Assembly (NCBI GenBank): GCA_029820875.1 | Contig: JALGUK010000001.1 | Location: 1 to 50,180 of the forward strand | Reading direction: 5' to 3' | Source of the DNA: Candidatus Zipacnadia bacterium | GTDB taxonomy: Bacteria; Armatimonadota; UBA5377; JALGUK01 | DNA: 50,180 bases | Shown: piece after piece, positions 1 to 50,180 of the stretch | How positions within the stretch are numbered: position 1 is the stretch's first letter | Layout: each line of letters starts with the position of its first letter | Program-made: the position numbers and the translations under genes | Notes under the pieces: model-generated | What the model was told of the DNA's origin: nothing | Database searches by the model: none | What the model saw: only the letters and a program-made list of their open reading frames with translations

Positions 1-114
1 CGAAGTGTACGATGATGCGCCATCGGTCGTCGAACTTGATGTTGACCAAGCCAAGTTCCGTCAATTGCCTCAGCACCCAGTCACGCCAGATGCAGGCCGC
101 CTCGTGGTGTGTCA
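1..114. repeat. Terminal direct repeat, left copy (circular permutation overlap)
   Basis: Bases 1-114 are identical to 50067-50180. The simplest reading is assembly overlap of a circular or circularly permuted genome of about 50,066 bp. A true 114-bp terminal repeat of a linear molecule is possible but less likely, because a gene runs straight through it. Confidence 0.9.
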
Positions 115-298
115 GCAGATGCCCCGCATATCCGCGATCCCCGCTTCCGTTGACGCGGTATGTGTACCAAACGCTCCAACCTTGTTTTCGGTCTAAATTC
201 AAGTGAGCCTTTTCTCCCCAGCAGCGCCCATCCCATTCCGGCCATCCGCAGACGGCCACCACCGCTTTAGCATTCTCCGCCCATACGTCCTTATCCAT
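1..298 (-). CDS. Hypothetical protein, 5' part (gene cut by the window ends)
   Basis: The ATG at 296-298 follows a strong Shine-Dalgarno (GAGGAGGGATGCT). The frame stays open to base 1 and, because 1-114 equals 50067-50180, continues to the TGA at 49975-49977; the whole gene would encode 129 residues. It begins MDKDVWAENAK and contains HHEAACIWRDWV. That motif and the N-terminal GWPEW are shared with the gene at 46943-47236, so the two are paralogues. Trp-rich, no known domain recognised. It is the last gene before the coiled-coil gene at 49575-49982, which it overlaps on the circle. Function unknown. Confidence 0.8.
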   Translation of the reverse strand, partial: MDKDVWAENAKAVVAVCGWPEWDGRCWGEKAHLNLDRKQGWSVWYTYRVNGSGDRGYAGHLLTHHEAACIWRDWVLRQLTELGLVNIKFDDRWRIIVHF

Positions 299-379
299 AG
301 CATCCCTCCTCGTCTTGCCGTCGGCAAACAACGCGCTCGCTGGGCCTTCACCCTTCAACCGCTCAATCTCGCATGTCTA
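299..379 (-). other. Intergenic gene remnant resembling the 3' end of the 47.6 kb gene
   Basis: There is no complete gene here. Read on the minus strand it encodes GPASALFADGKT in frame with the downstream ATG at 298, matching the end of the 180-residue protein at 47618-48160 (VPASALFADGKT). The DNA around 311-344 is almost identical to 47639-47668, and the preceding bases resemble the coiled-coil gene ends (ERLK). It looks like a duplication scar: a fragment carried along with the leader GCATCCCTCCTC that also precedes the genes at 47236 and 47599. Confidence 0.6.
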
Positions 380-547
380 TCAACGGCGCTCTTCAACCTC
401 ATCTCGGTCGATCACACGACCGTCGGGCCCGGGTTGGTTGATGTAGTAGTGATTCCCGATCACTCGTTCCGTCCGCACAGTGATCCATCGACGCAGACGC
501 CGGTCATATAGATCTCCGGTCTCTTCGTCTCGCAAATAACGCTGCAT
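380..547 (-). CDS. Small hypothetical protein, 55 aa
   Basis: Start chosen at the ATG preceded by AGGAG with 7 bases spacing; it lies just after the TGA of the previous gene (549-551). Highly charged sequence beginning MQRYLRDEETGDLYDRRL and ending VEERR, rich in Arg, Asp and Tyr. No known domain recognised. It sits in the early run of small accessory genes. Confidence 0.65.
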   Translation of the reverse strand: MQRYLRDEETGDLYDRRLRRWITVRTERVIGNHYYINQPGPDGRVIDRDEVEERR

Positions 548-548
548 C

Positions 549-752
549 TCACCTCTCCTTCTTGAGTTCGGCAAGCTCGGCCTTCAACCGCTCATTCTCG
601 GCCTCAAGCTCCGCGATGCGGCAGGTCAAGGTCTGGTATGGTTCCGGCCCGCGCTTGTACGAGCCGCATTTCCATTCGCCAATCCAAGGACGGCGACGGA
701 TGACGTTGTGAACCGGCGCGCCACACCAGGGACACGTATCGTATTTGCTCAT
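549..752 (-). CDS. Zinc-ribbon plus coiled-coil small protein, 67 aa
   Basis: An N-terminal CPWCG (residues 7-11) and later Cys residues (29, 44) suggest a metal-binding knuckle. The C-terminal third (AELEAENERLKAELAELKK) is a heptad coiled coil. That tail is repeated at DNA level in the coiled-coil gene at 49575-49982, so the module has been exchanged between genes. Strong Shine-Dalgarno GAGGAGAAGG before the ATG. Probably a small DNA- or protein-binding accessory factor; function unknown. Confidence 0.7.
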   Translation of the reverse strand: MSKYDTCPWCGAPVHNVIRRRPWIGEWKCGSYKRGPEPYQTLTCRIAELEAENERLKAELAELKKER

Positions 753-764
753 GGCCTTCTCCTC

Positions 765-1127
765 TCACTTGCTCTTTTGATCAGGAGCACCGGCTGGTCC
801 CTTAAGTCGAAAGGTATAGTGGGGCGGATGGCACAACATATAATTCAGCCAAGCACGCGCCGTTCTACTCGCGTTGTAACCTGATATGTGACGCGATATG
901 GAGAATCCAAACCACTGCTCCGGCTCTGACGGCCACCGATGTTGCACAAAGAAACTCGCGTGTGCTGTGTGAGGCCCCCACACCCTTGTCTCAATTGTAC
1001 CCCACATAACCGTCTTCCCATATTCTGGGCTACCGGGTTCTATGTTCTTGTGCACATCGGTTGTGTAGAAAGTCGGGGCATTCCGTCCGTAATTCATGCT
1101 CTGTCGAAACCTGAATTTTTTCCTCAT
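765..1127 (-). CDS. Hypothetical protein, 120 aa
   Basis: Starts in an ATGA overlap with the stop of the gene at 1124-1315, indicating translational coupling. Basic N-terminus (MRKKFRFRQ), then a Trp/His-rich body (WGPHTAH, WPSEPEQWFGF). No recognised domain or membrane segment. Part of the coupled early string. Confidence 0.65.
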   Translation of the reverse strand: MRKKFRFRQSMNYGRNAPTFYTTDVHKNIEPGSPEYGKTVMWGTIETRVWGPHTAHASFFVQHRWPSEPEQWFGFSISRHISGYNASRTARAWLNYMLCHPPHYTFRLKGPAGAPDQKSK

Positions 1128-1315
1128 GGCTCGATTTTCTCCACAAACTCGACGACGCGGGTATGCGCAGACATATGTTCTTCCGCCGCTTCCCTTGTCA
1201 ATTTAGGATAAGCATTGGAGAGTTTATTGCCCCAGGCGTCCCATTGGCGTTTCTTGTAGGGCTTACCGTCCAGTCTGAGAATTTCAACTACGAAAATGCT
1301 CAGCGGTTTACTCAT
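1124..1315 (-). CDS. Small hypothetical protein, 63 aa (paralogue of 1521-1718)
   Basis: Shares a pattern with the gene at 1521-1718: MSK, then KPYKKRQWDAWG against KPYKRRRWASWG, then an AEE motif and RVVEF near the C-terminus. The two are separated by one unrelated small gene and all are linked by ATGA overlaps, so a local duplication within the operon is likely. Small basic protein, function unknown. Confidence 0.7.
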   Translation of the reverse strand: MSKPLSIFVVEILRLDGKPYKKRQWDAWGNKLSNAYPKLTREAAEEHMSAHTRVVEFVEKIEP

Positions 1316-1524
1316 GGCTTGACCCCCAGTTTTATCATGCCCGCAACCAAGTTCAGTCCGGCAGCAACCGCCTGTGCGCGTTCTGCGAGTGTCAGCTCAT
1401 CAGCAACCTCATCATAGACGATAGCTGCGCGTCCGTTACCTTCGCCGTCTGGCCCCCATATCACAATGCACTCGACGCCAGCATCGTCTTTCATGGGGCC
1501 GTTTTCATCAACCGTGTAACTCAT
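1312..1524 (-). CDS. Small hypothetical protein, 70 aa
   Basis: Coupled by ATGA overlaps on both sides. Acidic N-terminal half (MSYTVDENGPMKDDAGVE), an IVIWGPDGEGNGRAAIVYDE stretch, then a helical C-terminal half (LAERAQAVAAGLNLVAG). No recognised family. Confidence 0.65.
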   Translation of the reverse strand: MSYTVDENGPMKDDAGVECIVIWGPDGEGNGRAAIVYDEVADELTLAERAQAVAAGLNLVAGMIKLGVKP

Positions 1525-1718
1525 GGCTTCACCTCTCGAAATTCTACAACACGGTCAGTTGGCCTGCATTCCTCTTCTGCGCATTGCCGGTCTTCATATA
1601 CAATAACGTCCCTGATTTGCCCTCCCCAAGAGGCCCATCGCCGTCTCTTGTACGGCTTCCTCCTCGAATTGAGCACCTCGTGTATATAGATCGTTTTTGG
1701 CGCATCACTTTTGCTCAT
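1521..1718 (-). CDS. Small hypothetical protein, 65 aa (paralogue of 1124-1315)
   Basis: Start ATG lies in an ATGA overlap with the upstream stop at 1715. KPYKRRRWASWG and the terminal RVVEFREVKP match the neighbour paralogue at 1124-1315. Contains two Cys near the middle (CAEEEC). Function unknown. Confidence 0.7.
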   Translation of the reverse strand: MSKSDAPKTIYIHEVLNSRRKPYKRRRWASWGGQIRDVIVYEDRQCAEEECRPTDRVVEFREVKP

Positions 1719-1930
1719 GGCTTCCCCTCCAGAATCTTCCACGCCAATGTCTTGATATAGATGAGTGCTGACCGCGACCACCGTTCCATGATTGCCTTGT
1801 TCACCACTCCCCAGTCAGTCATCTCATCGCTTCGTATCGCTTTCGGCTCGGCAATCTCGTCAAGCAGCGTTTGTGTCGTACCTTCAAGCTCAAATGTCAT
1901 GTGTGTCGTACCTTCAAACGCAAATGTCAT
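1715..1930 (-). CDS. Small hypothetical protein, 71 aa, with duplicated start region
   Basis: The N-terminus is a tandem repeat: MTFAFEGTTH followed by MTFELEGTTQ, caused by a 30-bp duplication in the DNA (1871-1900 and 1901-1930). Each copy supplies an ATG, so translation could begin at either; the outer ATG is in an ATGA overlap with the upstream stop and is chosen. The rest (IAEPKAIRSDEMTDWGVVNK) is unrecognised. Confidence 0.65.
   Translation of the reverse strand: MTFAFEGTTHMTFELEGTTQTLLDEIAEPKAIRSDEMTDWGVVNKAIMERWSRSALIYIKTLAWKILEGKP
1871..1930 (-). repeat. Two-copy 30-bp tandem repeat over a start codon
   Basis: Copies at 1871-1900 and 1901-1930 differ at about three positions. Each holds an ATG in frame for the 1715-1930 gene, encoding a ten-residue peptide repeat. 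The length is a multiple of three, so the reading frame is preserved. Confidence 0.9.
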
Positions 1931-2103
1931 GGCTTGACCCTCCGTATAGCCCTGCGGCTCGTCGTTACACGCTCGCCGGTGTCCAAGAACTCTAAGAGCA
2001 CAGTATCCATTTTGCCAATCTTGAGCACGCGACATGTGCGCCCCTTGAGCTTCTTGCGCACGGGGTTGTTAGCCCAATGGTAGGTGTAAAGGTTTTCTTT
2101 CAT
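1927..2103 (-). CDS. Small basic protein, 58 aa
   Basis: ATG in an ATGA overlap with the stop of the GNAT gene, so the start is set by coupling rather than by a Shine-Dalgarno. Sequence MKENLYTYHWANNPVRKK then CRVLKIGKMDTVLLEFLDTG resembles a small beta-barrel (SH3/KOW-like) hydrophobic pattern, but no family can be named. Confidence 0.6.
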   Translation of the reverse strand: MKENLYTYHWANNPVRKKLKGRTCRVLKIGKMDTVLLEFLDTGERVTTSRRAIRRVKP

Positions 2104-2609
2104 ATTGAGTTGCACCGCAAGGTATGAAAAAGAGGCAATTCTAACTGTTTCCGAAAGACTATGATTTTGCGTCCAGATTGTGCTATGGCTGATTCCCCCT
2201 TCCCGGCTAACCAGATACCAACGTTTTCACCCACTACATCAAAACCGAGCGCCTTCCAAAAGCCTACCGACTCCAAGTCCGCAGCACAGCGACATCCAAG
2301 CTGCGTCACAGAACGCCGCAAACCGTCTTGGCGAATAGCATCTACCAATAACCGACCCCGCTCTAGCAAGCGGGCATCGCGCTGAATGGCTATCTGTTGA
2401 ATCTTACTGCATCCGCCGCCATGCGTGGCGTATATAAATCCCACTCGGTCGTCGTTCTCCACCGCAACGAACAGTGAACCGAGACGCTCTCTGCGTATTT
2501 CCATTTCGTATCGCTGTTTAGGGATAAATCCGACAGCATGACCTTCCTTTTTTCGTAGGTCATCAATATAGGCAATATCGGCAAGTGTAGCTCGCTCAAT
2601 CCGTGTCAT
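2100..2609 (-). CDS. GNAT-family N-acetyltransferase, 169 aa
   Basis: Begins MTRIERATLADIAYIDDL, the usual first strand-helix of GNAT enzymes, followed by FVAVENDDRVGFIYA (central strands), an acetyl-CoA-loop-like QIAIQRDARLLERGRLLVD and a C-terminal FWKALGFDVVGEN motif typical of the fold. The canonical Q/RxxGxG/A loop is degenerate (RDARLLERGR). Substrate unknown; phage GNATs may modify small molecules, proteins or tRNA. Coupled by ATGA overlaps to both neighbours. A second GNAT-like gene is at 44766-45227. Confidence 0.8.
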   Translation of the reverse strand: MTRIERATLADIAYIDDLRKKEGHAVGFIPKQRYEMEIRRERLGSLFVAVENDDRVGFIYATHGGGCSKIQQIAIQRDARLLERGRLLVDAIRQDGLRRSVTQLGCRCAADLESVGFWKALGFDVVGENVGIWLAGKGESAIAQSGRKIIVFRKQLELPLFHTLRCNSI

Positions 2610-2830
2610 ACCGGCCACCATGTTAGAACCATGCGTCCTGAGATGCGGCATTTGCGCTTGTCGCCGTTTTCAACGACGCCCGCCGTCCGAAGCTCCGAGC
2701 CGCGCCGCATGATGGCATAGTAGTCTGTAATGGCGTATCCATTGAGAGCGCCCAATGCCGCAAGCTCATGTCCTGTAGCCCCAGGCCACTGCCGAATCAT
2801 CCAGAGTACCCGTGTCTGCTGGTCGCTCAT
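2606..2830 (-). CDS. Winged-helix-like small protein, 74 aa
   Basis: Sequence MSDQQTRVLWMIRQWPGATGHELAALG followed by NGYAITDYYAIMRRGSEL reads as helix-helix-turn-recognition helix, then a short wing (CRISGRMVLTWWPV). This pattern is common in phage helix-turn-helix accessory proteins. Coupled to the gene at 2827-3168, which also looks like an HTH protein. Possible transcription factor or replication accessory; no target visible. Confidence 0.55.
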   Translation of the reverse strand: MSDQQTRVLWMIRQWPGATGHELAALGALNGYAITDYYAIMRRGSELRTAGVVENGDKRKCRISGRMVLTWWPV

Positions 2831-3168
2831 TCCGCAAAATCCTCAACGGCCCGCCTCATGGCGCGGCACACAACCGGTGGCGCGTCCGTGTGCAATTTCC
2901 GCAGATGCCCCGCCGTTGACCAGTTCGACGTAAGCCGATATTCCCACACGTTCTTCCTACGCCGACATTCAATCCGATAGCCATTGACGGGGTGACGTAA
3001 CTCCGCGATGCACGAATTGACCGCACAGATTCCCGCAGTCAGTATGAAGTCCAGCGTGCTATGCCACTGATAATCTTTCAGCACTTGCAACGTCCGCTGG
3101 AGTCGCGGTGAATTCTCGATCCTCGCAGCGTGAATCTTGCCTACATCAGGACTTTGTGGCTGTGTCAT
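2827..3168 (-). CDS. Helix-turn-helix domain protein, 113 aa
   Basis: Central part LQRTLQVLKDYQWHSTLDF then ICAVNSCIAELRHPVNGYRI, and a basic strand-rich end (CRRRKNVWEYRL), matching the common small phage family in which an N-terminal winged helix is followed by a beta-hairpin. The ATG overlaps the upstream region closely. DNA binding is likely; the target is unknown. Confidence 0.6.
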   Translation of the reverse strand: MTQPQSPDVGKIHAARIENSPRLQRTLQVLKDYQWHSTLDFILTAGICAVNSCIAELRHPVNGYRIECRRRKNVWEYRLTSNWSTAGHLRKLHTDAPPVVCRAMRRAVEDFAE

Positions 3169-3177
3169 CTTGCCCTC

Positions 3178-3408
3178 TCAATCCTGCTTTTTAGCCAGAA
3201 GCGCATCCAATTCCTTCGCAATCGCTGAGTCTGAAAGATAAATTTCCACAACTTCCAAAAGCCCTGCCAGGTTTTCCTTTCCAGCCAGCCATCCGCGTAG
3301 CCAATCAAGATAAAGCAAACCCTCGTCTGTCTCGGCAATCTCATCAAGACGTTGCCGGGAATACTTGCCAAACGGCATCGTAAATTCACTGGCTGTTTTC
3401 CAATCCAT
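3178..3408 (-). CDS. DUF3820-like protein, 76 aa
   Basis: Contains MPFGKYSRQRLDEIAETDEG then YLDWLRGW, the signature of the DUF3820 / exonuclease-X C-terminal-like family, whose members are associated with DNA-processing enzymes. Start chosen at ATGGATTGG after GGAGGAG. Structured element E1 lies directly upstream. Role in the phage unknown, possibly DNA metabolism. Confidence 0.75.
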   Translation of the reverse strand: MDWKTASEFTMPFGKYSRQRLDEIAETDEGLLYLDWLRGWLAGKENLAGLLEVVEIYLSDSAIAKELDALLAKKQD

Positions 3409-3428
3409 CACATTCTCCTCCAAATTCT

Positions 3429-3505
3429 GCGCGGCTGGCCGGACTCCCAACCGGCGGACGTTCTGACTTTTTAGTGGATTGCTCCAGCTAACGCCGCAGC
3501 CGCGC
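3429..3505 (-). repeat. Structured element E1 (cloverleaf-like repeat family)
   Basis: Closing stem GCGCGGCTG/CAGCCGCGC. Inside, on the minus strand: a CGGC-GTTA-GCTG hairpin, a small ACT/AGT hairpin and a GCCGG/CCGGC hairpin with 8-nt loop. Sits 4 bases after the stop of 3510-3662 and ends 6 bases before the GGAGGAG of 3178-3408. Confidence 0.8.
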
Positions 3506-3509
3506 ATTA

Positions 3510-3662
3510 TTACTTACACATCTCCTTCATCCCTGCGTCAGTCCATTCGTGAGCGACGGGGTTCCAATACCCCTCAGCAACCATACGTTGCCAATACTGT
3601 TCGCACTGGTCACATGGCTCGTTTGGGTCGCAGGGTTGCCCACAATCATCAATATTCTCCAT
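3510..3662 (-). CDS. Small Cys-rich protein, 50 aa
   Basis: ATG at 3660-3662, TAA at 3510-3512; a weak AGGAT lies just upstream. Starts MENIDDCGQPCDPNEPCDQC, giving four Cys with spacing that could bind a metal, then EQYWQRMVAEGYWNPVAHEW and a terminal MCK. It lies between structured elements E2 and E1, a gene-plus-element arrangement typical of this region. Function unknown. Confidence 0.7.
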   Translation of the reverse strand: MENIDDCGQPCDPNEPCDQCEQYWQRMVAEGYWNPVAHEWTDAGMKEMCK

Positions 3663-3682
3663 CCTGGTTCCCTGTCAATTCT

Positions 3683-3821
3683 GCGCGGCTGGCCGAGATT
3701 ATGGCCAGGGGCTTCGGCTATCTTGCAGGATAAGTGCGAGACGTAAGCGAATGTGCTTGCGTGCATCGCTCCCACAAGTAGCCGCCTCGGAACGCCCGCG
3801 TGAGTCTTTCCGCAGCCGCGC
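3683..3821 (-). repeat. Structured element E2 (longest copy)
   Basis: Same closing stem GCGCGGCTG/CAGCCGCGC, 139 bp. On the minus strand, internal pairings include CGGAA/TTCCG near the start and GGCC-ATAATCTC-GGCC at the end. Starts 3-4 bases after the stop of 3825-4013 and precedes the start of 3510-3662. Confidence 0.75.
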
Positions 3822-3824
3822 ATT

Positions 3825-4013
3825 TCAATCAACGTTCTTCCCTCTGCGACATTCCTCGCAATGTAGCAAATGAAACATTCGCGCAATCCTTGCCGTGATG
3901 CGGTACTGTGCCTTGTCAAGTGTTGCTCGCCATTCATGCTTGCGTACAATACCCCACTGGCCTCCGAGCTTTCGATAGAACAAACCATCAAGCCATTTCC
4001 AAAGCAAATTCAT
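3825..4013 (-). CDS. Small basic protein, 62 aa
   Basis: Starts MNLLWKWLDGLFYRKLGGQW after GGAAGAG. Basic middle (RKHEWRATLDKAQYRITARI), CxxC at the end (LHCEECRRGKNVD). The terminal RRGKNVD and the following bases recur between elements E5 and E4 (5840-5877) as a 12-codon remnant, so a second copy of this gene once stood there. Function unknown. Confidence 0.7.
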   Translation of the reverse strand: MNLLWKWLDGLFYRKLGGQWGIVRKHEWRATLDKAQYRITARIARMFHLLHCEECRRGKNVD

Positions 4014-4034
4014 GGCGTGCACTCTTCCAATTCT

Positions 4035-4120
4035 GCGCGGCTGGCCGGATTTCCCGATATTCACGAGCGCTTCGGGCCGTGCCCGGCAGCCAGTACACTC
4101 GGCTCACGCCGCAGCCGCGC
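4035..4120 (-). repeat. Structured element E3
   Basis: 86 bp with the family closing stem. The minus strand shows a perfect CGGC-GTGA-GCCG hairpin and a perfect GCCG-GGCA-CGGC hairpin inside, and a degenerate CCGG-type hairpin next to the 3' stem. Lies 4 bases after the RecT stop codon. Confidence 0.8.
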
Positions 4121-4124
4121 ATTT

Positions 4125-5255
4125 CTATTCCTTCTCAGGTTCAAGCCCAGTACGACTCCAAATTGCACCGTTGCACCACTCCCCATTTACTTGGTTGGTG
4201 CAGTAGTATGGAGGTCGTGCCTTCTTTTCACGCTTCCCCGCTTCGTAGTCGAACTTTTCCTGTGTGCTCTCGACTACACGCTGACGCATCTGCTGCCCAC
4301 ACTCAGGGCAAGTTGGCGGCTCCGCCATCTTCTCAAGCCAAGAGTGCAGCCGCTCCGCCTGTGCTCGCGTCAGATGCTTGTCTGGTACACAGCCCACCCC
4401 CTGTTTCAGCAGCAGGAAGTCTGGGCTGGACAACCCAATTGCCCGAATCAACGCCGCCATCTTTTCCTTCTGCTCAGGTGTGATTTCCTCTTCGCCCGCC
4501 GCTTCTGCATCTGCGGCCTGTGCTTCGCCATTGAGTACGCCGTCATCCAACGGTTCGACCTCGTGATACCCAGGCGGTGGCTCGTCCTTGTCGAATGCGT
4601 TGGCAAGCTCATCCTGGAGTTCCGCCCCTTCCGCCTTCACTGCTTTGCGTTCCTCCTGCTGCACTATCGCCTTGCTGTCGAGCACAATGTCATCCCCCTG
4701 AACCCTCACAGGCAATTGCATTTCTTCATGTGTGTAAAGACCCGCCAGTGCATCAGGAATGAGCACACGCAGTATCTTGGCCGTGCATCGCCATAGCAAC
4801 ATGACCGCGGGTTGGCTCTTGTATTGCCTGCCCTTGCCGGGTGCTTTGGGTGTCGGTTTTGTCACCCCAAGCTGATGTGCGTCGGCCATTGTGAATGACA
4901 TCTCAAGCGGGCGTGGTGTGCCGACCCGTTGGGCACGAATAACGCACTTGTCGTTCGTCATCTCAAGTATCTCGAATGATTGGAGCCGTCCGCTTTTCCA
5001 TGCAAGCGCGAGCATTGTCTTGCTATCACACGTCACTTTCCCGTGCACAACGTACAGCGATGAGAGAGCTTCCATTGCAGGCATCCCAAGCTCGCGTCCC
5101 CGTTGCACAATCACTACCGCAGTGGCGGGGGTCTTGATGTGCGCGGGCAATAGCCCGCTGTCTATCCAGACTTTCGCTCGCTTCAATTCTTGCTCAACGG
5201 GTTCAAGCGCAAGCGGTACATCCTCGCGTATCGCTACTTCCTTGCTTTCGCTCAT
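4125..5255 (-). CDS. recT: RecT/Bet-like single-strand annealing recombinase, 376 aa
   Basis: The N-terminal 220 residues match the RecT/Bet superfamily pattern: TPATAVVIVQRGRELGMPA, then LYVVHGKVTCDSKTMLALA, then an ARPLEM-type strand region and a TPKAPGKGRQYKSQPAVMLLWRCTA-type core (written here only in part). Such proteins anneal complementary single strands during phage recombination and replication. The C-terminal half is acidic and low complexity, ending in a four-Cys ribbon (CPECGQQM and CTN with C near the end). Start chosen at ATGAGCG after AAGGAG; the first A overlaps the previous stop. No partner exonuclease recognised, though a VRR-NUC nuclease is at 46264. Confidence 0.8.
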   Translation of the reverse strand: MSESKEVAIREDVPLALEPVEQELKRAKVWIDSGLLPAHIKTPATAVVIVQRGRELGMPAMEALSSLYVVHGKVTCDSKTMLALAWKSGRLQSFEILEMTNDKCVIRAQRVGTPRPLEMSFTMADAHQLGVTKPTPKAPGKGRQYKSQPAVMLLWRCTAKILRVLIPDALAGLYTHEEMQLPVRVQGDDIVLDSKAIVQQEERKAVKAEGAELQDELANAFDKDEPPPGYHEVEPLDDGVLNGEAQAADAEAAGEEEITPEQKEKMAALIRAIGLSSPDFLLLKQGVGCVPDKHLTRAQAERLHSWLEKMAEPPTCPECGQQMRQRVVESTQEKFDYEAGKREKKARPPYYCTNQVNGEWCNGAIWSRTGLEPEKE

Positions 5256-5473
5256 GGTTTCTCCTTCACGAACTCCAATGAGCACTGAACTTCACGCCGT
5301 TCTCCAAGTGCCATTTTCTTAGCTTCGGCTTCTATGCGCTCGCCGAAGAGGTCATGGATGCAATCAGAGTATAGTCGTGCTAGCTCACAATACTTACCAG
5401 GGCCGTAACCCTCTGGAGTGCAGACCGAAAACCACCTACCGTCATTTGCATCACGAATCAGGTAGTATTTCAT
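5252..5473 (-). CDS. Hypothetical protein, 73 aa
   Basis: Coupled to recT by an ATGA overlap. Begins MKYYLIRDANDGRWFSVCTP, a short beta-hairpin-like start, then an amphipathic helix region around the two Cys (CELARLYSDCIHDLFGE). No family recognised. Its link with recT suggests a recombination accessory role, but this is inference only. Confidence 0.6.
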   Translation of the reverse strand: MKYYLIRDANDGRWFSVCTPEGYGPGKYCELARLYSDCIHDLFGERIEAEAKKMALGERREVQCSLEFVKEKP

Positions 5474-5712
5474 GACATCTCCTTTTCGTTCTGTGCAGCT
5501 TCAAGCTGCCGAATTCTTTCTTGTAACTGTTCATAGGTTGGACGCAGTGCTCGTTCCACGGCCTTCTTTGAGGCCGCTGCCATTTCCTGATGCCGTGCTT
5601 TCCTAGCCTCTTCACGTGTTTTGCCCGTCGCTAAGTCATAGGCGCAGGGATAGCACAAAGTCTTGTTCACAGTGGCAATACCACATACTTCACATTCTAA
5701 AACCTTTACCAT
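5470..5712 (-). CDS. Zinc-ribbon plus coiled-coil protein, 80 aa
   Basis: CEVCG (residues 7-11) and CYPC (residues 20-23) form a four-Cys ribbon, followed by a charged helical tail with heptads (YEQLQERIRQLEAAQNEKE). GGAGG seven bases before the ATG. Element E4 is directly upstream. Probable small regulatory or scaffold protein. Confidence 0.7.
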   Translation of the reverse strand: MVKVLECEVCGIATVNKTLCYPCAYDLATGKTREEARKARHQEMAAASKKAVERALRPTYEQLQERIRQLEAAQNEKEMS

Positions 5713-5729
5713 CACATCCTCCCAATTCT

Positions 5730-5831
5730 GCGCGGCTGGCCGGATTCCCTAACATCCCGGCCCAGGGGCTTCAAGACCCCTACGCTGGCACTCCCCACGT
5801 GCCATCGCTCACCGCCACACCACAGCCGCGC
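5730..5831 (-). repeat. Structured element E4 (clearest cloverleaf)
   Basis: 102 bp. Closing stem GCGCGGCTG/CAGCCGCGC and three internal hairpins on the minus strand: GGCAC/GTGCC, AGGGG/CCCCT and GGCCGG/CCGGCC, in the order of a four-way junction. Upstream flank GATTGAAATG is the same as that of E2. Confidence 0.85.
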
Positions 5832-5839
5832 ATTTCAAT

Positions 5840-5877
5840 CAACATTCTTCCCTCTGCGCTTATACGCTCTCATTTCT
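5840..5877 (-). pseudogene. 12-codon remnant of a 3825-4013-type gene between E5 and E4
   Basis: An ATG-started stretch reads MRAYKRRGKNVD then stop. Its last seven codons and the bases after the stop match the 3' end of the gene at 3825-4013. The gene body is missing, leaving two structured elements nearly back to back. This is direct evidence for deletion or exchange between elements. Confidence 0.65.
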
Positions 5878-5963
5878 GCGCGGCTGCTTGGTTCTTCGCA
5901 CGGGGTGCGACCCCGCTCTTGTCCGAAGCCCTTATGCGATCCCCGCAGCCAAGCGAGCCGCGC
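5878..5963 (-). repeat. Structured element E5 (variant closing stem)
   Basis: Closing stem GCGCGGCT/AGCCGCGC, then a second stack CGCTTGG/CCAAGC that replaces the usual inner sequence with compensating changes on both sides, plus a CGGGG-TCGCA-CCCCG hairpin (minus strand). Confidence 0.8.
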
Positions 5964-5988
5964 ATTATTTCCTCAGCTTGTCAATCGG

Positions 5989-6477
5989 CTACCGAATCCG
6001 TACATGCTCACTGGCAACGAGCACGGCGCCGGGGACGTGTTCGCCGTTCTTGAGCGCATCGCGCACCCGTGCTTTATCAATCGTGGGTGCGGGCTGATGC
6101 CAATATTCTCGAGGCACAAGCCCTTCGTCATTGATACTCACGCTCGCCGGAGACTTCTGCACGGCCACGCTCAGAACCTTCCCCTTGATCTTCGTAACGC
6201 CCGCTACCCGCATGTTATCGAGCAAGTATAGTTTGAGGCGGGCACTTGTATTTTTCCGCGTTCGCGCCTTCCGTGCAAGCCGTTCCGCTTCCGCCCTGAA
6301 GACCTCAGCTTCACCTTCTATGTTGCGGATATACTTGGCAACGTTCTCAGCCTTGGCTTCAAACTTGCCTTCAAGGCGCTGCAAGGCGGTGACCTGCTCT
6401 TCCGTCATCTCGCCCGTCTCAACGTCCACATCCTCTAGTATCGCCAGCATTTCCTCGCTAATTTCGTAGAGCTTCAT
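5989..6477 (-). CDS. Siphovirus Gp157-like protein, 162 aa
   Basis: Begins MKLYEISEEMLAILEDVDVE, then a long charged coiled-coil helix (KFEAKAENVAKYIRNIEGEA; RAEAERLARKARTRKNTSAR) and the family-typical LKLYLLDNMRVAGVTKIKGK and VPREYWHQPAPTIDK segments. The Gp157 family is common beside recombination genes (recT, ssb) in siphoviruses; its activity is not well established. Start at the ATG after AAGGAGAAAGTTC. Overlaps the upstream gene end by 20 bases. Confidence 0.85.
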   Translation of the reverse strand: MKLYEISEEMLAILEDVDVETGEMTEEQVTALQRLEGKFEAKAENVAKYIRNIEGEAEVFRAEAERLARKARTRKNTSARLKLYLLDNMRVAGVTKIKGKVLSVAVQKSPASVSINDEGLVPREYWHQPAPTIDKARVRDALKNGEHVPGAVLVASEHVRIR

Positions 6478-6721
6478 GAACTTTCTCCTTGTTTGCCGCC
6501 GCGAATGCCTTCCGCAACGGCCCATCCGGTAGTTCCTTCCAGTTGCCATCTGCCCCTTGAGATAGCTTCTTTACCACTTCGGTGCACTTATTATGCGCGA
6601 ATAGCGTTGCCTCAAAGCCATCCAAGCTGAAACTCTGCACCTTTTTGCCCAGCAGAATCTCGGCCATAAACGAGTTTCCACATACCGCACATTGGCCCGT
6701 GTTGCCCCCGGGTCCTGGCAT
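6458..6721 (-). CDS. Hypothetical protein, 87 aa, N-terminal CxxC
   Basis: CAVCG (residues 11-15) and a later HNKC suggest a metal site of CxxC...HxxC type. The rest is basic and helical (CTEVVKKLSQGADGNWKEL). The ribosome binding site is weak (ACAGGGT). Often such a protein lies beside Gp157 in recombination regions. Function unknown. Confidence 0.6.
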   Translation of the reverse strand: MPGPGGNTGQCAVCGNSFMAEILLGKKVQSFSLDGFEATLFAHNKCTEVVKKLSQGADGNWKELPDGPLRKAFAAANKEKVHEALRN

Positions 6722-6735
6722 ACCCTGTGGATTAT

Positions 6736-7044
6736 TTATTTTGCGCCCTCCAAATGCTGCTCCTTAAACGGCTCTGGTGCGAGGTACTTGTCTTGCCAAC
6801 GCAATGTGGCGTAATTCTTGCGGCATGTTGGACAATTATGCCCGACAACGACAACATCCGCGTCATCATACATGCCTCCCAAGCCGTCCCCAAGCTGCTG
6901 GCCGCAGCGGCCACAATGGTAATAGCCAAAGCACACTGTCTGGATGCGGCTATGCCCGATAAGTGAGCACACCACTTGGCGCTTGGTCGCCCCATCCATC
7001 TTGCCCAACGCCCTAAGCTTGGTCATAAGTTCCTGTTTCGTCAT
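6736..7044 (-). CDS. DUF1660-like zinc-binding protein, 102 aa
   Basis: Contains CSLIGHSRIQ, then CFGYYHCGRCGQQLGD, the CxxxH...C...CxxC arrangement of small phage DUF1660-type proteins, and a second CPTC pair. Start at the ATG inside AAGGAAGATGACG, overlapping the 46-residue gene by 32 bases. Likely zinc binding; function unknown. Confidence 0.65.
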   Translation of the reverse strand: MTKQELMTKLRALGKMDGATKRQVVCSLIGHSRIQTVCFGYYHCGRCGQQLGDGLGGMYDDADVVVVGHNCPTCRKNYATLRWQDKYLAPEPFKEQHLEGAK

Positions 7045-7153
7045 CTTCCTTCATCCCTTTCTCCAGAGCGCGTTGGTATGACGCACCGACGTGCTCAATT
7101 TCGTTGAGCGGGCGTTCAGGCTCGCCGATTTCCTCACCGTCGTAGCCCGTCAT
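7013..7153 (-). CDS. Small acidic protein, 46 aa
   Basis: ATG at 7151-7153 with GGAGACG upstream, TAG at 7013-7015. Sequence begins MTGYDGEEIGEPERPLNEIE; strongly acidic, no Cys. It overlaps the next gene's start by 32 bases. Element E6 lies directly upstream. Function unknown. Confidence 0.6.
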   Translation of the reverse strand: MTGYDGEEIGEPERPLNEIEHVGASYQRALEKGMKEDDETGTYDQA

Positions 7154-7167
7154 CACGTCTCCAATGT

Positions 7168-7243
7168 GCGCGGCTGGCCGGAATTGCAGGAGCCGCCAGC
7201 ATTGGCGTCCGGTCGCCGCTGGTATGGACTGCCGCAGCCGCGC
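7168..7243 (-). repeat. Structured element E6
   Basis: 76 bp with the family closing stem. Internal perfect hairpin CGCCA-ATGC-TGGCG on the minus strand. It starts four bases after the stop of the membrane-protein gene at 7248-7538. Confidence 0.8.
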
Positions 7244-7247
7244 ATCT

Positions 7248-7538
7248 TCACTGCCTTATCAGGAGCGTAGCAATCGGGGCCAGCCACCTGTGAATCCCTA
7301 TACCGGTGATAATTAGTCCTGCAACGCAACCCAAGCAGCAGCTAATATACACGAATATACGGATGTCAGAGTTCCACTTGTACCGCCGCCCGATGCGGCT
7401 CACGAATGGGAGCATCGCCAGCGATATGATGAACACGCCTGCGCCGACGGCGACCGTAAATATCGCGCCGGTGATTACCTGTGCGACGGCCTCACGCCCA
7501 ATGGCGGAAAGGCGTTTAGCAATTTCTACTTGTTCCAT
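7248..7538 (-). CDS. Two-span membrane protein, 96 aa
   Basis: Start ATG after GGAGG, 7 bases spacing. Two hydrophobic segments: roughly residues 18-45 (VITGAIFTVAVGAGVFIISL) and 62-85 (IFVYISCCLGCVAGLIITGI), separated by a basic loop (RIGRRYKW). No signal peptide beyond the first span. In an early region this could be a superinfection-exclusion or accessory membrane protein; no family recognised. Confidence 0.65.
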   Translation of the reverse strand: MEQVEIAKRLSAIGREAVAQVITGAIFTVAVGAGVFIISLAMLPFVSRIGRRYKWNSDIRIFVYISCCLGCVAGLIITGIGIHRWLAPIATLLIRQ

Positions 7539-7555
7539 CACACATCCTCCTTTTA

Positions 7556-7671
7556 AACCGTGGCGGCTGGCCGATTCACATATCGGCAGCCAGGCTCGGT
7601 ATCCTCCTTCTGGCCGAATCTTGGCGGGCGGTGCACACGAGAGACCCACCAAGCCGCAGCCGCACACGGTT
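7556..7671 (-). repeat. Structured element E7 (compensated closing stem)
   Basis: The usual GCGC is replaced, but pairing is kept: AACCGTG-GCGGCTG on one side and CAGCCGC-A-CACGGTT on the other. Internal stem CCGAT/ATCGG. The matched changes on both strands of the stem argue that pairing matters. Immediately follows E8. Confidence 0.8.
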
Positions 7672-7691
7672 CAGTACTTTGTGACATTTCT

Positions 7692-7807
7692 GCGCGGCTG
7701 GCCGGATTCTCACCGGCAGTGCGTTTAGGCGCGCCTCTCCGCACAGGAATGACTTGGCGTACTCACAAGCCAGGTCCCCAGGGTCCAATTCCCCGCCGCA
7801 GCCGCGC
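7692..7807 (-). repeat. Structured element E8, in tandem with E7
   Basis: Closing stem GCGCGGCTG/CAGCCGCGC. Internal GTGCG/CGCAC enclosing the palindrome AGGCGCGCCT, and a GCCGG-TGAGAAT-CCGGC hairpin next to the 3' stem (minus strand). Only about 20 bases separate E8 from E7, with no gene between them; both share the upstream flank ACTGAACC. Confidence 0.8.
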
Positions 7808-7812
7808 ATGGT

Positions 7813-8088
7813 TCAGTCCTCTCCTATTGAAAAATGACATGCCGCATTTATGAGTCCCCTACTGACGGACGCTTGTAGGTCGGCGCGGTGCCGCCACACT
7901 TCGCTGAATCGGAGATGTCGCGTCTTGCAACGCACATTGCAGAACCAGTCGCCCGTCGTGCGATCCCAAATGCCAGCCCTATCGCCTTTGAGGTGTCCGC
8001 AGAATTCGCAGTGCACGCACTGAGGCTCTCCCCCGATATAGGGCTGGCCGCACAGCAGGCACCGCGTCATCCATTGATTGATGTTCAT
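7813..8088 (-). CDS. Zinc-finger-rich hypothetical protein, 91 aa
   Basis: Start MNINQWMTRC with GGGAAGA upstream. Cys pairs CLLC, CVHCEFC, and a CNVRC near the C-terminus suggest two metal knuckles. Coupled by a 4-base overlap to 8085-8273. Function unknown; one of many Cys-rich early proteins in this phage. Confidence 0.65.
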   Translation of the reverse strand: MNINQWMTRCLLCGQPYIGGEPQCVHCEFCGHLKGDRAGIWDRTTGDWFCNVRCKTRHLRFSEVWRHRADLQASVSRGLINAACHFSIGED

Positions 8089-8273
8089 TTTCGTATCTTC
8101 CCCTTCAACAGCTTGCGGTACTCGACATTCGGCACGAGGCGGACGCAGACGGGCTTCGCTTCGGGCGAAGGCTTTTGCGTACCCATCAGAACCGCTCTGT
8201 TCGGATGTGCCCAATGGCATAGACCGCCTTCCACTGTCCATGCCCACACTCTCGGATGGTCTAGCTTATTCAT
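8085..8273 (-). CDS. Small hypothetical protein, 62 aa
   Basis: Starts MNKLDHPRVWAWTVEGGLCH in an ATGA overlap with the upstream gene. Basic C-terminus (YRKLLKGKIRK). No known family. Confidence 0.6.
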   Translation of the reverse strand: MNKLDHPRVWAWTVEGGLCHWAHPNRAVLMGTQKPSPEAKPVCVRLVPNVEYRKLLKGKIRK

Positions 8274-8614
8274 TTCCGCACCTCGCACTCGAACTTGAGC
8301 TTGGGATTCTGTAAGACCAACTTGCCCGCACATCTCGCACAATACGCCTGGCGCACCGTGCGCATCTCATTGGTGTACGGGCTTCGCCCCGAATGGCTCA
8401 GCCAATACACTGTGCCGTCAATCCATTTCGTGCAGCCGGCGCAGACAGGCAGACCCTTCCTCATCTTGGGCTTGCCGTATTTCTCGCGTAGTTTCTTTGG
8501 GCCAGGGATGGCGGGGTAGCTTTCGCCGTCCTCTGGTATCTGGACGCGGCTACGGGCCGACAGCATGAACCAGGGGCTTGCGCCCCAACGAGGCGCGGTC
8601 TGTGCAAATGCCAT
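8270..8614 (-). CDS. Zinc-ribbon hypothetical protein, 114 aa
   Basis: CAGC and CARC pairs (about residues 61-64 and 95-98) form a probable zinc ribbon around WIDGTVYWLSHSG. The start ATG shares its A with the stop of the upstream gene (TGATG) and has GGGGGA upstream. Basic, likely nucleic-acid binding. Function unknown. Confidence 0.65.
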   Translation of the reverse strand: MAFAQTAPRWGASPWFMLSARSRVQIPEDGESYPAIPGPKKLREKYGKPKMRKGLPVCAGCTKWIDGTVYWLSHSGRSPYTNEMRTVRQAYCARCAGKLVLQNPKLKFECEVRK

Positions 8615-8994
8615 CACGAATCCCCCTTCTTGGGCCGACGCCCGAACCGAAAAGGCCACAGGGCGCATATATCCTTTGACGGGCAGAGTTTGACCTCCTG
8701 GCTACTCCCGTTACAGCACCAGAGACAGTAATGGCGGATGGCTTTGAGGCGCGAACCTCTACCAGCTTTGTGTTGATAGGAGCGTCGGAACTGCCACAGT
8801 GGGCATGGTCCATAGGATTCTGGCCCGAATTCGCATTTTTCAATTGCCCGGAGCGTTGCGGAGCAATCCTTACATCTGAGCCGTATCGCCCGCTGCGGCG
8901 TAGGATGCGATTCTTGCTTCGAAACTCGAATGTCCCAGCGGGTTTTGGCGTCTTGCGGCGGCTTATGGTATATTTGGTATCGGTCATCATTCAT
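8614..8994 (-). CDS. Cys-rich phage protein of the LWPFRFG family, 126 aa
   Basis: The C-terminal half carries CLWCCNGSSQEVKLCPSKDC followed by ALWPFRFGRRP. This cluster (CxxCC, then CPSxxCxLWPxRxG) is a recurrent small phage protein family and also forms the gene at 12592-12780. An additional CKDC lies in the middle. Probably zinc binding; no known activity. Start chosen at MNDDRYQIY. Confidence 0.7.
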   Translation of the reverse strand: MNDDRYQIYHKPPQDAKTRWDIRVSKQESHPTPQRAIRLRCKDCSATLRAIEKCEFGPESYGPCPLWQFRRSYQHKAGRGSRLKAIRHYCLWCCNGSSQEVKLCPSKDICALWPFRFGRRPKKGDS

Positions 8995-9262
8995 CTCCAG
9001 GGGGGTGGGTCTGATGCGGCGTGGGGGGAGCGTGCGTGCATACCGCACCAGACCCGTGGGATATTTTGCGGCGTCGCCAAGCATCACGAGCAAGCGACCC
9101 AAATACGATGAAGACAGCAGCGACATGAAGGCCGCCATCAATCAGACCCTTGCAGAGCCAGAACAAGCCGAAAGTAATGCACATTGCGGTGAAACTCAGC
9201 AGAATCCACCCAACGTTTATTATGAGGAACCATACAGCGACGTCTTCAATGGACGAAAGCAT
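8987..9262 (-). CDS. Membrane protein, 91 aa
   Basis: The first 55 residues are strongly hydrophobic with two likely spans (VWFLIINVGWILLSFTAMCI and LIDGGLHVAAVFIVFGSL), followed by a basic, Pro/His-rich tail (RRRKISHG; PPTPHQTHPP). Could be a small early membrane protein. Overlaps the next small gene start by 17 bases. Confidence 0.6.
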   Translation of the reverse strand: MLSSIEDVAVWFLIINVGWILLSFTAMCITFGLFWLCKGLIDGGLHVAAVFIVFGSLARDAWRRRKISHGSGAVCTHAPPTPHQTHPPGDE

Positions 9263-9380
9263 TGTCGCGCCGACGTGGAAATAAAACTGCCGGAGTACCG
9301 CCCGGTCTGGGGGCTCCCGCTGCTCGGAACGAGCAATTGGAGAGTTTCAGGCACTCCGGCAATATCTGTGAAGGGTTCAT
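9246..9380 (-). CDS. Small hypothetical protein, 44 aa
   Basis: ATG at 9378-9380 with GGAGG eight bases upstream, and a promoter about 35 bases upstream of the ATG, so it would be the first gene of that transcript. Sequence starts MNPSQILPECLKLSNCSFRA. No family. The good ribosome site and position support it despite its size. Confidence 0.45.
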   Translation of the reverse strand: MNPSQILPECLKLSNCSFRAAGAPRPGGTPAVLFPRRRDNAFVH

Positions 9381-9414
9381 GAGAAGAGCCTCCAGACCGT
9401 TTGCTTCTACTTAA

Positions 9415-9443
9415 ATTATATCACACGTTTTCGCTTTCTGCAA
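9415..9443 (-). promoter_or_regulatory. Extended -10 promoter of the left early genes
   Basis: Read on the minus strand: TTGCAG (9438-9443), 17-base spacer, TATAAT (9415-9420) with TG one base before the -10 (TGATATAAT). It overlaps the 3' end of the Cro/C1-like gene and fires toward lower coordinates, giving a leader of about 30 bases before the ATG at 9380. Confidence 0.65.
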
Positions 9444-9631
9444 GCGATTTTTTTCGCTCTTGCATATTCTGCCAATCGTGCTCGGATTCCGGCGGCACGC
9501 AAAGACTCGATCTTCCGGTGCCCGTTTTCCCACCGGCTGATGGTCGTGATTGTCACCTCCAGAATCCCGGCAAGCCCGGCTTGGGTCAGCCCGTGCTTCG
9601 CTCGCAATGCTTGAAGTTCCTGTCCTGTCAT
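9416..9631 (-). CDS. Cro/C1-type helix-turn-helix regulator, 71 aa
   Basis: LQALRAKHGLTQAGLAGILE, then VTITTISRWENGHRKI, is a textbook HTH_3 (Xre/Cro) domain covering almost the whole protein; the C-terminal tail is basic (AKKIACRKRKRV). Start ATG after GGAGGGTGACGTT. It is transcribed in the same direction as the early genes and ends inside the next promoter, so it may regulate the 12.4 kb promoter palindrome or its own region; the target is not shown by sequence. Confidence 0.85.
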   Translation of the reverse strand: MTGQELQALRAKHGLTQAGLAGILEVTITTISRWENGHRKIESLRAAGIRARLAEYARAKKIACRKRKRVI

Positions 9632-9635
9632 AACG

Positions 9636-9896
9636 TCACCCTCCGTTCTGCTCAACGTACCGGTGGCCGACGACGCGATTAGCCTCCTCGTCAACCTCGC
9701 GGGCGTGCCGGAGCGCGTCGGCCTTCGCGCTTGCGGCGGCCTTGGCCTCGTGCTTGGCCTGGTCTTGGCGTGCGGCTTCGATTGCGGCGGAGCACAGGTC
9801 ATAGACCTGACCATCAACCGCGTCGTCGCGTGGTAGGAAGATGATTGCGGCGCGACATGCACGATTCAGCATCTCAGCGGTTCTCTGCGTAATCAT
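9636..9896 (-). CDS. Small helical protein, 86 aa
   Basis: Starts MITQRTAEMLNRACRAAIIF with AAGGA six bases upstream; an alternative ATG at 9911 overlaps the previous stop. Ala-rich charged helix in the middle (ARQDQAKHEAKAAASAKADA). No recognised family. Confidence 0.6.
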   Translation of the reverse strand: MITQRTAEMLNRACRAAIIFLPRDDAVDGQVYDLCSAAIEAARQDQAKHEAKAAASAKADALRHAREVDEEANRVVGHRYVEQNGG

Positions 9897-9907
9897 GGTC
9901 AGTCCTT

Positions 9908-10111
9908 TCATCTATTAACCCTATTCCACCGGATCGAGCCGTCGGGACTCTTGCCATGTACGGCTATCAGCGTTTGGCCTGTGTTGGTCACGCGATACAC
10001 GTGGGAGGACGTGCGGGGCTTCGCGTGGCATTCTATCCACCGCTTCGCGTCCCTGAGCGTCCCAAACACCGGCCCGCCGGATGCGCCCTCAAGCAACGCC
10101 AAATATTTCAT
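9908..10111 (-). CDS. Small hypothetical protein, 67 aa
   Basis: Start ATG after GGAGGGCTGATA. Sequence MKYLALLEGASGGPVFGTLR then AKRWIECHAKPR and a beta-rich end (VYRVTNTGQTLIAVHGK). No known domain. Confidence 0.6.
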   Translation of the reverse strand: MKYLALLEGASGGPVFGTLRDAKRWIECHAKPRTSSHVYRVTNTGQTLIAVHGKSPDGSIRWNRVNR

Positions 10112-10113
10112 TA

Positions 10114-10314
10114 TCAGCCCTCCAGGTATAGGTATGTGCCGTCGGGTAGGGTCGTTGCGTGTGTCTCTGTAACCTTCTCCGGCGACACGGGTTCGAGGAA
10201 TCCGGCAGTCCGACACTTCGGGCAAATGTAGTCCTGCTGCGGCCACATGGTTTCCTCGGTCGCGCCGCATACAACACAAACATTCATCAACCGTGTGTAC
10301 CATTTTTCTAACAT
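10114..10314 (-). CDS. Zinc-ribbon protein, 66 aa
   Basis: CVVCG (residues 13-17) and CPKC (residues 31-34) form a four-Cys ribbon. A second possible start at MNVCVVCG (10287). GGAGGG upstream of the first ATG. Likely nucleic-acid binding. Confidence 0.6.
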   Translation of the reverse strand: MLEKWYTRLMNVCVVCGATEETMWPQQDYICPKCRTAGFLEPVSPEKVTETHATTLPDGTYLYLEG

Positions 10315-10320
10315 AATTGT

Positions 10321-10494
10321 TCAGCCCTCCGCCTCGAATTGTTCCCGTGCGGCCATGAGGTCAGTCAGATCGATTGTCCCGCCCAACTTGGCTCGCCTGA
10401 ATTCTTCCCGCACATGTGCGTTGTGCTTGGCGATTGCCGTTTGGCGATTGCCCTCGTTGAGCAATCGTCGTACTCGCTCCGTGTGTTTGAGCAT
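10321..10494 (-). CDS. Small charged protein, 57 aa
   Basis: Start MLKHTERVRRLLNEGNRQTA after the leader GGAGGGAAGGATC, which is repeated in front of 10803-11030. Helical, charged. No family recognised. Confidence 0.6.
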   Translation of the reverse strand: MLKHTERVRRLLNEGNRQTAIAKHNAHVREEFRRAKLGGTIDLTDLMAAREQFEAEG

Positions 10495-10538
10495 GATCCT
10501 TCCCTCCATTTGAACCTTGCCGAAGTTCGCTCCGGCCA

Positions 10539-10577
10539 GCTATCCAGACCCTCGCAGTACGAGGGCCTGGTACATGG
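10539..10577 (-). other. Hairpin in early intergenic leader
   Basis: A perfect CCCTCG/CGAGGG hairpin with a 5-base loop lies between 10578-10769 and 10321-10494. There is no T-tract, so it is not a classic terminator; it may protect or space the mRNA. Confidence 0.4.
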
Positions 10578-10769
10578 TCAGATATGGACGTTGAGGTTCA
10601 ACCGCTTCGCAGCGTCGCGGAGCTTGGCTTTCTCGGCTTTTGCCCACGCCCAAAAAAGCTGTCGCTCTGGTAGGCAGGCATCGTTGCCAGGCCAGCGTTC
10701 CTGGAGTTGGCCGCCCAGCGAGAATGCCCACTCTACGAGGTCCTCTATCGTGTGCTTCTGCGTCTCCAT
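10578..10769 (-). CDS. Small hypothetical protein, 63 aa
   Basis: Start METQKHTIEDLVEWAFSLGG after GGAGGGCGCATC. Acidic N-terminal half, helical basic C-terminal half (WAKAEKAKLRDAAKRL). No recognised family. Confidence 0.6.
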   Translation of the reverse strand: METQKHTIEDLVEWAFSLGGQLQERWPGNDACLPERQLFWAWAKAEKAKLRDAAKRLNLNVHI

Positions 10770-10802
10770 GATGCGCCCTCCACCCGGGATCCGCCGGGTC
10801 GG

Positions 10803-11030
10803 TTAGTTCCGTAGAACTGATGCGGTCATGTGGTGACCTGCTCCGCCCGTCCACGGGCAAAGCTCGTGTCCGTCATATGGGTGGTGTGTTTCAATCTCGT
10901 GCGCGATTGCGCGGTCTTTTGCCGCTTGGCGACTGCTCGCGGTCACGATGCAGGCCGAAAACGGCTGAACACCTGGCCCGATTGAATCCCACGCGAAAAC
11001 TCTCCAAAACTTCATAGTATGACGCGCCAT
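10803..11030 (-). CDS. Small hypothetical protein, 75 aa
   Basis: Start MARHTMKFWRVFAWDS after GGAGGGAAGGATC. Has a helical stretch (SRQAAKDRAIAHEIETHHPY) and a Gly/His end. No known domain. Confidence 0.6.
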   Translation of the reverse strand: MARHTMKFWRVFAWDSIGPGVQPFSACIVTASSRQAAKDRAIAHEIETHHPYDGHELCPWTGGAGHHMTASVLRN

Positions 11031-11072
11031 GATCCTTCCCTCCACATGAGATTTGTGCCGGAACCGCTCCGG

Positions 11073-11243
11073 CTATTGTTGAGACAGAACTTGTAGCGCG
11101 CGTTCGTAATGGTCATCCAGCACCCGGAGAGGCAGTCGTGCGCGCCGTTGCACGCGCTTGTCGTGGGCAGGCGGGTAGTCCGCCATGTTCCACAGCGCGC
11201 AGACGACGATTTGCGCCTTTCGCGTCTTGTTTGGCTTCGGCAT
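11073..11243 (-). CDS. Small basic protein, 56 aa
   Basis: ATG at 11241-11243 after GGAGGGCTGAGG; TAG at 11073-11075. Sequence MPKPNKTRKAQIVVCALWNM then a basic helical region (KRVQRRARLPLRVL). Its ribosome site matches the pattern of its neighbours. Function unknown. Confidence 0.65.
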   Translation of the reverse strand: MPKPNKTRKAQIVVCALWNMADYPPAHDKRVQRRARLPLRVLDDHYERALQVLSQQ

Positions 11244-11245
11244 CC

Positions 11246-11758
11246 TCAGCCCTCCTCCTGTGTCTCGGCCTGGGCCCGCAGCTCTGCGGCTCGGCGCTGT
11301 CGCCAGTCAGCGAGTGCCTGGCGCGCTGCCGAGTAGGGTATATTGTATGAGGTCATGGTCGCTCCGAGGTTCTCGTCATATGTATAGACGGCCCATCCTG
11401 ACCGCAGTCGATACCGCCCGGACTCCCGGCACGCCCGCTGATAGTACATATCGCGGAGCGGCGGCTGCATCAGGCTGGCCGCTTGCCTGTCGGCTTGTAT
11501 GGCCTCCCAGAAGACTTTAGGGATTGCCTGTGCGGGCGTTGGGGCCGCGCCTGACCAGTATGGCATAGTCGGCACGCCAGCGCGGCGGCAGGCTTTGGTA
11601 AGCGTGCCGTCGCCCACGTGGACCCAGCCGGGGATGTAGCGAGCGTTTGACCCACCGCGTGGGCCTGAGTATTGCAGCCGCCGAGCCTCCGGCGGTAGTG
11701 CGTTCCAGATACGCTTTATGCTGTCGGCCAGCGCCTTGATGCTTCTGTGCATCTTCAT
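11246..11758 (-). CDS. Hypothetical protein, 170 aa
   Basis: Start MKMHRSIKALADSIKRIWNA after GGAGGGTATATC. Basic, Tyr/Arg-rich (MYYQRACRESGRYRLRSGW), with a helical C-terminus (ADWRQRRAAELRAQAETQEEG). No recognised domain. Second gene of the promoter-proximal early block. Confidence 0.6.
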   Translation of the reverse strand: MKMHRSIKALADSIKRIWNALPPEARRLQYSGPRGGSNARYIPGWVHVGDGTLTKACRRAGVPTMPYWSGAAPTPAQAIPKVFWEAIQADRQAASLMQPPLRDMYYQRACRESGRYRLRSGWAVYTYDENLGATMTSYNIPYSAARQALADWRQRRAAELRAQAETQEEG

Positions 11759-11799
11759 GATATACCCTCCACCTGAACCATGACGCGCCGTGTTGCACG

Positions 11800-12336
11800 T
11801 CAATCCCACATACGGCGATTTGCCGCTTCGTCTCGTTCGCGCTGCCGCTCCGCGGTGAACTCAGGATGTGCGGCATCCCACTCATGTACTGCGTGACTGG
11901 CGGCGTCCACCATTGCCTCAGCCTCAGCGCGTGCCGCGAACGCCTCGTCCGTGTTGCCGCGAGCGTGCAGCCGCTCAAAGGCCGCCTCCATATCATCCCG
12001 CGCTCCCTGCCACCGGGCCACCAGGTCAGCCCGTTCGTTGCGCAACCGCTCCCGCTCGGCCTCCGGAGTTTGTGCAGCCTGCGCTTCCGCTTCCGCGAGA
12101 ATGCGGTCAACGGCATCATACTCATTGCGCGTCAGTGCGACCCCTACGCGCTTGCGGCCCATGCAGTACAGTACGCCGTACATACCCGCGGGCGCTCTTC
12201 TGGTCTGCAACTGATTGCGCCCCGCATGGCCGATGTGCTGCCCGGCCACGTAGATTTCCAGGTGTGCGCGGCCATAGGCGACGACCGTCTCGGCCTCGAC
12301 AATGCGTCCGTCCCGTGTCCGCTTGATCTCCCTCAT
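11800..12336 (-). CDS. First early gene: hypothetical protein with long helical C-terminal half, 178 aa
   Basis: Start taken at MREIKRTRDGRIVEAE after AGGAGG; an upstream ATG at 12372 (MRTTESKQ) also has GAGGG and would add 12 residues. N-terminal half is beta-rich with AHLEIYVAGQHIGHAGRNQL; the C-terminal half is a long charged helix (AERERLRNERADLVARW). It is directly downstream of the strongest promoter in the genome, so it is probably abundant early. No family recognised. Confidence 0.65.
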   Translation of the reverse strand: MREIKRTRDGRIVEAETVVAYGRAHLEIYVAGQHIGHAGRNQLQTRRAPAGMYGVLYCMGRKRVGVALTRNEYDAVDRILAEAEAQAAQTPEAERERLRNERADLVARWQGARDDMEAAFERLHARGNTDEAFAARAEAEAMVDAASHAVHEWDAAHPEFTAERQRERDEAANRRMWD

Positions 12337-12394
12337 CTTCCTGCCCTCCTGTTTGCTTTCCGTTGTCCTCATCTCTCTCTCCCTCACTGCATAT

Positions 12395-12423
12395 ATTATA
12401 CGCCGGTATTGACCGGATGTCAA
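12395..12423 (-). promoter_or_regulatory. Perfect consensus sigma70 promoter with operator-like palindrome
   Basis: Minus strand: TTGACA (12418-12423), 17-base spacer, TATAAT (12395-12400). The spacer contains an inverted repeat CCGGT-4-ACCGG at 12403-12416, positioned to block polymerase if bound. It drives the early genes toward lower coordinates. Confidence 0.85.
12403..12416. promoter_or_regulatory. Candidate repressor operator inside the early promoter
   Basis: Palindrome CCGGT ATTG ACCGG lying wholly between the -35 and -10. A Cro/C1-type protein is encoded downstream at 9416-9631 and is the natural candidate ligand; this is inference. Confidence 0.5.
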
Positions 12424-12523
12424 GGGAGAGGCCGATTTTTTTTGAAAATTTTTTAGCCATAATAGCCAATGGTTATGCGGGTTTTGTGAAGATGGCGAAA
12501 AATATTTTGGGGAATTCGGAGGG
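12424..12523. other. A/T-rich intergenic spacer
   Basis: Non-coding stretch between the late terminator and the early promoter, with runs of A and T. No further gene supported. A minus-strand ATG here (MAKKFSKK) would span the promoter and is not credible. Confidence 0.5.
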
Positions 12524-12557
12524 CAAAAACAAAACTCCCCCGCAAGCACGGGGGAGT
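12522..12557 (-). terminator. Rho-independent terminator of the late transcript
   Basis: Minus strand: ACTCCCCCG, 6-base loop, CGGGGGAGT (9-bp perfect stem) followed by TTTTGTTTTTG. Lies 35 bases after the last late gene. It is the only strong classic terminator seen in the window. Confidence 0.9.
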
Positions 12558-12591
12558 CTAGCACGTCATTTCTCGCTGGCGGCCAAAAGCA

Positions 12592-12780
12592 CTAACTAGA
12601 GTTGGGAGTTATTTTCAGCGTGGGGTTCCCGCCTATGCCGAGACGGCGAGGGTTCGTACCGAGCCTGTACGGCCACAGCGGACAGTCTTCAGACGGGCAC
12701 TCTCTGACCGCTTTCCGACCGCCGACGCAGCAGGTCTCGACGCAGAATTTACGGATGGCCTTAACTGGCGGCAGGTTCAT
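12592..12780 (-). CDS. Cys-rich phage protein of the LWPYRLG family, 62 aa
   Basis: AIRKFCVETCCVGGRKAV, then RECPSEDCPLWPYRLG: the same CxxxCC...CPSxxCxLWPxRxG motif seen in 8614-8994. It is the last gene before the terminator. Probably metal binding. Start chosen at ATGAACC; an upstream TTG overlaps the previous stop. Confidence 0.7.
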   Translation of the reverse strand: MNLPPVKAIRKFCVETCCVGGRKAVRECPSEDCPLWPYRLGTNPRRLGIGGNPTLKITPNSS

Positions 12781-12800
12781 TCTCACAACTTGCCAGCCCC

Positions 12801-13148
12801 TCAATCATTGTGATGTCTTGCCTTGTATTCGGCCTCTCGCAGGGCGTGCTCGGCCCGTGCGCGGAGAATCACCTTCCCGACATAGAGGGCTTTCGCCAAC
12901 TTCCGGCCTGAAACATGAGCCGCCGTGTAGATCGGGCCGAACTTGTCCATCGCCTGAACGACATCGCGGCCCCACTTCGTCTCCCTCAGCGCGGTGCGAA
13001 TAGTCTCGTCCTTGATAAGCGTCTCCAGGATTTTGACAGCCGAGTCAGCGTCCCACGCCCAGCGCCGGAATACAATCCGCCATACGATCAGGACCAACTC
13101 TGTGATACCGGTTATCAGTCCTGGTATCGCTTCCAGTGGGATTCGCAT
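12801..13148 (-). CDS. Hypothetical protein of the lysis region, 115 aa
   Basis: Start shares its A with the holin stop (TAATG). N-terminal hydrophobic stretch (IPGLITGITELVLIVWRIVF) that could be a membrane anchor, then a charged helical body (AVKILETLIKDETIRTALRE). Position after the holin-like gene suggests a lysis or membrane role; no enzymatic motif seen. Confidence 0.55.
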   Translation of the reverse strand: MRIPLEAIPGLITGITELVLIVWRIVFRRWAWDADSAVKILETLIKDETIRTALRETKWGRDVVQAMDKFGPIYTAAHVSGRKLAKALYVGKVILRARAEHALREAEYKARHHND

Positions 13149-13372
13149 TACTTGCCTTTCATTTTGACCTTCGTGCGGCACACCACATATACAATCGGAA
13201 TCAGCGCCGCGCCGAGTTTTGATACGGCATCGGCAATCTCGCCCAACCGCCCTTCGACGGTGTCCGCGACATCCGGCGTGACAATGCCGCTGGCAACCAG
13301 GACGCCGAGCAGCATCGCGCCCAGGGTCACCCAGAATTCGGTCGTGCGAATTCCTCGTCTCTGCTCCGCCAT
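13148..13372 (-). CDS. Holin-like membrane protein, 74 aa
   Basis: Two predicted spans: about residues 12-33 (FWVTLGAMLLGVLVASGIVT) and 53-67 (LGAALIPIVYVV), charged N-terminus (MAEQRRGIRTTE) and basic C-terminus (RTKVKMKGK). The TEFWVTLGAML pattern is typical of a common phage holin group. No endolysin was recognised in the window, so its lysis role rests on family likeness and position. Confidence 0.7.
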   Translation of the reverse strand: MAEQRRGIRTTEFWVTLGAMLLGVLVASGIVTPDVADTVEGRLGEIADAVSKLGAALIPIVYVVCRTKVKMKGK

Positions 13373-13373
13373 G

Positions 13374-13640
13374 TCAGCCTCCCTTCCGCAAAAGAAAAAC
13401 CAGGACGGTCACAAGACCGCCCAGAATGATGCCGAATATCCCCCACTGCAACCGCAGCCAGAGCCGGTTGCCCCTGATGAGCGCGCCGTACTCCGAGCAC
13501 GGCAGCTTGCCTATTGCGCCCCAGACACGGCTCATAGATTCGCGCAGTTCGTCAATGCTCTCGGCCACGCTTTCCAGCGTCGCCTCAGTGCGACCGTCGC
13601 GCAAGCCGCGCCGGTAGCTCTCGCCGTTTACCTTTGCCAC
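13374..13640 (-). CDS. XhlA-like membrane-anchored lysis accessory, 88 aa
   Basis: GTG start at 13640 shares its G with the stop of the upstream fusion gene (TAGTG). Amphipathic helical region (ESVAESIDELRESMSRVWGA) followed by a C-terminal span (WGIFGIILGGLVTVLVFLLR) and RKGG. Arrangement resembles hemolysin XhlA-type proteins that work with phage holins. Confidence 0.65.
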   Translation of the reverse strand: MAKVNGESYRRGLRDGRTEATLESVAESIDELRESMSRVWGAIGKLPCSEYGALIRGNRLWLRLQWGIFGIILGGLVTVLVFLLRKGG

Positions 13641-16249
13641 TATGCACCGTCCCTTCCTGGTAGTTTGATGACCCCGATTCCGAGATGGCTGACGCGGATG
13701 CGTGCCGGGTCGCCTGGCGCGGAGATCGTCCATACCTGATTGTCTCTGTTCGCACGGAGAGAGTCAAGCAATATGCCGGGCGACTTGTGGCCGGGACTGA
13801 AGATGTCGTGTAGAATTACGAATCCACCCGACCTGACAAGTGGTACGTAGTTTGTATAGTCCGTAAGCGGCTGCAACCCATCATGGTCGCCATCAATGTG
13901 GAGCACGTCAGCCAGTCCGCCTTCGGCCCACTTTCGGGCATCAAGCAGAGCATCATCAGACCGCTTGTTGACAAATCTCACAATATGGCCTCTGGCTGTC
14001 AACTCGTTTACGGCCCGCTCGAATACCGCTTTCTCCCGACTCATATAGGCGGCCTTGTCAGGCCGGGCGACATACCACTGGGGGGCCGGATGGGGGTCAA
14101 TCAGCAGTATTTCCATGCGTCTGTTTAGCGCGCCTGCCAGCGTCAGAATCCACGTCCCGTTGGCGCAACCGATTTCTATGACCCTACGTACCTGCTTGTC
14201 ACGCAGCAAGCCGACGAGTTGCGCGAATTCGGCGTGAAACTGTTGGAATTCGCCGCCGATATTTTCCGTTTGCTGCTTGCGCGATAGATACAGCGAGACC
14301 GCATCGCCGCTTTCCCACGCCGGAGAATTGAGGAGCGACAGGAGCTGGTCGGCTACGTATTCGGGCGAAAGCGCGACCATGCAGGGCCGTTGGTCCTGCT
14401 TCTCGTATCGGCATTTGTCGGCGCGCGGGTGATCCCAGCAAGGCGCACAATCGTATTCGTCCGCGCGGAGGATGCGGCAGTCTGTCGTCCAGGGCCGATT
14501 CTTGCGCTCGCTAGACGGCCCATATAGGGCGAGTACCGGCGTCCGCACCGCCGCCGCGAGATGTGAGAGCCCGTTGTCAATGCCGATGTAATACCGCGCC
14601 GCCCAGAGGATTCCAGCGGCCTGCGCGATGGTCGTCTTGCCGCACAGGTTCTCACCATACAAACTCATCCAGGGCTGGTCATCTTTCGCCGTGCCGAGGA
14701 AGACGAGCGGGACATCTGCCGCTTTCAACCGCTTGCAGCATTCCGCCCAGTGCGGCCAGCTCTTGGACACGAAGCCAGCACAGCCAATGCCGGCCACAAC
14801 ATAGCCTGTTGATAGGTTCGCGGATACCTGTGGCCATGTGGTCAGTTGACCGCTGGGCATCGGCCCCTTGTAGCCAACGGCTTTCGCTGCCCGGAAATTA
14901 CATTCAACCTCATGCTGCGTCCGCCACGCCCGGTCAACCTCAGCGACCCGTGATTCAATCGGCGTGAAGACCGGCCCCCGAGCCCAGTAGCTACCGGCGA
15001 CATAACGATAATAAGCCAAGTCGGGCTCATCCTTGACAACTTTGCGTACCCACGGCTGTAACTCCAACACTTCTTTCACGTCATCCGCCTGCTCCAGGCC
15101 GCGATCCCATACGTCAACCGGTTCGCCGCTGAGTTCAGAGAGAGCCTTGATAGTCGGTACACACATCAGCACGTTGCCCAGTCCGCCGCCGATGCAGTAG
15201 AGAGCGCGCTGCGCACCTTCGGCAACGTGCCAGTCTGCCGGGAACGGTCGCCTCAGAACCTCTGCGAAGAATTCTGCATCCGAACGCACCTTCCGTTCTG
15301 CAAACTCTCGATGCTGAGCCTCGGCTTCTGACTGGGCGAATATCTCCTCAGCCTTTCTGTCGCCATGCCAGCGTCGAAACCACGGTTGCCAGATGGCATT
15401 CCACGTCTTCTCATCGAACACGACTCGATGCGCATACATCCAGTTTGCCGTGCGATGCCCGTCGGGTATCTCATAGGGACTGAGGGCTTTGCCTTGCGGG
15501 TGATTCCACGAGCGGTATCGGTGGAGTACGCAGACATCCCGATAGACGTATATCGGCGTGTCGCTGAACCATGCCCTGAGCGAGATGCCGAGTTCCTGCG
15601 AACCCCACCAGCCGGGATAGCGGTTCCAGCCGCCGAGCCGGTCGAACGTCTCCCGCGAATAGGCGAAGCTCGAAGGGTTTACCGCCTGAGTCTGAGTCAA
15701 CGTTTCGCTCGGCCACTCGATTGTGTTATCGCAGAACAGGCCGACCTTGCGATGGTCGTGCCGGTCAAACGCGAGGATATGCCCTCCGCAGTATGAATTG
15801 TTCGGCACGCCCTCGGAATCGGCATAGTCGGGACATAATAGGTTGCAGGACTTTGTCCCGTGGCGTTTGCACTTGTCGCCGTGCTTGCAGCTCAGAGGGC
15901 CTACCGGCGGCGTAATGATGCAGGGCGAATGTTCAAGGCAGGCCCGTCCCCAGTCGGCCATAGTTCCCCGCGAAATGCGGTTGTGGGCGTCGAGATGCGC
16001 TATCACGTCCGCCCCGGGGTCAAGTGCGTGCTTCACGCCGACCGATTTCGCCTTCCCGATTCCTATTTTCTTTTCCGGCTTGAGCACGAGAACATCATCG
16101 CCGAGATTCTCGCAGCTTCCGTCGGTCGTGCCGTCGGCGACTACAACCACGTCGAGTTCGCAATCGCCCCTGTGCCTTCGGGCGGAGTCAATTGTCCACC
16201 CTACGTCCGGCCCCTCATTATAGGTATTCAGTACCAAGCACACCTTCAT
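13640..16249 (-). CDS. Trifunctional fusion: GT2 glycosyltransferase, GT9-like glycosyltransferase, SAM methyltransferase, 869 aa
   Basis: Start ATG after GGAGGGTGACGCAA. Residues 1-270 are a GT-A fold: CLVLNTYNEG, VVADGTTDGS and an HLDAHNR at 85-91 in the DxD position. Residues 345-640 are GT9-like (heptosyltransferase type): GGGLGNVLMCVP (354-365) and DNGLSHLAAA (558-567). Residues 680-869 are a class I methyltransferase (IEIGCANGT 691-699; LHIDGDHDG; ILHDIF) of the Methyltransf_24 kind. Together they would transfer two sugars and methylate a product, probably decorating the virion or altering host surface sugar; the substrate is unknown. Lies between tail genes and lysis genes. Confidence 0.85.
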   Translation of the reverse strand: MKVCLVLNTYNEGPDVGWTIDSARRHRGDCELDVVVVADGTTDGSCENLGDDVLVLKPEKKIGIGKAKSVGVKHALDPGADVIAHLDAHNRISRGTMADWGRACLEHSPCIITPPVGPLSCKHGDKCKRHGTKSCNLLCPDYADSEGVPNNSYCGGHILAFDRHDHRKVGLFCDNTIEWPSETLTQTQAVNPSSFAYSRETFDRLGGWNRYPGWWGSQELGISLRAWFSDTPIYVYRDVCVLHRYRSWNHPQGKALSPYEIPDGHRTANWMYAHRVVFDEKTWNAIWQPWFRRWHGDRKAEEIFAQSEAEAQHREFAERKVRSDAEFFAEVLRRPFPADWHVAEGAQRALYCIGGGLGNVLMCVPTIKALSELSGEPVDVWDRGLEQADDVKEVLELQPWVRKVVKDEPDLAYYRYVAGSYWARGPVFTPIESRVAEVDRAWRTQHEVECNFRAAKAVGYKGPMPSGQLTTWPQVSANLSTGYVVAGIGCAGFVSKSWPHWAECCKRLKAADVPLVFLGTAKDDQPWMSLYGENLCGKTTIAQAAGILWAARYYIGIDNGLSHLAAAVRTPVLALYGPSSERKNRPWTTDCRILRADEYDCAPCWDHPRADKCRYEKQDQRPCMVALSPEYVADQLLSLLNSPAWESGDAVSLYLSRKQQTENIGGEFQQFHAEFAQLVGLLRDKQVRRVIEIGCANGTWILTLAGALNRRMEILLIDPHPAPQWYVARPDKAAYMSREKAVFERAVNELTARGHIVRFVNKRSDDALLDARKWAEGGLADVLHIDGDHDGLQPLTDYTNYVPLVRSGGFVILHDIFSPGHKSPGILLDSLRANRDNQVWTISAPGDPARIRVSHLGIGVIKLPGRDGA

Positions 16250-16272
16250 TTGCGTCACCCTCCGTCTCTGAG

Positions 16273-16488
16273 TTATCTCGGCGCATACCATTCGCAATTC
16301 CGACACCGCGTATGCCAGACCTCCTGTCCCCGCTTCGCGCAGTCGAAAATTCGTATCTCGCCACAACAGGGTTTGTGTTCGACGCGCTTGACCGGCCCCT
16401 GATGAATACAGTGGAGTTCCCCGCCTGTCAGCCCTTCGGCGGCTGCCGCCCTCGCCGCCGCGTCTATGCGCCCTAAGAGATTGGTCAT
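16273..16488 (-). CDS. Cys/His-rich small protein, 71 aa
   Basis: Contains CIHQ, KPCCGEIRIFDC and HTRCRNCEWY, enough Cys and His for one or two zinc sites. N-terminal helix (LLGRIDAAARAAAAEGL). Coupled by ATGA to 16485-16889. Function unknown. Confidence 0.65.
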   Translation of the reverse strand: MTNLLGRIDAAARAAAAEGLTGGELHCIHQGPVKRVEHKPCCGEIRIFDCAKRGQEVWHTRCRNCEWYAPR

Positions 16489-16889
16489 TTCTCACCTCGT
16501 GTCTGTTCAGGCAAGACTCGCTGCGCGATCCCGCGTGCCCGCTTCCTGGGCATTCCCCGCCTGACTGCCTGAACGAGCGCATCCGCCGCAACATCCGTGC
16601 CTGCGCGGTTGCGTAGTATGCGCACTGAACCTTCAATATCGTCTCTCAGCCGCACCCGGCGTTCAGGCATGTCATCCCAATCCCAATGCAGCACGATGCG
16701 GTTTTTCAGCAGTTGGATTATGGACTCCGCAACTATGCGCGATTCGCCCGTCATCTTATGCCCCTGACACTGGCATTCCTCGCAGATACCGATATGCACC
16801 ACATGGACCCAGCCGACAACATCCGATATCAGGCGACATTTCACTAAATCATCACGGCCAATGAGGCTTTCGGCATACGGGCAGGTCAT
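16485..16889 (-). CDS. Hypothetical protein, 134 aa, Cys/His cluster
   Basis: Cys4, Cys18 and CEECQCQGH around residues 36-44 make a likely metal cluster; the rest is helical and basic (RRGMPRKRARGIAQRVL). Overlaps both neighbours by four bases. Not recognised. Confidence 0.6.
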   Translation of the reverse strand: MTCPYAESLIGRDDLVKCRLISDVVGWVHVVHIGICEECQCQGHKMTGESRIVAESIIQLLKNRIVLHWDWDDMPERRVRLRDDIEGSVRILRNRAGTDVAADALVQAVRRGMPRKRARGIAQRVLPEQTRGEK

Positions 16890-17644
16890 GTAGCTTCCTC
16901 GCAGTTGTCATAATCGTACTGAAAGGCACAAACGCCAGGTATGCCAATGCACGTATGCAGGGCATAGTAGTAACACTGACCTGACGCACCGGTACATCGG
17001 AACGAACACGGTAGTTCCAGCGTTTCAGCGGTACAGTCTTCGTCCTTCTCGCATTCTGCCCCATGCTCAGATTCGTTGCAGCACTTAAAAACGGTCTTCG
17101 TCACCGTCCTGTCACAGGTCGCCCAGTGTGTGAGAACGTCAGTGGCCGTGGCCACGTCCCGCGTGACGCACTTGCTCCCGCTCATCCGCTCATGGGTCAC
17201 GCACTTTTCGGTTGACACATAGCTATAATCCGTGACCGTCCCGTATTTGACTACCGTGGCCGTCGCCCTCGAGACGCATTCTGAAGCAATCGTGACCTCG
17301 TTCGTCGTCCAGTCCGTAACGACGATATAGCCCGCCGTGAGCGTCGCCATCGTCACCGTGATATGGCCGGGAACCGTCAGCGTTGGATGCTCAAGCGTCA
17401 CTGTCTGGTAGGGTCTGCGCGTGACCGTGCGCGCCCGCGTGATTTCCCTCGTAATGTCCCTATCGCGGCTCGCCGTTCGGTAGCGAGTGGCGGTGAGCCA
17501 TTTCGTGACCGTAGGAATTTTGGCTTCCGAGACAAACCCGCCGAGCCGCCAGACATTGTTCCCGCGATGCTGCAAGTTGAGCGCGGCTACCTCCAGGCAG
17601 CTTGTCGGTATCTCGTTGCCGTTCTCGTCCACGACGAGGATCAT
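16886..17644 (-). CDS. Val-Thr repeat virion-associated protein A, 252 aa
   Basis: Begins MILVVDENGNEIPTSCLEVA, sharing the MILxVDxxGxxxP start of the next protein (17641-18189). Residues 45-190 are a repetitive run of VT/TR dipeptides about every 7-9 residues (VTKWLTATRYRTA; ITREITRARTVTRRP), typical of beta-rich fibrous segments. The C-terminal 65 residues are Cys-rich (CCNESEHGAECEKDEDC), a probable disulfide or metal knot. Position after distal tail genes suggests a fibre or surface appendage. Confidence 0.6.
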   Translation of the reverse strand: MILVVDENGNEIPTSCLEVAALNLQHRGNNVWRLGGFVSEAKIPTVTKWLTATRYRTASRDRDITREITRARTVTRRPYQTVTLEHPTLTVPGHITVTMATLTAGYIVVTDWTTNEVTIASECVSRATATVVKYGTVTDYSYVSTEKCVTHERMSGSKCVTRDVATATDVLTHWATCDRTVTKTVFKCCNESEHGAECEKDEDCTAETLELPCSFRCTGASGQCYYYALHTCIGIPGVCAFQYDYDNCEEAT

Positions 17645-18189
17645 GCCGTAACCTCTCGCGTGATGGTGTTGGTCACGATACATTCCGTAACGGTACGCTC
17701 AGCAGTAACCGGCTTGCTCTGGCAGGTCACCGGCTTCGTGACGACTTTGCTGTGGCACGTTAGTTCCCGCGTGATCGTCTCTTCCTTATCGCTCGTAGCA
17801 TACTCCCACCGTGTCGCGGGTTGCGCCTGCGTCTGACAAGTGACTGGACGGGTCACATACTTCCGCGTGCTCTTTTCAACGGTGACGGTCGCCGTGCCGA
17901 CATAGCGCGCCCGCGACATGGTGTACCACTCGGTCACGGTCACGGGTTGCAGCCGCGTCAGCGTGCGCCAGTTCGTCAGCGTGACAATCGGCTCCCGCGT
18001 CGCGGTATATGAGATGATTCGCGTGACCGTCAGGGGGATAACTCGCGTGCATGTCCGCTCCTTCATAGCGGTGGCAGATGCCCCGCCGATTATCGTCCGG
18101 CCCCAGGGCTGGCTGCGGACGTTGATTCCCTCGAAAATAACGGTATCCGCTGGGAGAACTTTACCATCATGGTCAACAATCAGAATCAT
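17641..18189 (-). CDS. Val-Thr repeat virion-associated protein B, 182 aa
   Basis: Begins MILIVDHDGKVLPADTVIFE, then a long repetitive body (VIPLTVTRIISYTATREP; LTRLQPVTVTEWYT; KYVTRPVTCQT). Paralogous to protein A but without its Cys-rich tail; a few Cys occur inside VTC units. Likely a beta-structured fibre-like protein; no enzymatic motif seen. Confidence 0.6.
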   Translation of the reverse strand: MILIVDHDGKVLPADTVIFEGINVRSQPWGRTIIGGASATAMKERTCTRVIPLTVTRIISYTATREPIVTLTNWRTLTRLQPVTVTEWYTMSRARYVGTATVTVEKSTRKYVTRPVTCQTQAQPATRWEYATSDKEETITRELTCHSKVVTKPVTCQSKPVTAERTVTECIVTNTITREVTA

Positions 18190-18935
18190 TTGAGCTTGAC
18201 CTTGACGATGCCTTGCCAATATCCACGCAAGGTCACGGAACTATCGAGTTGAATTACTTCGGCGACCCCGCCATCGTGCATGTGGCCTCGCCGGTGAACG
18301 GCCACCCCAGACGTCGGGCGCTTGCTGAAGCGTATCACGGCGAAATATGTCCCAGTGCTGAACCGCCCGATGCTGCCCGCCAGCACCTGTGCCGCGCCCA
18401 GCGGAGTCTTCCGAAGGTACGTCTGGTCAGCGACCGTATCCGCCCTGTCCGGTATTTCGCCTTCCATATATTGCGTGACACGGCGGCGTATGCGGGCGAG
18501 ACAAACGCCTGCGAGCCACACGCGCCCGAGCCGGTTTGCCGGAATGTTCTCGGCGCAAATACAGAATCGCCCGAAGCAATGCTCTGTCGGACGGCAAATC
18601 TCCAGGACGCGGTGAGTATAGAATTCCGGCGTACCGAGAAGTTGACCGCTTCCATAAATCGGATCGCCGTCCGCATTGCTGAATGGCGTAATTTGCGCGG
18701 CGTCGAAAATGTTCAGGTCGGTCTCCCCAGTGTTGACCGCCTCGGCAATTTGTGCGGGTTCGGGAAAGTGTTGAGTCCTGTCCGGCGTGGAAATCGTCAA
18801 ACCGCTGGGCGCGATGTTCACCTTCGCACCGTGCGCGCTAGTATTGAAGACCATGTTAGCGGCCTCGGCCAGCGCATTGTAGTCGCGGGCCGTGAATCGT
18901 TCGCCGCGTGTCCGCTGAGGTACGTGCTTCGCCAC
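18186..18935 (-). CDS. Distal tail/structural protein, 249 aa
   Basis: Starts MAKHVPQRTRGERFTARDYN then LAEAANMVFNTSAHG, the pattern of phage structural proteins found between distal tail and fibre genes. A beta-rich middle (CFGRFCICAENIPANRLGRV) and end (VTLRGYWQGIVKVKLK). No enzyme motif. Assigned by position and pattern. Confidence 0.55.
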   Translation of the reverse strand: MAKHVPQRTRGERFTARDYNALAEAANMVFNTSAHGAKVNIAPSGLTISTPDRTQHFPEPAQIAEAVNTGETDLNIFDAAQITPFSNADGDPIYGSGQLLGTPEFYTHRVLEICRPTEHCFGRFCICAENIPANRLGRVWLAGVCLARIRRRVTQYMEGEIPDRADTVADQTYLRKTPLGAAQVLAGSIGRFSTGTYFAVIRFSKRPTSGVAVHRRGHMHDGGVAEVIQLDSSVTLRGYWQGIVKVKLK

Positions 18936-18937
18936 GG

Positions 18938-19762
18938 TCAGACTCCGATTCCGAGTTCTGAGAAGTCCTTTTCCACGTATAGACGGGCATAGTGCACGCC
19001 AATTATCCCATAGGTGAGGACTTTCGTCGTCTTATTCCAGTCGCCGGACGTCGTGAACCAGACGTAGTCCCAGCCCCGCTTGTCAACGCTCACGGAACTG
19101 CCGTCAAGCAGTTTGATCTGTTTTGTGACGCTCGCCTGGCCCGCGAAGCGATAAGTCACCTGCCAGCGCTCGTCATCATGCTGCCGCCCGCTTGCGCCGA
19201 GGAACAGCGCCTCCCGCTTGCCGAACTCCTTCCAGGGATACTTGTTGATGCACCCCGTAAAAGCGTATAGTTTGTGCCGGAACGAGTATGGGCAGTGCTC
19301 CCGCCAGTGCGTCTCCACGAGGTTATAGGTGGGCAGGTAGACGTCCGCGCCCTGCGGCGTGGTCTCACCTGGCACGACGCCTATCAACTGTCCGACCTTT
19401 TCCTGATAGCTGGCAGGCCAATGCTCCTGGGTTCCATATTCTTCAGGCATGGCCTTCAGGTTTTCCGTCTGTGCCGAGGTGTCGAATTCAACGGAACTTC
19501 CCCCCGGCTGCTGCCGGTTGCCAGGCTCCCGTGAAAATGTGATTTTCAGGATGCACGCGGAATCGTCGTCGGGGATGGTATCAGCGATCTTGCGCGAGAT
19601 GAACAGCCCCTCGGCGTCGAAGTCGCCGATCTCCCCGCCCCACTGTACGGCCAGACGGGGATTGTTCGTGCCATTGACCCGGTACGTCCGCTCGTAATAC
19701 CGGCGATTCCGCTCCAGCGTGTATCTCGATTCACGCAGCAGTTCGACTGAGCTTATTGCCAT
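18938..19762 (-). CDS. Distal tail structural protein, 274 aa
   Basis: Beta-rich protein directly after the tape measure gene, where distal tail or baseplate hub genes lie. Segments such as YYERTYRVNGTNNPRLAVQW and YVWFTTSGDWNKTTKVLTYG, ending LYVEKDFSELGIGV. No recognised catalytic motif. Confidence 0.55.
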   Translation of the reverse strand: MAISSVELLRESRYTLERNRRYYERTYRVNGTNNPRLAVQWGGEIGDFDAEGLFISRKIADTIPDDDSACILKITFSREPGNRQQPGGSSVEFDTSAQTENLKAMPEEYGTQEHWPASYQEKVGQLIGVVPGETTPQGADVYLPTYNLVETHWREHCPYSFRHKLYAFTGCINKYPWKEFGKREALFLGASGRQHDDERWQVTYRFAGQASVTKQIKLLDGSSVSVDKRGWDYVWFTTSGDWNKTTKVLTYGIIGVHYARLYVEKDFSELGIGV

Positions 19763-19768
19763 ATCCTC

Positions 19769-21505
19769 TTATCCTAAAGGTGCGCCAGCGCTGTCACGAA
19801 GCCCCGCTCGAATCTCTTCCTTCAATTGTCGAGTTACATCTACCAGGGTCATTATGCCGTGCAATTGCCTCCGTGGAATGTCCCCTCCGCCCGCGGCCGT
19901 TCCCATGAGCCTCAATAACGCGCCGCTGAAGGTTCCCATCGCCCCCATGCCGCGTCTCGGCTCCGTTACGACTTCGGTCGGCAGTGCCCGTGGGGCCTCC
20001 GAAATCCTGGCACGCTGCGGGATGGCAACCCCGAGCTTCTTCATCCATTCGGCAGGCGCCTTCCAGCCTGGAAAGTAGAATTTCATGGCCTTGAAAAACT
20101 CTTCATTTCTCTTTCGCTCACGCTCTAGAAAACTCGCATCCGCACGCAATGTTTTGCCCCAGTCTTTGATCTGAAGCTTCTCGTCAGTCGTAAGCTTTCT
20201 CCCCTCCACGGCTGCCTGTCTCTGAAGCGATAAGATATTTTCGCGCATTCGGGCTACCTTAGCTTGGGCCTTGACATATCCTGCCAGACGCGCTTGGTAG
20301 GCCGCCTCCGCCGTACCGAGAATGCCTAGCGGAAACTCCGGAGCTTCCTTCTCTTTCGCCTTCAGGCGGCGGCGCAGTTCCTCCATGCTGTCGGCGGCCC
20401 TCGCGCCCCCCTTTGCGACCGCATCCAATGCGTCCGCCTGCGCCTTTGCCGCCTTTGCGCCGGCCTCCATTTCTCTTCCCAGCCTGTGACCTTCCTCCCG
20501 GGCCCGCCTCAGAGGCCCAAGCACGCTCTCTATTTTCGTAATGAGATAACCCGTACCTACGGATATGATACCAATGGCCGCGCTGACAGGGCCTAAAGCC
20601 ACACCCAAGACGCTGGCCGCCTTGCTCGCTGCGGCCATTGCAAGCGCAGCAGCGCCGAGAGCGCCAGCGAGTATGCCCAATGTAAGGCTCGCATTTGCTA
20701 TGGTGCTCGATAGCTCGGAATATTTCTTGCTCGTCGCGAGTGCTTTGTTCGCGGCCTCTGACATTGTAGCGGCGAGCAGTTCAAATGCCGGAGCAAGTTT
20801 CGACCCGATGTGTATTGCCAAACCTTCCGCGCTAGCCTTCAACCGCGTAAATGCGTCCTGCAAGCCCTCTGCGGCAACTGCGGTCTCCGCATCAATTATC
20901 TTCCCCGCTCTCAATGCCTCATCAGCATATCTTCTGAGACCCTCTGCGCCCATGTCGAGAAGAGGAATTAATTCCGTACCCGCGCGCCCGAAGATTTCCT
21001 GGGCAAGGCCAGCCTTTAGGGAAGCATCCTCCACTTTCGATATGCCAGCCGCGAGCATGGCGAATTGTTCTTCGGGCTTTCTGCCGCGCAGCTCATCATA
21101 CGTGAGGCCCAGCATCTTGAACGCATCCAGCGTCGTGGCCATGCCGCGCTCGGCGTACATCATAGAGCGCGCCAGCCGGCGCATACCCTTTTCGACGGCA
21201 TCTAAACTGGCACCAGCGATTTCAGCGGCATAGCCGAGTGCGCTCAGGGCTTCAGTCCCGACGCCGGTGCGCCGTGAGAGTTTCGCAATCCGGTCGCCGT
21301 AGTCAGCGAACTTCTTGGCCGCCAGCGTAAGAGGTACAAGGATCGCGGCGCTCGCGGCCATGAGCTTCAAGCCGATAGCGCCGACCTCCTTGCCGAATTT
21401 CTCCAGCTTCCCCTTCGCCTGGCTCAGCCCCTTGTCGAGCTTGGTCAGGTCGGCGGGAATTTCCACGTAAGCCGAACCTGCCTTTATCGCACCTGCTGCT
21501 GGCAC
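19769..21505 (-). CDS. Tape measure protein, 578 aa
   Basis: Pattern of short-tail-length tape measures: AGSAYVEIPADLTKLDKGLS at the start, then KKFADYGDRIAKLSRRTGVG and ALSALGYAAEIAGASLDAVE, hydrophobic spans (AASAAILVPLTLAAKKF; LGILAGALGAAALAMAAA) and long coiled coils. It sets tail length and helps DNA entry. Start taken at a GTG after GGAGG; a TTG at 21523 is an alternative. 578 residues would predict a tail of under 100 nm by the usual length rule. Confidence 0.9.
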   Translation of the reverse strand: MPAAGAIKAGSAYVEIPADLTKLDKGLSQAKGKLEKFGKEVGAIGLKLMAASAAILVPLTLAAKKFADYGDRIAKLSRRTGVGTEALSALGYAAEIAGASLDAVEKGMRRLARSMMYAERGMATTLDAFKMLGLTYDELRGRKPEEQFAMLAAGISKVEDASLKAGLAQEIFGRAGTELIPLLDMGAEGLRRYADEALRAGKIIDAETAVAAEGLQDAFTRLKASAEGLAIHIGSKLAPAFELLAATMSEAANKALATSKKYSELSSTIANASLTLGILAGALGAAALAMAAASKAASVLGVALGPVSAAIGIISVGTGYLITKIESVLGPLRRAREEGHRLGREMEAGAKAAKAQADALDAVAKGGARAADSMEELRRRLKAKEKEAPEFPLGILGTAEAAYQARLAGYVKAQAKVARMRENILSLQRQAAVEGRKLTTDEKLQIKDWGKTLRADASFLERERKRNEEFFKAMKFYFPGWKAPAEWMKKLGVAIPQRARISEAPRALPTEVVTEPRRGMGAMGTFSGALLRLMGTAAGGGDIPRRQLHGIMTLVDVTRQLKEEIRAGLRDSAGAPLG

Positions 21506-21753
21506 CTCTTGAACTCCTCCCAACGTTCCTTGATTTCGTCCTCAGTCAGGGTCTTGGGCAACTTCTTCCTCTGTTCGCGCACCCAGTCATGGAGCCTTGC
21601 GACGCTCATCTGCCGCGATTTGCGGAGCGGATTGAAGTCGTCGGGCTTGACGTTCTTCGCGCCTTGCGACACTGCGAAGATATAACACTGCCAGGCCACC
21701 TGGGCCCATGTGAACTCGGTCACGGCGTCCGCGCGCCATTGTAGTTCGCGCAA
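21484..21753 (-). CDS. Tail assembly chaperone extension (probably made by frameshift)
   Basis: Open frame with no good start: the first codon possible is TTG. In the same frame upstream the sequence continues as GWSWKDIHQLAAISG then VEPWGYTLRELQWRA, i.e. a typical chaperone C-terminal domain that reaches back into the end of 21789-22136. Fusion to that gene by a -1 shift would give about 215 residues. The tape measure gene follows, the place of the G/T chaperone pair in lambda-like phages. Confidence 0.65.
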   Translation of the reverse strand: MRELQWRADAVTEFTWAQVAWQCYIFAVSQGAKNVKPDDFNPLRKSRQMSVARLHDWVREQRKKLPKTLTEDEIKERWEEFKRCQQQVR

Positions 21754-21788
21754 TGTATAGCCCCACGGCTCGACACCCGAAATAGCAG

Positions 21789-22136
21789 CTAGCTGGTGGA
21801 TGTCTTTCCATGACCAGCCGCGGGAGGGCGGGCTTTCTCTTCGGCCTCTGCTTCCGGGAAGAACTCCGCAATCTCGGTCATCACCGCCGCTGTCATCTCC
21901 CCGACCGCCCGTTTCCCGATGCCGTCAAGCCACGCCTCATAAGTCTTGAGGCCGACCTTCTCCGCCTGCTCTCGCACGGCGAAATAGGCCAGCCGCCAGG
22001 CCAGCCGCACCGGAATCCGCCTCGCAGCCATTTCGGCGAAAAAGTTCTCCTGCGTCTGCGCTTCGCAGTCATCTACCATCCGAGCCGTGAGCCTGAACTC
22101 CCACACGCGGCCCTTTACGTCCTTGAACTGCGCCAT
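21789..22136 (-). CDS. Tail assembly chaperone (lambda G-like), 115 aa
   Basis: Begins MAQFKDVKGRVWEFRLTARM, the usual start of tail chaperones after the tail tube gene. Body YFAVREQAEKVGLKTYEAWL, acidic end (AEFFPEAEAEEKARPP) and stop TAG. The C-rich stretch CCCGCCCTCCC (21822-21832) near the 3' end is the most likely slip area. Confidence 0.75.
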   Translation of the reverse strand: MAQFKDVKGRVWEFRLTARMVDDCEAQTQENFFAEMAARRIPVRLAWRLAYFAVREQAEKVGLKTYEAWLDGIGKRAVGEMTAAVMTEIAEFFPEAEAEEKARPPAAGHGKTSTS

Positions 22137-22165
22137 TATATCCCTCCTGTTCTGGTTAGCTACCG

Positions 22166-22567
22166 TTAGCTACTCCCCGCCAATGGCGTAAGTGCACCCT
22201 TACTGACGCACGTGATCGAGCACATGACCGCGTTATCGAGGTCTTGCGCGCCCGGGTGGAACTCAGTCACCAGGCAATTGCCCGACCACCCGTAGCCGTC
22301 ATCGTCGGTAATTACGAATGCCAATGTGCTGCGCGCCAGGAATGCCGTCTCGATGGCCTGCAATGCCGTATCCGTCGGCACCCAGAGCATCTCGGTCGTG
22401 AAGCTCATGTCGAGCAGGCCCACCTGCCTGTTCCGCCAGCCACCGTCGCCTCGCGTCGTCGTATCCTGCTCGGCACCCGTGAAAGTCGGGTCGACACTGC
22501 GCGCTATCCCGACCGTGTTGCCGCCGAATTGCAGGACACACTCGAAGCCTCTCTTTCCTTCCGCCAT
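22166..22567 (-). CDS. Major tail (tube) protein, 133 aa
   Basis: Short tail-tube pattern: FECVLQFGGNTVGIARSVDP, TTRGDGGWRNRQVGLLDMSF and LAFVITDDDGYGWSGNCLV. Position between tail completion and chaperone genes fits. Shorter than lambda gpV but similar to other 130-150 residue tube proteins. Confidence 0.75.
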   Translation of the reverse strand: MAEGKRGFECVLQFGGNTVGIARSVDPTFTGAEQDTTTRGDGGWRNRQVGLLDMSFTTEMLWVPTDTALQAIETAFLARSTLAFVITDDDGYGWSGNCLVTEFHPGAQDLDNAVMCSITCVSKGALTPLAGSS

Positions 22568-22570
22568 CGT

Positions 22571-22993
22571 TTATTCCTCCAAAATCCGAACCATGATCCG
22601 TATGAGGTAACCCGGAAACCCATCCGGGTCGGTCAACTTTTGCGGGGGATACGCATAGCAGCCAACCTCACTGTATCCCGTCACCGTCAAGTGTGCACGG
22701 TCGAGGGTCGTCCAGACAACCTCCGCGAGGTCGCGGAGCAATTTCTGGCTCCGGCTCTTGTCGCCCCAGATATTCACGTCCGCGTCCATTTCCGCGCCGC
22801 GCTTCGCTCGCGTGCCGAACCTATCCCCGCCAGCTTCGGTCACGACTATCGCGGGAAGCTCGCAGTCATGCGGTATCGGCTCGATGGTAAAGACCGCCGG
22901 CCCCAGTACATCGCCCCCGAAATCGTATGTAGCAAGTTCGCTCGTTACTGCGAGCGTGTCTATTAGCTTGTCGCGTATCGCTTCGGCAATCAT
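22571..22993 (-). CDS. Tail completion / terminator protein, 140 aa
   Basis: N-terminus MIAEAIRDKLIDTLAVTSEL, central IVVTEAGGDRFGTRAKRG and a beta-rich end (GYLIRIMVRILEE), as in minor tail/terminator proteins placed just before the tube gene. Start in an ATGA overlap with the upstream gene. Confidence 0.7.
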   Translation of the reverse strand: MIAEAIRDKLIDTLAVTSELATYDFGGDVLGPAVFTIEPIPHDCELPAIVVTEAGGDRFGTRAKRGAEMDADVNIWGDKSRSQKLLRDLAEVVWTTLDRAHLTVTGYSEVGCYAYPPQKLTDPDGFPGYLIRIMVRILEE

Positions 22994-23409
22994 TTCACAC
23001 AACCCCCGAACTGTCGTGCAAACTTCGACTTTTCACGGTTCAATGCGGGCCGCATAAACGGTCGTTTGGGATGATACCGCCCCCCGAACTCATGTACCTT
23101 GCCATACCATGCCTCCCTCGTAGGGCCGACAATTGCCAGGGTCGGGCTGACCATAGCGTGCGTGATGCTCGCCCGAAGGTTGCCCGTCTGTACGTGCGGC
23201 GGGGTGCCGGGGGCGGAGGGCGTTCCCCTGGCACGGCCACCGCGCGGGCCGCGAGCTTTCGCAGGCCGCCCGCCCTTCTTCATACTCCGCTTCGCCTCGT
23301 TCTCGACAAGCAGGGCGCACTTCGTCAACGGCGACTTGACCGACGATTTCACTCGCCGCATGACCGCTGCTTTCTCTACCCTGATTTGCGATACGCGCAT
23401 TGAAATCAT
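22990..23409 (-). CDS. HK97 gp10-like head-tail protein, 139 aa
   Basis: Basic N-terminal half (MRRVKSSVKSPLTKCALLVE; KRSMKKGGRPAKARGPRGG) and the family motif TPPHVQTGNLRASITHAMV followed by VHEFGGRYHPKRPFMRPAL. This motif is diagnostic of HK97 gp10 proteins. Translationally coupled by ATGA at 23406-23409. Confidence 0.85.
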   Translation of the reverse strand: MISMRVSQIRVEKAAVMRRVKSSVKSPLTKCALLVENEAKRSMKKGGRPAKARGPRGGRARGTPSAPGTPPHVQTGNLRASITHAMVSPTLAIVGPTREAWYGKVHEFGGRYHPKRPFMRPALNREKSKFARQFGGCVK

Positions 23410-23687
23410 CTTGGAACTATCGGCCTTTCCGTCCGCTCCAGCGGAGCTTGCAGGACCGGTGCCCCTTCCGGTCCCGTCGCCCCTGTTACCCGATAATAAG
23501 CACCCCCGGCAGCTACAATGTCCTCTGGTTTCACATCCTCCTCGTTGCGGAAAATAAGCACCGTCTCATTCTCGTGTACGGAGATGGCTCCGTAGAGCAC
23601 ATGGGCCTCGCCGTAAGTCGTGAGCCACCCGCCCTCGCCGTCGCTCGTGCGCGTCGGGCGGTAGCGTTCCAGCCGCGCAAACCTCAT
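23406..23687 (-). CDS. Head-tail adaptor (SPP1 gp16 / HK97 gp9-like), 93 aa
   Basis: Short beta-rich protein: RTSDGEGGWLTTYGEAHVLY, EDIVAAGGAYYRVTGATG. Typical small stopper between connector and gp10. Overlaps both neighbours by four bases. Confidence 0.75.
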   Translation of the reverse strand: MRFARLERYRPTRTSDGEGGWLTTYGEAHVLYGAISVHENETVLIFRNEEDVKPEDIVAAGGAYYRVTGATGPEGAPVLQAPLERTERPIVPR

Positions 23688-24265
23688 GCCTTCATCCTCA
23701 TGTACGGCGACAGCAGAACCCCTACGTCGCCGCTCATAAGCCCATCCCAGTTCGCCGTCCAGCCGGATGCGCCCTCGGATTTGGTTCCGCCCCTTGCATC
23801 ATAGGCGCGCCTCACGAGGTGCATCAGGGCAACCTTCAGGCCGCTCGGAACTTCAATGCTGTCATCGCCCGTACCGCCATAACCTGCCGTGTATGATACA
23901 AGCCATCGTCCGCGTCCGTCTCCCCAGCGCGACTCGCCATCGTGTACGACCTGCGAGTTATACCTCAGATAGTAGTTGTCGGTGCTTTCCACTGTATCCG
24001 TCTCGCTATCAGTCACGGACGCAATGGATATTATGGGGCGGTATTCCGGCCAGAGCGAGACCCCGCCCCCGTCCATGTAGCCCGCATACCTGGATTCAGT
24101 GAGCTTGATTCCGCAGGTGGACTCAATCCATGATTGGCAGCCGTCTATCAGCGTACCAATCAGGTCGTCATGGCTGTCGTGCGAGACGCGGAGAAACTCT
24201 TTCATGTCCGCAACGGACACGATCCGCGCAACGTCTGTAACCGGAATGAGTTCCCAGTCGCTCAT
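23684..24265 (-). CDS. Head-tail connector (gp6-like), 193 aa
   Basis: Contains VADMKEFLRVSHDSHDDLIG then GCQSWIESTCGIKL, the well-known N-terminal region of phage gp6-like connectors, and LKVALMHLVRRAYDARGGTK. It forms the ring beneath the portal in HK97-type phages. Confidence 0.85.
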   Translation of the reverse strand: MSDWELIPVTDVARIVSVADMKEFLRVSHDSHDDLIGTLIDGCQSWIESTCGIKLTESRYAGYMDGGGVSLWPEYRPIISIASVTDSETDTVESTDNYYLRYNSQVVHDGESRWGDGRGRWLVSYTAGYGGTGDDSIEVPSGLKVALMHLVRRAYDARGGTKSEGASGWTANWDGLMSGDVGVLLSPYMRMKA

Positions 24266-26841
24266 ACTGTTACCCTCTTCACGCTAGACGCATAGCCGGA
24301 CGTGAATATCTTGACACGGTACGTCGCGCCCGCCACCACCTGCACGGCATATCCGCCATCACCGTCGGTACGCGAGTCATAGAGTACCGTCTTGCAATCG
24401 GTGTCGCTGTCGGCATAGACGGCGACGACCGCGCCTGTCACCGCGTTCCCGCTTACGACTGCCTTGCCGAGCGCCGCGCCGTTGACATCCAGCGTATCCT
24501 CCGTGATTGTCGCCGCATCGGAGATTGCGCCGGGGATGTTGGAGATTTTCGCATCCAGGTAGTCCACAATTAGTTTTCCGATACTGCCGTCTGTCGTCAG
24601 GGCCGAAGTCAGGCGATTCCATATGTCGGCAATCAACGTACCGAAGCTAGTCAGCGTCCGCGTTCCGACAGCCCAGACATCCGCCGCACTGTGGGTAGAC
24701 GCGTCATCCAAGTGCTTGTCAATAGAGCCTGCTGCCGGAGCACCGGCGCTGGGCGCGAGCTTCATCGCGTCTCGCGTCTCCTGTGCGCTCAAGCCGCCAG
24801 TGGGCGCTTCCCCAAGTGCATGTGCGGTCAAGCGCCGAACACCAGCATCGTCTTCCGTCATCTCCCACAGATGGTCGAGTTTGCTGCCGTTCGCTTCCAT
24901 CTCCGTGCGAATCTCACCAACAGTCGGGGGCGTTGTGGTGTTTGCGCCATAATCGGCCAGAGCCGTATCAACCTCTGCATTTATCTGGTCAACGTCTATC
25001 CGTCCATCGTCGTTCAGCGTACCAGAAAAACCACCAACTACATTATCCTCCAATGTTATGTGGCCGTGGATGCCAACCGTGCCGCCCGCGCAAGAGGCTG
25101 CAAGTATAACCTTACCTGTCCCCTGAATCGTGAACTTGTCAGTGCCAGTCGCGTTCAGATTGGATATCTCAATCCCACCACTCCAGCCAGCAAGCCGCAC
25201 TATTGAATCGCCAACCGCAGCGCCGAAATCAATCTCCGGCGTGGTTGCGCCACCACCCGAATAGCACTCGTCGAGAATGTATGTTTCCGCATCCGAAAGC
25301 GTCAGCTTGGTTATGAGGGATGACTTGACAATGTGCGCCTTCCCAAGCACGACAGTATCCAGATGACAATCCTTGAAATACACTGCGCCCGTGCCGGATG
25401 TGCCTGTACCAGTAACGTCAGCACCCTCAAAATGGGCGTCTTCCACTACCTGACCATTCAAGTCCAGTGTCCACGGATGCGAACCCAAAAGGGTATAGCC
25501 TGTGCTATCTCCGCTCAATGTAATGCTAGAACCGGCTGTAATACGGAATCGCTTGATGCCCAGAGATGCGCTCAACGCCAATGCCGCCGCCCAGGTTGAG
25601 ACTGGGTTGTCAGCCGTGCCGTCAACGAAGTCTTCAGTCTTCGTATTGCTCCCATTGGTGTTGACCCAAATCGCTCCGTTCTGGTATCCGGCAGTCCTGA
25701 CAACGACCGCCTTGCTCACAAATATCTGGTCAATATGCAAGGTGGCAGTACTCAGTGCGCCGTCATTCACGAACCGTATCCGAACCTTACCGATGTCTGC
25801 ACCGACAGTCCCAACATGACCTATCAATAGGTTGGGTATCCAGACTTGATTCTCGGAACCGTTGTAACCAGGCAGCCTCCCGACTTGATCCCATGTGCTT
25901 GTGCCCCAGTTATATGCTTGTATGAGCCATGCGTCGTTCTGGCCTGTCCCGTAACCCGTAATCGTACAGCTAACAGGGATGCCGTCGCCACCGACGTCGA
26001 ATTGGTAGTACAAGTCCATTGCGTTGCCAACGTCAGTGTGCTCATGGTAGGTTCCGTCAAGTGCGGCGGTGTCGGCATAGGTTCCAGAGGATTGTGTTCC
26101 GGTCGTTAGATTGTAGCTTTCCGCTGGTAGATTGATAGCTGCGCCAGTAACTGCAATAGCCCCCAGCTTGACCCCCAATGCCTCCAGTGTCGAAAGCGCA
26201 CGTATGAACGCACTGGTATCTCCCGCTTGGGTCAAGATGTTACTGAGCACTGTCCCGTCCGCGATCTCGGCGGTCATGTCATCACCATCAGCGACAGCAT
26301 CTTTCATCAGATGATTCAGATTCAACTCATCGAGTACCTTGCGGACGGCAAGCGCAATGATGTTAGAGGCGTAGGCCGTCGAGCCTACATCTGCTGCGAA
26401 TGTGGCATTATCAATTGCAGCATCAGCAATCTTATCCGCCGTAATCGCATCTGCACCAATCTTCGCAGCCGTAATAACCCCGTCAGCAATCTGCGTCACA
26501 TCCACTTGCAGTTTATCAGTGCCGTATTTGCTGTCCCAGTAGTTCTGCGTGACGACCATGAACTCCTTCCAGACGGGCAATGCGCCAGATTCCTGTACGT
26601 CGAGCCGCAACCGCCCAAGCGTATTTGTGTCCGTCGCGTCAAGTGGACAATCATAGACGCCGAGTTCGTCATGCGAGCAGGATGTGCTTTCATTCTTCTG
26701 CGCCATGTTCCCGCCGTTTTTCGACAGCCGGACATCAGCCTGTGCAATGGTCAGGGCCGTTTCGGGGTCTTTCCCCGTAGTGTCATCAAGAAACGGCCCT
26801 ATCTTCACCGTGACTGCCGTTGATTGTCGTAGTTCCTGCAT
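24262..26841 (-). CDS. Large fibre-like structural protein, 859 aa
   Basis: Residues 110-180 carry a repetitive DGVITAAKIGADAITADKI pattern seen in phage neck and tail-fibre proteins. Later sections are beta-rich and lectin-like (YYQFDVGGDGIPVSCTITG; VRIRFVNDGALSTATLHID), then a right-handed beta-helix-like run (HPWTLDLNGQVVEDAHFEG; AVYFKDCHLDTVVLGK). The C-terminal 80 residues look like a carboxypeptidase-regulatory/Ig-type fold (DGDGGYAVQVVAGATYRVKI). Its position beside connectors suggests a neck fibre or capsid/neck appendage. Confidence 0.7.
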   Translation of the reverse strand: MQELRQSTAVTVKIGPFLDDTTGKDPETALTIAQADVRLSKNGGNMAQKNESTSCSHDELGVYDCPLDATDTNTLGRLRLDVQESGALPVWKEFMVVTQNYWDSKYGTDKLQVDVTQIADGVITAAKIGADAITADKIADAAIDNATFAADVGSTAYASNIIALAVRKVLDELNLNHLMKDAVADGDDMTAEIADGTVLSNILTQAGDTSAFIRALSTLEALGVKLGAIAVTGAAINLPAESYNLTTGTQSSGTYADTAALDGTYHEHTDVGNAMDLYYQFDVGGDGIPVSCTITGYGTGQNDAWLIQAYNWGTSTWDQVGRLPGYNGSENQVWIPNLLIGHVGTVGADIGKVRIRFVNDGALSTATLHIDQIFVSKAVVVRTAGYQNGAIWVNTNGSNTKTEDFVDGTADNPVSTWAAALALSASLGIKRFRITAGSSITLSGDSTGYTLLGSHPWTLDLNGQVVEDAHFEGADVTGTGTSGTGAVYFKDCHLDTVVLGKAHIVKSSLITKLTLSDAETYILDECYSGGGATTPEIDFGAAVGDSIVRLAGWSGGIEISNLNATGTDKFTIQGTGKVILAASCAGGTVGIHGHITLEDNVVGGFSGTLNDDGRIDVDQINAEVDTALADYGANTTTPPTVGEIRTEMEANGSKLDHLWEMTEDDAGVRRLTAHALGEAPTGGLSAQETRDAMKLAPSAGAPAAGSIDKHLDDASTHSAADVWAVGTRTLTSFGTLIADIWNRLTSALTTDGSIGKLIVDYLDAKISNIPGAISDAATITEDTLDVNGAALGKAVVSGNAVTGAVVAVYADSDTDCKTVLYDSRTDGDGGYAVQVVAGATYRVKIFTSGYASSVKRVTV

Positions 26842-27006
26842 CTATGCTTCCCTCAGATTACGATATGCTCGCATTGCCACTGGAATTGAAAGTCCAGCCG
26901 CCGCAGGCGCCTCTGTATCGCCGCCGACAAAGTCAAAATCGAAAGGTAGTTCATCAGTTGTTTGCTCAATAGCTGGATGCGGAAAATCAAATATGGGTTC
27001 TGCCAT
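26842..27006 (-). CDS. Small acidic protein, 54 aa
   Basis: ATG at 27004-27006 shares a base with the upstream stop (TAATG); TAG sits right before the next ATG. Sequence MAEPIFDFPHPAIEQTTDEL then FDFDFVGGDTEAPAAAG. Short Phe/Asp-rich protein lying between two fibre genes. Function unknown. Confidence 0.65.
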   Translation of the reverse strand: MAEPIFDFPHPAIEQTTDELPFDFDFVGGDTEAPAAAGLSIPVAMRAYRNLREA

Positions 27007-28550
27007 TATGTCACCGACAAATCACAAAGCCGGTCAACGTGAATGAATTTGTCCGCCTCATGTGCCACACTGAACACCGAAATTATCAGAGGCGCTGTCG
27101 AGGAATCTACCTCGATGCCGGATACTCGCACTTTCCTCCATACCCCCTCCGCCAGACCGTCTTGGCTTCCCTCGTCTCGACTATCGAACACCTTCCATTT
27201 CGAGGTCGCCGTATCCCATGCAAGCACTTGTACCCAGACCTCATCGGTGTTCGCGCCTGCTACGCTTGGCACGCTTGCCCATGTCCCGTCCGCTTGAATC
27301 CATACATCTACGACGCCCGTCCCTGTGCTCCCGGGAACCTTCAAGAGTTGAGCGATATTGACCGGCCATGCTGCGTGCAGTTCATCCCCGTTTGTGAACT
27401 TGATTACGGTAGTTGCTCCGCCTGACCTTGCGCCCGCCGTAGTAGAAGCAGACGCTATATTTTCAGCCACGCCGCCCTGGTCGAACTTTGCACACCAGTC
27501 TAAGATAGTGCCATCCTCATCCTGGATTATGCACTTCGATTGCATAGCAAAGTAATTTATAAGCGAAAATTCAGTTGGGCTATTGAACGCACAATTACGG
27601 AAGAACGCACGGCCCGTGGTTATATACATATCCGCTGTACCATGCGCGGTGGTTGCACCGAACGTGCAGTTCTCAAAGTAGCCAAAAGATACTCCGGCAA
27701 AAGCATAGACTCCACCGTCAAATGTCGTATTTCTAGCCCAGACACTAGAGACGTACTCAAAGTTGGAATTACTGTTGAATCCGGCAGCAATGTCGCAATC
27801 GCAACCATCCAAAATGAGGCTACTAATGCTCCCAGACACCCTCGAATGATGACAATTCTCCCATCGGCAGTTCACGAAGTGCACCCATGCAGCATTGTAG
27901 TGCCCTGTTGCCTTTTCATCATCGGTGCCCCGAAAATGGAGATTGGCGACGATACAGGCAAAGGACGAGTTCTGTTTCCACATCAGATAGTATGAGTCAC
28001 TCGTGTCCACATCCCAGATCGGTCTCACATTTCCACTATCCTCACTCCAGACATCATGCGTGTCATTATCGCCGATAACCCACGCGGGTTGATGCAAGCT
28101 GCCGGAAACGGGCATTGCCATACTTGCCGATGCCGTGAAGGTTTGCCCCCGTCGAAGCCAGACGACAATATTCGTACCACCTGCAATCTGGCTCAGATGA
28201 TAGTAGGCGGTATCTTTAGAGGTTCCATCGTTCGTCGTGTGTCTGCCATTTCCCGTCCCGCCGGTTCCAGTATAATTCGCCGCCAAGACAATGTTATCAT
28301 TGTCCGTTATGCTCGATACTTCGGCCCAATCTTCAGGGTTGTCAGCTTCCAATTTGATAAAATCACCAGCCGACACTTCGGCGGTTGCATTTCCGTTAGC
28401 ATCCGTGCAGCTTACAGCCGTACTTCCGTTCGTGAATTGCCAGTTTGTGCCCGTCAACTGCTTACAGTAGATACCATCGCAATACCTATGAGTAAGGCCG
28501 TCCCCAGGAGAGGGCCACTTCTTGACTTCGGGAAAGCATGCGCCTATCAT
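27006..28550 (-). CDS. Beta-helix spike-like protein, 514 aa
   Basis: N-terminal GDGLTHRYCDGIYCKQLTGT and TDNDNIVLAANYTGTGGTGN are beta-rich; residues 190-350 are repetitive with conserved Asn/Cys positions (FVNCRWENCHHSRVSG; ILDGCDCDIAAG; FENCTFGATT; FRNCAFNSPTEF), typical of a parallel beta-helix. The C-terminal domain is strand-rich. Tailspike or capsid fibre role is inferred from fold and place; no clear lyase active site seen. Confidence 0.7.
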   Translation of the reverse strand: MIGACFPEVKKWPSPGDGLTHRYCDGIYCKQLTGTNWQFTNGSTAVSCTDANGNATAEVSAGDFIKLEADNPEDWAEVSSITDNDNIVLAANYTGTGGTGNGRHTTNDGTSKDTAYYHLSQIAGGTNIVVWLRRGQTFTASASMAMPVSGSLHQPAWVIGDNDTHDVWSEDSGNVRPIWDVDTSDSYYLMWKQNSSFACIVANLHFRGTDDEKATGHYNAAWVHFVNCRWENCHHSRVSGSISSLILDGCDCDIAAGFNSNSNFEYVSSVWARNTTFDGGVYAFAGVSFGYFENCTFGATTAHGTADMYITTGRAFFRNCAFNSPTEFSLINYFAMQSKCIIQDEDGTILDWCAKFDQGGVAENIASASTTAGARSGGATTVIKFTNGDELHAAWPVNIAQLLKVPGSTGTGVVDVWIQADGTWASVPSVAGANTDEVWVQVLAWDTATSKWKVFDSRDEGSQDGLAEGVWRKVRVSGIEVDSSTAPLIISVFSVAHEADKFIHVDRLCDLSVT

Positions 28551-28891
28551 AGTGCTACCTCCCCCACGATATTCGACGGGTCAAACTCATGTTCTACGAC
28601 CTTTCGAGCGACCTCATCAGGTGTCATATCATACTTCTCAATGTATGCCTCCTCCTTGACTCGCTGTTCCTCTTCTGCAATCGCCGAATCAATGAGATTC
28701 TGTATGAAAGTTGCGAACACGGAGTCTATCTCTGCCTTGCTCGGAGGCTTCGTAACATCTCTTCCAAAGGACGCTTCATTCTGGACGAGCACAAGTCCAA
28801 GATGCCCTTTATCCTGACGAATCGCTCTCCAAGGGACTCGCCAGCGATTACGAACAAAAGCCGGAACCCCGCGCTCAATCTTATAATCCAT
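28547..28891 (-). CDS. Hypothetical protein, 114 aa
   Basis: Starts MDYKIERGVPAFVRNRWRVP; basic N-terminus then acidic helical C-terminus (EEEQRVKEEAYIEKYDMTPD). Coupled by ATGA to the spike-like gene. Could be a small chaperone or adaptor for it; this is inference. Confidence 0.55.
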   Translation of the reverse strand: MDYKIERGVPAFVRNRWRVPWRAIRQDKGHLGLVLVQNEASFGRDVTKPPSKAEIDSVFATFIQNLIDSAIAEEEQRVKEEAYIEKYDMTPDEVARKVVEHEFDPSNIVGEVAL

Positions 28892-28904
28892 CACGCAACC
28901 TCTT

Positions 28905-29078
28905 TCAGTTTGCTTCCTTTGCGCCAGCCGAATCCACAATCTCCACGACCTTGCATACGGCCAGGGCCTTCGCCTGCGCCGACGGCAGGAAGTCCTCGTC
29001 GCCCTTGTGCCGGGGCCGCACAGTCCCGTCAAACTGCCATGCCGTATCATGCCGCCAGCGAATAAGTATGCGCTTCAT
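28905..29078 (-). CDS. Small basic protein, 57 aa
   Basis: ATG at 29076-29078 overlaps the stop of the sulfotransferase-like gene; TGA at 28905-28907. Sequence MKRILIRWRHDTAWQFDGTV then DEDFLPSAQAKALAVCKVVE. A compact strand-helix pattern, unknown family. Coding supported by tight packing. Confidence 0.65.
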   Translation of the reverse strand: MKRILIRWRHDTAWQFDGTVRPRHKGDEDFLPSAQAKALAVCKVVEIVDSAGAKEAN

Positions 29079-29695
29079 GGTTTCGGCCTCTTCGTGGAAT
29101 ACCCCAGTGCTGCCATGACGCGGAGGTCGAGGATGTCCCAGATGTATGCGAGCAATTTCGCGTCGTAGAATTTCATATATCGTTTCTTGACGTAGAATGT
29201 GCGATTGAACATGCGCCGCTTCTTTCTGCCACGGTCAACGTATCGCTCTATGTTGCGGAATTCTCCCGTCGGCGTGAGACTCAATCGCCTGGCAATCTTC
29301 TGGCACGTGCTTTCCGGTTCAGTTACGAGGCTCTCGAATCGGACAAATGCCCACTTGCCTGGACTCGTGTCTTGCATACGCAGCCAATGGTCGTGTGCGA
29401 AGTTCCATAGTTGCACCATCGTCCCGCGCTTCAGATGTGCCCGGAAGGGAGCTCGCATGTGTAGAAATGAGTTCAGATAGCGGTGCATAGATACCATCCA
29501 AGACAGCGGATGCTTGCTGACCACCAGATAATCGGATGCTTGCTCTCCCTGTTTATAATCCTGGTACGTCCCGTGTTTCCAGCCACCGCTATTGACGGCG
29601 ATGTCAACGTCATAGTTTTCGAGCAGCAGCAATCGCAGATAGTTCGTGCCCGAACGCTGGAGACCAAACTGCTTTATGCGCTTCGTCTCAGCCAC
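29075..29695 (-). CDS. Sulfotransferase-like P-loop protein, 206 aa
   Basis: QFGLQRSGTNYLRLLLLENY at the N-terminus is the PAPS-binding 5'-phosphosulfate loop (RSGTNxL). The second motif VVSKHPLSWMVSMHRYLNSF resembles the 3'-phosphate-binding helix of sulfotransferases. Length is short for the family but typical of phage/bacterial sulfotransferase domains. It would move a sulfate group from PAPS to a sugar or peptide. In a cluster with glycosyltransferases it most likely sulfates a glycan. GTG start. Confidence 0.75.
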   Translation of the reverse strand: MAETKRIKQFGLQRSGTNYLRLLLLENYDVDIAVNSGGWKHGTYQDYKQGEQASDYLVVSKHPLSWMVSMHRYLNSFLHMRAPFRAHLKRGTMVQLWNFAHDHWLRMQDTSPGKWAFVRFESLVTEPESTCQKIARRLSLTPTGEFRNIERYVDRGRKKRRMFNRTFYVKKRYMKFYDAKLLAYIWDILDLRVMAALGYSTKRPKP

Positions 29696-30947
29696 GGTTC
29701 ACTTGTCCCCTCTCTTCCAGCCAGTGCAGCATCTCGTAAAGTTGTGCCGTCAGTTCGTCGCGGCTCATGCCCCCGATGATGCTTATGTGTGCCCGCGCAC
29801 GCGAGCCGTCGCCGCGAAATGTATTGTTGTTCGGGTCGCCCATGTCCTCTATTCTGCAACCGAATGCTTCAGGCATCGCATAGATTGCCGTGCCAGGATA
29901 GGGGATAAACATCTTGAGACTGATGACGCACTCGCGGCCAGCGTCTTCAACCCATGTCTTGTTGCGTTCAAGCGTGTCAGGCGTCTCGCCCGGCGTGCCC
30001 ATCATCATCAGCGGCCTGACCGTCGGTATCCCAGCGGCGATAGCATTCCTTACCGCTCTGGTATTCTCCTCGACGCGCACTCCCTTGTGCAGTAGGTTCA
30101 ATACGCCTTGATCCCCGGATTCCACGCCGAATGAAACTTCCTCGCAGCCGCAATCATGTATGAGTTTATAGGTGTCAATGTCATTCGGCTTGGTTCGGAT
30201 GCTCGCACGCCAACGCATCTCGCGTCGCCGCAATGCGCCGGAAAGCCACCCCAGCCGCGCCGCATTGTGGATGAGATTGTCATCGCTGATACGAACCTGA
30301 CGGATGCCGAGCAACGCAATATCATCAAGCTCACGCTCTATTCGCTCGATGCTGTAGTCTTGAACAAAGCTCTCGTTGCCTGACGTGCAGAACGCGCACC
30401 GATACCGGCAACCCCGACTGGTCAACAGGGTCGTTGATTCTGTGGGTTCTATAGCATGGCGAAAAATCCGGCCTCCCTGATACGGCAAGAGGCGGCGGTC
30501 GGGATAAGGGTAGTCGTTCATGTCGCGTAGAAGCCGATCCGCCTTCACAAACCATTGCGGGCGCTTTGCCGGTCTCAGGAATGCGTCGGCCACCACATCC
30601 TCCCCGTATCCGTCCACCACGCAATCAACCGCATCGTCCAACATCTCCGGCGACTTCCCAATCGGGCCGCCGGCAATGATATAATTTGCCAGCCCATGTT
30701 CTTTCGCGTGTTCGGCAATGCCGTTGAGATATGGCGCATCCACCATGCACCCGCTGAGACACAGCATATCCGTTTTCTTCAACATCAGCTTTGCCGCGTG
30801 CATGGACGAACCCTGGGCGAACACCATTTCGACCTTCGCGCCGAGGTCGCGGCAGTAGGTCGCAATCAATAGCATCCCCAAACCGACCTGCGCGGTCGGG
30901 TTTGTGTGATACGGTTGCGGCGTGTAGAAGAACGTAATGTCTGGCAT
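29688..30947 (-). CDS. B12-binding-type radical SAM enzyme, 419 aa
   Basis: Residues 1-130 follow a cobalamin-binding-like Rossmann pattern (GLGMLLIATYCRDLGAKVEM; IIAGGPIGKSPEM; VVDGYGEDVV). The radical SAM domain follows, with the 4Fe-4S cysteines C180, C184 and C187 in RGCRYRCAFC, and later SFGVESGDQGVLN and TPGETPDTLERN typical of the family. Such enzymes methylate unactivated carbons or remodel rings. No classic DxHxxG B12 motif is visible, so B12 binding is likely but not certain. Located inside the glycan-modification cluster. Confidence 0.85.
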   Translation of the reverse strand: MPDITFFYTPQPYHTNPTAQVGLGMLLIATYCRDLGAKVEMVFAQGSSMHAAKLMLKKTDMLCLSGCMVDAPYLNGIAEHAKEHGLANYIIAGGPIGKSPEMLDDAVDCVVDGYGEDVVADAFLRPAKRPQWFVKADRLLRDMNDYPYPDRRLLPYQGGRIFRHAIEPTESTTLLTSRGCRYRCAFCTSGNESFVQDYSIERIERELDDIALLGIRQVRISDDNLIHNAARLGWLSGALRRREMRWRASIRTKPNDIDTYKLIHDCGCEEVSFGVESGDQGVLNLLHKGVRVEENTRAVRNAIAAGIPTVRPLMMMGTPGETPDTLERNKTWVEDAGRECVISLKMFIPYPGTAIYAMPEAFGCRIEDMGDPNNNTFRGDGSRARAHISIIGGMSRDELTAQLYEMLHWLEERGQVNRG

Positions 30948-31741
30948 CAGAACCATTGACCTCCGCCGCCAGGCCCCATGTGAAGCACATACGCATTGTC
31001 CGGTGCTGGATGCCCTTTGAACTTCTGGTTGATGCGCTGATACCAACAGGCATCTTCGCGCCGCACGAGCGGGAAGCTTGCAAACTCCCAGGCGGCAAGC
31101 GGGAATATCATATTGCAGCCGAGCATTGCCGCACTTCCGTCAGGCCGCCCACGGAAGCCCTTCCAACTATGTGTCGAAAGAGCGTCTAGCTCATTCCAGG
31201 TCATGTCCGGTCGCAGCTTGTCCGCTGTCGGAATCAGGCAGCGCGGGCCGACGTAGATTTCTTCCCACGGATTTGCGATGCGATAAAGCCCTTTCGGGCT
31301 TATCAACTTGGCGTCATTAAGCCCGCGCCCGGTTACTTGGGTAAACGACCATTCCGTCAACTTCCCCTCGAAGATATGCTTGGCTATTTTGATATGATGC
31401 GGTTGGAAGATGCAGTCGCCGTCCGTTTTGACCATGACGTTGCATCCCATCTTGAGGGCCCGTTCGCAAGCTCGGTTCTGCGCTAGTGCTTTTCCACCGG
31501 CCTCTTTCCGTGCCTTCCATTGCTTGTCGTACCCGCCCACCGTGTCGCTCCGACAGATATGCACAGGCAAATCAGCCGGCAATAGCGACAAATCGGGCGG
31601 AGGCATTTCCGTATCATCAATACACAGGAATACGGCCAAGGGTTTTGTGGTCTGATGACGCAGGCCCTTCACCACATACGGCCATTCGACATACTGATTG
31701 AACCATGAAATCATCACGGCTATTGTTGCGTCGGTTGGCAT
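30947..31741 (-). CDS. Family 2-like glycosyltransferase, 264 aa
   Basis: ISWFNQYVEWPYVVKGLRHQ starts a GT-A fold; VMVKTDGDCIF carries the DxD motif for nucleotide sugar. Start shown by MPTDATIAVM; its stop shares a base with the radical SAM start (TGATG). It is coupled to a methyltransferase upstream (31720-32385). Confidence 0.8.
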   Translation of the reverse strand: MPTDATIAVMISWFNQYVEWPYVVKGLRHQTTKPLAVFLCIDDTEMPPPDLSLLPADLPVHICRSDTVGGYDKQWKARKEAGGKALAQNRACERALKMGCNVMVKTDGDCIFQPHHIKIAKHIFEGKLTEWSFTQVTGRGLNDAKLISPKGLYRIANPWEEIYVGPRCLIPTADKLRPDMTWNELDALSTHSWKGFRGRPDGSAAMLGCNMIFPLAAWEFASFPLVRREDACWYQRINQKFKGHPAPDNAYVLHMGPGGGGQWF

Positions 31742-32385
31742 AGTTCCCTCCCAGGATTTACCATCTTGAGTACCGCCCAATACCGCTTGCTATCGAACCA
31801 GTTGACCCCCATCTGCGACTCCCTGATGATAGACCAGGGCAACTGCGGGTTGCAGATTAGCTTCCGAAACTCACCCAAAGCCCAGGCATGAAGATGGTAC
31901 GGATTCTTATCAATACCTTGCACTATCGGCCCCGCAATGAACAATGTCCCGTGCGGCAAAAGCCAAGTCGCAATCCTCGCCAGCAACTCCGACGGATTCC
32001 TGACGTGCTCTAGAATGTCGCAGCATACGACCAGGTCAAAGCGCTGCGTCGGGCGAAATTGCTCTACTGGTTTGTGCACGAATTCGACGCCCTCGGCCTT
32101 TAGCAGTGCGGCGGCTGCCGGATGCTTATCCACGGCCATGATATTTCGATAGCCCTTCGATTTCAGCACGAGACAACCCTGACCAGCACCACAGCCCAAC
32201 TCTAGTACGCGCGCCATGCGGGCCTTAGCCGGAGGCAGTGTCGGCACAAATAGATAACGGCGAATAGACGATGCGAAGGGGAAATATGCTCGATTCAACT
32301 TGCTATCCGTTATCGGCAGTGCGCCTGCTCCAATAATGCGCTTCACCGCCTTGCGAATGTCAGGATATATTGCGCGTTCAGCCAT
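31720..32385 (-). CDS. Class I SAM methyltransferase, 221 aa
   Basis: VLELGCGAGQGCLVLKSKGY is motif I; VDKHPAAAALL and FDLVVCCDILEHVRNPSELL follow, as in Methyltransf_11/23-type enzymes. Substrate unknown; neighbours imply a sugar or glycan intermediate. Its start shares an A with the previous stop (TAATG). Confidence 0.85.
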   Translation of the reverse strand: MAERAIYPDIRKAVKRIIGAGALPITDSKLNRAYFPFASSIRRYLFVPTLPPAKARMARVLELGCGAGQGCLVLKSKGYRNIMAVDKHPAAAALLKAEGVEFVHKPVEQFRPTQRFDLVVCCDILEHVRNPSELLARIATWLLPHGTLFIAGPIVQGIDKNPYHLHAWALGEFRKLICNPQLPWSIIRESQMGVNWFDSKRYWAVLKMVNPGRELCQPTQQ

Positions 32386-32960
32386 TACCTTTTCCCAAAC
32401 TCAATCATGCCGCAGATGTGGTCGTCATTTCCCGCCATGAAGGATACCTCGCCGAACTTTTCGAATGCCTTGCAGCAAGCTTTCTCATTATCCCAGCCCG
32501 CCAAATGCCCATCGTGAAAGCGGGCCGAATGCGTCGGTTGCCCGCGAGGTACACTGAACAGGCAGCGCCGTCGCGCGACTTTGCGAAGCTCAGCCACCAC
32601 GTCTGCGGGATTCTCAAAGTGTTCCAAGAACTGGAATGCCGCGACGGTCTCGAAGGCCCCATACCATACCGGGCTGAAGCTCGCCCCGTTTGCTACGAGG
32701 AAGATTCTCCGTGGGAAGCGGAGCCGTGCACGAGCCACCATGTATCGGCTGATGTCAACGCCCACATAGTGCATATCTTCGGGCAGGTATGGCGTGAACC
32801 CGCCAAAGGCCGAGCCGACCTCCAAGACCGGCCCAATGCAGTATTTGGCCGCTTCCTCGAATTCTGCTGCGCGGTCGCGCATGTCATTCCGTTCGGCATA
32901 TTTGCGGCCTCTCGCTTCCCAGAATTCGGGGCTATTCAGCATAGGCTTCTTATTATCCAT
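32385..32960 (-). CDS. Class I SAM methyltransferase, 191 aa
   Basis: VLEVGSAFGGFTPYL (motif I), VGVDISRYMVARARLRFP and FETVAAFQFLEHFENPADVV. Distinct from its neighbour at 31720-32385 in sequence, so two methylation steps are likely. Start chosen at MDNKKPMLNSPEF after GGAGAG. Confidence 0.85.
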   Translation of the reverse strand: MDNKKPMLNSPEFWEARGRKYAERNDMRDRAAEFEEAAKYCIGPVLEVGSAFGGFTPYLPEDMHYVGVDISRYMVARARLRFPRRIFLVANGASFSPVWYGAFETVAAFQFLEHFENPADVVAELRKVARRRCLFSVPRGQPTHSARFHDGHLAGWDNEKACCKAFEKFGEVSFMAGNDDHICGMIEFGKR

Positions 32961-34986
32961 GTGCTCTCTCCGCACTCGCCATAGCCCGCCTGACGATGTC
33001 GGGCAGCTTCCAGTTCACCTTGCAGATAATGCCGTCGCCGCAGTTGCCAAGTTTGCCGTCCCATTCATGCCATGCCGCCTTGCGACCAATCCGGCCAGGG
33101 TCGCGCCCGTCACGCTTCAGGTAGAACTCGTGCTTGATGGCCATGGACTCCTTGCTCAGGACGTGGCCGAAATGGTAGATTGCACAGCCGGGCACCCGTT
33201 CCGCCGTCTGCTTGTGTGCGTCCAGACCAGGGTTCAATCGCTGCTTCGCTGCATCCGTAGGCGTGTGGTGTTTCCAATACAAGTAGCTGGGCCTCCACCA
33301 ACTCCACCGATAATGCGGGCATACCGAACCATACGGCTCTAGGCTGACACCCCAGCGCTGGCCACGCAACTCCGGGCTATCGTGCACCCAGTAGCGTCCG
33401 TCGTGCCAGAAGTTCACCCAACGCGGACAGCCCCAGGCGATGCCGGAATCAAGCCACTTGTCGAGGCCGACCCACACTTCGTCGGCGTCAAGCATGAGCA
33501 CATAGTTGCCTTGCGTATGCCGTGCCGTCCAGTTTCTCATCTCACACTTATCTCGCCATTCCCGTCTCACTTCAAGCCTGATTTTATGCTTCGGGTCTGG
33601 GAATTTCTTAATCCGCTCAAGACTGCCGTCCGGCGGTGTACCTAGCATGAGCTTTGTCGGCCCATGGGCAATCACAATCTGGTCAACATAGGGATAGACC
33701 GATTCCAGCGACTGCGTGACCGTCGGGCCCCACCAGCAGATCATCTGCGCCGTGACGCTCTTTTTGGATACCGCGTGGTACGGGAGCGCTTCGACGCGCT
33801 TTCGCATCGCATCCAGCCCATAAGACTTCGTCGCCCACGCTTGCGCCTTTGCAACATCAGGTTTTCCTTTGGCAGCAATGCAGGACACCGCTCGCTTGTA
33901 AGCATCCTTGTCCCCCCACGAAACGTAAATCAGCCGGTCGCCGTAGTTCTGACGGAGCACCGGCAGGTCATAGACGATGCACGGAGTCCCGCTCGCAAGG
34001 GCCTCAGCCGGCACCATGCCGAAGCCCTCGAACAGGCTCGGCGCAAGCACCATGTGGGCATCCCGCATCAAGCCGAATTTGCTCGCGTCATTTTGGTCGG
34101 TGCAGATATGGCACTTGTGCTTGCTCGTATCTGCGGGCAGGTTATTGATGCGCCCGAATACCACCAGGTCGAATGGCTGCTTCAGGCTCCAAATAGCTGC
34201 AATGGCCGTCGCCCCGCCCTTGTACGCCTGCGAACGGGCGCTCCATACCGCATAGGGCCTCGCTATTGGGCGCGGTATCTTGAACCGTTCCAGCGCATAG
34301 GTGTTGACGGCAGGCGGCAGGACATAGACCGGATGTTCCTTCCCCATCCAGCGTTTCAGCCATTTGGCCGATTCACCGCTGTTCGCAAGCCACAAATCCG
34401 CCGCGTCATAGAGTGGCTTCCAGCCGGAACTTCCCATGTGTTTGCCCGCATCGGGGAGCGTCTGCCCGAGCCACTTCGAGTTCTCGAAATGCAGTAGGGC
34501 CAAAACTTGCCTAGGATGCTTTCGCTTCCAGTCCAATGCCGTCTTCGCAATGGCACCCTTCCCGTCCGTGACCGCCACATCAAGGTCTGGAGGAACCCCG
34601 TCCTGCCCTACAATCGCAAGCCGCAATGTCTTGAGCACGGGATAATCGGCCATCCACTTTGGCCGAGTGTTCGTTATCAGCCACACCTCGGCCCCCAGAC
34701 TGGCAAGCGAGTGCGCGTACTGATAGAGATGTATGCGCCCGCCGGAATAGAATGTGCTCGCGTGCATAAAGAAGCCGAAGCGTCTTGTCTTGGCGAAGCG
34801 CGCCACCGGTGCCGACGTTTTCTCGCGGCTCTGGAAGCTGTATTCCTTCTCGCCGATGATGCCATCGCGCAGAAGCCGTTCGGCCTCGTGTCGGTTCAGG
34901 ATGTCAATCAGTTGGCCGGCCCGCTTGAAGACCTTTTGCCTCCGCTGGCCGGTGAATTCATGTTCTTTCAGGACTCGGAACCACAT
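32953..34986 (-). CDS. Bifunctional glycosyltransferase, GT4-GT2 fusion, 677 aa
   Basis: Residues 1-50 form a short basic module (HEFTGQRRQKVFKRAGQLID) that may anchor to a virion partner. Residues 70-390 are a GT-B/GT4 enzyme: FFMHASTFYSGGRIHLYQYA, LANSGESAKWLKRWMG and the classic SLFEGFGMVPAEALASGTPC. Residues 420-677 are GT2-like with VLMLDADEVW. It likely adds two sugars in a row. First enzyme gene of the modification cluster after the capsid genes. Confidence 0.85.
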   Translation of the reverse strand: MWFRVLKEHEFTGQRRQKVFKRAGQLIDILNRHEAERLLRDGIIGEKEYSFQSREKTSAPVARFAKTRRFGFFMHASTFYSGGRIHLYQYAHSLASLGAEVWLITNTRPKWMADYPVLKTLRLAIVGQDGVPPDLDVAVTDGKGAIAKTALDWKRKHPRQVLALLHFENSKWLGQTLPDAGKHMGSSGWKPLYDAADLWLANSGESAKWLKRWMGKEHPVYVLPPAVNTYALERFKIPRPIARPYAVWSARSQAYKGGATAIAAIWSLKQPFDLVVFGRINNLPADTSKHKCHICTDQNDASKFGLMRDAHMVLAPSLFEGFGMVPAEALASGTPCIVYDLPVLRQNYGDRLIYVSWGDKDAYKRAVSCIAAKGKPDVAKAQAWATKSYGLDAMRKRVEALPYHAVSKKSVTAQMICWWGPTVTQSLESVYPYVDQIVIAHGPTKLMLGTPPDGSLERIKKFPDPKHKIRLEVRREWRDKCEMRNWTARHTQGNYVLMLDADEVWVGLDKWLDSGIAWGCPRWVNFWHDGRYWVHDSPELRGQRWGVSLEPYGSVCPHYRWSWWRPSYLYWKHHTPTDAAKQRLNPGLDAHKQTAERVPGCAIYHFGHVLSKESMAIKHEFYLKRDGRDPGRIGRKAAWHEWDGKLGNCGDGIICKVNWKLPDIVRRAMASAERAHG

Positions 34987-35047
34987 TATTGCTTACCCCG
35001 AAGTCGCTTTTTTGTTCGGCCTTGTAATACTCCCAGCAGAACACCCC

Positions 35048-35179
35048 TCAGCATTCCGATGACAATGTATGCAATAATTCTTGAGACCTCGCCACAAAAA
35101 ACTGTACAATGCTGACCGGAATCAGCAGACTCATACCGAGTAGGAAACTTTTCCACGATAGCTTTTCGATTTCCGCCAT
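35048..35179 (-). CDS. Small single-span membrane protein, 43 aa
   Basis: ATG at 35177-35179 after GGAGG with 6-base spacing; TGA at 35048-35050. MAEIEKLSWKSFLLGMSLLI then VSIVQFFVARSQEL gives one hydrophobic segment. Typical of small phage membrane proteins. A further 22-codon frame (34986-35054) follows before the GT4-GT2 gene but has no clear support. Confidence 0.55.
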   Translation of the reverse strand: MAEIEKLSWKSFLLGMSLLIPVSIVQFFVARSQELLHTLSSEC

Positions 35180-35195
35180 CTTGTCCTCCCCACAT

Positions 35196-35348
35196 TCACT
35201 TGATAACTTGGCTCAACCCCGTGACCGCAACACGCCGATGCGACCCCGGGAAGCACTCCGAGGCAGGCATCATGACCGTTTGCATCCGGCCTCCGGTGAC
35301 ATCGGATACATGGGCGAGAGCCATCAGCAATCTGCCCACTATCAGCAT
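35196..35348 (-). CDS. Putative protein with uncertain start, at least 50 aa
   Basis: Frame open from 35196 up past 35405, with good hydrophobic patterning (KSFFKLDIGDMLIVGRLLMA; VAVTGLSQVIK). The first ATG (35348) is internal to this pattern; the only codon nearer the likely domain edge is a CTG at 35405. The competing frame (a GTG start at 35409) looks less protein-like. Either a non-standard start or a truncated gene. Confidence 0.4.
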   Translation of the reverse strand: MLIVGRLLMALAHVSDVTGGRMQTVMMPASECFPGSHRRVAVTGLSQVIK

Positions 35349-35439
35349 ATCGCCAATATCCAGCTTGAAAAACGATTTTGTGTCCGCGCTCGTGAGATGT
35401 GGCAGGCACCCTTATTAGCCTCCCGTCATCATCCTCAAT

Positions 35440-35637
35440 TCATTTACGAGAAAAAGGGTCGTACAGTGGGTTGCCCATGCAAGGTGCCCATACTGCCCAA
35501 AGGAACAACGGGATCATAAACACCATTAGCAGTGATGGATGTTTATAAACCACACTCTCGTTGGCCCAATACTGCAAGATTCCGTAACCCATAATGCCCA
35601 TAGCGACCAGCCAAGTGCCTACTACGAGCCACTTCAT
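35440..35637 (-). CDS. Two-span membrane protein, 65 aa
   Basis: Almost entirely hydrophobic: MKWLVVGTWLVAMGIMGYGI and LLMVFMIPLFLWAVWAPC, ending YDPFSRK. Located between the capsid gene hairpin and the modification cluster. Function unknown; a second holin is possible but not supported. Confidence 0.6.
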   Translation of the reverse strand: MKWLVVGTWLVAMGIMGYGILQYWANESVVYKHPSLLMVFMIPLFLWAVWAPCMGNPLYDPFSRK

Positions 35638-35663
35638 TGTCGCACCTTCCTCTGAATCCTGTC

Positions 35664-35703
35664 GGCGGGGCGGCGAGTCATGTCGAACGCAAGCCGCCCC
35701 GCC
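35664..35703 (-). other. Strong hairpin downstream of the capsid gene
   Basis: Perfect 11-bp stem GGCGGGGCGGC/GCCGCCCCGCC with an 18-base loop, 40 bases after the capsid stop. No T-run follows on the minus strand, so it is not a classic terminator. It may attenuate or protect the abundant capsid mRNA. Confidence 0.6.
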
Positions 35704-35742
35704 CCTCGATTTGCCGGTTACCTACCTGTCCTTACCTACTCC

Positions 35743-37101
35743 TTACGAAGTCCCCGCTTGAAGAATGGCCATCGCACGCGGCTGTACCAACTGTCCGCCG
35801 ACCGCCGCGCTCACGGTGAACGCGGTGACGTTCTTACGGAAGTTGTAGTGCTCAGAACGCTTCACGACGACTTCCTGCTCTATCGGCACGATGTATTCCT
35901 TGAGGTCGCCGAAGATCACGTCACCATCAGCGTATGCCGTCAGCCGGTGTGTGCTGATGTACGGATAGCCGACCAGCTTCTGGAAGACCTGGCCCGCGAC
36001 GCTCTCGACGAACAACGGGCGACCCTGTGTGTCCTTGTCCTTCTTCAGGTTCTGCATACATCCGTCAGCAACGATGTACGTCGCTCGCGCCCGATGATAT
36101 GCACGAACCGCGAATTCCAGGTTCACCAGGTCGTCGTACTGGATGTCGTTCTGCGCCGTGCGGTTGACGGTGCGAATGCCGGTGGTGTTCACGATGCCCG
36201 TCGGCTGACCAGTGCCGGAGCCGCTTAGGAACGCGACGTCCAGCGCGTGGTTGAGCGCGCCCTTGAACAGCCGCGTGAGCAGCGGCTCAAGGGGAATCGC
36301 CGAGCGATTCAGCAGCCGGTTGCTGATTTCGGTGTAGGCCGCGACCTCGTGCGTCTCAATCGTGACCTGTTCGAACTCCGGCTCCGTCTCCGGCTTCTCG
36401 CCGCCTTCGTCGATCCACGACACCGTCACCCCACCGTATTCCTGCGCGTCCGTCTGCACGAGCCGCGGCCACACAATCGCTCCGGTATCCGACGGGACGA
36501 TGGTCGCCCTACCCAAGATGTGCGGTGCTTCAGCGTCAAGCTCAAGGAGTTCCCGGCGGTAGTCCTGGGGGATCAAGGCGCTACGCGCTGCATCCCCGGA
36601 GACCATCGGGATGGCCTTTCCTGCCGGCAGACCCGCGACCTTGGCGTATTCGTCGCCGAAAATTTGGACGACCATGTCTGGCGGCATCCGCACGCCGTCC
36701 AGCTTGTCCTTGAACTTCGGCAACTCGGGCCGCATCTCGACCATCAACCCGGGCTCGACGTCCTTGCCGTTGCAGTAGTCGAGGAACGCTCGCCGTTTCG
36801 CCTGTGCCTCCTTCTCGTGATCCTTCGGCTCCGCCGGAATCTTCGGCGTTAGCGTCTTCCCATCAACGTCAGTCTCGGCGGCCTTCTTGGCAGCCTGCAA
36901 CGCTACGCGCCGCGCTGCCTGCGACTTGGCCGTCTCAATCTTTTCCTTGAACGCCTTAAACTCAGCGTCCTTGCCCTTCAGGGCCTCCTCGACGGGCTTC
37001 CGCTTTTCAGCGTCCGGTTCCGCATCGAGTTGCGCCTGAAGGGTGTCCATCTCGGCAAGAACCGTCTCAGCCTTGCCGATGAGTTCTGCTAGTGTAATCA
37101 T
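35743..37101 (-). CDS. Major capsid protein, HK97 fold, 452 aa
   Basis: N-terminal ~100 residues are a charged coiled coil (scaffold-like delta domain: AEMDTLQAQLDAEPDAEKRK), then the capsid domain with LIPQDYRRELLELDAEAPHI, YTEISNRLLNRSAIPLEPLL, FLSGSGTGQPTGIVNTTGIR (a capsid hallmark) and VQPRAMAILQAG at the C-terminus. The protease encoded upstream would remove the N-terminal domain. Confidence 0.95.
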   Translation of the reverse strand: MITLAELIGKAETVLAEMDTLQAQLDAEPDAEKRKPVEEALKGKDAEFKAFKEKIETAKSQAARRVALQAAKKAAETDVDGKTLTPKIPAEPKDHEKEAQAKRRAFLDYCNGKDVEPGLMVEMRPELPKFKDKLDGVRMPPDMVVQIFGDEYAKVAGLPAGKAIPMVSGDAARSALIPQDYRRELLELDAEAPHILGRATIVPSDTGAIVWPRLVQTDAQEYGGVTVSWIDEGGEKPETEPEFEQVTIETHEVAAYTEISNRLLNRSAIPLEPLLTRLFKGALNHALDVAFLSGSGTGQPTGIVNTTGIRTVNRTAQNDIQYDDLVNLEFAVRAYHRARATYIVADGCMQNLKKDKDTQGRPLFVESVAGQVFQKLVGYPYISTHRLTAYADGDVIFGDLKEYIVPIEQEVVVKRSEHYNFRKNVTAFTVSAAVGGQLVQPRAMAILQAGTS

Positions 37102-37102
37102 C

Positions 37103-38836
37103 TTACCCCTCTTCGAGGCCGAGGGCTTTCCGGTGCTTCTGGAGATGCCCCTTCACCGCTGCGCTCGCCTCCTCGCCAGAGCGTGCTCCCTGAGCCGCCG
37201 CCCAGGCCGCATTCAGTCCGCCCTTGTGGAGGTAGAGCGTGCCCGTCGTGAAGCGTCCACTGTCATCAGGGCTTCCTCCGCCCTTGACCCAGTGATGTGG
37301 ATACCGCCACGTACTCACGCTCTCCGGCTTTCCCATATCGGCGAAAGCCAGTCGCGGGAGCTTGGCCTTGTCCACCTTGCCCCAGGCCGGTTCCCCTTCG
37401 GCCACTTTGCTGTTGTGTGAAAATGATTTTGCATCCAGCGCCAGACGTTCCAGCGCCAGCCGATGCCTCTTGACCTGGATGCCCCATGAGTGAAGTGCGG
37501 TCCGCCCCTCGGCAGATGCCTTCGGCTCCGTCTCCTTCAAGAGGCTTTCGAGCTCGTCAGAGAGTTTGCGTAAGCTCTCCAATGTGCTCTGTACCCGGCT
37601 TCGGTTTCGCGCCGAGAGAACGCGGCCTTCCTTCCCCTCCGACTCGCAAGGTGCGTTCACGTCCCGTCGCAACGCCTCCGCCGCTTCCGTCGCGGCCTTC
37701 GCCGCCGTAATCGTTGCCAATTCGTTCGCCGGTATCGTCGTAACGGTCACCTCAAGCAGCATGATCTCCAGCAAGTCCCGCACACTCTTCCCGCCTTCCT
37801 CGGTGTCCGTCCATTTCTTGGGGATGTAGCCGATACTCAGGCCATTGACGTGCCCCTCCACGATCTTCTGTCGCGTCTCCTGGGCTATGGGCGTGGCCGA
37901 GAATTCCGCGTGAATCCAGAGGCCAAAATCATCTTCCTTCGCCTCGGTCACTGTGCCAATAACTTCAAGGGTGTCGCCCCCGTGCGCATAGTGCCGCACC
38001 ATTAATTTGACCTTGCCCGCCGGGACGCGCTCCTTGATCGTCTTTTTGAATGCGCCCGGCTTGATGCGTTCCCCCTGCCCGTCCACGTTACCGAAGGCCG
38101 CACCATGTCCCTCCATCCAGCCAGCATCCCCCTCGTCCTTCTTGCCCTCGGCTACGTCCGCCAACGGCGCAACTTTCAGGTCGGGCTTCGGCGACGGCTT
38201 CTCAAGTCGCACATGTGTGTCAAGCTCCTTTCCCGGCTGGCCTGGCCCCGGTCTCTCAGCCCGCCGCATCTGGCCGCCGCACTTCGGGCATTTGATATTT
38301 GCACAGTGCTCGTCAGTTTTGAGCTTATGCCCGCATTCAATGCACTCGCAGTTATACTTTCTTTCGCCTTCGGACTCATCATCAGCCTTGCCCTTTTTGG
38401 CCGCCTCAAACGTGCCGTCATGTGCCTTGCAATGTGACCGCGCCTCCTCTACATCCCACGTTCCCTTCGGATAGCGGTAAGCCTGTTCGCTCATGGTTGT
38501 TTCGCCCTTGAGCTTCCCGATGATCACGTCATATTCCTTGCCGTCGTGCTTGCGACTTACGCGCCGGAAGGTCTCTTTCTGGAAATCCCCGGGCGGGCGC
38601 AGACGACAGGCGTGCTCATTCGGGTAGGGCTTGCCCTGAATGACCTGGAGCGCCTTGTCCAGAACCTCTTGTTCGCCCTCTGAGAGGCTCTTGCCCATGA
38701 CCGTGCGCCACTGGATATAGCACGCAGCGGAGCGCGCCTCGCGGTCAACGTACTTGGCGGCCATTCCTTCGTCTTCCATGCAGCGGGCGATGAATTCCCT
38801 CTGCGTCTCGTCCTCGTTCGGTTTCAGCTTTGCCAT
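37103..38836 (-). CDS. Prohead maturation protease with extra domains, 577 aa
   Basis: Residues 220-400 match HK97-type prohead proteases: EGHGAAFGNVDGQGERIKPG, catalytic His in VRHYAHGGDTL and Ser in NGLSIGYIPKK, then LEVTVTTIPAN. N-terminal 1-200 is an additional region with a four-Cys ribbon (CECIEC; CPKCGG). The C-terminal segment repeats an AW/H pattern (WRYPHHWVKGGG) like the N-terminal YRYPKGTWD stretch, and ends with a KGHLQKHRKALGL helix. Much longer than the usual ~200-residue protease, so it may combine protease and scaffold or other function. Confidence 0.85.
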   Translation of the reverse strand: MAKLKPNEDETQREFIARCMEDEGMAAKYVDREARSAACYIQWRTVMGKSLSEGEQEVLDKALQVIQGKPYPNEHACRLRPPGDFQKETFRRVSRKHDGKEYDVIIGKLKGETTMSEQAYRYPKGTWDVEEARSHCKAHDGTFEAAKKGKADDESEGERKYNCECIECGHKLKTDEHCANIKCPKCGGQMRRAERPGPGQPGKELDTHVRLEKPSPKPDLKVAPLADVAEGKKDEGDAGWMEGHGAAFGNVDGQGERIKPGAFKKTIKERVPAGKVKLMVRHYAHGGDTLEVIGTVTEAKEDDFGLWIHAEFSATPIAQETRQKIVEGHVNGLSIGYIPKKWTDTEEGGKSVRDLLEIMLLEVTVTTIPANELATITAAKAATEAAEALRRDVNAPCESEGKEGRVLSARNRSRVQSTLESLRKLSDELESLLKETEPKASAEGRTALHSWGIQVKRHRLALERLALDAKSFSHNSKVAEGEPAWGKVDKAKLPRLAFADMGKPESVSTWRYPHHWVKGGGSPDDSGRFTTGTLYLHKGGLNAAWAAAQGARSGEEASAAVKGHLQKHRKALGLEEG

Positions 38837-38848
38837 TTCTCTGTCCCC

Positions 38849-41800
38849 TTAGATTGAAGCGAGCAATGTGCATCGGCAGTTGCTTGACACCACCCCGTTG
38901 GCAATGTATAATGATGGTATTGTTTGGAGGTCGTAAACATGACCACGAAAGTTTCGGCGTCTTGTGAACGTGACGTTTGTCGGCAGTATCTCTCCGGCAT
39001 ATCCGCTCAAAAGCTCGCGGAATTCACGGGCATCAACCTTGCGACTGTGTTTAGAATCCTTCACAGAAATGCCATCAAGCCCAATCAGAGAATACTGCTC
39101 TTGGACACGAGCGATATTGTCCGGCGCTATGTCGCCGGGGAATCTGAATTGGCGCTTTCCCGCTCGTTTCACGTTTCCAGAACAGCCATTCGCCGCCGAC
39201 TTCTTGCTGCTAATATCACTCCGCGAAGTGGAAGCGACGCCAACAAAATCAGAATGCAAAAGCTCTCTCCGGCTGAACGCCTCAGCCTCACGTCTGCCGC
39301 CCATGATGCTATCCGCAACCGCCCCCAATCTGAGGAGCATCGTTGCAAAATCGCGTTCACCAGGGAGAGGAAGCAACTCGGCATAGCTCCCGCTGAAACC
39401 CGTCTCGCCATTGCTCTTGCGGGTCGGGGTTTGACCGTGACTGCGCAAAAAGCTATCGGTCGCTATAACGTTGACCTTGCCATTGAGGAAGGTTCCGTCG
39501 CCGTGGAAATATTCGGGGGTCATTGGCACACGACCGGTCGTCATGCCCTTGGATGCCGCAAGCGCCTTGACTACATCATCAATGCGGGTTGGGTGCCCGT
39601 TATTATTTGGGTGACTCCCGATTATCCTCTCGAAGCTGGGGCAGTAAATTACTTGGTCTCCCTCTCGAAGGCTCTTAGCCTTGGCAAAGCCCCAAGGGGT
39701 CAAGAGCATGTGATTCGGGGTGACGGTAAGCCGACCGGAATCGGCAAAACCAAGCTCAATTACCGGGCCGTTGTAGGGGGCGACAAAACCGGCAAGCTTA
39801 CCAGGGGCCAGGATGGCCGTTTCACCAGCGACGCAGTTGGGATGTAACGGCGGATGTTCCACGTCAAACGGTATGTCCATGTGGCCGCCGGTCAATTCCG
39901 TGTATCCGTCCACTTCTGTCTCCCCCTCAAGCCGCGTCCCCGCCGCGACAAACCGGTCGTTTATCGGTATCTCCATTCCGTCAAACGCTGAGCAGTAGTC
40001 GCAGTTGTGAACGAGGATACCATTCGCATAGAAGCACGCCGCATCCTCAACTTTGATGTCAAATACGGTTGCTTTGCCTTGCCACAGATGATATAATGCC
40101 CGAAGTCCTGTCAGGAGTATAGAGCCATGTATCATCTTACCTGTGAGTATTGCGGCAAGGCATTTGAGCGCCCTTCGCATCCAGTTGGTGCACACACATA
40201 TTGTAGTACTCGCTGTTATCATGCCGCGACGAAGAAAGCTCCGACTTTGACTTGCCAGATATGCGGCGCGAAATTTATCGTACCTACATCCACCGCCAAT
40301 CGGGGACGACGCTTCTGTTCTCGTGCCTGTTATCTGCGAAGCACAGCCAACAAGGTACTGAAGGTCTGCGCCGTTTGTGGCAAGACTTTTGCTATCAACG
40401 CCAGCATTGCCGAGCGATATACCGTTTGTAGTTGGAAGTGCCGGGCACATGTTCGGCGAACTCAAATCTGTGTCCGCTGTGGTAAATCGTTTATTACCAA
40501 CAGACCAAAGGGGAAGTATTGTTCCGAAGCATGTTATCGGCCCCCCCACCTTTTTACCTGCCTCACATGCGGCAAGAAGTTTCGGAGGCAACCCACGAGT
40601 AATCGCCGATTTTGTTCTATTGCCTGTTACCGACGCTATCAGGGCGAAACTAGAATCGAAAAGATTGTCCGCAAAGCCCTGGAGGCTGCGCACATTTCGT
40701 TTAATCAAGAACGTCAGGTCGGACGTTACTCGATTGATTTTGCGCTTCCAAAAGGCAAGATTGCGCTGGAGGTAGATGGTAAATATTGGCACCAAGATAT
40801 GCGCCGCGACGCCCGCAAAACGCGCTATCTTCAGAAGCGGGGATGGACGGTCATTAGGATTACCGAAGACCAAATCAACAACAGTCACAACATGGTCGCC
40901 CTTGTTATCGGGATTTTGAATAACATCCCCGGTTTTCAGATTACCCGCCTTGACCCACCCGCGTGACTTCTCGTATATTCGATGATTCGCCGTGCATAGG
41001 AGCATCCCGTTCTCACAGCACACCAATGACAGCGGCCCATCTGTGGCTCGTTGGCTCTTCGCCATGACTCTTCGCAGACCTTCCGGCGTACACACGAGGT
41101 CGCCTGGTTCAATATCCTTGATTGCCACAGTTCCGTCAGCACTAAGTACCCTGCTATACCCATCCAAACACAACGCATCGTCGTCCGTTACCAGCCAACT
41201 TACCGTCCCAACGCCCTCATCGGCATAAAGCTGCTTCGCGCCCTCGTTGTAGCTCCATATCGTGGTTGTACGGGTTATCAGTTCCGCACGAGTCTTGCTT
41301 CGCGCAAGCCCCTGTGAGAGCAGTTGCTTTTGCATATCACGCGGCGTTAGGCCCTCTGCCGCCCCCCGCCTGACAATCCGCTCTATCTCGCGTGCGCTTG
41401 TCTCCGTCTCCCATTTCGAAGTCATCGCCACCCAATCACCGACCGGCGTATGGAGCCGCTGCGCGAGATACGCCTCATGCCCGAACGCCGTCTCAAGCTC
41501 GCCGATTGAAATCGGCGGGGTCGGCGGCTCAGCATCCAGTATGATTTCGTCCTTCGCCATCATCTCGCGTATCGCAGCCCCCTTGCCGAATTCCACCTCG
41601 GCCAGGTGGTAGCCGTCCATTGTCATGGCGAGCATCAGCGGCAGCTTCACCGCCGCCAGCGATTTCGCCCATTTCGGCGCGAGTTCGGCGGCCCACTTCT
41701 GCCGCCCCTCGCCCACGGCCTTTGCCGCTTCCTTGACGTGTGCAGCCAGCTCTCTCCGCATCGCCTGCCGCATCTTCGGCAGCCAGCCGTCGGATATTGC

Positions 41801-41854
41801 TGCCCGCCTTATGGCGACGGCGGGGTTACTTCTCCGTTTGGCCATCAGCGGCAT
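38849..41854 (-). CDS. MuF-like minor head protein interrupted by two inteins (1001 aa precursor, ~293 aa spliced)
   Basis: The spliced parts (residues 1-228, 618-673, 993-1001) form a Mu gpF/SPP1 gp7-like head morphogenesis protein: helical region, RAELITRTTTIWSYNEGAKQ, DDDAL-CDYCSAFDGMEI and PPLHPN-CRCTL, the last being the conserved HPNCRC motif. Intein 1 (residues 229-617) splits the protein before CDYC; intein 2 (674-992) splits HPN-CRC. Start set at ATG 41854; ATG 41845 and TTG 41860 are alternatives with no clear ribosome site. The portal gene is just upstream, as usual. Without splicing the four Cys of the C-terminal motif could not come together. Confidence 0.9.
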   Translation of the reverse strand: MPLMAKRRSNPAVAIRRAAISDGWLPKMRQAMRRELAAHVKEAAKAVGEGRQKWAAELAPKWAKSLAAVKLPLMLAMTMDGYHLAEVEFGKGAAIREMMAKDEIILDAEPPTPPISIGELETAFGHEAYLAQRLHTPVGDWVAMTSKWETETSAREIERIVRRGAAEGLTPRDMQKQLLSQGLARSKTRAELITRTTTIWSYNEGAKQLYADEGVGTVSWLVTDDDALCLDGYSRVLSADGTVAIKDIEPGDLVCTPEGLRRVMAKSQRATDGPLSLVCCENGMLLCTANHRIYEKSRGWVKAGNLKTGDVIQNPDNKGDHVVTVVDLVFGNPNDRPSPLLKIARFAGVAAHILVPIFTIYLQRNLAFWKRKINRVTSDLTFLIKRNVRSLQGFADNLFDSSFALIASVTGNRTKSAITRGLPPKLLAACEAGKKVGGPITCFGTILPLWSVGNKRFTTADTDLSSPNMCPALPTTNGISLGNAGVDSKSLATNGADLQYLVGCASQITGTRTEASSPIGGGCRYDKFRAAYLASQSRSFLRRGMITASTTICVCTNWMRRALKCLAAILTGKMIHGSILLTGLRALYHLWQGKATVFDIKVEDAACFYANGILVHNCDYCSAFDGMEIPINDRFVAAGTRLEGETEVDGYTELTGGHMDIPFDVEHPPLHPNCVAGETAILAPGKLAGFVAPYNGPVIELGFADSGRLTVTPNHMLLTPWGFAKAKSLREGDQVIYCPSFERIIGSHPNNNGHPTRIDDVVKALAASKGMTTGRVPMTPEYFHGDGTFLNGKVNVIATDSFLRSHGQTPTRKSNGETGFSGSYAELLPLPGERDFATMLLRLGAVADSIMGGRREAEAFSRRELLHSDFVGVASTSRSDISSKKSAANGCSGNVKRAGKRQFRFPGDIAPDNIARVQEQYSLIGLDGISVKDSKHSRKVDAREFRELLSGYAGEILPTNVTFTRRRNFRGHVYDLQTIPSLYIANGVVSSNCRCTLLASI
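38879..39835 (-). mobile_element. Intein 2 in the MuF-like protein (319 residues)
   Basis: N-terminal block: CVAGETAILAPGKLAGFV starts at Cys and continues to TPNHMLLTPWGF (TxxH motif) and LREGDQVI. C-terminal block: GHVYDLQTIPSLYIANGVV followed by SSN, then Cys+1 of the extein. Penultimate residue is Ser instead of the usual His, a known variant. The splicing domain uses about 110 residues at the two ends; the middle 210 residues are the antisense of the + strand nuclease gene at 38939-39847. Confidence 0.9.
38884..38912 (+). promoter_or_regulatory. Perfect consensus sigma70 promoter inside intein 2
   Basis: TTGACA (38884-38889), 17-base spacer, TATAAT (38907-38912) on the + strand, followed by GGAGG (38926-38930) and ATG 38939. 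It lies inside the codons for the intein's C-terminal catalytic motif (SLYIANGVVSS) on the other strand, only 5 bases from the intein edge. Confidence 0.85.
38939..39847 (+). CDS. Antisense homing endonuclease, HTH-NUMOD3-like-EDxHD type, 302 aa
   Basis: Runs opposite to intein 2. ATG 38939 is eight bases after GGAGG; a TTG at 38924 is not needed. Two HTH-like units (residues 16-45: LSGISAQKLAEFTGINLATV; 60-92: IVRRYVAGESELALSRSFHV) bind DNA. RNRPQSEEHRCKIAFTRERK (127-146) resembles NUMOD3. Vsr-like nuclease: E153, D179 in YNVDLAI, E190 in VAVEIFGGHWH, H197, then GCRKRLDYIINAGWVPVIIW. Phe192 replaces the Asp of the EVDG variant. The last ~60 residues are only antisense of the intein's N-terminal block. 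Stop TAA (39845-39847) lies 10 bases past the intein edge in the extein. Confidence 0.85.
   Translation: MTTKVSASCERDVCRQYLSGISAQKLAEFTGINLATVFRILHRNAIKPNQRILLLDTSDIVRRYVAGESELALSRSFHVSRTAIRRRLLAANITPRSGSDANKIRMQKLSPAERLSLTSAAHDAIRNRPQSEEHRCKIAFTRERKQLGIAPAETRLAIALAGRGLTVTAQKAIGRYNVDLAIEEGSVAVEIFGGHWHTTGRHALGCRKRLDYIINAGWVPVIIWVTPDYPLEAGAVNYLVSLSKALSLGKAPRGQEHVIRGDGKPTGIGKTKLNYRAVVGGDKTGKLTRGQDGRFTSDAVGM
40069..40097 (+). promoter_or_regulatory. Extended -10 promoter inside intein 1
   Basis: TTGCTT (40069-40074), 17-base spacer, TATAAT (40092-40097) with TG one base upstream (TGATATAAT). AGGAG at 40113-40117 is nine bases before the ATG at 40127. The whole leader is inside the intein. Confidence 0.75.
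40127..40966 (+). CDS. Antisense homing endonuclease with five zinc fingers and EDxHD nuclease, 279 aa
   Basis: Opposite to intein 1 in exact codon register. Five CxxC...CxxxC fingers: Cys 6,9,26,30; 43,46,64,68; 81,84,101,105; 115,118,132,136; 145,148,163,167. Each has the same GK/GAKF core after the first pair. The nuclease follows: ETRIEKIVRKALE (E174/E178), YSIDFALP (D204), LEVDGKYWHQD (E215, D217, H222), then RDARKTRYLQKRGWTVIRI, the Vsr/DUF559-like signature. The fingers would read the target site and the nuclease cut it, as expected of a homing enzyme for the MuF gene. Fully contained in the intein. Confidence 0.9.
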   Translation: MYHLTCEYCGKAFERPSHPVGAHTYCSTRCYHAATKKAPTLTCQICGAKFIVPTSTANRGRRFCSRACYLRSTANKVLKVCAVCGKTFAINASIAERYTVCSWKCRAHVRRTQICVRCGKSFITNRPKGKYCSEACYRPPHLFTCLTCGKKFRRQPTSNRRFCSIACYRRYQGETRIEKIVRKALEAAHISFNQERQVGRYSIDFALPKGKIALEVDGKYWHQDMRRDARKTRYLQKRGWTVIRITEDQINNSHNMVALVIGILNNIPGFQITRLDPPA

Positions 41855-41890
41855 ATTCAACTTTTAGAGCCAATCCAATTAGCCAAATGC

Positions 41891-43159
41891 CTATTCTTCC
41901 GGCTCCTCTGCCGGCTTGCTCCGCACGGGCTGCTCCACAATATTGATTGGCAGCAGGTACACGTCCCCGTCATCCACAGCCTCCAGTCCGGCCATGTCAC
42001 GCGCCTCGTTGCGCGTTATCGCCCCGCCCCTGAGCAGTTCCGCCGCCCGCTTCGCCCGCTGGTTCACGTCCTCCTGAAGCTCCGGTATGTCATCCAGCTT
42101 GAAGCGTATCTCAAGGCGCTCCTCGCCCTCGTTACGGAACAGGCCCCGCGTCAGCGTCCCCGCCAACGCCGCCCATAGTGGCCTCAGCGTCTCGGTGTAG
42201 AACGATTTGCGGGCCGTGGCGTAGTTCGAATACGTCGCGCTTTCGATGCCCACACGGACGCCCACGAGGATCGGCGGCACGGCGAATGCCGCGCAGATAC
42301 GCGACTCCGACAAGGCCGCGAATCCAGGCCAGTCCATGTCTTTCAGGATGCCGGGGAATTCGATTGAGACGCCGGGTGGCAGGATCGGCGTTCCGCCCCG
42401 TTTCCCCTTGCCCGCGATGTCGTGCAACGACTGCCGCAAATCAGCCTTCTGCCGCTCGCTCAAGGGGGCATTCCCAGGCTCTCGCTTCAGCGTAAGGCCG
42501 GGCACCTTGAGGTTCGTGAGCATTTCAACGAGATAATTCTCCCGTTCACAGTCAAGCTGATAGTCATGCAATGCGGCCTGAAGCGGCCCCACGCCGTCAT
42601 AGACGCTGGATGGGTCTATGAACCGCGCATAGAACATGTCTTCCGTCTCGACCTTGCGGACTTGATGCCTATCCTGGATCACCTCGTAATAGTCAATCAG
42701 CTTGCCGCCCGTGCCGCCGGTCTTGACCGAGACCCAGCTTGTCGGAACCGGCCAAAGCTCTGCGAGTTCACCGGCCCGCGTCCGCCATTTCCAGATGAAC
42801 GATTTCCCGGCCAGCAGTAGCCGAGAGACCCATTCCTGCATCAGGCTGTTGTAGTCCCCGAATTCGTTAGGGCTATTCAGCAGGTCGGCTATCGGATGCG
42901 CCGGTGCGGCTTCCCAACCGTCCGGCGTCTGTAGCCCGACCTCGACACCCGCATCCGCGATTGATGTCGCAATCTCCTGCACGCAGGCGCGGATGACCGC
43001 GTGGTTCCTGTACGCCTTTTCCCTTTCGGCGGTCGAGTAGCTCTCCCAGATATTGTCGCTGACAATCCACGGGATGCCCGCGAGGACTTCCCAGCCGCTC
43101 GCATTGACGCCAGTGTCCTGCGCCTTGCCGCCCCATAGCCGCTTCAGCCAGCCCCTCAC
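41891..43159 (-). CDS. Portal protein, HK97 type, 422 aa
   Basis: GTG start at 43159 overlaps the TerL stop (GTGA). Portal signatures: AVIRACVQEIATSIADAGVE, PIADLLNSPNEFGDYNSLMQ, VSRLLLAGKSFIWKWR, GPLQAALHDYQLDCEREN and ALSESRICAAFAVPPILVGV. It forms the dodecameric DNA gate at one capsid vertex and binds TerL and the connector. Confidence 0.95.
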   Translation of the reverse strand: MRGWLKRLWGGKAQDTGVNASGWEVLAGIPWIVSDNIWESYSTAEREKAYRNHAVIRACVQEIATSIADAGVEVGLQTPDGWEAAPAHPIADLLNSPNEFGDYNSLMQEWVSRLLLAGKSFIWKWRTRAGELAELWPVPTSWVSVKTGGTGGKLIDYYEVIQDRHQVRKVETEDMFYARFIDPSSVYDGVGPLQAALHDYQLDCERENYLVEMLTNLKVPGLTLKREPGNAPLSERQKADLRQSLHDIAGKGKRGGTPILPPGVSIEFPGILKDMDWPGFAALSESRICAAFAVPPILVGVRVGIESATYSNYATARKSFYTETLRPLWAALAGTLTRGLFRNEGEERLEIRFKLDDIPELQEDVNQRAKRAAELLRGGAITRNEARDMAGLEAVDDGDVYLLPINIVEQPVRSKPAEEPEE

Positions 43160-44382
43160 AGCAGTTCGATCCTCATGCTGTCCTCTGCTTTCGCCCCAGA
43201 CCACGCCAGCATCAACGCGGTCACGCAGTCATCGTGCATCCCCTCTGGCGCACTGTATCGCAGCATCCCTCCCGGCAGCCGCGTCATCCCGTATGCCTGC
43301 AACTCGCCGATCAGCACCGGATCGGGGATAATTTTCAGTTCGCCCCGCTGGAACGCCAACGCAAGCGCCTCCACGGCATTCTTCTTGCTCCCCGCCGTCG
43401 TCGTAAAAGGCTGCACGGGAAGCTCATCGCCTATCAACTGCTCTATCAGCGGCTCGCCCATGCTGTTGCGTTCGGCCACGATCAGGTCGGGCCTGAACCG
43501 GTCATAGACCGCCCTCAGCCGCTTCAACTGTAGCGTGTAGTCAATCTCGTTGAACCTGTCCTGGTACACGCAGGCCCTCTGGGTCGCGTCAATCACGGAG
43601 AGTACCGTGAAGTCCCGCAGCTTGCCCCAGTCAACGCCCATCACGTAACTGTGGCCATCAACGGCCCCTTCCTGCCATACGGCAGTCGCGGCGTCATTTA
43701 CGGCCCGGAACACCTCGCCCGCGTCGTCCATGAACTCTGCGAGGAACTCCTGCCGGAATATCCGGTCGGGCAGTGTCCGCCGGGCATCCTCTATCTCCGG
43801 TGCGGGGATAAACGGATTGTCCGAAGTCGGCAGTCGCCACGACGCCCACGCGGGCAGCTTGTCATCTATGCCCCGCTGGTATAGCCCGAATGCCCAGTTC
43901 CGCCCCTTTGGTACGCCTATAAACATCGCCCAGCCCCGATAGTCAGCCAATGTAGGCCGCACGAATTCCGACCACACCCGCTCCGGCATCATAGAGAATT
44001 CGTCCAGAACGACGCCCCGCACGCCCTCCCCGCTCAAGCTGTCAGGCCGCTCGGCGGTTCGGAGCCATATCTCGCTCCCGTTCGGAACCCGAATTTCCTT
44101 GTCCGCCTCTCTAATCTGTGCCCCAGCGGGCCGTAGCCGCCGCCCCAGTAGCCGCCAGGCGCGCTTCATAGACGCCGACCGCCAGGACAGCCCGACCCAC
44201 CAGTAGAGTCCCGGCGTCTGGCAGATTCCCCTGATGATCCGGTCAACCCCGAGCTCCGTCTTGCCCCAGCGCCTGCCTGCAAATACGACCTGAAACCGCG
44301 CACTGGAACTAAAGATTTGCCGCTGCGCGGGATGAGGCCGAGGCATCGCAATAGTGATTGTGCCGCCACCTTCACTCCGCAT
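43156..44382 (-). CDS. terL: Terminase large subunit, 408 aa
   Basis: ATPase: Walker A GRRWGKT (36-42), Walker B VVLDEF (124-129). Nuclease: MGVDWGK with Asp251, AERNSMG with Glu304 and HDDCVTALMLAW at 383-394. It cuts the concatemer and pumps DNA. Overlaps TerS by 11 bases; a later ATG (44346) lacks a ribosome site. Confidence 0.95.
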   Translation of the reverse strand: MRSEGGGTITIAMPRPHPAQRQIFSSSARFQVVFAGRRWGKTELGVDRIIRGICQTPGLYWWVGLSWRSASMKRAWRLLGRRLRPAGAQIREADKEIRVPNGSEIWLRTAERPDSLSGEGVRGVVLDEFSMMPERVWSEFVRPTLADYRGWAMFIGVPKGRNWAFGLYQRGIDDKLPAWASWRLPTSDNPFIPAPEIEDARRTLPDRIFRQEFLAEFMDDAGEVFRAVNDAATAVWQEGAVDGHSYVMGVDWGKLRDFTVLSVIDATQRACVYQDRFNEIDYTLQLKRLRAVYDRFRPDLIVAERNSMGEPLIEQLIGDELPVQPFTTTAGSKKNAVEALALAFQRGELKIIPDPVLIGELQAYGMTRLPGGMLRYSAPEGMHDDCVTALMLAWSGAKAEDSMRIELL

Positions 44383-44773
44383 CCCCGTTATGGTTTTCCT
44401 CGTCCTCGAACACGAATTTCACCGCCATCGGCCCGCCGCCGGAGCCGGTCATCTCGATTTTCTGCGCCCTCAACTGCCGACAATGGTTCAACAGGCTGTG
44501 CGCCGCCGCCTGCTTAACGCGGTCATCATCTGAGCGCAGCAATGAACGCTGCGTCAGGAGTGCTTCGGCCTCTACCTCGTCAAGGTACTTCGCACGGGCG
44601 AGTTCGTATTCCGCGCGCCAAACGTCTGAATGCTTATGCGTCAAGGCGATTCGTGCGCTGTCATCATTGGTGTAGCCGAACTGCTTCGCAATCACGGCCC
44701 ACGTCACGCCGGTGACGCGCAGATGCGCCACGCGCTCTATTTTGTCCCGTAACTCAGGTGATAACTCACTCAT
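44372..44773 (-). CDS. terS: Terminase small subunit-like protein, 133 aa
   Basis: N-terminal HTH-like part (LRVTGVTWAVIAKQFGYTND; ARIALTHKHSD) followed by a helical oligomerisation part and an acidic C-terminus (FVFEDEENHNGD), the usual TerS order. It recognises the packaging site. Directly upstream of terL. Confidence 0.75.
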   Translation of the reverse strand: MSELSPELRDKIERVAHLRVTGVTWAVIAKQFGYTNDDSARIALTHKHSDVWRAEYELARAKYLDEVEAEALLTQRSLLRSDDDRVKQAAAHSLLNHCRQLRAQKIEMTGSGGGPMAVKFVFEDEENHNGDAE

Positions 44774-45227
44774 TTGGCATCACCTTGCCCGATTCGGTCT
44801 TTGCCTTTTTGCGCATCAGATTGATATTGTGCTTTCGGCCCATATTGCGCTCAATAACCTCGTATCCCAAATGCTCGTAAAATGCGGTTGGATCGCCAGT
44901 GCTTTGGTCTGCCTTACTGCGAATGTAGCTCGGTCGAAGATGTGCAACGAGATTACTGCCGATATGGCGTCCGCGATAATGAGGATGCACAAGCAGATTC
45001 CAGAGCCCGCGTCTCTTTTGATTTCCGAGCGTGGCCCACGCCACGAGGCGTTCAGCGTCAAACACCACCCAAGTTTCGTCATTCTGCATCTTGTCCACAA
45101 GATAAGCGCGTCTGACCAACCAATCCTTGCGGAGATAGATGTCCACGAACGCAAGAATCTTGGGAATATCATCTTGTGTCGCCCGACGAAATGTCAGTCC
45201 GTCTTTCTCAAAAGCCGAAGCAGACAA
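44766..45227 (-). CDS. GNAT-like N-acetyltransferase, 153 aa
   Basis: LTFRRATQDDIPKILAFVDI opens a GNAT fold; LVAWATLGNQKRRGLWNLLV, HPHYRGRHIGSNLVAHL is the acetyl-CoA loop and PTAFYEHLGYEVIERNMG ends it. TTG start six bases after GGAGGGAGAC fits best. Sits between the ParB-like gene and TerS, a position where phages often keep small modification genes. Confidence 0.75.
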   Translation of the reverse strand: MSASAFEKDGLTFRRATQDDIPKILAFVDIYLRKDWLVRRAYLVDKMQNDETWVVFDAERLVAWATLGNQKRRGLWNLLVHPHYRGRHIGSNLVAHLRPSYIRSKADQSTGDPTAFYEHLGYEVIERNMGRKHNINLMRKKAKTESGKVMPNE

Positions 45228-45805
45228 GTCTCCCTCCAACCCAGATCAAGTGTTTCGCCTGCATCTTCGCGCTCTGTGTGCAGTCGCTCCTGAACATAGG
45301 CCGCATCGTCCTTGGTAAACTTGAACATGAGAGTGTAGGAATCCATCTCAATCTCACGCGAAGTCACATCCACAGAATCAAGCGTCATGCTCAATCTATC
45401 CAGTCTCAGATTTTGCGACAGGTCAGGAAGGTCGGTCTTGATCTCATCAAGCACCGTCTTGAGCTCGGGCGTGAACTCCCCGACAATCTCCGGGCTGTTG
45501 GCCGCTACGTTGGCCGCCTTCTCGGTTGCATCATCCCAGTCCACGACGCGAATCGGCCAGCGGTCGCCGTTCGGACAGACGACCGAATGGTTGTCTAGCT
45601 TCAGCCGGTCGCCCCATTGACTGCGCAGTGCCTTCATGCGCTGATGCCCGGTCACGAGATGGCCGCTGCGCGAATTCCAAGTCAGGCCCGAAATGTCCCC
45701 GAAATGCCCGACGGAATGCTTCAGGGCCGTGAACGCCTCCGGCGAAATCTCGCGCGGGTTGTACGGCGAGGGCTTCAAATCCTCTATGCTCGTAAGTTCA
45801 CTCAC
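45194..45805 (-). CDS. ParB/Srx-domain protein, 203 aa
   Basis: SELTSIEDLKPSPYNPREIS and HLVTGHQRMKALRSQWGDRL make a ParB N-terminal (ParB/Srx) fold with the GHxR signature (box II of ParB nucleotide binding). The C-terminal third lacks a ParB HTH and is acidic/helical (DELDAYVQERLHTE-like). GTG start after GGGGGAAG. Such proteins sit near phage terminases; CTP/ATP-dependent DNA binding or nuclease activity is possible. Overlaps the GNAT gene. Confidence 0.75.
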   Translation of the reverse strand: MSELTSIEDLKPSPYNPREISPEAFTALKHSVGHFGDISGLTWNSRSGHLVTGHQRMKALRSQWGDRLKLDNHSVVCPNGDRWPIRVVDWDDATEKAANVAANSPEIVGEFTPELKTVLDEIKTDLPDLSQNLRLDRLSMTLDSVDVTSREIEMDSYTLMFKFTKDDAAYVQERLHTEREDAGETLDLGWRETCLLRLLRKTD

Positions 45806-45872
45806 CCATCTTCCCCCGGCAGCCCGTCCCATTCGCTCCTTCTTCGACCCCTATGAAACTCCTTCGCCCTTA

Positions 45873-45901
45873 ATCATATCACCGGACATGCTTCGGCGCA
45901 A
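45873..45901 (-). promoter_or_regulatory. Extended -10 promoter of the head/packaging genes
   Basis: Minus strand: TTGCGC (45896-45901), 17-base spacer, TATGAT (45873-45878) preceded by TGA. Located in the 115-base gap before the ParB-like gene, the only gene-free stretch ahead of the packaging genes. Confidence 0.55.
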
Positions 45902-45920
45902 GTCCTCTGAGAAAAATTTT

Positions 45921-46010
45921 TCAGGCAGGGCCTCGACGCCTGTCTACGTGCACCGTACAGGCAAGCCCGAATCGCTTTTGCCCTAACATGCAAGGTAGCC
46001 TGTCCGCCAT
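45921..46010 (-). CDS. Very small basic protein, 29 aa
   Basis: Start ATG shares its A with the TAA of 46010-46267; TGA at 45921-45923. Sequence MADRLPCMLGQKRFGLACTV then basic (DRRRG). A two-Cys basic peptide coupled to the membrane gene before it. Supported by overlap and a protein-like composition; function unknown. Confidence 0.5.
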   Translation of the reverse strand: MADRLPCMLGQKRFGLACTVHVDRRRGPA

Positions 46011-46267
46011 TATCTTTTCAGGGCAATGCCCACGCACCAGAAGAAGCAACCTTTAAGAACCCCGAGACCAGCCAATACCCCCGCAATCCCATATTCGACC
46101 GTGCCGAACTCGAAACTCCTGCCCAGCGTGACTACCAGGGCCCCGCCAAGCAAGGACAGAGTGAACACAAATAACCCTATAATCTTGCAGAATTCCGAAA
46201 GCGGGCCCAGGTCTCCGTCCCACTTTCCAGGCGCTTCCCGCCAACTACCCGGTCTTTCCGCTTTCAT
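46010..46267 (-). CDS. Two-span membrane protein, 85 aa
   Basis: Charged N-terminal 30 residues (MKAERPGSWREAPGKWDGD), then FCKIIGLFVFTLSLLGGALV and a second span from VEYGIAGVLAGLGVLKGCFF. Could be a small membrane modulator. ATGA overlap with the VRR-NUC gene upstream. Confidence 0.6.
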   Translation of the reverse strand: MKAERPGSWREAPGKWDGDLGPLSEFCKIIGLFVFTLSLLGGALVVTLGRSFEFGTVEYGIAGVLAGLGVLKGCFFWCVGIALKR

Positions 46268-46590
46268 TCTGGCCTCCTTGTCTCAAGCCCAAGATATTCT
46301 ATTACCGCATCTATGCCGCCCACAACGACCTTGCCACCCAATGCCTCCTCGCGTTCCTTGAACTCCCTCTGCGCAGACGAGAGCCTATCGCGGCCAGCCT
46401 TGATTTCGACCCAGAACCGCAGGCCGTTGGGAATCACGCCGTATCTCGCGGGAAGTTGAATCCATAGGTCTGGCAAACCCGCAGTACCATATAGGCGACC
46501 TACCTGCGAAAGCACATTAGCCGTTCCACCCATTGCCGCCACGAGCCTGCGCACAGCTTCAATCGCGGTCTTGTGTGGGCTTCGTGTCAT
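46264..46590 (-). CDS. VRR-NUC nuclease, 108 aa
   Basis: GTAGLPDLWIQL, FWVEIKAGRDRLSSAQREFK carries the PD and ExK catalytic core of the VRR-NUC family (PD-(D/E)XK fold), and GGKVVVGGIDAVIEYL ends it. Stand-alone phage VRR-NUC proteins are Holliday-junction or branched-DNA nucleases. It may work with the RecT-like protein. Coupled by ATGA to 46587-46946. Confidence 0.9.
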   Translation of the reverse strand: MTRSPHKTAIEAVRRLVAAMGGTANVLSQVGRLYGTAGLPDLWIQLPARYGVIPNGLRFWVEIKAGRDRLSSAQREFKEREEALGGKVVVGGIDAVIEYLGLETRRPE

Positions 46591-46946
46591 GGCTTCTCCT
46601 TGATTCCAAGCTGCCGAAACGTAATGCGGCGCATATCAGCAAGATGCCTTTCGGTAGCCTCAAGCTGTGCCCGTGTAGCCGTGTTCGGCATGTCAATGCC
46701 GCCTCGTCGGTCAAACTGTCGCGCTAGTTCTTTCATAAGCAAGCGGGCGATGTTCTTCTCCAGCGTAAGCGACGGCTCATCTCGGCGAACGCCAAAATTC
46801 ACAATCTCAGCCCATTCCAGCTTCACGGGTTTGACAACGAATTGATTGTCGCCGACGATTCTGAAAATATCTATGCCGATGGCATTGTGTTCCATCGGTA
46901 AATCATAGACCACAACCTCCAACGGCTTCTGAAGAATAATACTCAT
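46587..46946 (-). CDS. Hypothetical protein, 119 aa
   Basis: Beta-rich N-terminal part (VVVYDLPMEHNAIGIDIFRI; NQFVVKPVKLEWAEIVNFG), then charged helices (NIARLLMKELARQFDRRGG; ATERHLADMRRITFRQLG). Shared by other phages beside VRR-NUC genes as far as the pattern suggests, but no named family is certain. Overlaps both neighbours. Confidence 0.6.
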   Translation of the reverse strand: MSIILQKPLEVVVYDLPMEHNAIGIDIFRIVGDNQFVVKPVKLEWAEIVNFGVRRDEPSLTLEKNIARLLMKELARQFDRRGGIDMPNTATRAQLEATERHLADMRRITFRQLGIKEKP

Positions 46947-47236
46947 GATTTTTCCTTCAGGGCGAATTCAATCATCTCCGCGTCCGGCGCGCCGTAGGCA
47001 AAACGTATATCTCGCTCAGCGAGTTTCCGCCCAACCCAATCCCGCCAGATGCAGGCCGCCTCGTGGTTGCTAACAACGTGGTCAAAATTCCATGTATTGG
47101 TTTCCTCCACGTGCCACCATACGAGCCAACCGGTAGGGCACACTTGGAGCCTCTTCATAAGGCCCTTGTATTCCCACTTCGGCCAGCCTACGACCTTCGC
47201 CAGTTCTTCGGCGTGCTGCACCCAAATATCCTTCAT
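46943..47236 (-). CDS. Hypothetical protein, 97 aa (paralogue of the gene across the window ends)
   Basis: ATG after GAGGAGGGATGTT, the same leader as two other genes. MKDIWVQHAEELAKVVGWPK and NHEAACIWRDWVGRKL match MDKDVWAENAK..., GWPEW and HHEAACIWRDWV of the gene split by the window ends. Trp-rich; function unknown. Confidence 0.75.
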   Translation of the reverse strand: MKDIWVQHAEELAKVVGWPKWEYKGLMKRLQVCPTGWLVWWHVEETNTWNFDHVVSNHEAACIWRDWVGRKLAERDIRFAYGAPDAEMIEFALKEKS

Positions 47237-47284
47237 AACATCCCTCCTCAAAAGGTCAGAACGGAATCGGCGTCCTATTGGCCG

Positions 47285-47599
47285 TCAATCTGTTCCATTG
47301 CCATCGGTTACCTTACACGGCGTCTCGCCATACTCTACGGCAATCCAGTCCGACCATCGAGATTCTCCCTCCCGCAGCCACGCGATAAACGCTTTGCGTC
47401 TTTCGTTGCCAATGTCGCTATCTTCCCAGCCTTCCTTGCTCCCGTCTGGCGCAACAAGAAAACTGGCATAACCATTTATCGGGCTACGGACTATCTCTGA
47501 AACCGTCAGGCCAAGAGATATGGCCTTTTCGCGTATAGAATTCAAGCCTTCTTCGTCGCAACTCGTTACGATAATAGCGTCGTGTTTTATCCAGCCCAT
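47285..47599 (-). CDS. Hypothetical protein, 104 aa
   Basis: ATG after GGAGGAGGGATGCT. Alpha/beta pattern: KHDAIIVTSCDEEGLNSIRE, LGLTVSEIVRSPINGYASFL, then GNERRKAFIAWLREGESRWS. No known family. Its leader is shared with two neighbours, indicating duplicated regulatory sequence. Confidence 0.7.
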   Translation of the reverse strand: MGWIKHDAIIVTSCDEEGLNSIREKAISLGLTVSEIVRSPINGYASFLVAPDGSKEGWEDSDIGNERRKAFIAWLREGESRWSDWIAVEYGETPCKVTDGNGTD

Positions 47600-47617
47600 A
47601 GCATCCCTCCTCCGAAG

Positions 47618-48160
47618 TCAGAACGGAATTGCTGTCTTGCCGTCGGCAAACAACGCGCTCGCTGGGACTTCGCCCTGCTTGTGCGCGTAATATTCGCGGT
47701 GACTCGCGTATGGCCGCTCATCCACAGGCCACCCGATGCGCCTCGCCTCCGCCAGGAACGTATCAATCGCCTGCACGCGGTCTGCGTAGTTTGGCGATAG
47801 CATCCCCTTGCAACACGCGCTCGATATGCGATGCTGCTCGTCTGTGCCGATTCGGCCCCAGAACCTGCCGTTTTCCTCTTTCTCTGCGTATCGTTCATCC
47901 ACCTCAACCGAGTCGCCAGCTTTGTATGTGGCACGCCGCTTCTGGCCTGGCGTCGGCTCCATGTCCACGGAGGGCGGGCGAAAGCTCGACATCTTCGGCC
48001 TGAACTTCGTATCGGCAACGACCTGCGATACTATCCGCTCAAGCGGGGCCTGGGGCCGGTTGCGCCACCAGCCGCGCACCATCCGCGTCTCGAACTCCGT
48101 AATATTCGGCCAGCGTTCGAGCACCGGTTGCCAAGTCTCCGTGAACTCCGCGTCCGTCAT
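47618..48160 (-). CDS. Hypothetical replication-associated protein, 180 aa
   Basis: N-terminal helical part (FTETWQPVLERWPNITEFET; WWRNRPQAPLERIVSQVVAD), basic middle and helical end (YADRVQAIDTFLAEARRIGW). The end VPASALFADGKTAIPF has a partial copy at 311-350. Coupled to the putative initiator at 48157-48891, so a loader or accessory to replication is possible; inference only. Confidence 0.6.
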   Translation of the reverse strand: MTDAEFTETWQPVLERWPNITEFETRMVRGWWRNRPQAPLERIVSQVVADTKFRPKMSSFRPPSVDMEPTPGQKRRATYKAGDSVEVDERYAEKEENGRFWGRIGTDEQHRISSACCKGMLSPNYADRVQAIDTFLAEARRIGWPVDERPYASHREYYAHKQGEVPASALFADGKTAIPF

Positions 48161-48891
48161 CGCTTTTCTCCAGGAAACATACGCTCAAGCCGTTCCTTCG
48201 CAGTCTCCTTGAACAAGACCTCTTCAAACTCCCAGGGCTTCATGCCGACCGTCGCCTTCTTCTCAATCGCATCTGATATGGCCGCCGTGTCCTTGCCCTG
48301 GTCAATCGCGGATTGCAGCCGTTTCCTTACACCCTCTGGATGACCGCCGTACTTCGTCTTGTTGATGAACTGCTTTACGAGCATATAGATTTCCATATCA
48401 GGTGAACCCGGTTGTTTCCTTTCTTCTGCTTCTGTATCTCCATCTGCATCTACTTCTGCATCTAGTGACCCGATTTTGTCCCGATTTTGTCCCAGTTCTG
48501 TCCCAGCTTCGGCGCTGCCAAGTCCGTCGCGCCGAGGTCGTAAAGGACTGCGGCGTTGATGCTTAGCGAAATTTGGAAAGCCCCAAGCACCATTTTTATC
48601 CTTATTCATTAGCCCCATTTTTGCAAACTTTTCAACGCATTTTTGCCCCGTTCTTGCGTCAATTCTCAAGAATCGCCACACATCTTCGAGCGATGCAGGT
48701 ACATTATGTTCGTAGAAATAGCCGCGACGGGAACTCGGCTGAGCTAAGCTCGCCAAGTCGTACATACGGCGATATACTCCCTCTTCCGTCACGCTAAGGG
48801 AAGCCCACCGGAGCGATGTGAGCGCCTTTGTTGGAAACCATTTGTACCAGACATATTCATTTGGTGCGGGCATTCCTTTTGCCTTTCCCAT
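48157..48891 (-). CDS. Putative replication initiator, 244 aa
   Basis: Start MGKAKGMPAPNEYVWYKWFP. N-terminal half resembles phage replisome organiser/DnaD-like initiators (LRWASLSVTEEGVYRRMYDL; VWRFLRIDARTGQKCVEKFA; GWGFPNFAKH-like WGFPNFAKHQ) with a winged-helix pattern. An acidic, low-complexity linker is encoded by DNA holding three 11-bp direct repeats (48469-48501), followed by a C-terminal helical domain (IEKKATVGMKPWEFEEVLFK). Resembles the lambda O arrangement, where the origin iterons lie inside the initiator gene. Confidence 0.65.
   Translation of the reverse strand: MGKAKGMPAPNEYVWYKWFPTKALTSLRWASLSVTEEGVYRRMYDLASLAQPSSRRGYFYEHNVPASLEDVWRFLRIDARTGQKCVEKFAKMGLMNKDKNGAWGFPNFAKHQRRSPLRPRRDGLGSAEAGTELGQNRDKIGSLDAEVDADGDTEAEERKQPGSPDMEIYMLVKQFINKTKYGGHPEGVRKRLQSAIDQGKDTAAISDAIEKKATVGMKPWEFEEVLFKETAKERLERMFPGEKR
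48469..48501. repeat. Three contiguous 11-bp repeats (candidate origin iterons)
   Basis: CCCGATTTTGT at 48469-48479 and 48480-48490, and CCCAGTTCTGT at 48491-48501. The unit is not a multiple of three, so it does not encode a peptide repeat, pointing to a DNA-level role. Inside the putative initiator gene, beside a purine/pyrimidine-skewed low-complexity stretch (48421-48462). Confidence 0.6.
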
Positions 48892-49023
48892 AACTGAGCT
48901 TTCCAAACAGAGCAAGCGCCGGAAGTGTGGACAGGCGATCCCACCAAAGGAGGGAAAGTCATCTTCCGACGCTCGCAAATTTGTGCTGTTGGGTTCATGG
49001 TGAAACCGCCTTCCACTACCCCT
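48892..49023 (-). other. Leader of the initiator transcript
   Basis: About 125 bases between the promoter and the initiator ATG. An alternative frame beginning MNPTAQICERRK after GGAAGGCGG runs into the initiator gene but looks like a shadow. Nothing else supported. Confidence 0.4.
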
Positions 49024-49051
49024 ATTGTACCACAATGCTACGTATTGTCAA
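49024..49051 (-). promoter_or_regulatory. Strong promoter of the replication genes
   Basis: Minus strand: TTGACA (49046-49051), 16-base spacer, TACAAT (49024-49029). Fires toward the initiator gene. Confidence 0.7.
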
Positions 49052-49065
49052 GCATATTTTCAGCG

Positions 49066-49128
49066 TCACGAGTTGGCGTGCACTAGCCAATGGCGGATGC
49101 AGTGGCCGCAGTATGCCCACCATTCCAC
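49066..49128 (-). CDS. Candidate tiny zinc-knuckle peptide, 20 aa
   Basis: GTG start with GAGG eight bases upstream, sequence MEWWAYCGHCIRHWLVHANS. A CxxC plus His pattern resembling a zinc knuckle, but length and start are weak. Stop TGA at 49066-49068. Confidence 0.25.
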   Translation of the reverse strand: MEWWAYCGHCIRHWLVHANS

Positions 49129-49138
49129 CCTCTTAGCC

Positions 49139-49339
49139 TCAAAGAAATCCCTCAAAGAGCATTCGCGTCCGGCCACATTTTGAGCACGTCGCGTTGGGCT
49201 GGTCGCTCAAACCTTTGGCCTCACTGCTTTCAATGGTCAAGTCCGCCTTGACGAATCGCCCGCATGTCTCGCACACGGGCACAAACGTCGCGCCGTCCTC
49301 GTATTGGATGCGCCGTATGCTCTCGTACTCCCCGCTCAT
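49139..49339 (-). CDS. Zinc-ribbon protein, 66 aa
   Basis: CETCG (residues 23-27) and CSKCG (52-56) give a four-Cys zinc ribbon around a charged loop. Starts MSGEYESIRRIQYEDGATF; AGAAGA upstream. One of many early zinc proteins. Confidence 0.65.
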   Translation of the reverse strand: MSGEYESIRRIQYEDGATFVPVCETCGRFVKADLTIESSEAKGLSDQPNATCSKCGRTRMLFEGFL

Positions 49340-49343
49340 TCTT

Positions 49344-49544
49344 CTACAGTATCTTCCATTCGACAGGCGGCTCCTTCGGGAAACACACAGATTCCGCTTT
49401 GAGCACGTACACCCGCCGCTTTTCCTGCTTGCAGATGCGTTCGGCCTCAACCTGGGCCTGCCTGCATGTCCGATGCACCTTAGCCGGTGTGCGCCTACCG
49501 TCGCACCATACCATCCAGAATGTCTGCTCTATTTCCGTTTCCAT
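49344..49544 (-). CDS. Small hypothetical protein, 66 aa
   Basis: Start METEIEQTFWMVWCDGRRTP after GGAGAAGTG. Basic with a helical middle (CRQAQVEAERICKQEKRRVY). Function unknown. Confidence 0.65.
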   Translation of the reverse strand: METEIEQTFWMVWCDGRRTPAKVHRTCRQAQVEAERICKQEKRRVYVLKAESVCFPKEPPVEWKIL

Positions 49545-49574
49545 CACTTCTCCTTTCTGTCATATGATTCAGCT

Positions 49575-49982
49575 TCACGGCTTGCCTTTCTCTGTCTGTG
49601 CTTCGGCAAGCTCGGCCTTCAACCGCTCGACCTCGGCCTTGAGCGCCTTGCGTTCGCCACGTACTTTGTCAAAGTTCACCTCTGGAATCATACCGTCGAG
49701 GGCATCTGTGAGAATGGTCTTGAGGCTTTTCGGGTCGTCGGGGCCTTCGAGCGTGTAGCGTATCATGCGTTCCAGCCGCCTAATCTCCGCATCCTTGCCT
49801 TTCTCACGCAGTCGTATCTGTGTAGCGAGCGCCTGCCACTTGTTGGCAGCTTTCTTCAAGCGCTCAATCTCTTCATTTGCAAGAGCCAAGTCCATTTCAA
49901 GCTGCGCGATTTCCTGGCACGCGAATATCGGGATAGTGAGTTCCGCCCCGTCTGGGCAGGTGATATGGAGTGTATCAATCAT
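49575..49982 (-). CDS. Coiled-coil protein, 135 aa
   Basis: Starts MIDTLHITCPDGAELTIPIF; residues 20-60 and 100-135 are heptad coiled coils (LEMDLALANEEIERLKKAAN; KALKAEVERLKAELAEAQTE). The last block is repeated at DNA level in 549-752. The ATG overlaps the TGA of the gene across the window ends. Possibly an oligomeric accessory protein. Confidence 0.65.
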   Translation of the reverse strand: MIDTLHITCPDGAELTIPIFACQEIAQLEMDLALANEEIERLKKAANKWQALATQIRLREKGKDAEIRRLERMIRYTLEGPDDPKSLKTILTDALDGMIPEVNFDKVRGERKALKAEVERLKAELAEAQTEKGKP

Positions 49983-50180
49983 TGGGCTGCGCCTCAACAG
50001 CAAGCCTGAGCTTGATAAGTGCCGAATCGTAGGTCTCCTGGCTCCCACTATCAACGGACTCGTCTGCGAAGTGTACGATGATGCGCCATCGGTCGTCGAA
50101 CTTGATGTTGACCAAGCCAAGTTCCGTCAATTGCCTCAGCACCCAGTCACGCCAGATGCAGGCCGCCTCGTGGTGTGTCA
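49975..50180 (-). CDS. Hypothetical protein, 3' part (continues at 298-1)
   Basis: Stop TGA at 49975-49977. The window copy holds the last 68 codons of the gene that starts at 298, ending in DSALIKLRLAVEAQPND. The first 114 bases of the coding overlap (50067-50180) duplicate 1-114. See the 1-298 entry for the paralogue and motifs. Confidence 0.8.
   Translation of the reverse strand, partial: THHEAACIWRDWVLRQLTELGLVNIKFDDRWRIIVHFADESVDSGSQETYDSALIKLRLAVEAQPND
50067..50180. repeat. Terminal direct repeat, right copy
   Basis: Identical to 1-114; marks where the circular genome closes. Confidence 0.9.

Follow-up and report, generated by a model that had tools for sequence, protein, structure and literature searches.

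Nuclease genes in codon register on the antisense strand of inteins in phage MuF-like genes

Antisense nuclease genes nested in exact codon register within contiguous inteins are real and conserved, and they are under selection in the nuclease frame. Two of them lie in the DNA analysed here (the window), a stretch of 50,180 bases that is one entire IMG/VR record, and more than 100 further loci in phages, some of them cultured, and in bacteria share the same two-strand layout. The initial annotation of the window knew of no described arrangement like this. An antisense nuclease in an intein was indeed not found in the literature searched, most subscription papers and bioRxiv lying outside its coverage, but the arrangement is not unique to the window. 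It is very probably a two-strand element, made up of a MuF intein that is predicted to splice and, opposite it in codon register, the gene of a predicted homing nuclease, which has predicted expression signals of its own; the two likely home as a whole.

The MuF-like gene and its two inteins

The host gene is a MuF-like head morphogenesis ORF (Table 1) that is located between the portal and prohead protease genes and is uninterrupted by stops. It matches the head morphogenesis families phrog_2468/241, and its match to PF04233 is weak and below the cut-off. Both inteins possess the class 1 residues, which are an N-terminal Cys, the TxxH of block B, a C-terminal Asn and a +1 nucleophile. In intein 1 these residues are C, TANH and HN/C; TIGR01443 (intein C-terminal region) matches this intein above the cut-off, and its Hint assignment is by profile only. 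In intein 2, residues C1, H42 and N319 are invariant in 40 sequences, and an AF2 model of its own frame has a Hint fold in which residues 1-71 and about 270-319 are confident. A Foldseek search with this model returned inteins, including the Mtu RecA intein with a probability of 1.00. From these features both can be inferred to be class 1 inteins of MuF that are predicted to splice, because MuF would otherwise be broken.

Two other arrangements were considered for the window and rejected. Profile searches of the sense (intein-frame) MuF protein found no nuclease family and the middle of intein 2 is mostly unstructured, which is not the picture of a canonical intein with a nuclease domain in its own frame. 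A group I or group II intron with an antisense nuclease gene was rejected since Rfam gave no match at E<=1 in 38700-41900.

Table 1. Positions in the window of the MuF-like gene, its inteins, the antisense nuclease genes and their predicted signals
Feature	Position	Strand	Basis
MuF-like head morphogenesis ORF, 1003 aa, holds two inteins	38849..41860	-	ORF list, PHROGs, Pfam
Intein 1, 389 aa, MuF residues 231-619, C1...TANH...FYANGILVHN / C	40004..41170	-	PF14890 4.7e-12; TIGR01443
Intein 2, 319 aa, MuF residues 676-994, C1...TPNH...HVYDLQT...SSN / C	38879..39835	-	Hint fold in AF2 model; Foldseek
MuF extein separating intein 1 from intein 2	39836..40003	-	
Intein 2 residues 76-128, segment VP..E.FHGDG with fold and constraint in its own frame, facing nuclease core VEIFGGHWH	39452..39610	-	
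Nuclease 1, 279 aa, wholly inside intein 1, antisense	40127..40966	+	ORF list, Pfam, PDB 3r3p 5.1e-6
Nuclease 2, 302 aa, antisense to intein 2, extends 12 bases beyond intein	38939..39847	+	ORF list, Pfam, fold
Nuclease 2 predicted promoter TTGACA-N17-TATAAT, 12/12	38884..38912	+	Promoter scan, conservation
Nuclease 2 Shine-Dalgarno GGAGG, antisense to D-L-Q of VYDLQT	38926..38930	+	
Nuclease 1 predicted promoter TTGCTT-N17-TATAAT, weak -35, inside intein 1	40069..40097	+	Read from sequence
Nuclease 1 Shine-Dalgarno AGGAG, 9 nt before ATG 40127	40113..40117	+	Read from sequence

Two antisense nuclease genes

The initial annotation placed one nuclease gene wholly within intein 1 and the other within intein 2 plus 12 bases, and its coordinates are those of Table 1. 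It was also right that the intein stays contiguous while the nuclease gene is inverted. Its picture of a nuclease opposite only the middle of the intein has to be given up for intein 2. Nuclease 1 is placed between the splicing blocks of intein 1, and nuclease 2 is opposite nearly all of intein 2, Hint splicing blocks included.

Nuclease 1 consists of five CxxC...CxxxC ribbons (read from sequence) and a DUF559/Vsr-like catalytic domain. It matches DUF559 (2.4e-13) and MTES_1575 (4.1e-10) in Pfam, and also matches I-Bth0305I (Table 1). Nuclease 2 has a helix-turn-helix region followed by a Vsr/DUF559-like catalytic domain. Its own match to MTES_1575 (5e-5) is below Pfam's cut-off; the same profile is found at E<=0.01 in 23 of 26 members of the nuclease-2 family, and the family profile matches PDB 3hrl (2.4e-6). 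Residues E153, D179, E190 and H197 of nuclease 2 are invariant in 26 sequences, from which they are inferred to be its catalytic residues. The AlphaFold model of nuclease 2 has a pLDDT of 83 and a disordered tail (residues 268-302) that is opposite the N-terminal splicing block of intein 2. The top Foldseek matches of this model are Vsr (1vsr) and I-Bth0305I (3r3p), both with a probability of 1.00 and with E-values above 0.001 (6.7e-3 for Vsr), and the next is the Cbp1-type helix-turn-helix protein 2lvs. The two nucleases match each other at 29% over 137 residues, their catalytic domains being distantly related. By fold and profile both appear to be EDxHD/Vsr-like (DUF559, MTES_1575) and are predicted homing nucleases.

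Codon register and missing antisense stops

A codon count bore out the initial reading that codon pairs with codon throughout both overlaps and that TTA, CTA and TCA codons occur in neither. In this register none of the amino acids entails a stop on the opposite strand, so synonymous changes alone can keep both genes open. The other two antisense phases have 5 and 6 dipeptides that force a stop, of which nucleases 1 and 2 would meet 3-4 in each phase. It is likely that the codon register is used as the only antisense phase without a residue- or dipeptide-forced stop.

GC-rich genes commonly have antisense ORFs in codon register. The ORFs opposite the inteins could thus be by-products of a GC-rich intein that avoids TTA, CTA and TCA, with the mirror similarity inherited by relatives. 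The window by itself leaves room for this explanation. For intein 2 of the window, under the window's own codon usage, the probability of having no antisense stop is ~0.007 conditional on the intein residues and ~0.008 conditional on those of the nuclease, which is only suggestive of antisense-stop avoidance. This prompted a search for relatives in which nuclease homology was the sole criterion, and it is the family that is decisive.

The first IMG/VR search by nuclease 2 homology gave 70 loci, 58 of them distinct. Of the 59 nuclease-2 sequences including the window, 55 inteins were used for statistics after removal of L015, L028 and L063, which are cut by contig ends, and L048, in which the sense frame closes early. 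Local codon usage predicts 353 antisense stops in these overlaps and 1 was seen, in L064, where the nuclease is shortened to 176 aa. In the mirror direction, 261 sense stops are expected given the nuclease residues and 0 were seen. GC content in the set extends from 0.36 to 0.66, and AT-rich members therefore weigh most; L031, L026 and L065 have 21.6, 22.1 and 16.3 antisense stops expected, respectively, and none seen. For seven of the eight members with GC of 0.36-0.45, a by-product should have brought 6.5-22 antisense stops, whereas none occurs, and the avoided TTA, CTA and TCA codons are in use right outside the overlap. Chance openness likewise does not account for the nuclease domains, fold and invariant residues, for free-standing homologues, or for w values that are low in the nuclease frame (see below). 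The by-product explanation is left with a very small probability.

A larger set of 113 distinct nuclease-2 loci was merged by sequence from three homology searches and 17 cultured-phage stretches. The viral stretches were the best 80 of 223, the cultured-phage records were 17 of 123, and L001-L008 and L079-L082 are outside the set. In an HMM-based count, the nuclease match was free of antisense stops in 112 of the 113 loci. By source, these were 89 of 89 IMG/VR loci (22,239 codons), 15 of 16 cultured phages and 8 of 8 GTDB contigs. The sense frame is open over the nuclease match in 112 of 113 loci. A simple C-terminal splice pattern was found in 102 loci and block-B plus C-terminal patterns in 97, the misses including contig ends and sites beyond the reach of the pattern. 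In Salmonella phage SE1 the overlap lacks antisense stops and a stop precedes the predicted nuclease start. No clearly decayed nuclease in an intact intein was seen among the loci examined, L064 being shortened only, and a search by conserved nuclease motifs under-samples decayed nucleases and nuclease-free inteins.

Nested loci of the nuclease-1 type were reached from proteins with the intein-1 arrangement (P0002-P0004). Relatives of nuclease 1 that are antisense in register occur in at least 15 viral loci and are 36-51% identical; the relative in L203 matches at 30% over only 63 codons. Stop counts were made on 16 rows including the window, of which L193, L267 and L285 are near-identical. 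Among the matches listed, inteins of this type have 3 antisense stops in 4085 overlap codons versus 147 in 7376 extein codons. All three lie no more than 7 codons from the C terminus of the nuclease matches, where the nuclease would end anyway.

Both nuclease families carry antisense stops when they are outside an intein, with one natural control each. Directly downstream of its intein-free MuF gene, and in convergent orientation, Acinetobacter phage P1068 has a free-standing relative of nuclease 2 whose 214 codons include 10 antisense stops. In the IMG/VR locus L003, a relative of nuclease 1 (50%) stands free in the corresponding place next to a MuF gene without an intein; its 295-codon frame contains 10 antisense stops, 9 of them in the 274 codons after the likely start. 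Nuclease-1 homology had given six relatives, among which L003 was the one examined for nesting; L004-L008 (26-34%, partial matches) and 52 cultured records were left out.

Related EDxHD nucleases are said to lie between split intein halves in the fractured genes that Dassa reportedly described in 2009. By the same logic, the halves of the present inteins could splice in trans with the middle unused, or the host gene could be inactive with its frame open by accident. In the window the host ORF is single rather than split, and a fractured gene was rejected there. In the window, as in 54 of 58 distinct relatives, the sense frame continues across both splice ends; the other four relatives are the three contig-end cuts and L048. 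The absence of sense stops in the mirror count also opposes this explanation, as does the same layout in MuF genes of cultured, replicating phages, and it is considered highly improbable.

Selection and fold in each frame

Values of w were obtained from 11 close, non-independent pairs of cultured phages (3 Gordonia and 8 Salmonella/Shigella) by a simple count in which transitions were weighted double and multiple changes were not corrected for. Fosterous, which differs in length, was kept out of the pairs, and SE1 was used for the stop count only. Over the 11 pairs, w in the overlap is 0.12-0.38 in the nuclease frame versus 0.56-1.55 in the intein frame, and in the exteins it is 0.05-0.31 in sense and >1 in antisense. 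The overlap in cultured phages is thus under purifying selection in the nuclease frame and nearer to neutral in the intein frame, and the exteins have the reverse. The initial annotation had named decay of the nuclease, with the intein middle selected in its own frame, as the contrary outcome; the data give the opposite.

Residues of the intein frame in the overlap are not wholly free. At larger distance, 79-84% of intein-frame 4-fold sites are conserved versus 27-28% expected, and the figure for nuclease-frame 4-fold sites is 37-43% versus 27-28% expected. A permutation that keeps the nuclease protein detects intein-frame constraint at both splicing ends and in the segment after block B (P..IE.V...VP..E.FHGDG), with an excess of 0.3-0.7 over about columns 52-132 of the intein, and it detects no constraint in the intein middle, where window means are 0.10 to -0.04. 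The reverse permutation detects nuclease-frame constraint in all windows except the first and last 20 columns, including those opposite TPNH. Taken together, the two permutations indicate that the intein ends are dual-coded and that the middle belongs to the nuclease.

The AF2 model of intein 2 has a confident segment at residues 76-128, and residues 129-159 and 179-266 score below 50 with one better helix between them. The initial view of an intein middle that has no domain of its own and is simply the nuclease read in antisense therefore fits most of residues ~129-266 of intein 2 and fails for residues ~76-128, which have their own fold and constraint. The middle (~129-266, one predicted helix apart) reads mostly as an unstructured, near-neutral by-product.

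Predicted expression signals of the nucleases

The predicted promoter of nuclease 2 is antisense to the intein motif S-L-Y-I-A-N-G-V-V-S. The region of its Shine-Dalgarno sequence and start codon also codes for the splicing motif G-H-V-Y-D-L-Q, and the H of GHVYDLQT lies opposite the ATG at 38939. Of the 35 inteins that do not end in HN, 14 have a 12/12 promoter where synonymous resampling predicts 0.015; the Shine-Dalgarno sequence and ATG are also enriched in these inteins, to a level reached by 0 of 1000 null sets. The -10 element, Shine-Dalgarno sequence and ATG are enriched in the 20 HN-ending inteins as well, and the -35 element there is hardly above chance (7.30 versus 6.96 matches, reached by 18 of 1000 null sets). 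In 51 of 54 relatives the nuclease 2 start falls 60-81 nt in from the intein end, and in 31 of these at exactly 60 nt; in the other three the range searched yielded no start codon. The nuclease stop is within -72 to +30 nt of the other intein end in 50 of 51.

The -35 element of the predicted nuclease 1 promoter is under the threshold of the promoter scan, and this promoter is absent from the scan's list. TATAAT-like and TTGAC-like words were noticed by eye, without statistics, at similar places in relatives of intein 1.

Mobility in cultured phages and a third nuclease type

Empty alleles, together with an intein that is much less diverged than its host gene, indicate mobility. The MuF exteins of the Gordonia phages Vivi2 and Thing3 have 98.8% and 98.3% residue identity to those of Bibwit. 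At one MuF site Bibwit has no insertion, Vivi2 has an exact insertion of 316 aa, and Thing3, Lennon and Barsten have exact insertions of 275 aa; Kewpiedoll has a different 275-aa intein at the same site. A 272-aa insertion is present in LSPA1 and absent from ER10. PMC6776784 had already noted that Snoke and LSPA1 have the intein and that K1ind2 lacks it, and mentions no antisense gene in the portions available. Between LSPA1 and PST-H1 there are 13 changes in 247 overlap codons versus 221 in 302 extein codons, so that the intein appears far less diverged than the exteins, as would be expected after a recent intein transfer.

The intein of the Thing3 type has an antisense ORF over 236 of its 275 codons, in the same codon register. 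This ORF matches phrog_5046 (3.6e-15), which PHROGs labels an HNH endonuclease, and I-MsoI (6.1e-4); a protein homology search with it was empty, and it has no Pfam nuclease match. It also has what is presumably a LAGLIDADG motif, and on these three grounds it is a candidate for a third, LAGLIDADG-like nuclease.

None of the 16 nested cultured stretches has a nuclease annotated, while the free-standing nuclease of P1068 is annotated. The cultured-phage elements sit under labels such as 'head morphogenesis', and annotation of one gene per locus has hidden the antisense intein nucleases.

Proposed mechanism and significance

The nuclease would be transcribed from the antisense strand, probably before or independently of late MuF transcription, and would cut intein-free MuF alleles of co-infecting phages. 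Repair of the cut allele would copy in the whole intein element, and protein splicing would keep MuF functional. Free-standing neighbours of MuF suggest the likely origin, a nuclease adjoining its target that moved into an intein at that target.

Alternatively, the nuclease could be real and yet serve the phage in some way other than homing, such as competitor exclusion, packaging or antisense control of MuF, and be merely stored under the intein. Nucleases adjoining a target gene can exclude competitors, and the free-standing relatives do adjoin intein-free MuF genes. Storage does not explain why nuclease and intein are co-extensive, with the starts in 51 of 54 and the stops in 50 of 51 near the intein ends, and the exact empty alleles and the low divergence of the intein relative to the exteins fit homing as one unit. 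A role other than homing is accordingly regarded as unlikely.

It is reasonably probable that 'overprinted' homing inteins are widespread, phage MuF inteins having repeatedly taken in antisense nuclease genes from two or more unrelated superfamilies (Vsr/DUF559 with zinc ribbons, Vsr/DUF559 with helix-turn-helix, and LAGLIDADG-like) in the phase that never forces a stop, with promoter, ribosome site and start codon written into splicing motifs. If so, the nuclease would be expressed early, independently of the late capsid gene, and a single inseparable stretch of DNA would hold both the selfish element and the splicing that covers it.

As a natural case of one piece of DNA whose two strands encode unrelated, conserved proteins, the overlap would be among the clearest, and the free-standing sister nucleases with their antisense stops provide a natural control for two-strand coding. 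The concept of the intein is altered in that the nuclease need not belong to the intein protein. Since the elements occur in cultured phages, splicing, cleavage and homing are directly testable.

Comparison with known systems

The elements share with canonical mobile inteins the Hint splicing blocks, a conserved site in a host protein, empty and occupied alleles, and predicted homing. In canonical inteins the nuclease is a domain of the intein polypeptide, whereas here it is encoded by a separate gene on the opposite strand of the same DNA with its own predicted signals. Fractured genes, as reportedly described by Dassa, have in common with these elements the fold class of the nuclease (I-Bth0305I, PDB 3r3p), phage hosts and a nuclease tied to an intein, but here the intein and host ORF are unbroken, and the nuclease gene occupies the very same bases on the opposite strand.

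The ShiLan element, from what is available of PMC11855218, is an out-of-frame HNH nuclease in a phage methylase; it is described there as a third-frame ORF of the methylase transcript for which neither a splicing domain nor a ribosome-binding site could be detected. There too an insertion conceals a nuclease in a different frame while the host ORF stays open. The present elements differ in the opposite strand, the codon register, the Hint intein and the predicted promoter and Shine-Dalgarno sequence, and an out-of-frame insertion of the ShiLan type was rejected because the nuclease is on the opposite strand and Hint is present. In the same portion, PMC11855218 cites Gosselin, Arsenault and Gogarten (bioRxiv 10.1101/2025.01.02.630785) for overlapping frames; the actinobacteriophage inteins with 'non-canonical architecture' of that preprint may include Gordonia MuF inteins and so partly anticipate the present elements.

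Nuclear rDNA group I introns with antisense homing endonuclease genes, for which expression and cleavage are reported in the part of PMC9548176 consulted, also have a nuclease gene antisense inside a self-splicing mobile element. These introns, as described there, are located in rDNA and, unlike the present elements, for which Rfam finds no intron, are excised at the RNA level, which frees their bases from having to encode a second protein.

Antisense Nucleases and Their Relatives

The intein 2 segment VP..E.FHGDG is precisely antisense to VEIFGGHWH, the best-conserved motif of nuclease 2. Many antisense stops occur in both free-standing relatives, one of the nuclease-2 type in Acinetobacter phage P1068 (L088) and one of the nuclease-1 type in an IMG/VR locus (L003). 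In L048, which carries a nuclease-2 relative, the sense frame ends ahead of the C-terminal splice motif, and this locus is possibly a decayed intein in which the nuclease has been kept.

In Gordonia phages Thing3, Lennon, and Barsten (L290, L291, and L293), the same MuF site is occupied by an intein with an antisense ORF in codon register. The ORF of the Thing3-type intein matches phrog_5046 (3.6e-15) and I-MsoI (6.1e-4), and in all three phages it looks like a LAGLIDADG nuclease. The methyltransferase-like, glycosyltransferase-like, and ParB-like matches in the window are ordinary phage cargo.

Coordinates of features in the window and in related loci
Feature	Location	Strand	Remarks
Intein 2 segment VP..E.FHGDG	window 39452-39610	-	predicted to be folded; constrained in own frame
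DNA methyltransferase-like match	window 13640-16636	-	
Glycosyltransferase-like match	window 32953-34986	-	
ParB-like match	window 45194-45832	-	
Intein-nested antisense ORF	L290:1188-1895	-	matches phrog_5046, I-MsoI
Nuclease-2 relative, free-standing	L088:1821-2714	+	directly downstream of intein-free MuF gene, convergent
Nuclease-1 relative, free-standing	L003:3842-4726	+	directly downstream of intein-free MuF gene, convergent

Comparison with Known Insertions

Nuclease-1 relatives were also found in mycobacteriophages (records H41-H57), where the matches span or adjoin DNA methylase genes. Published insertions of the ShiLan type, which carry an out-of-frame HNH nuclease, have a DNA methylase gene as their host (PMC11855218).
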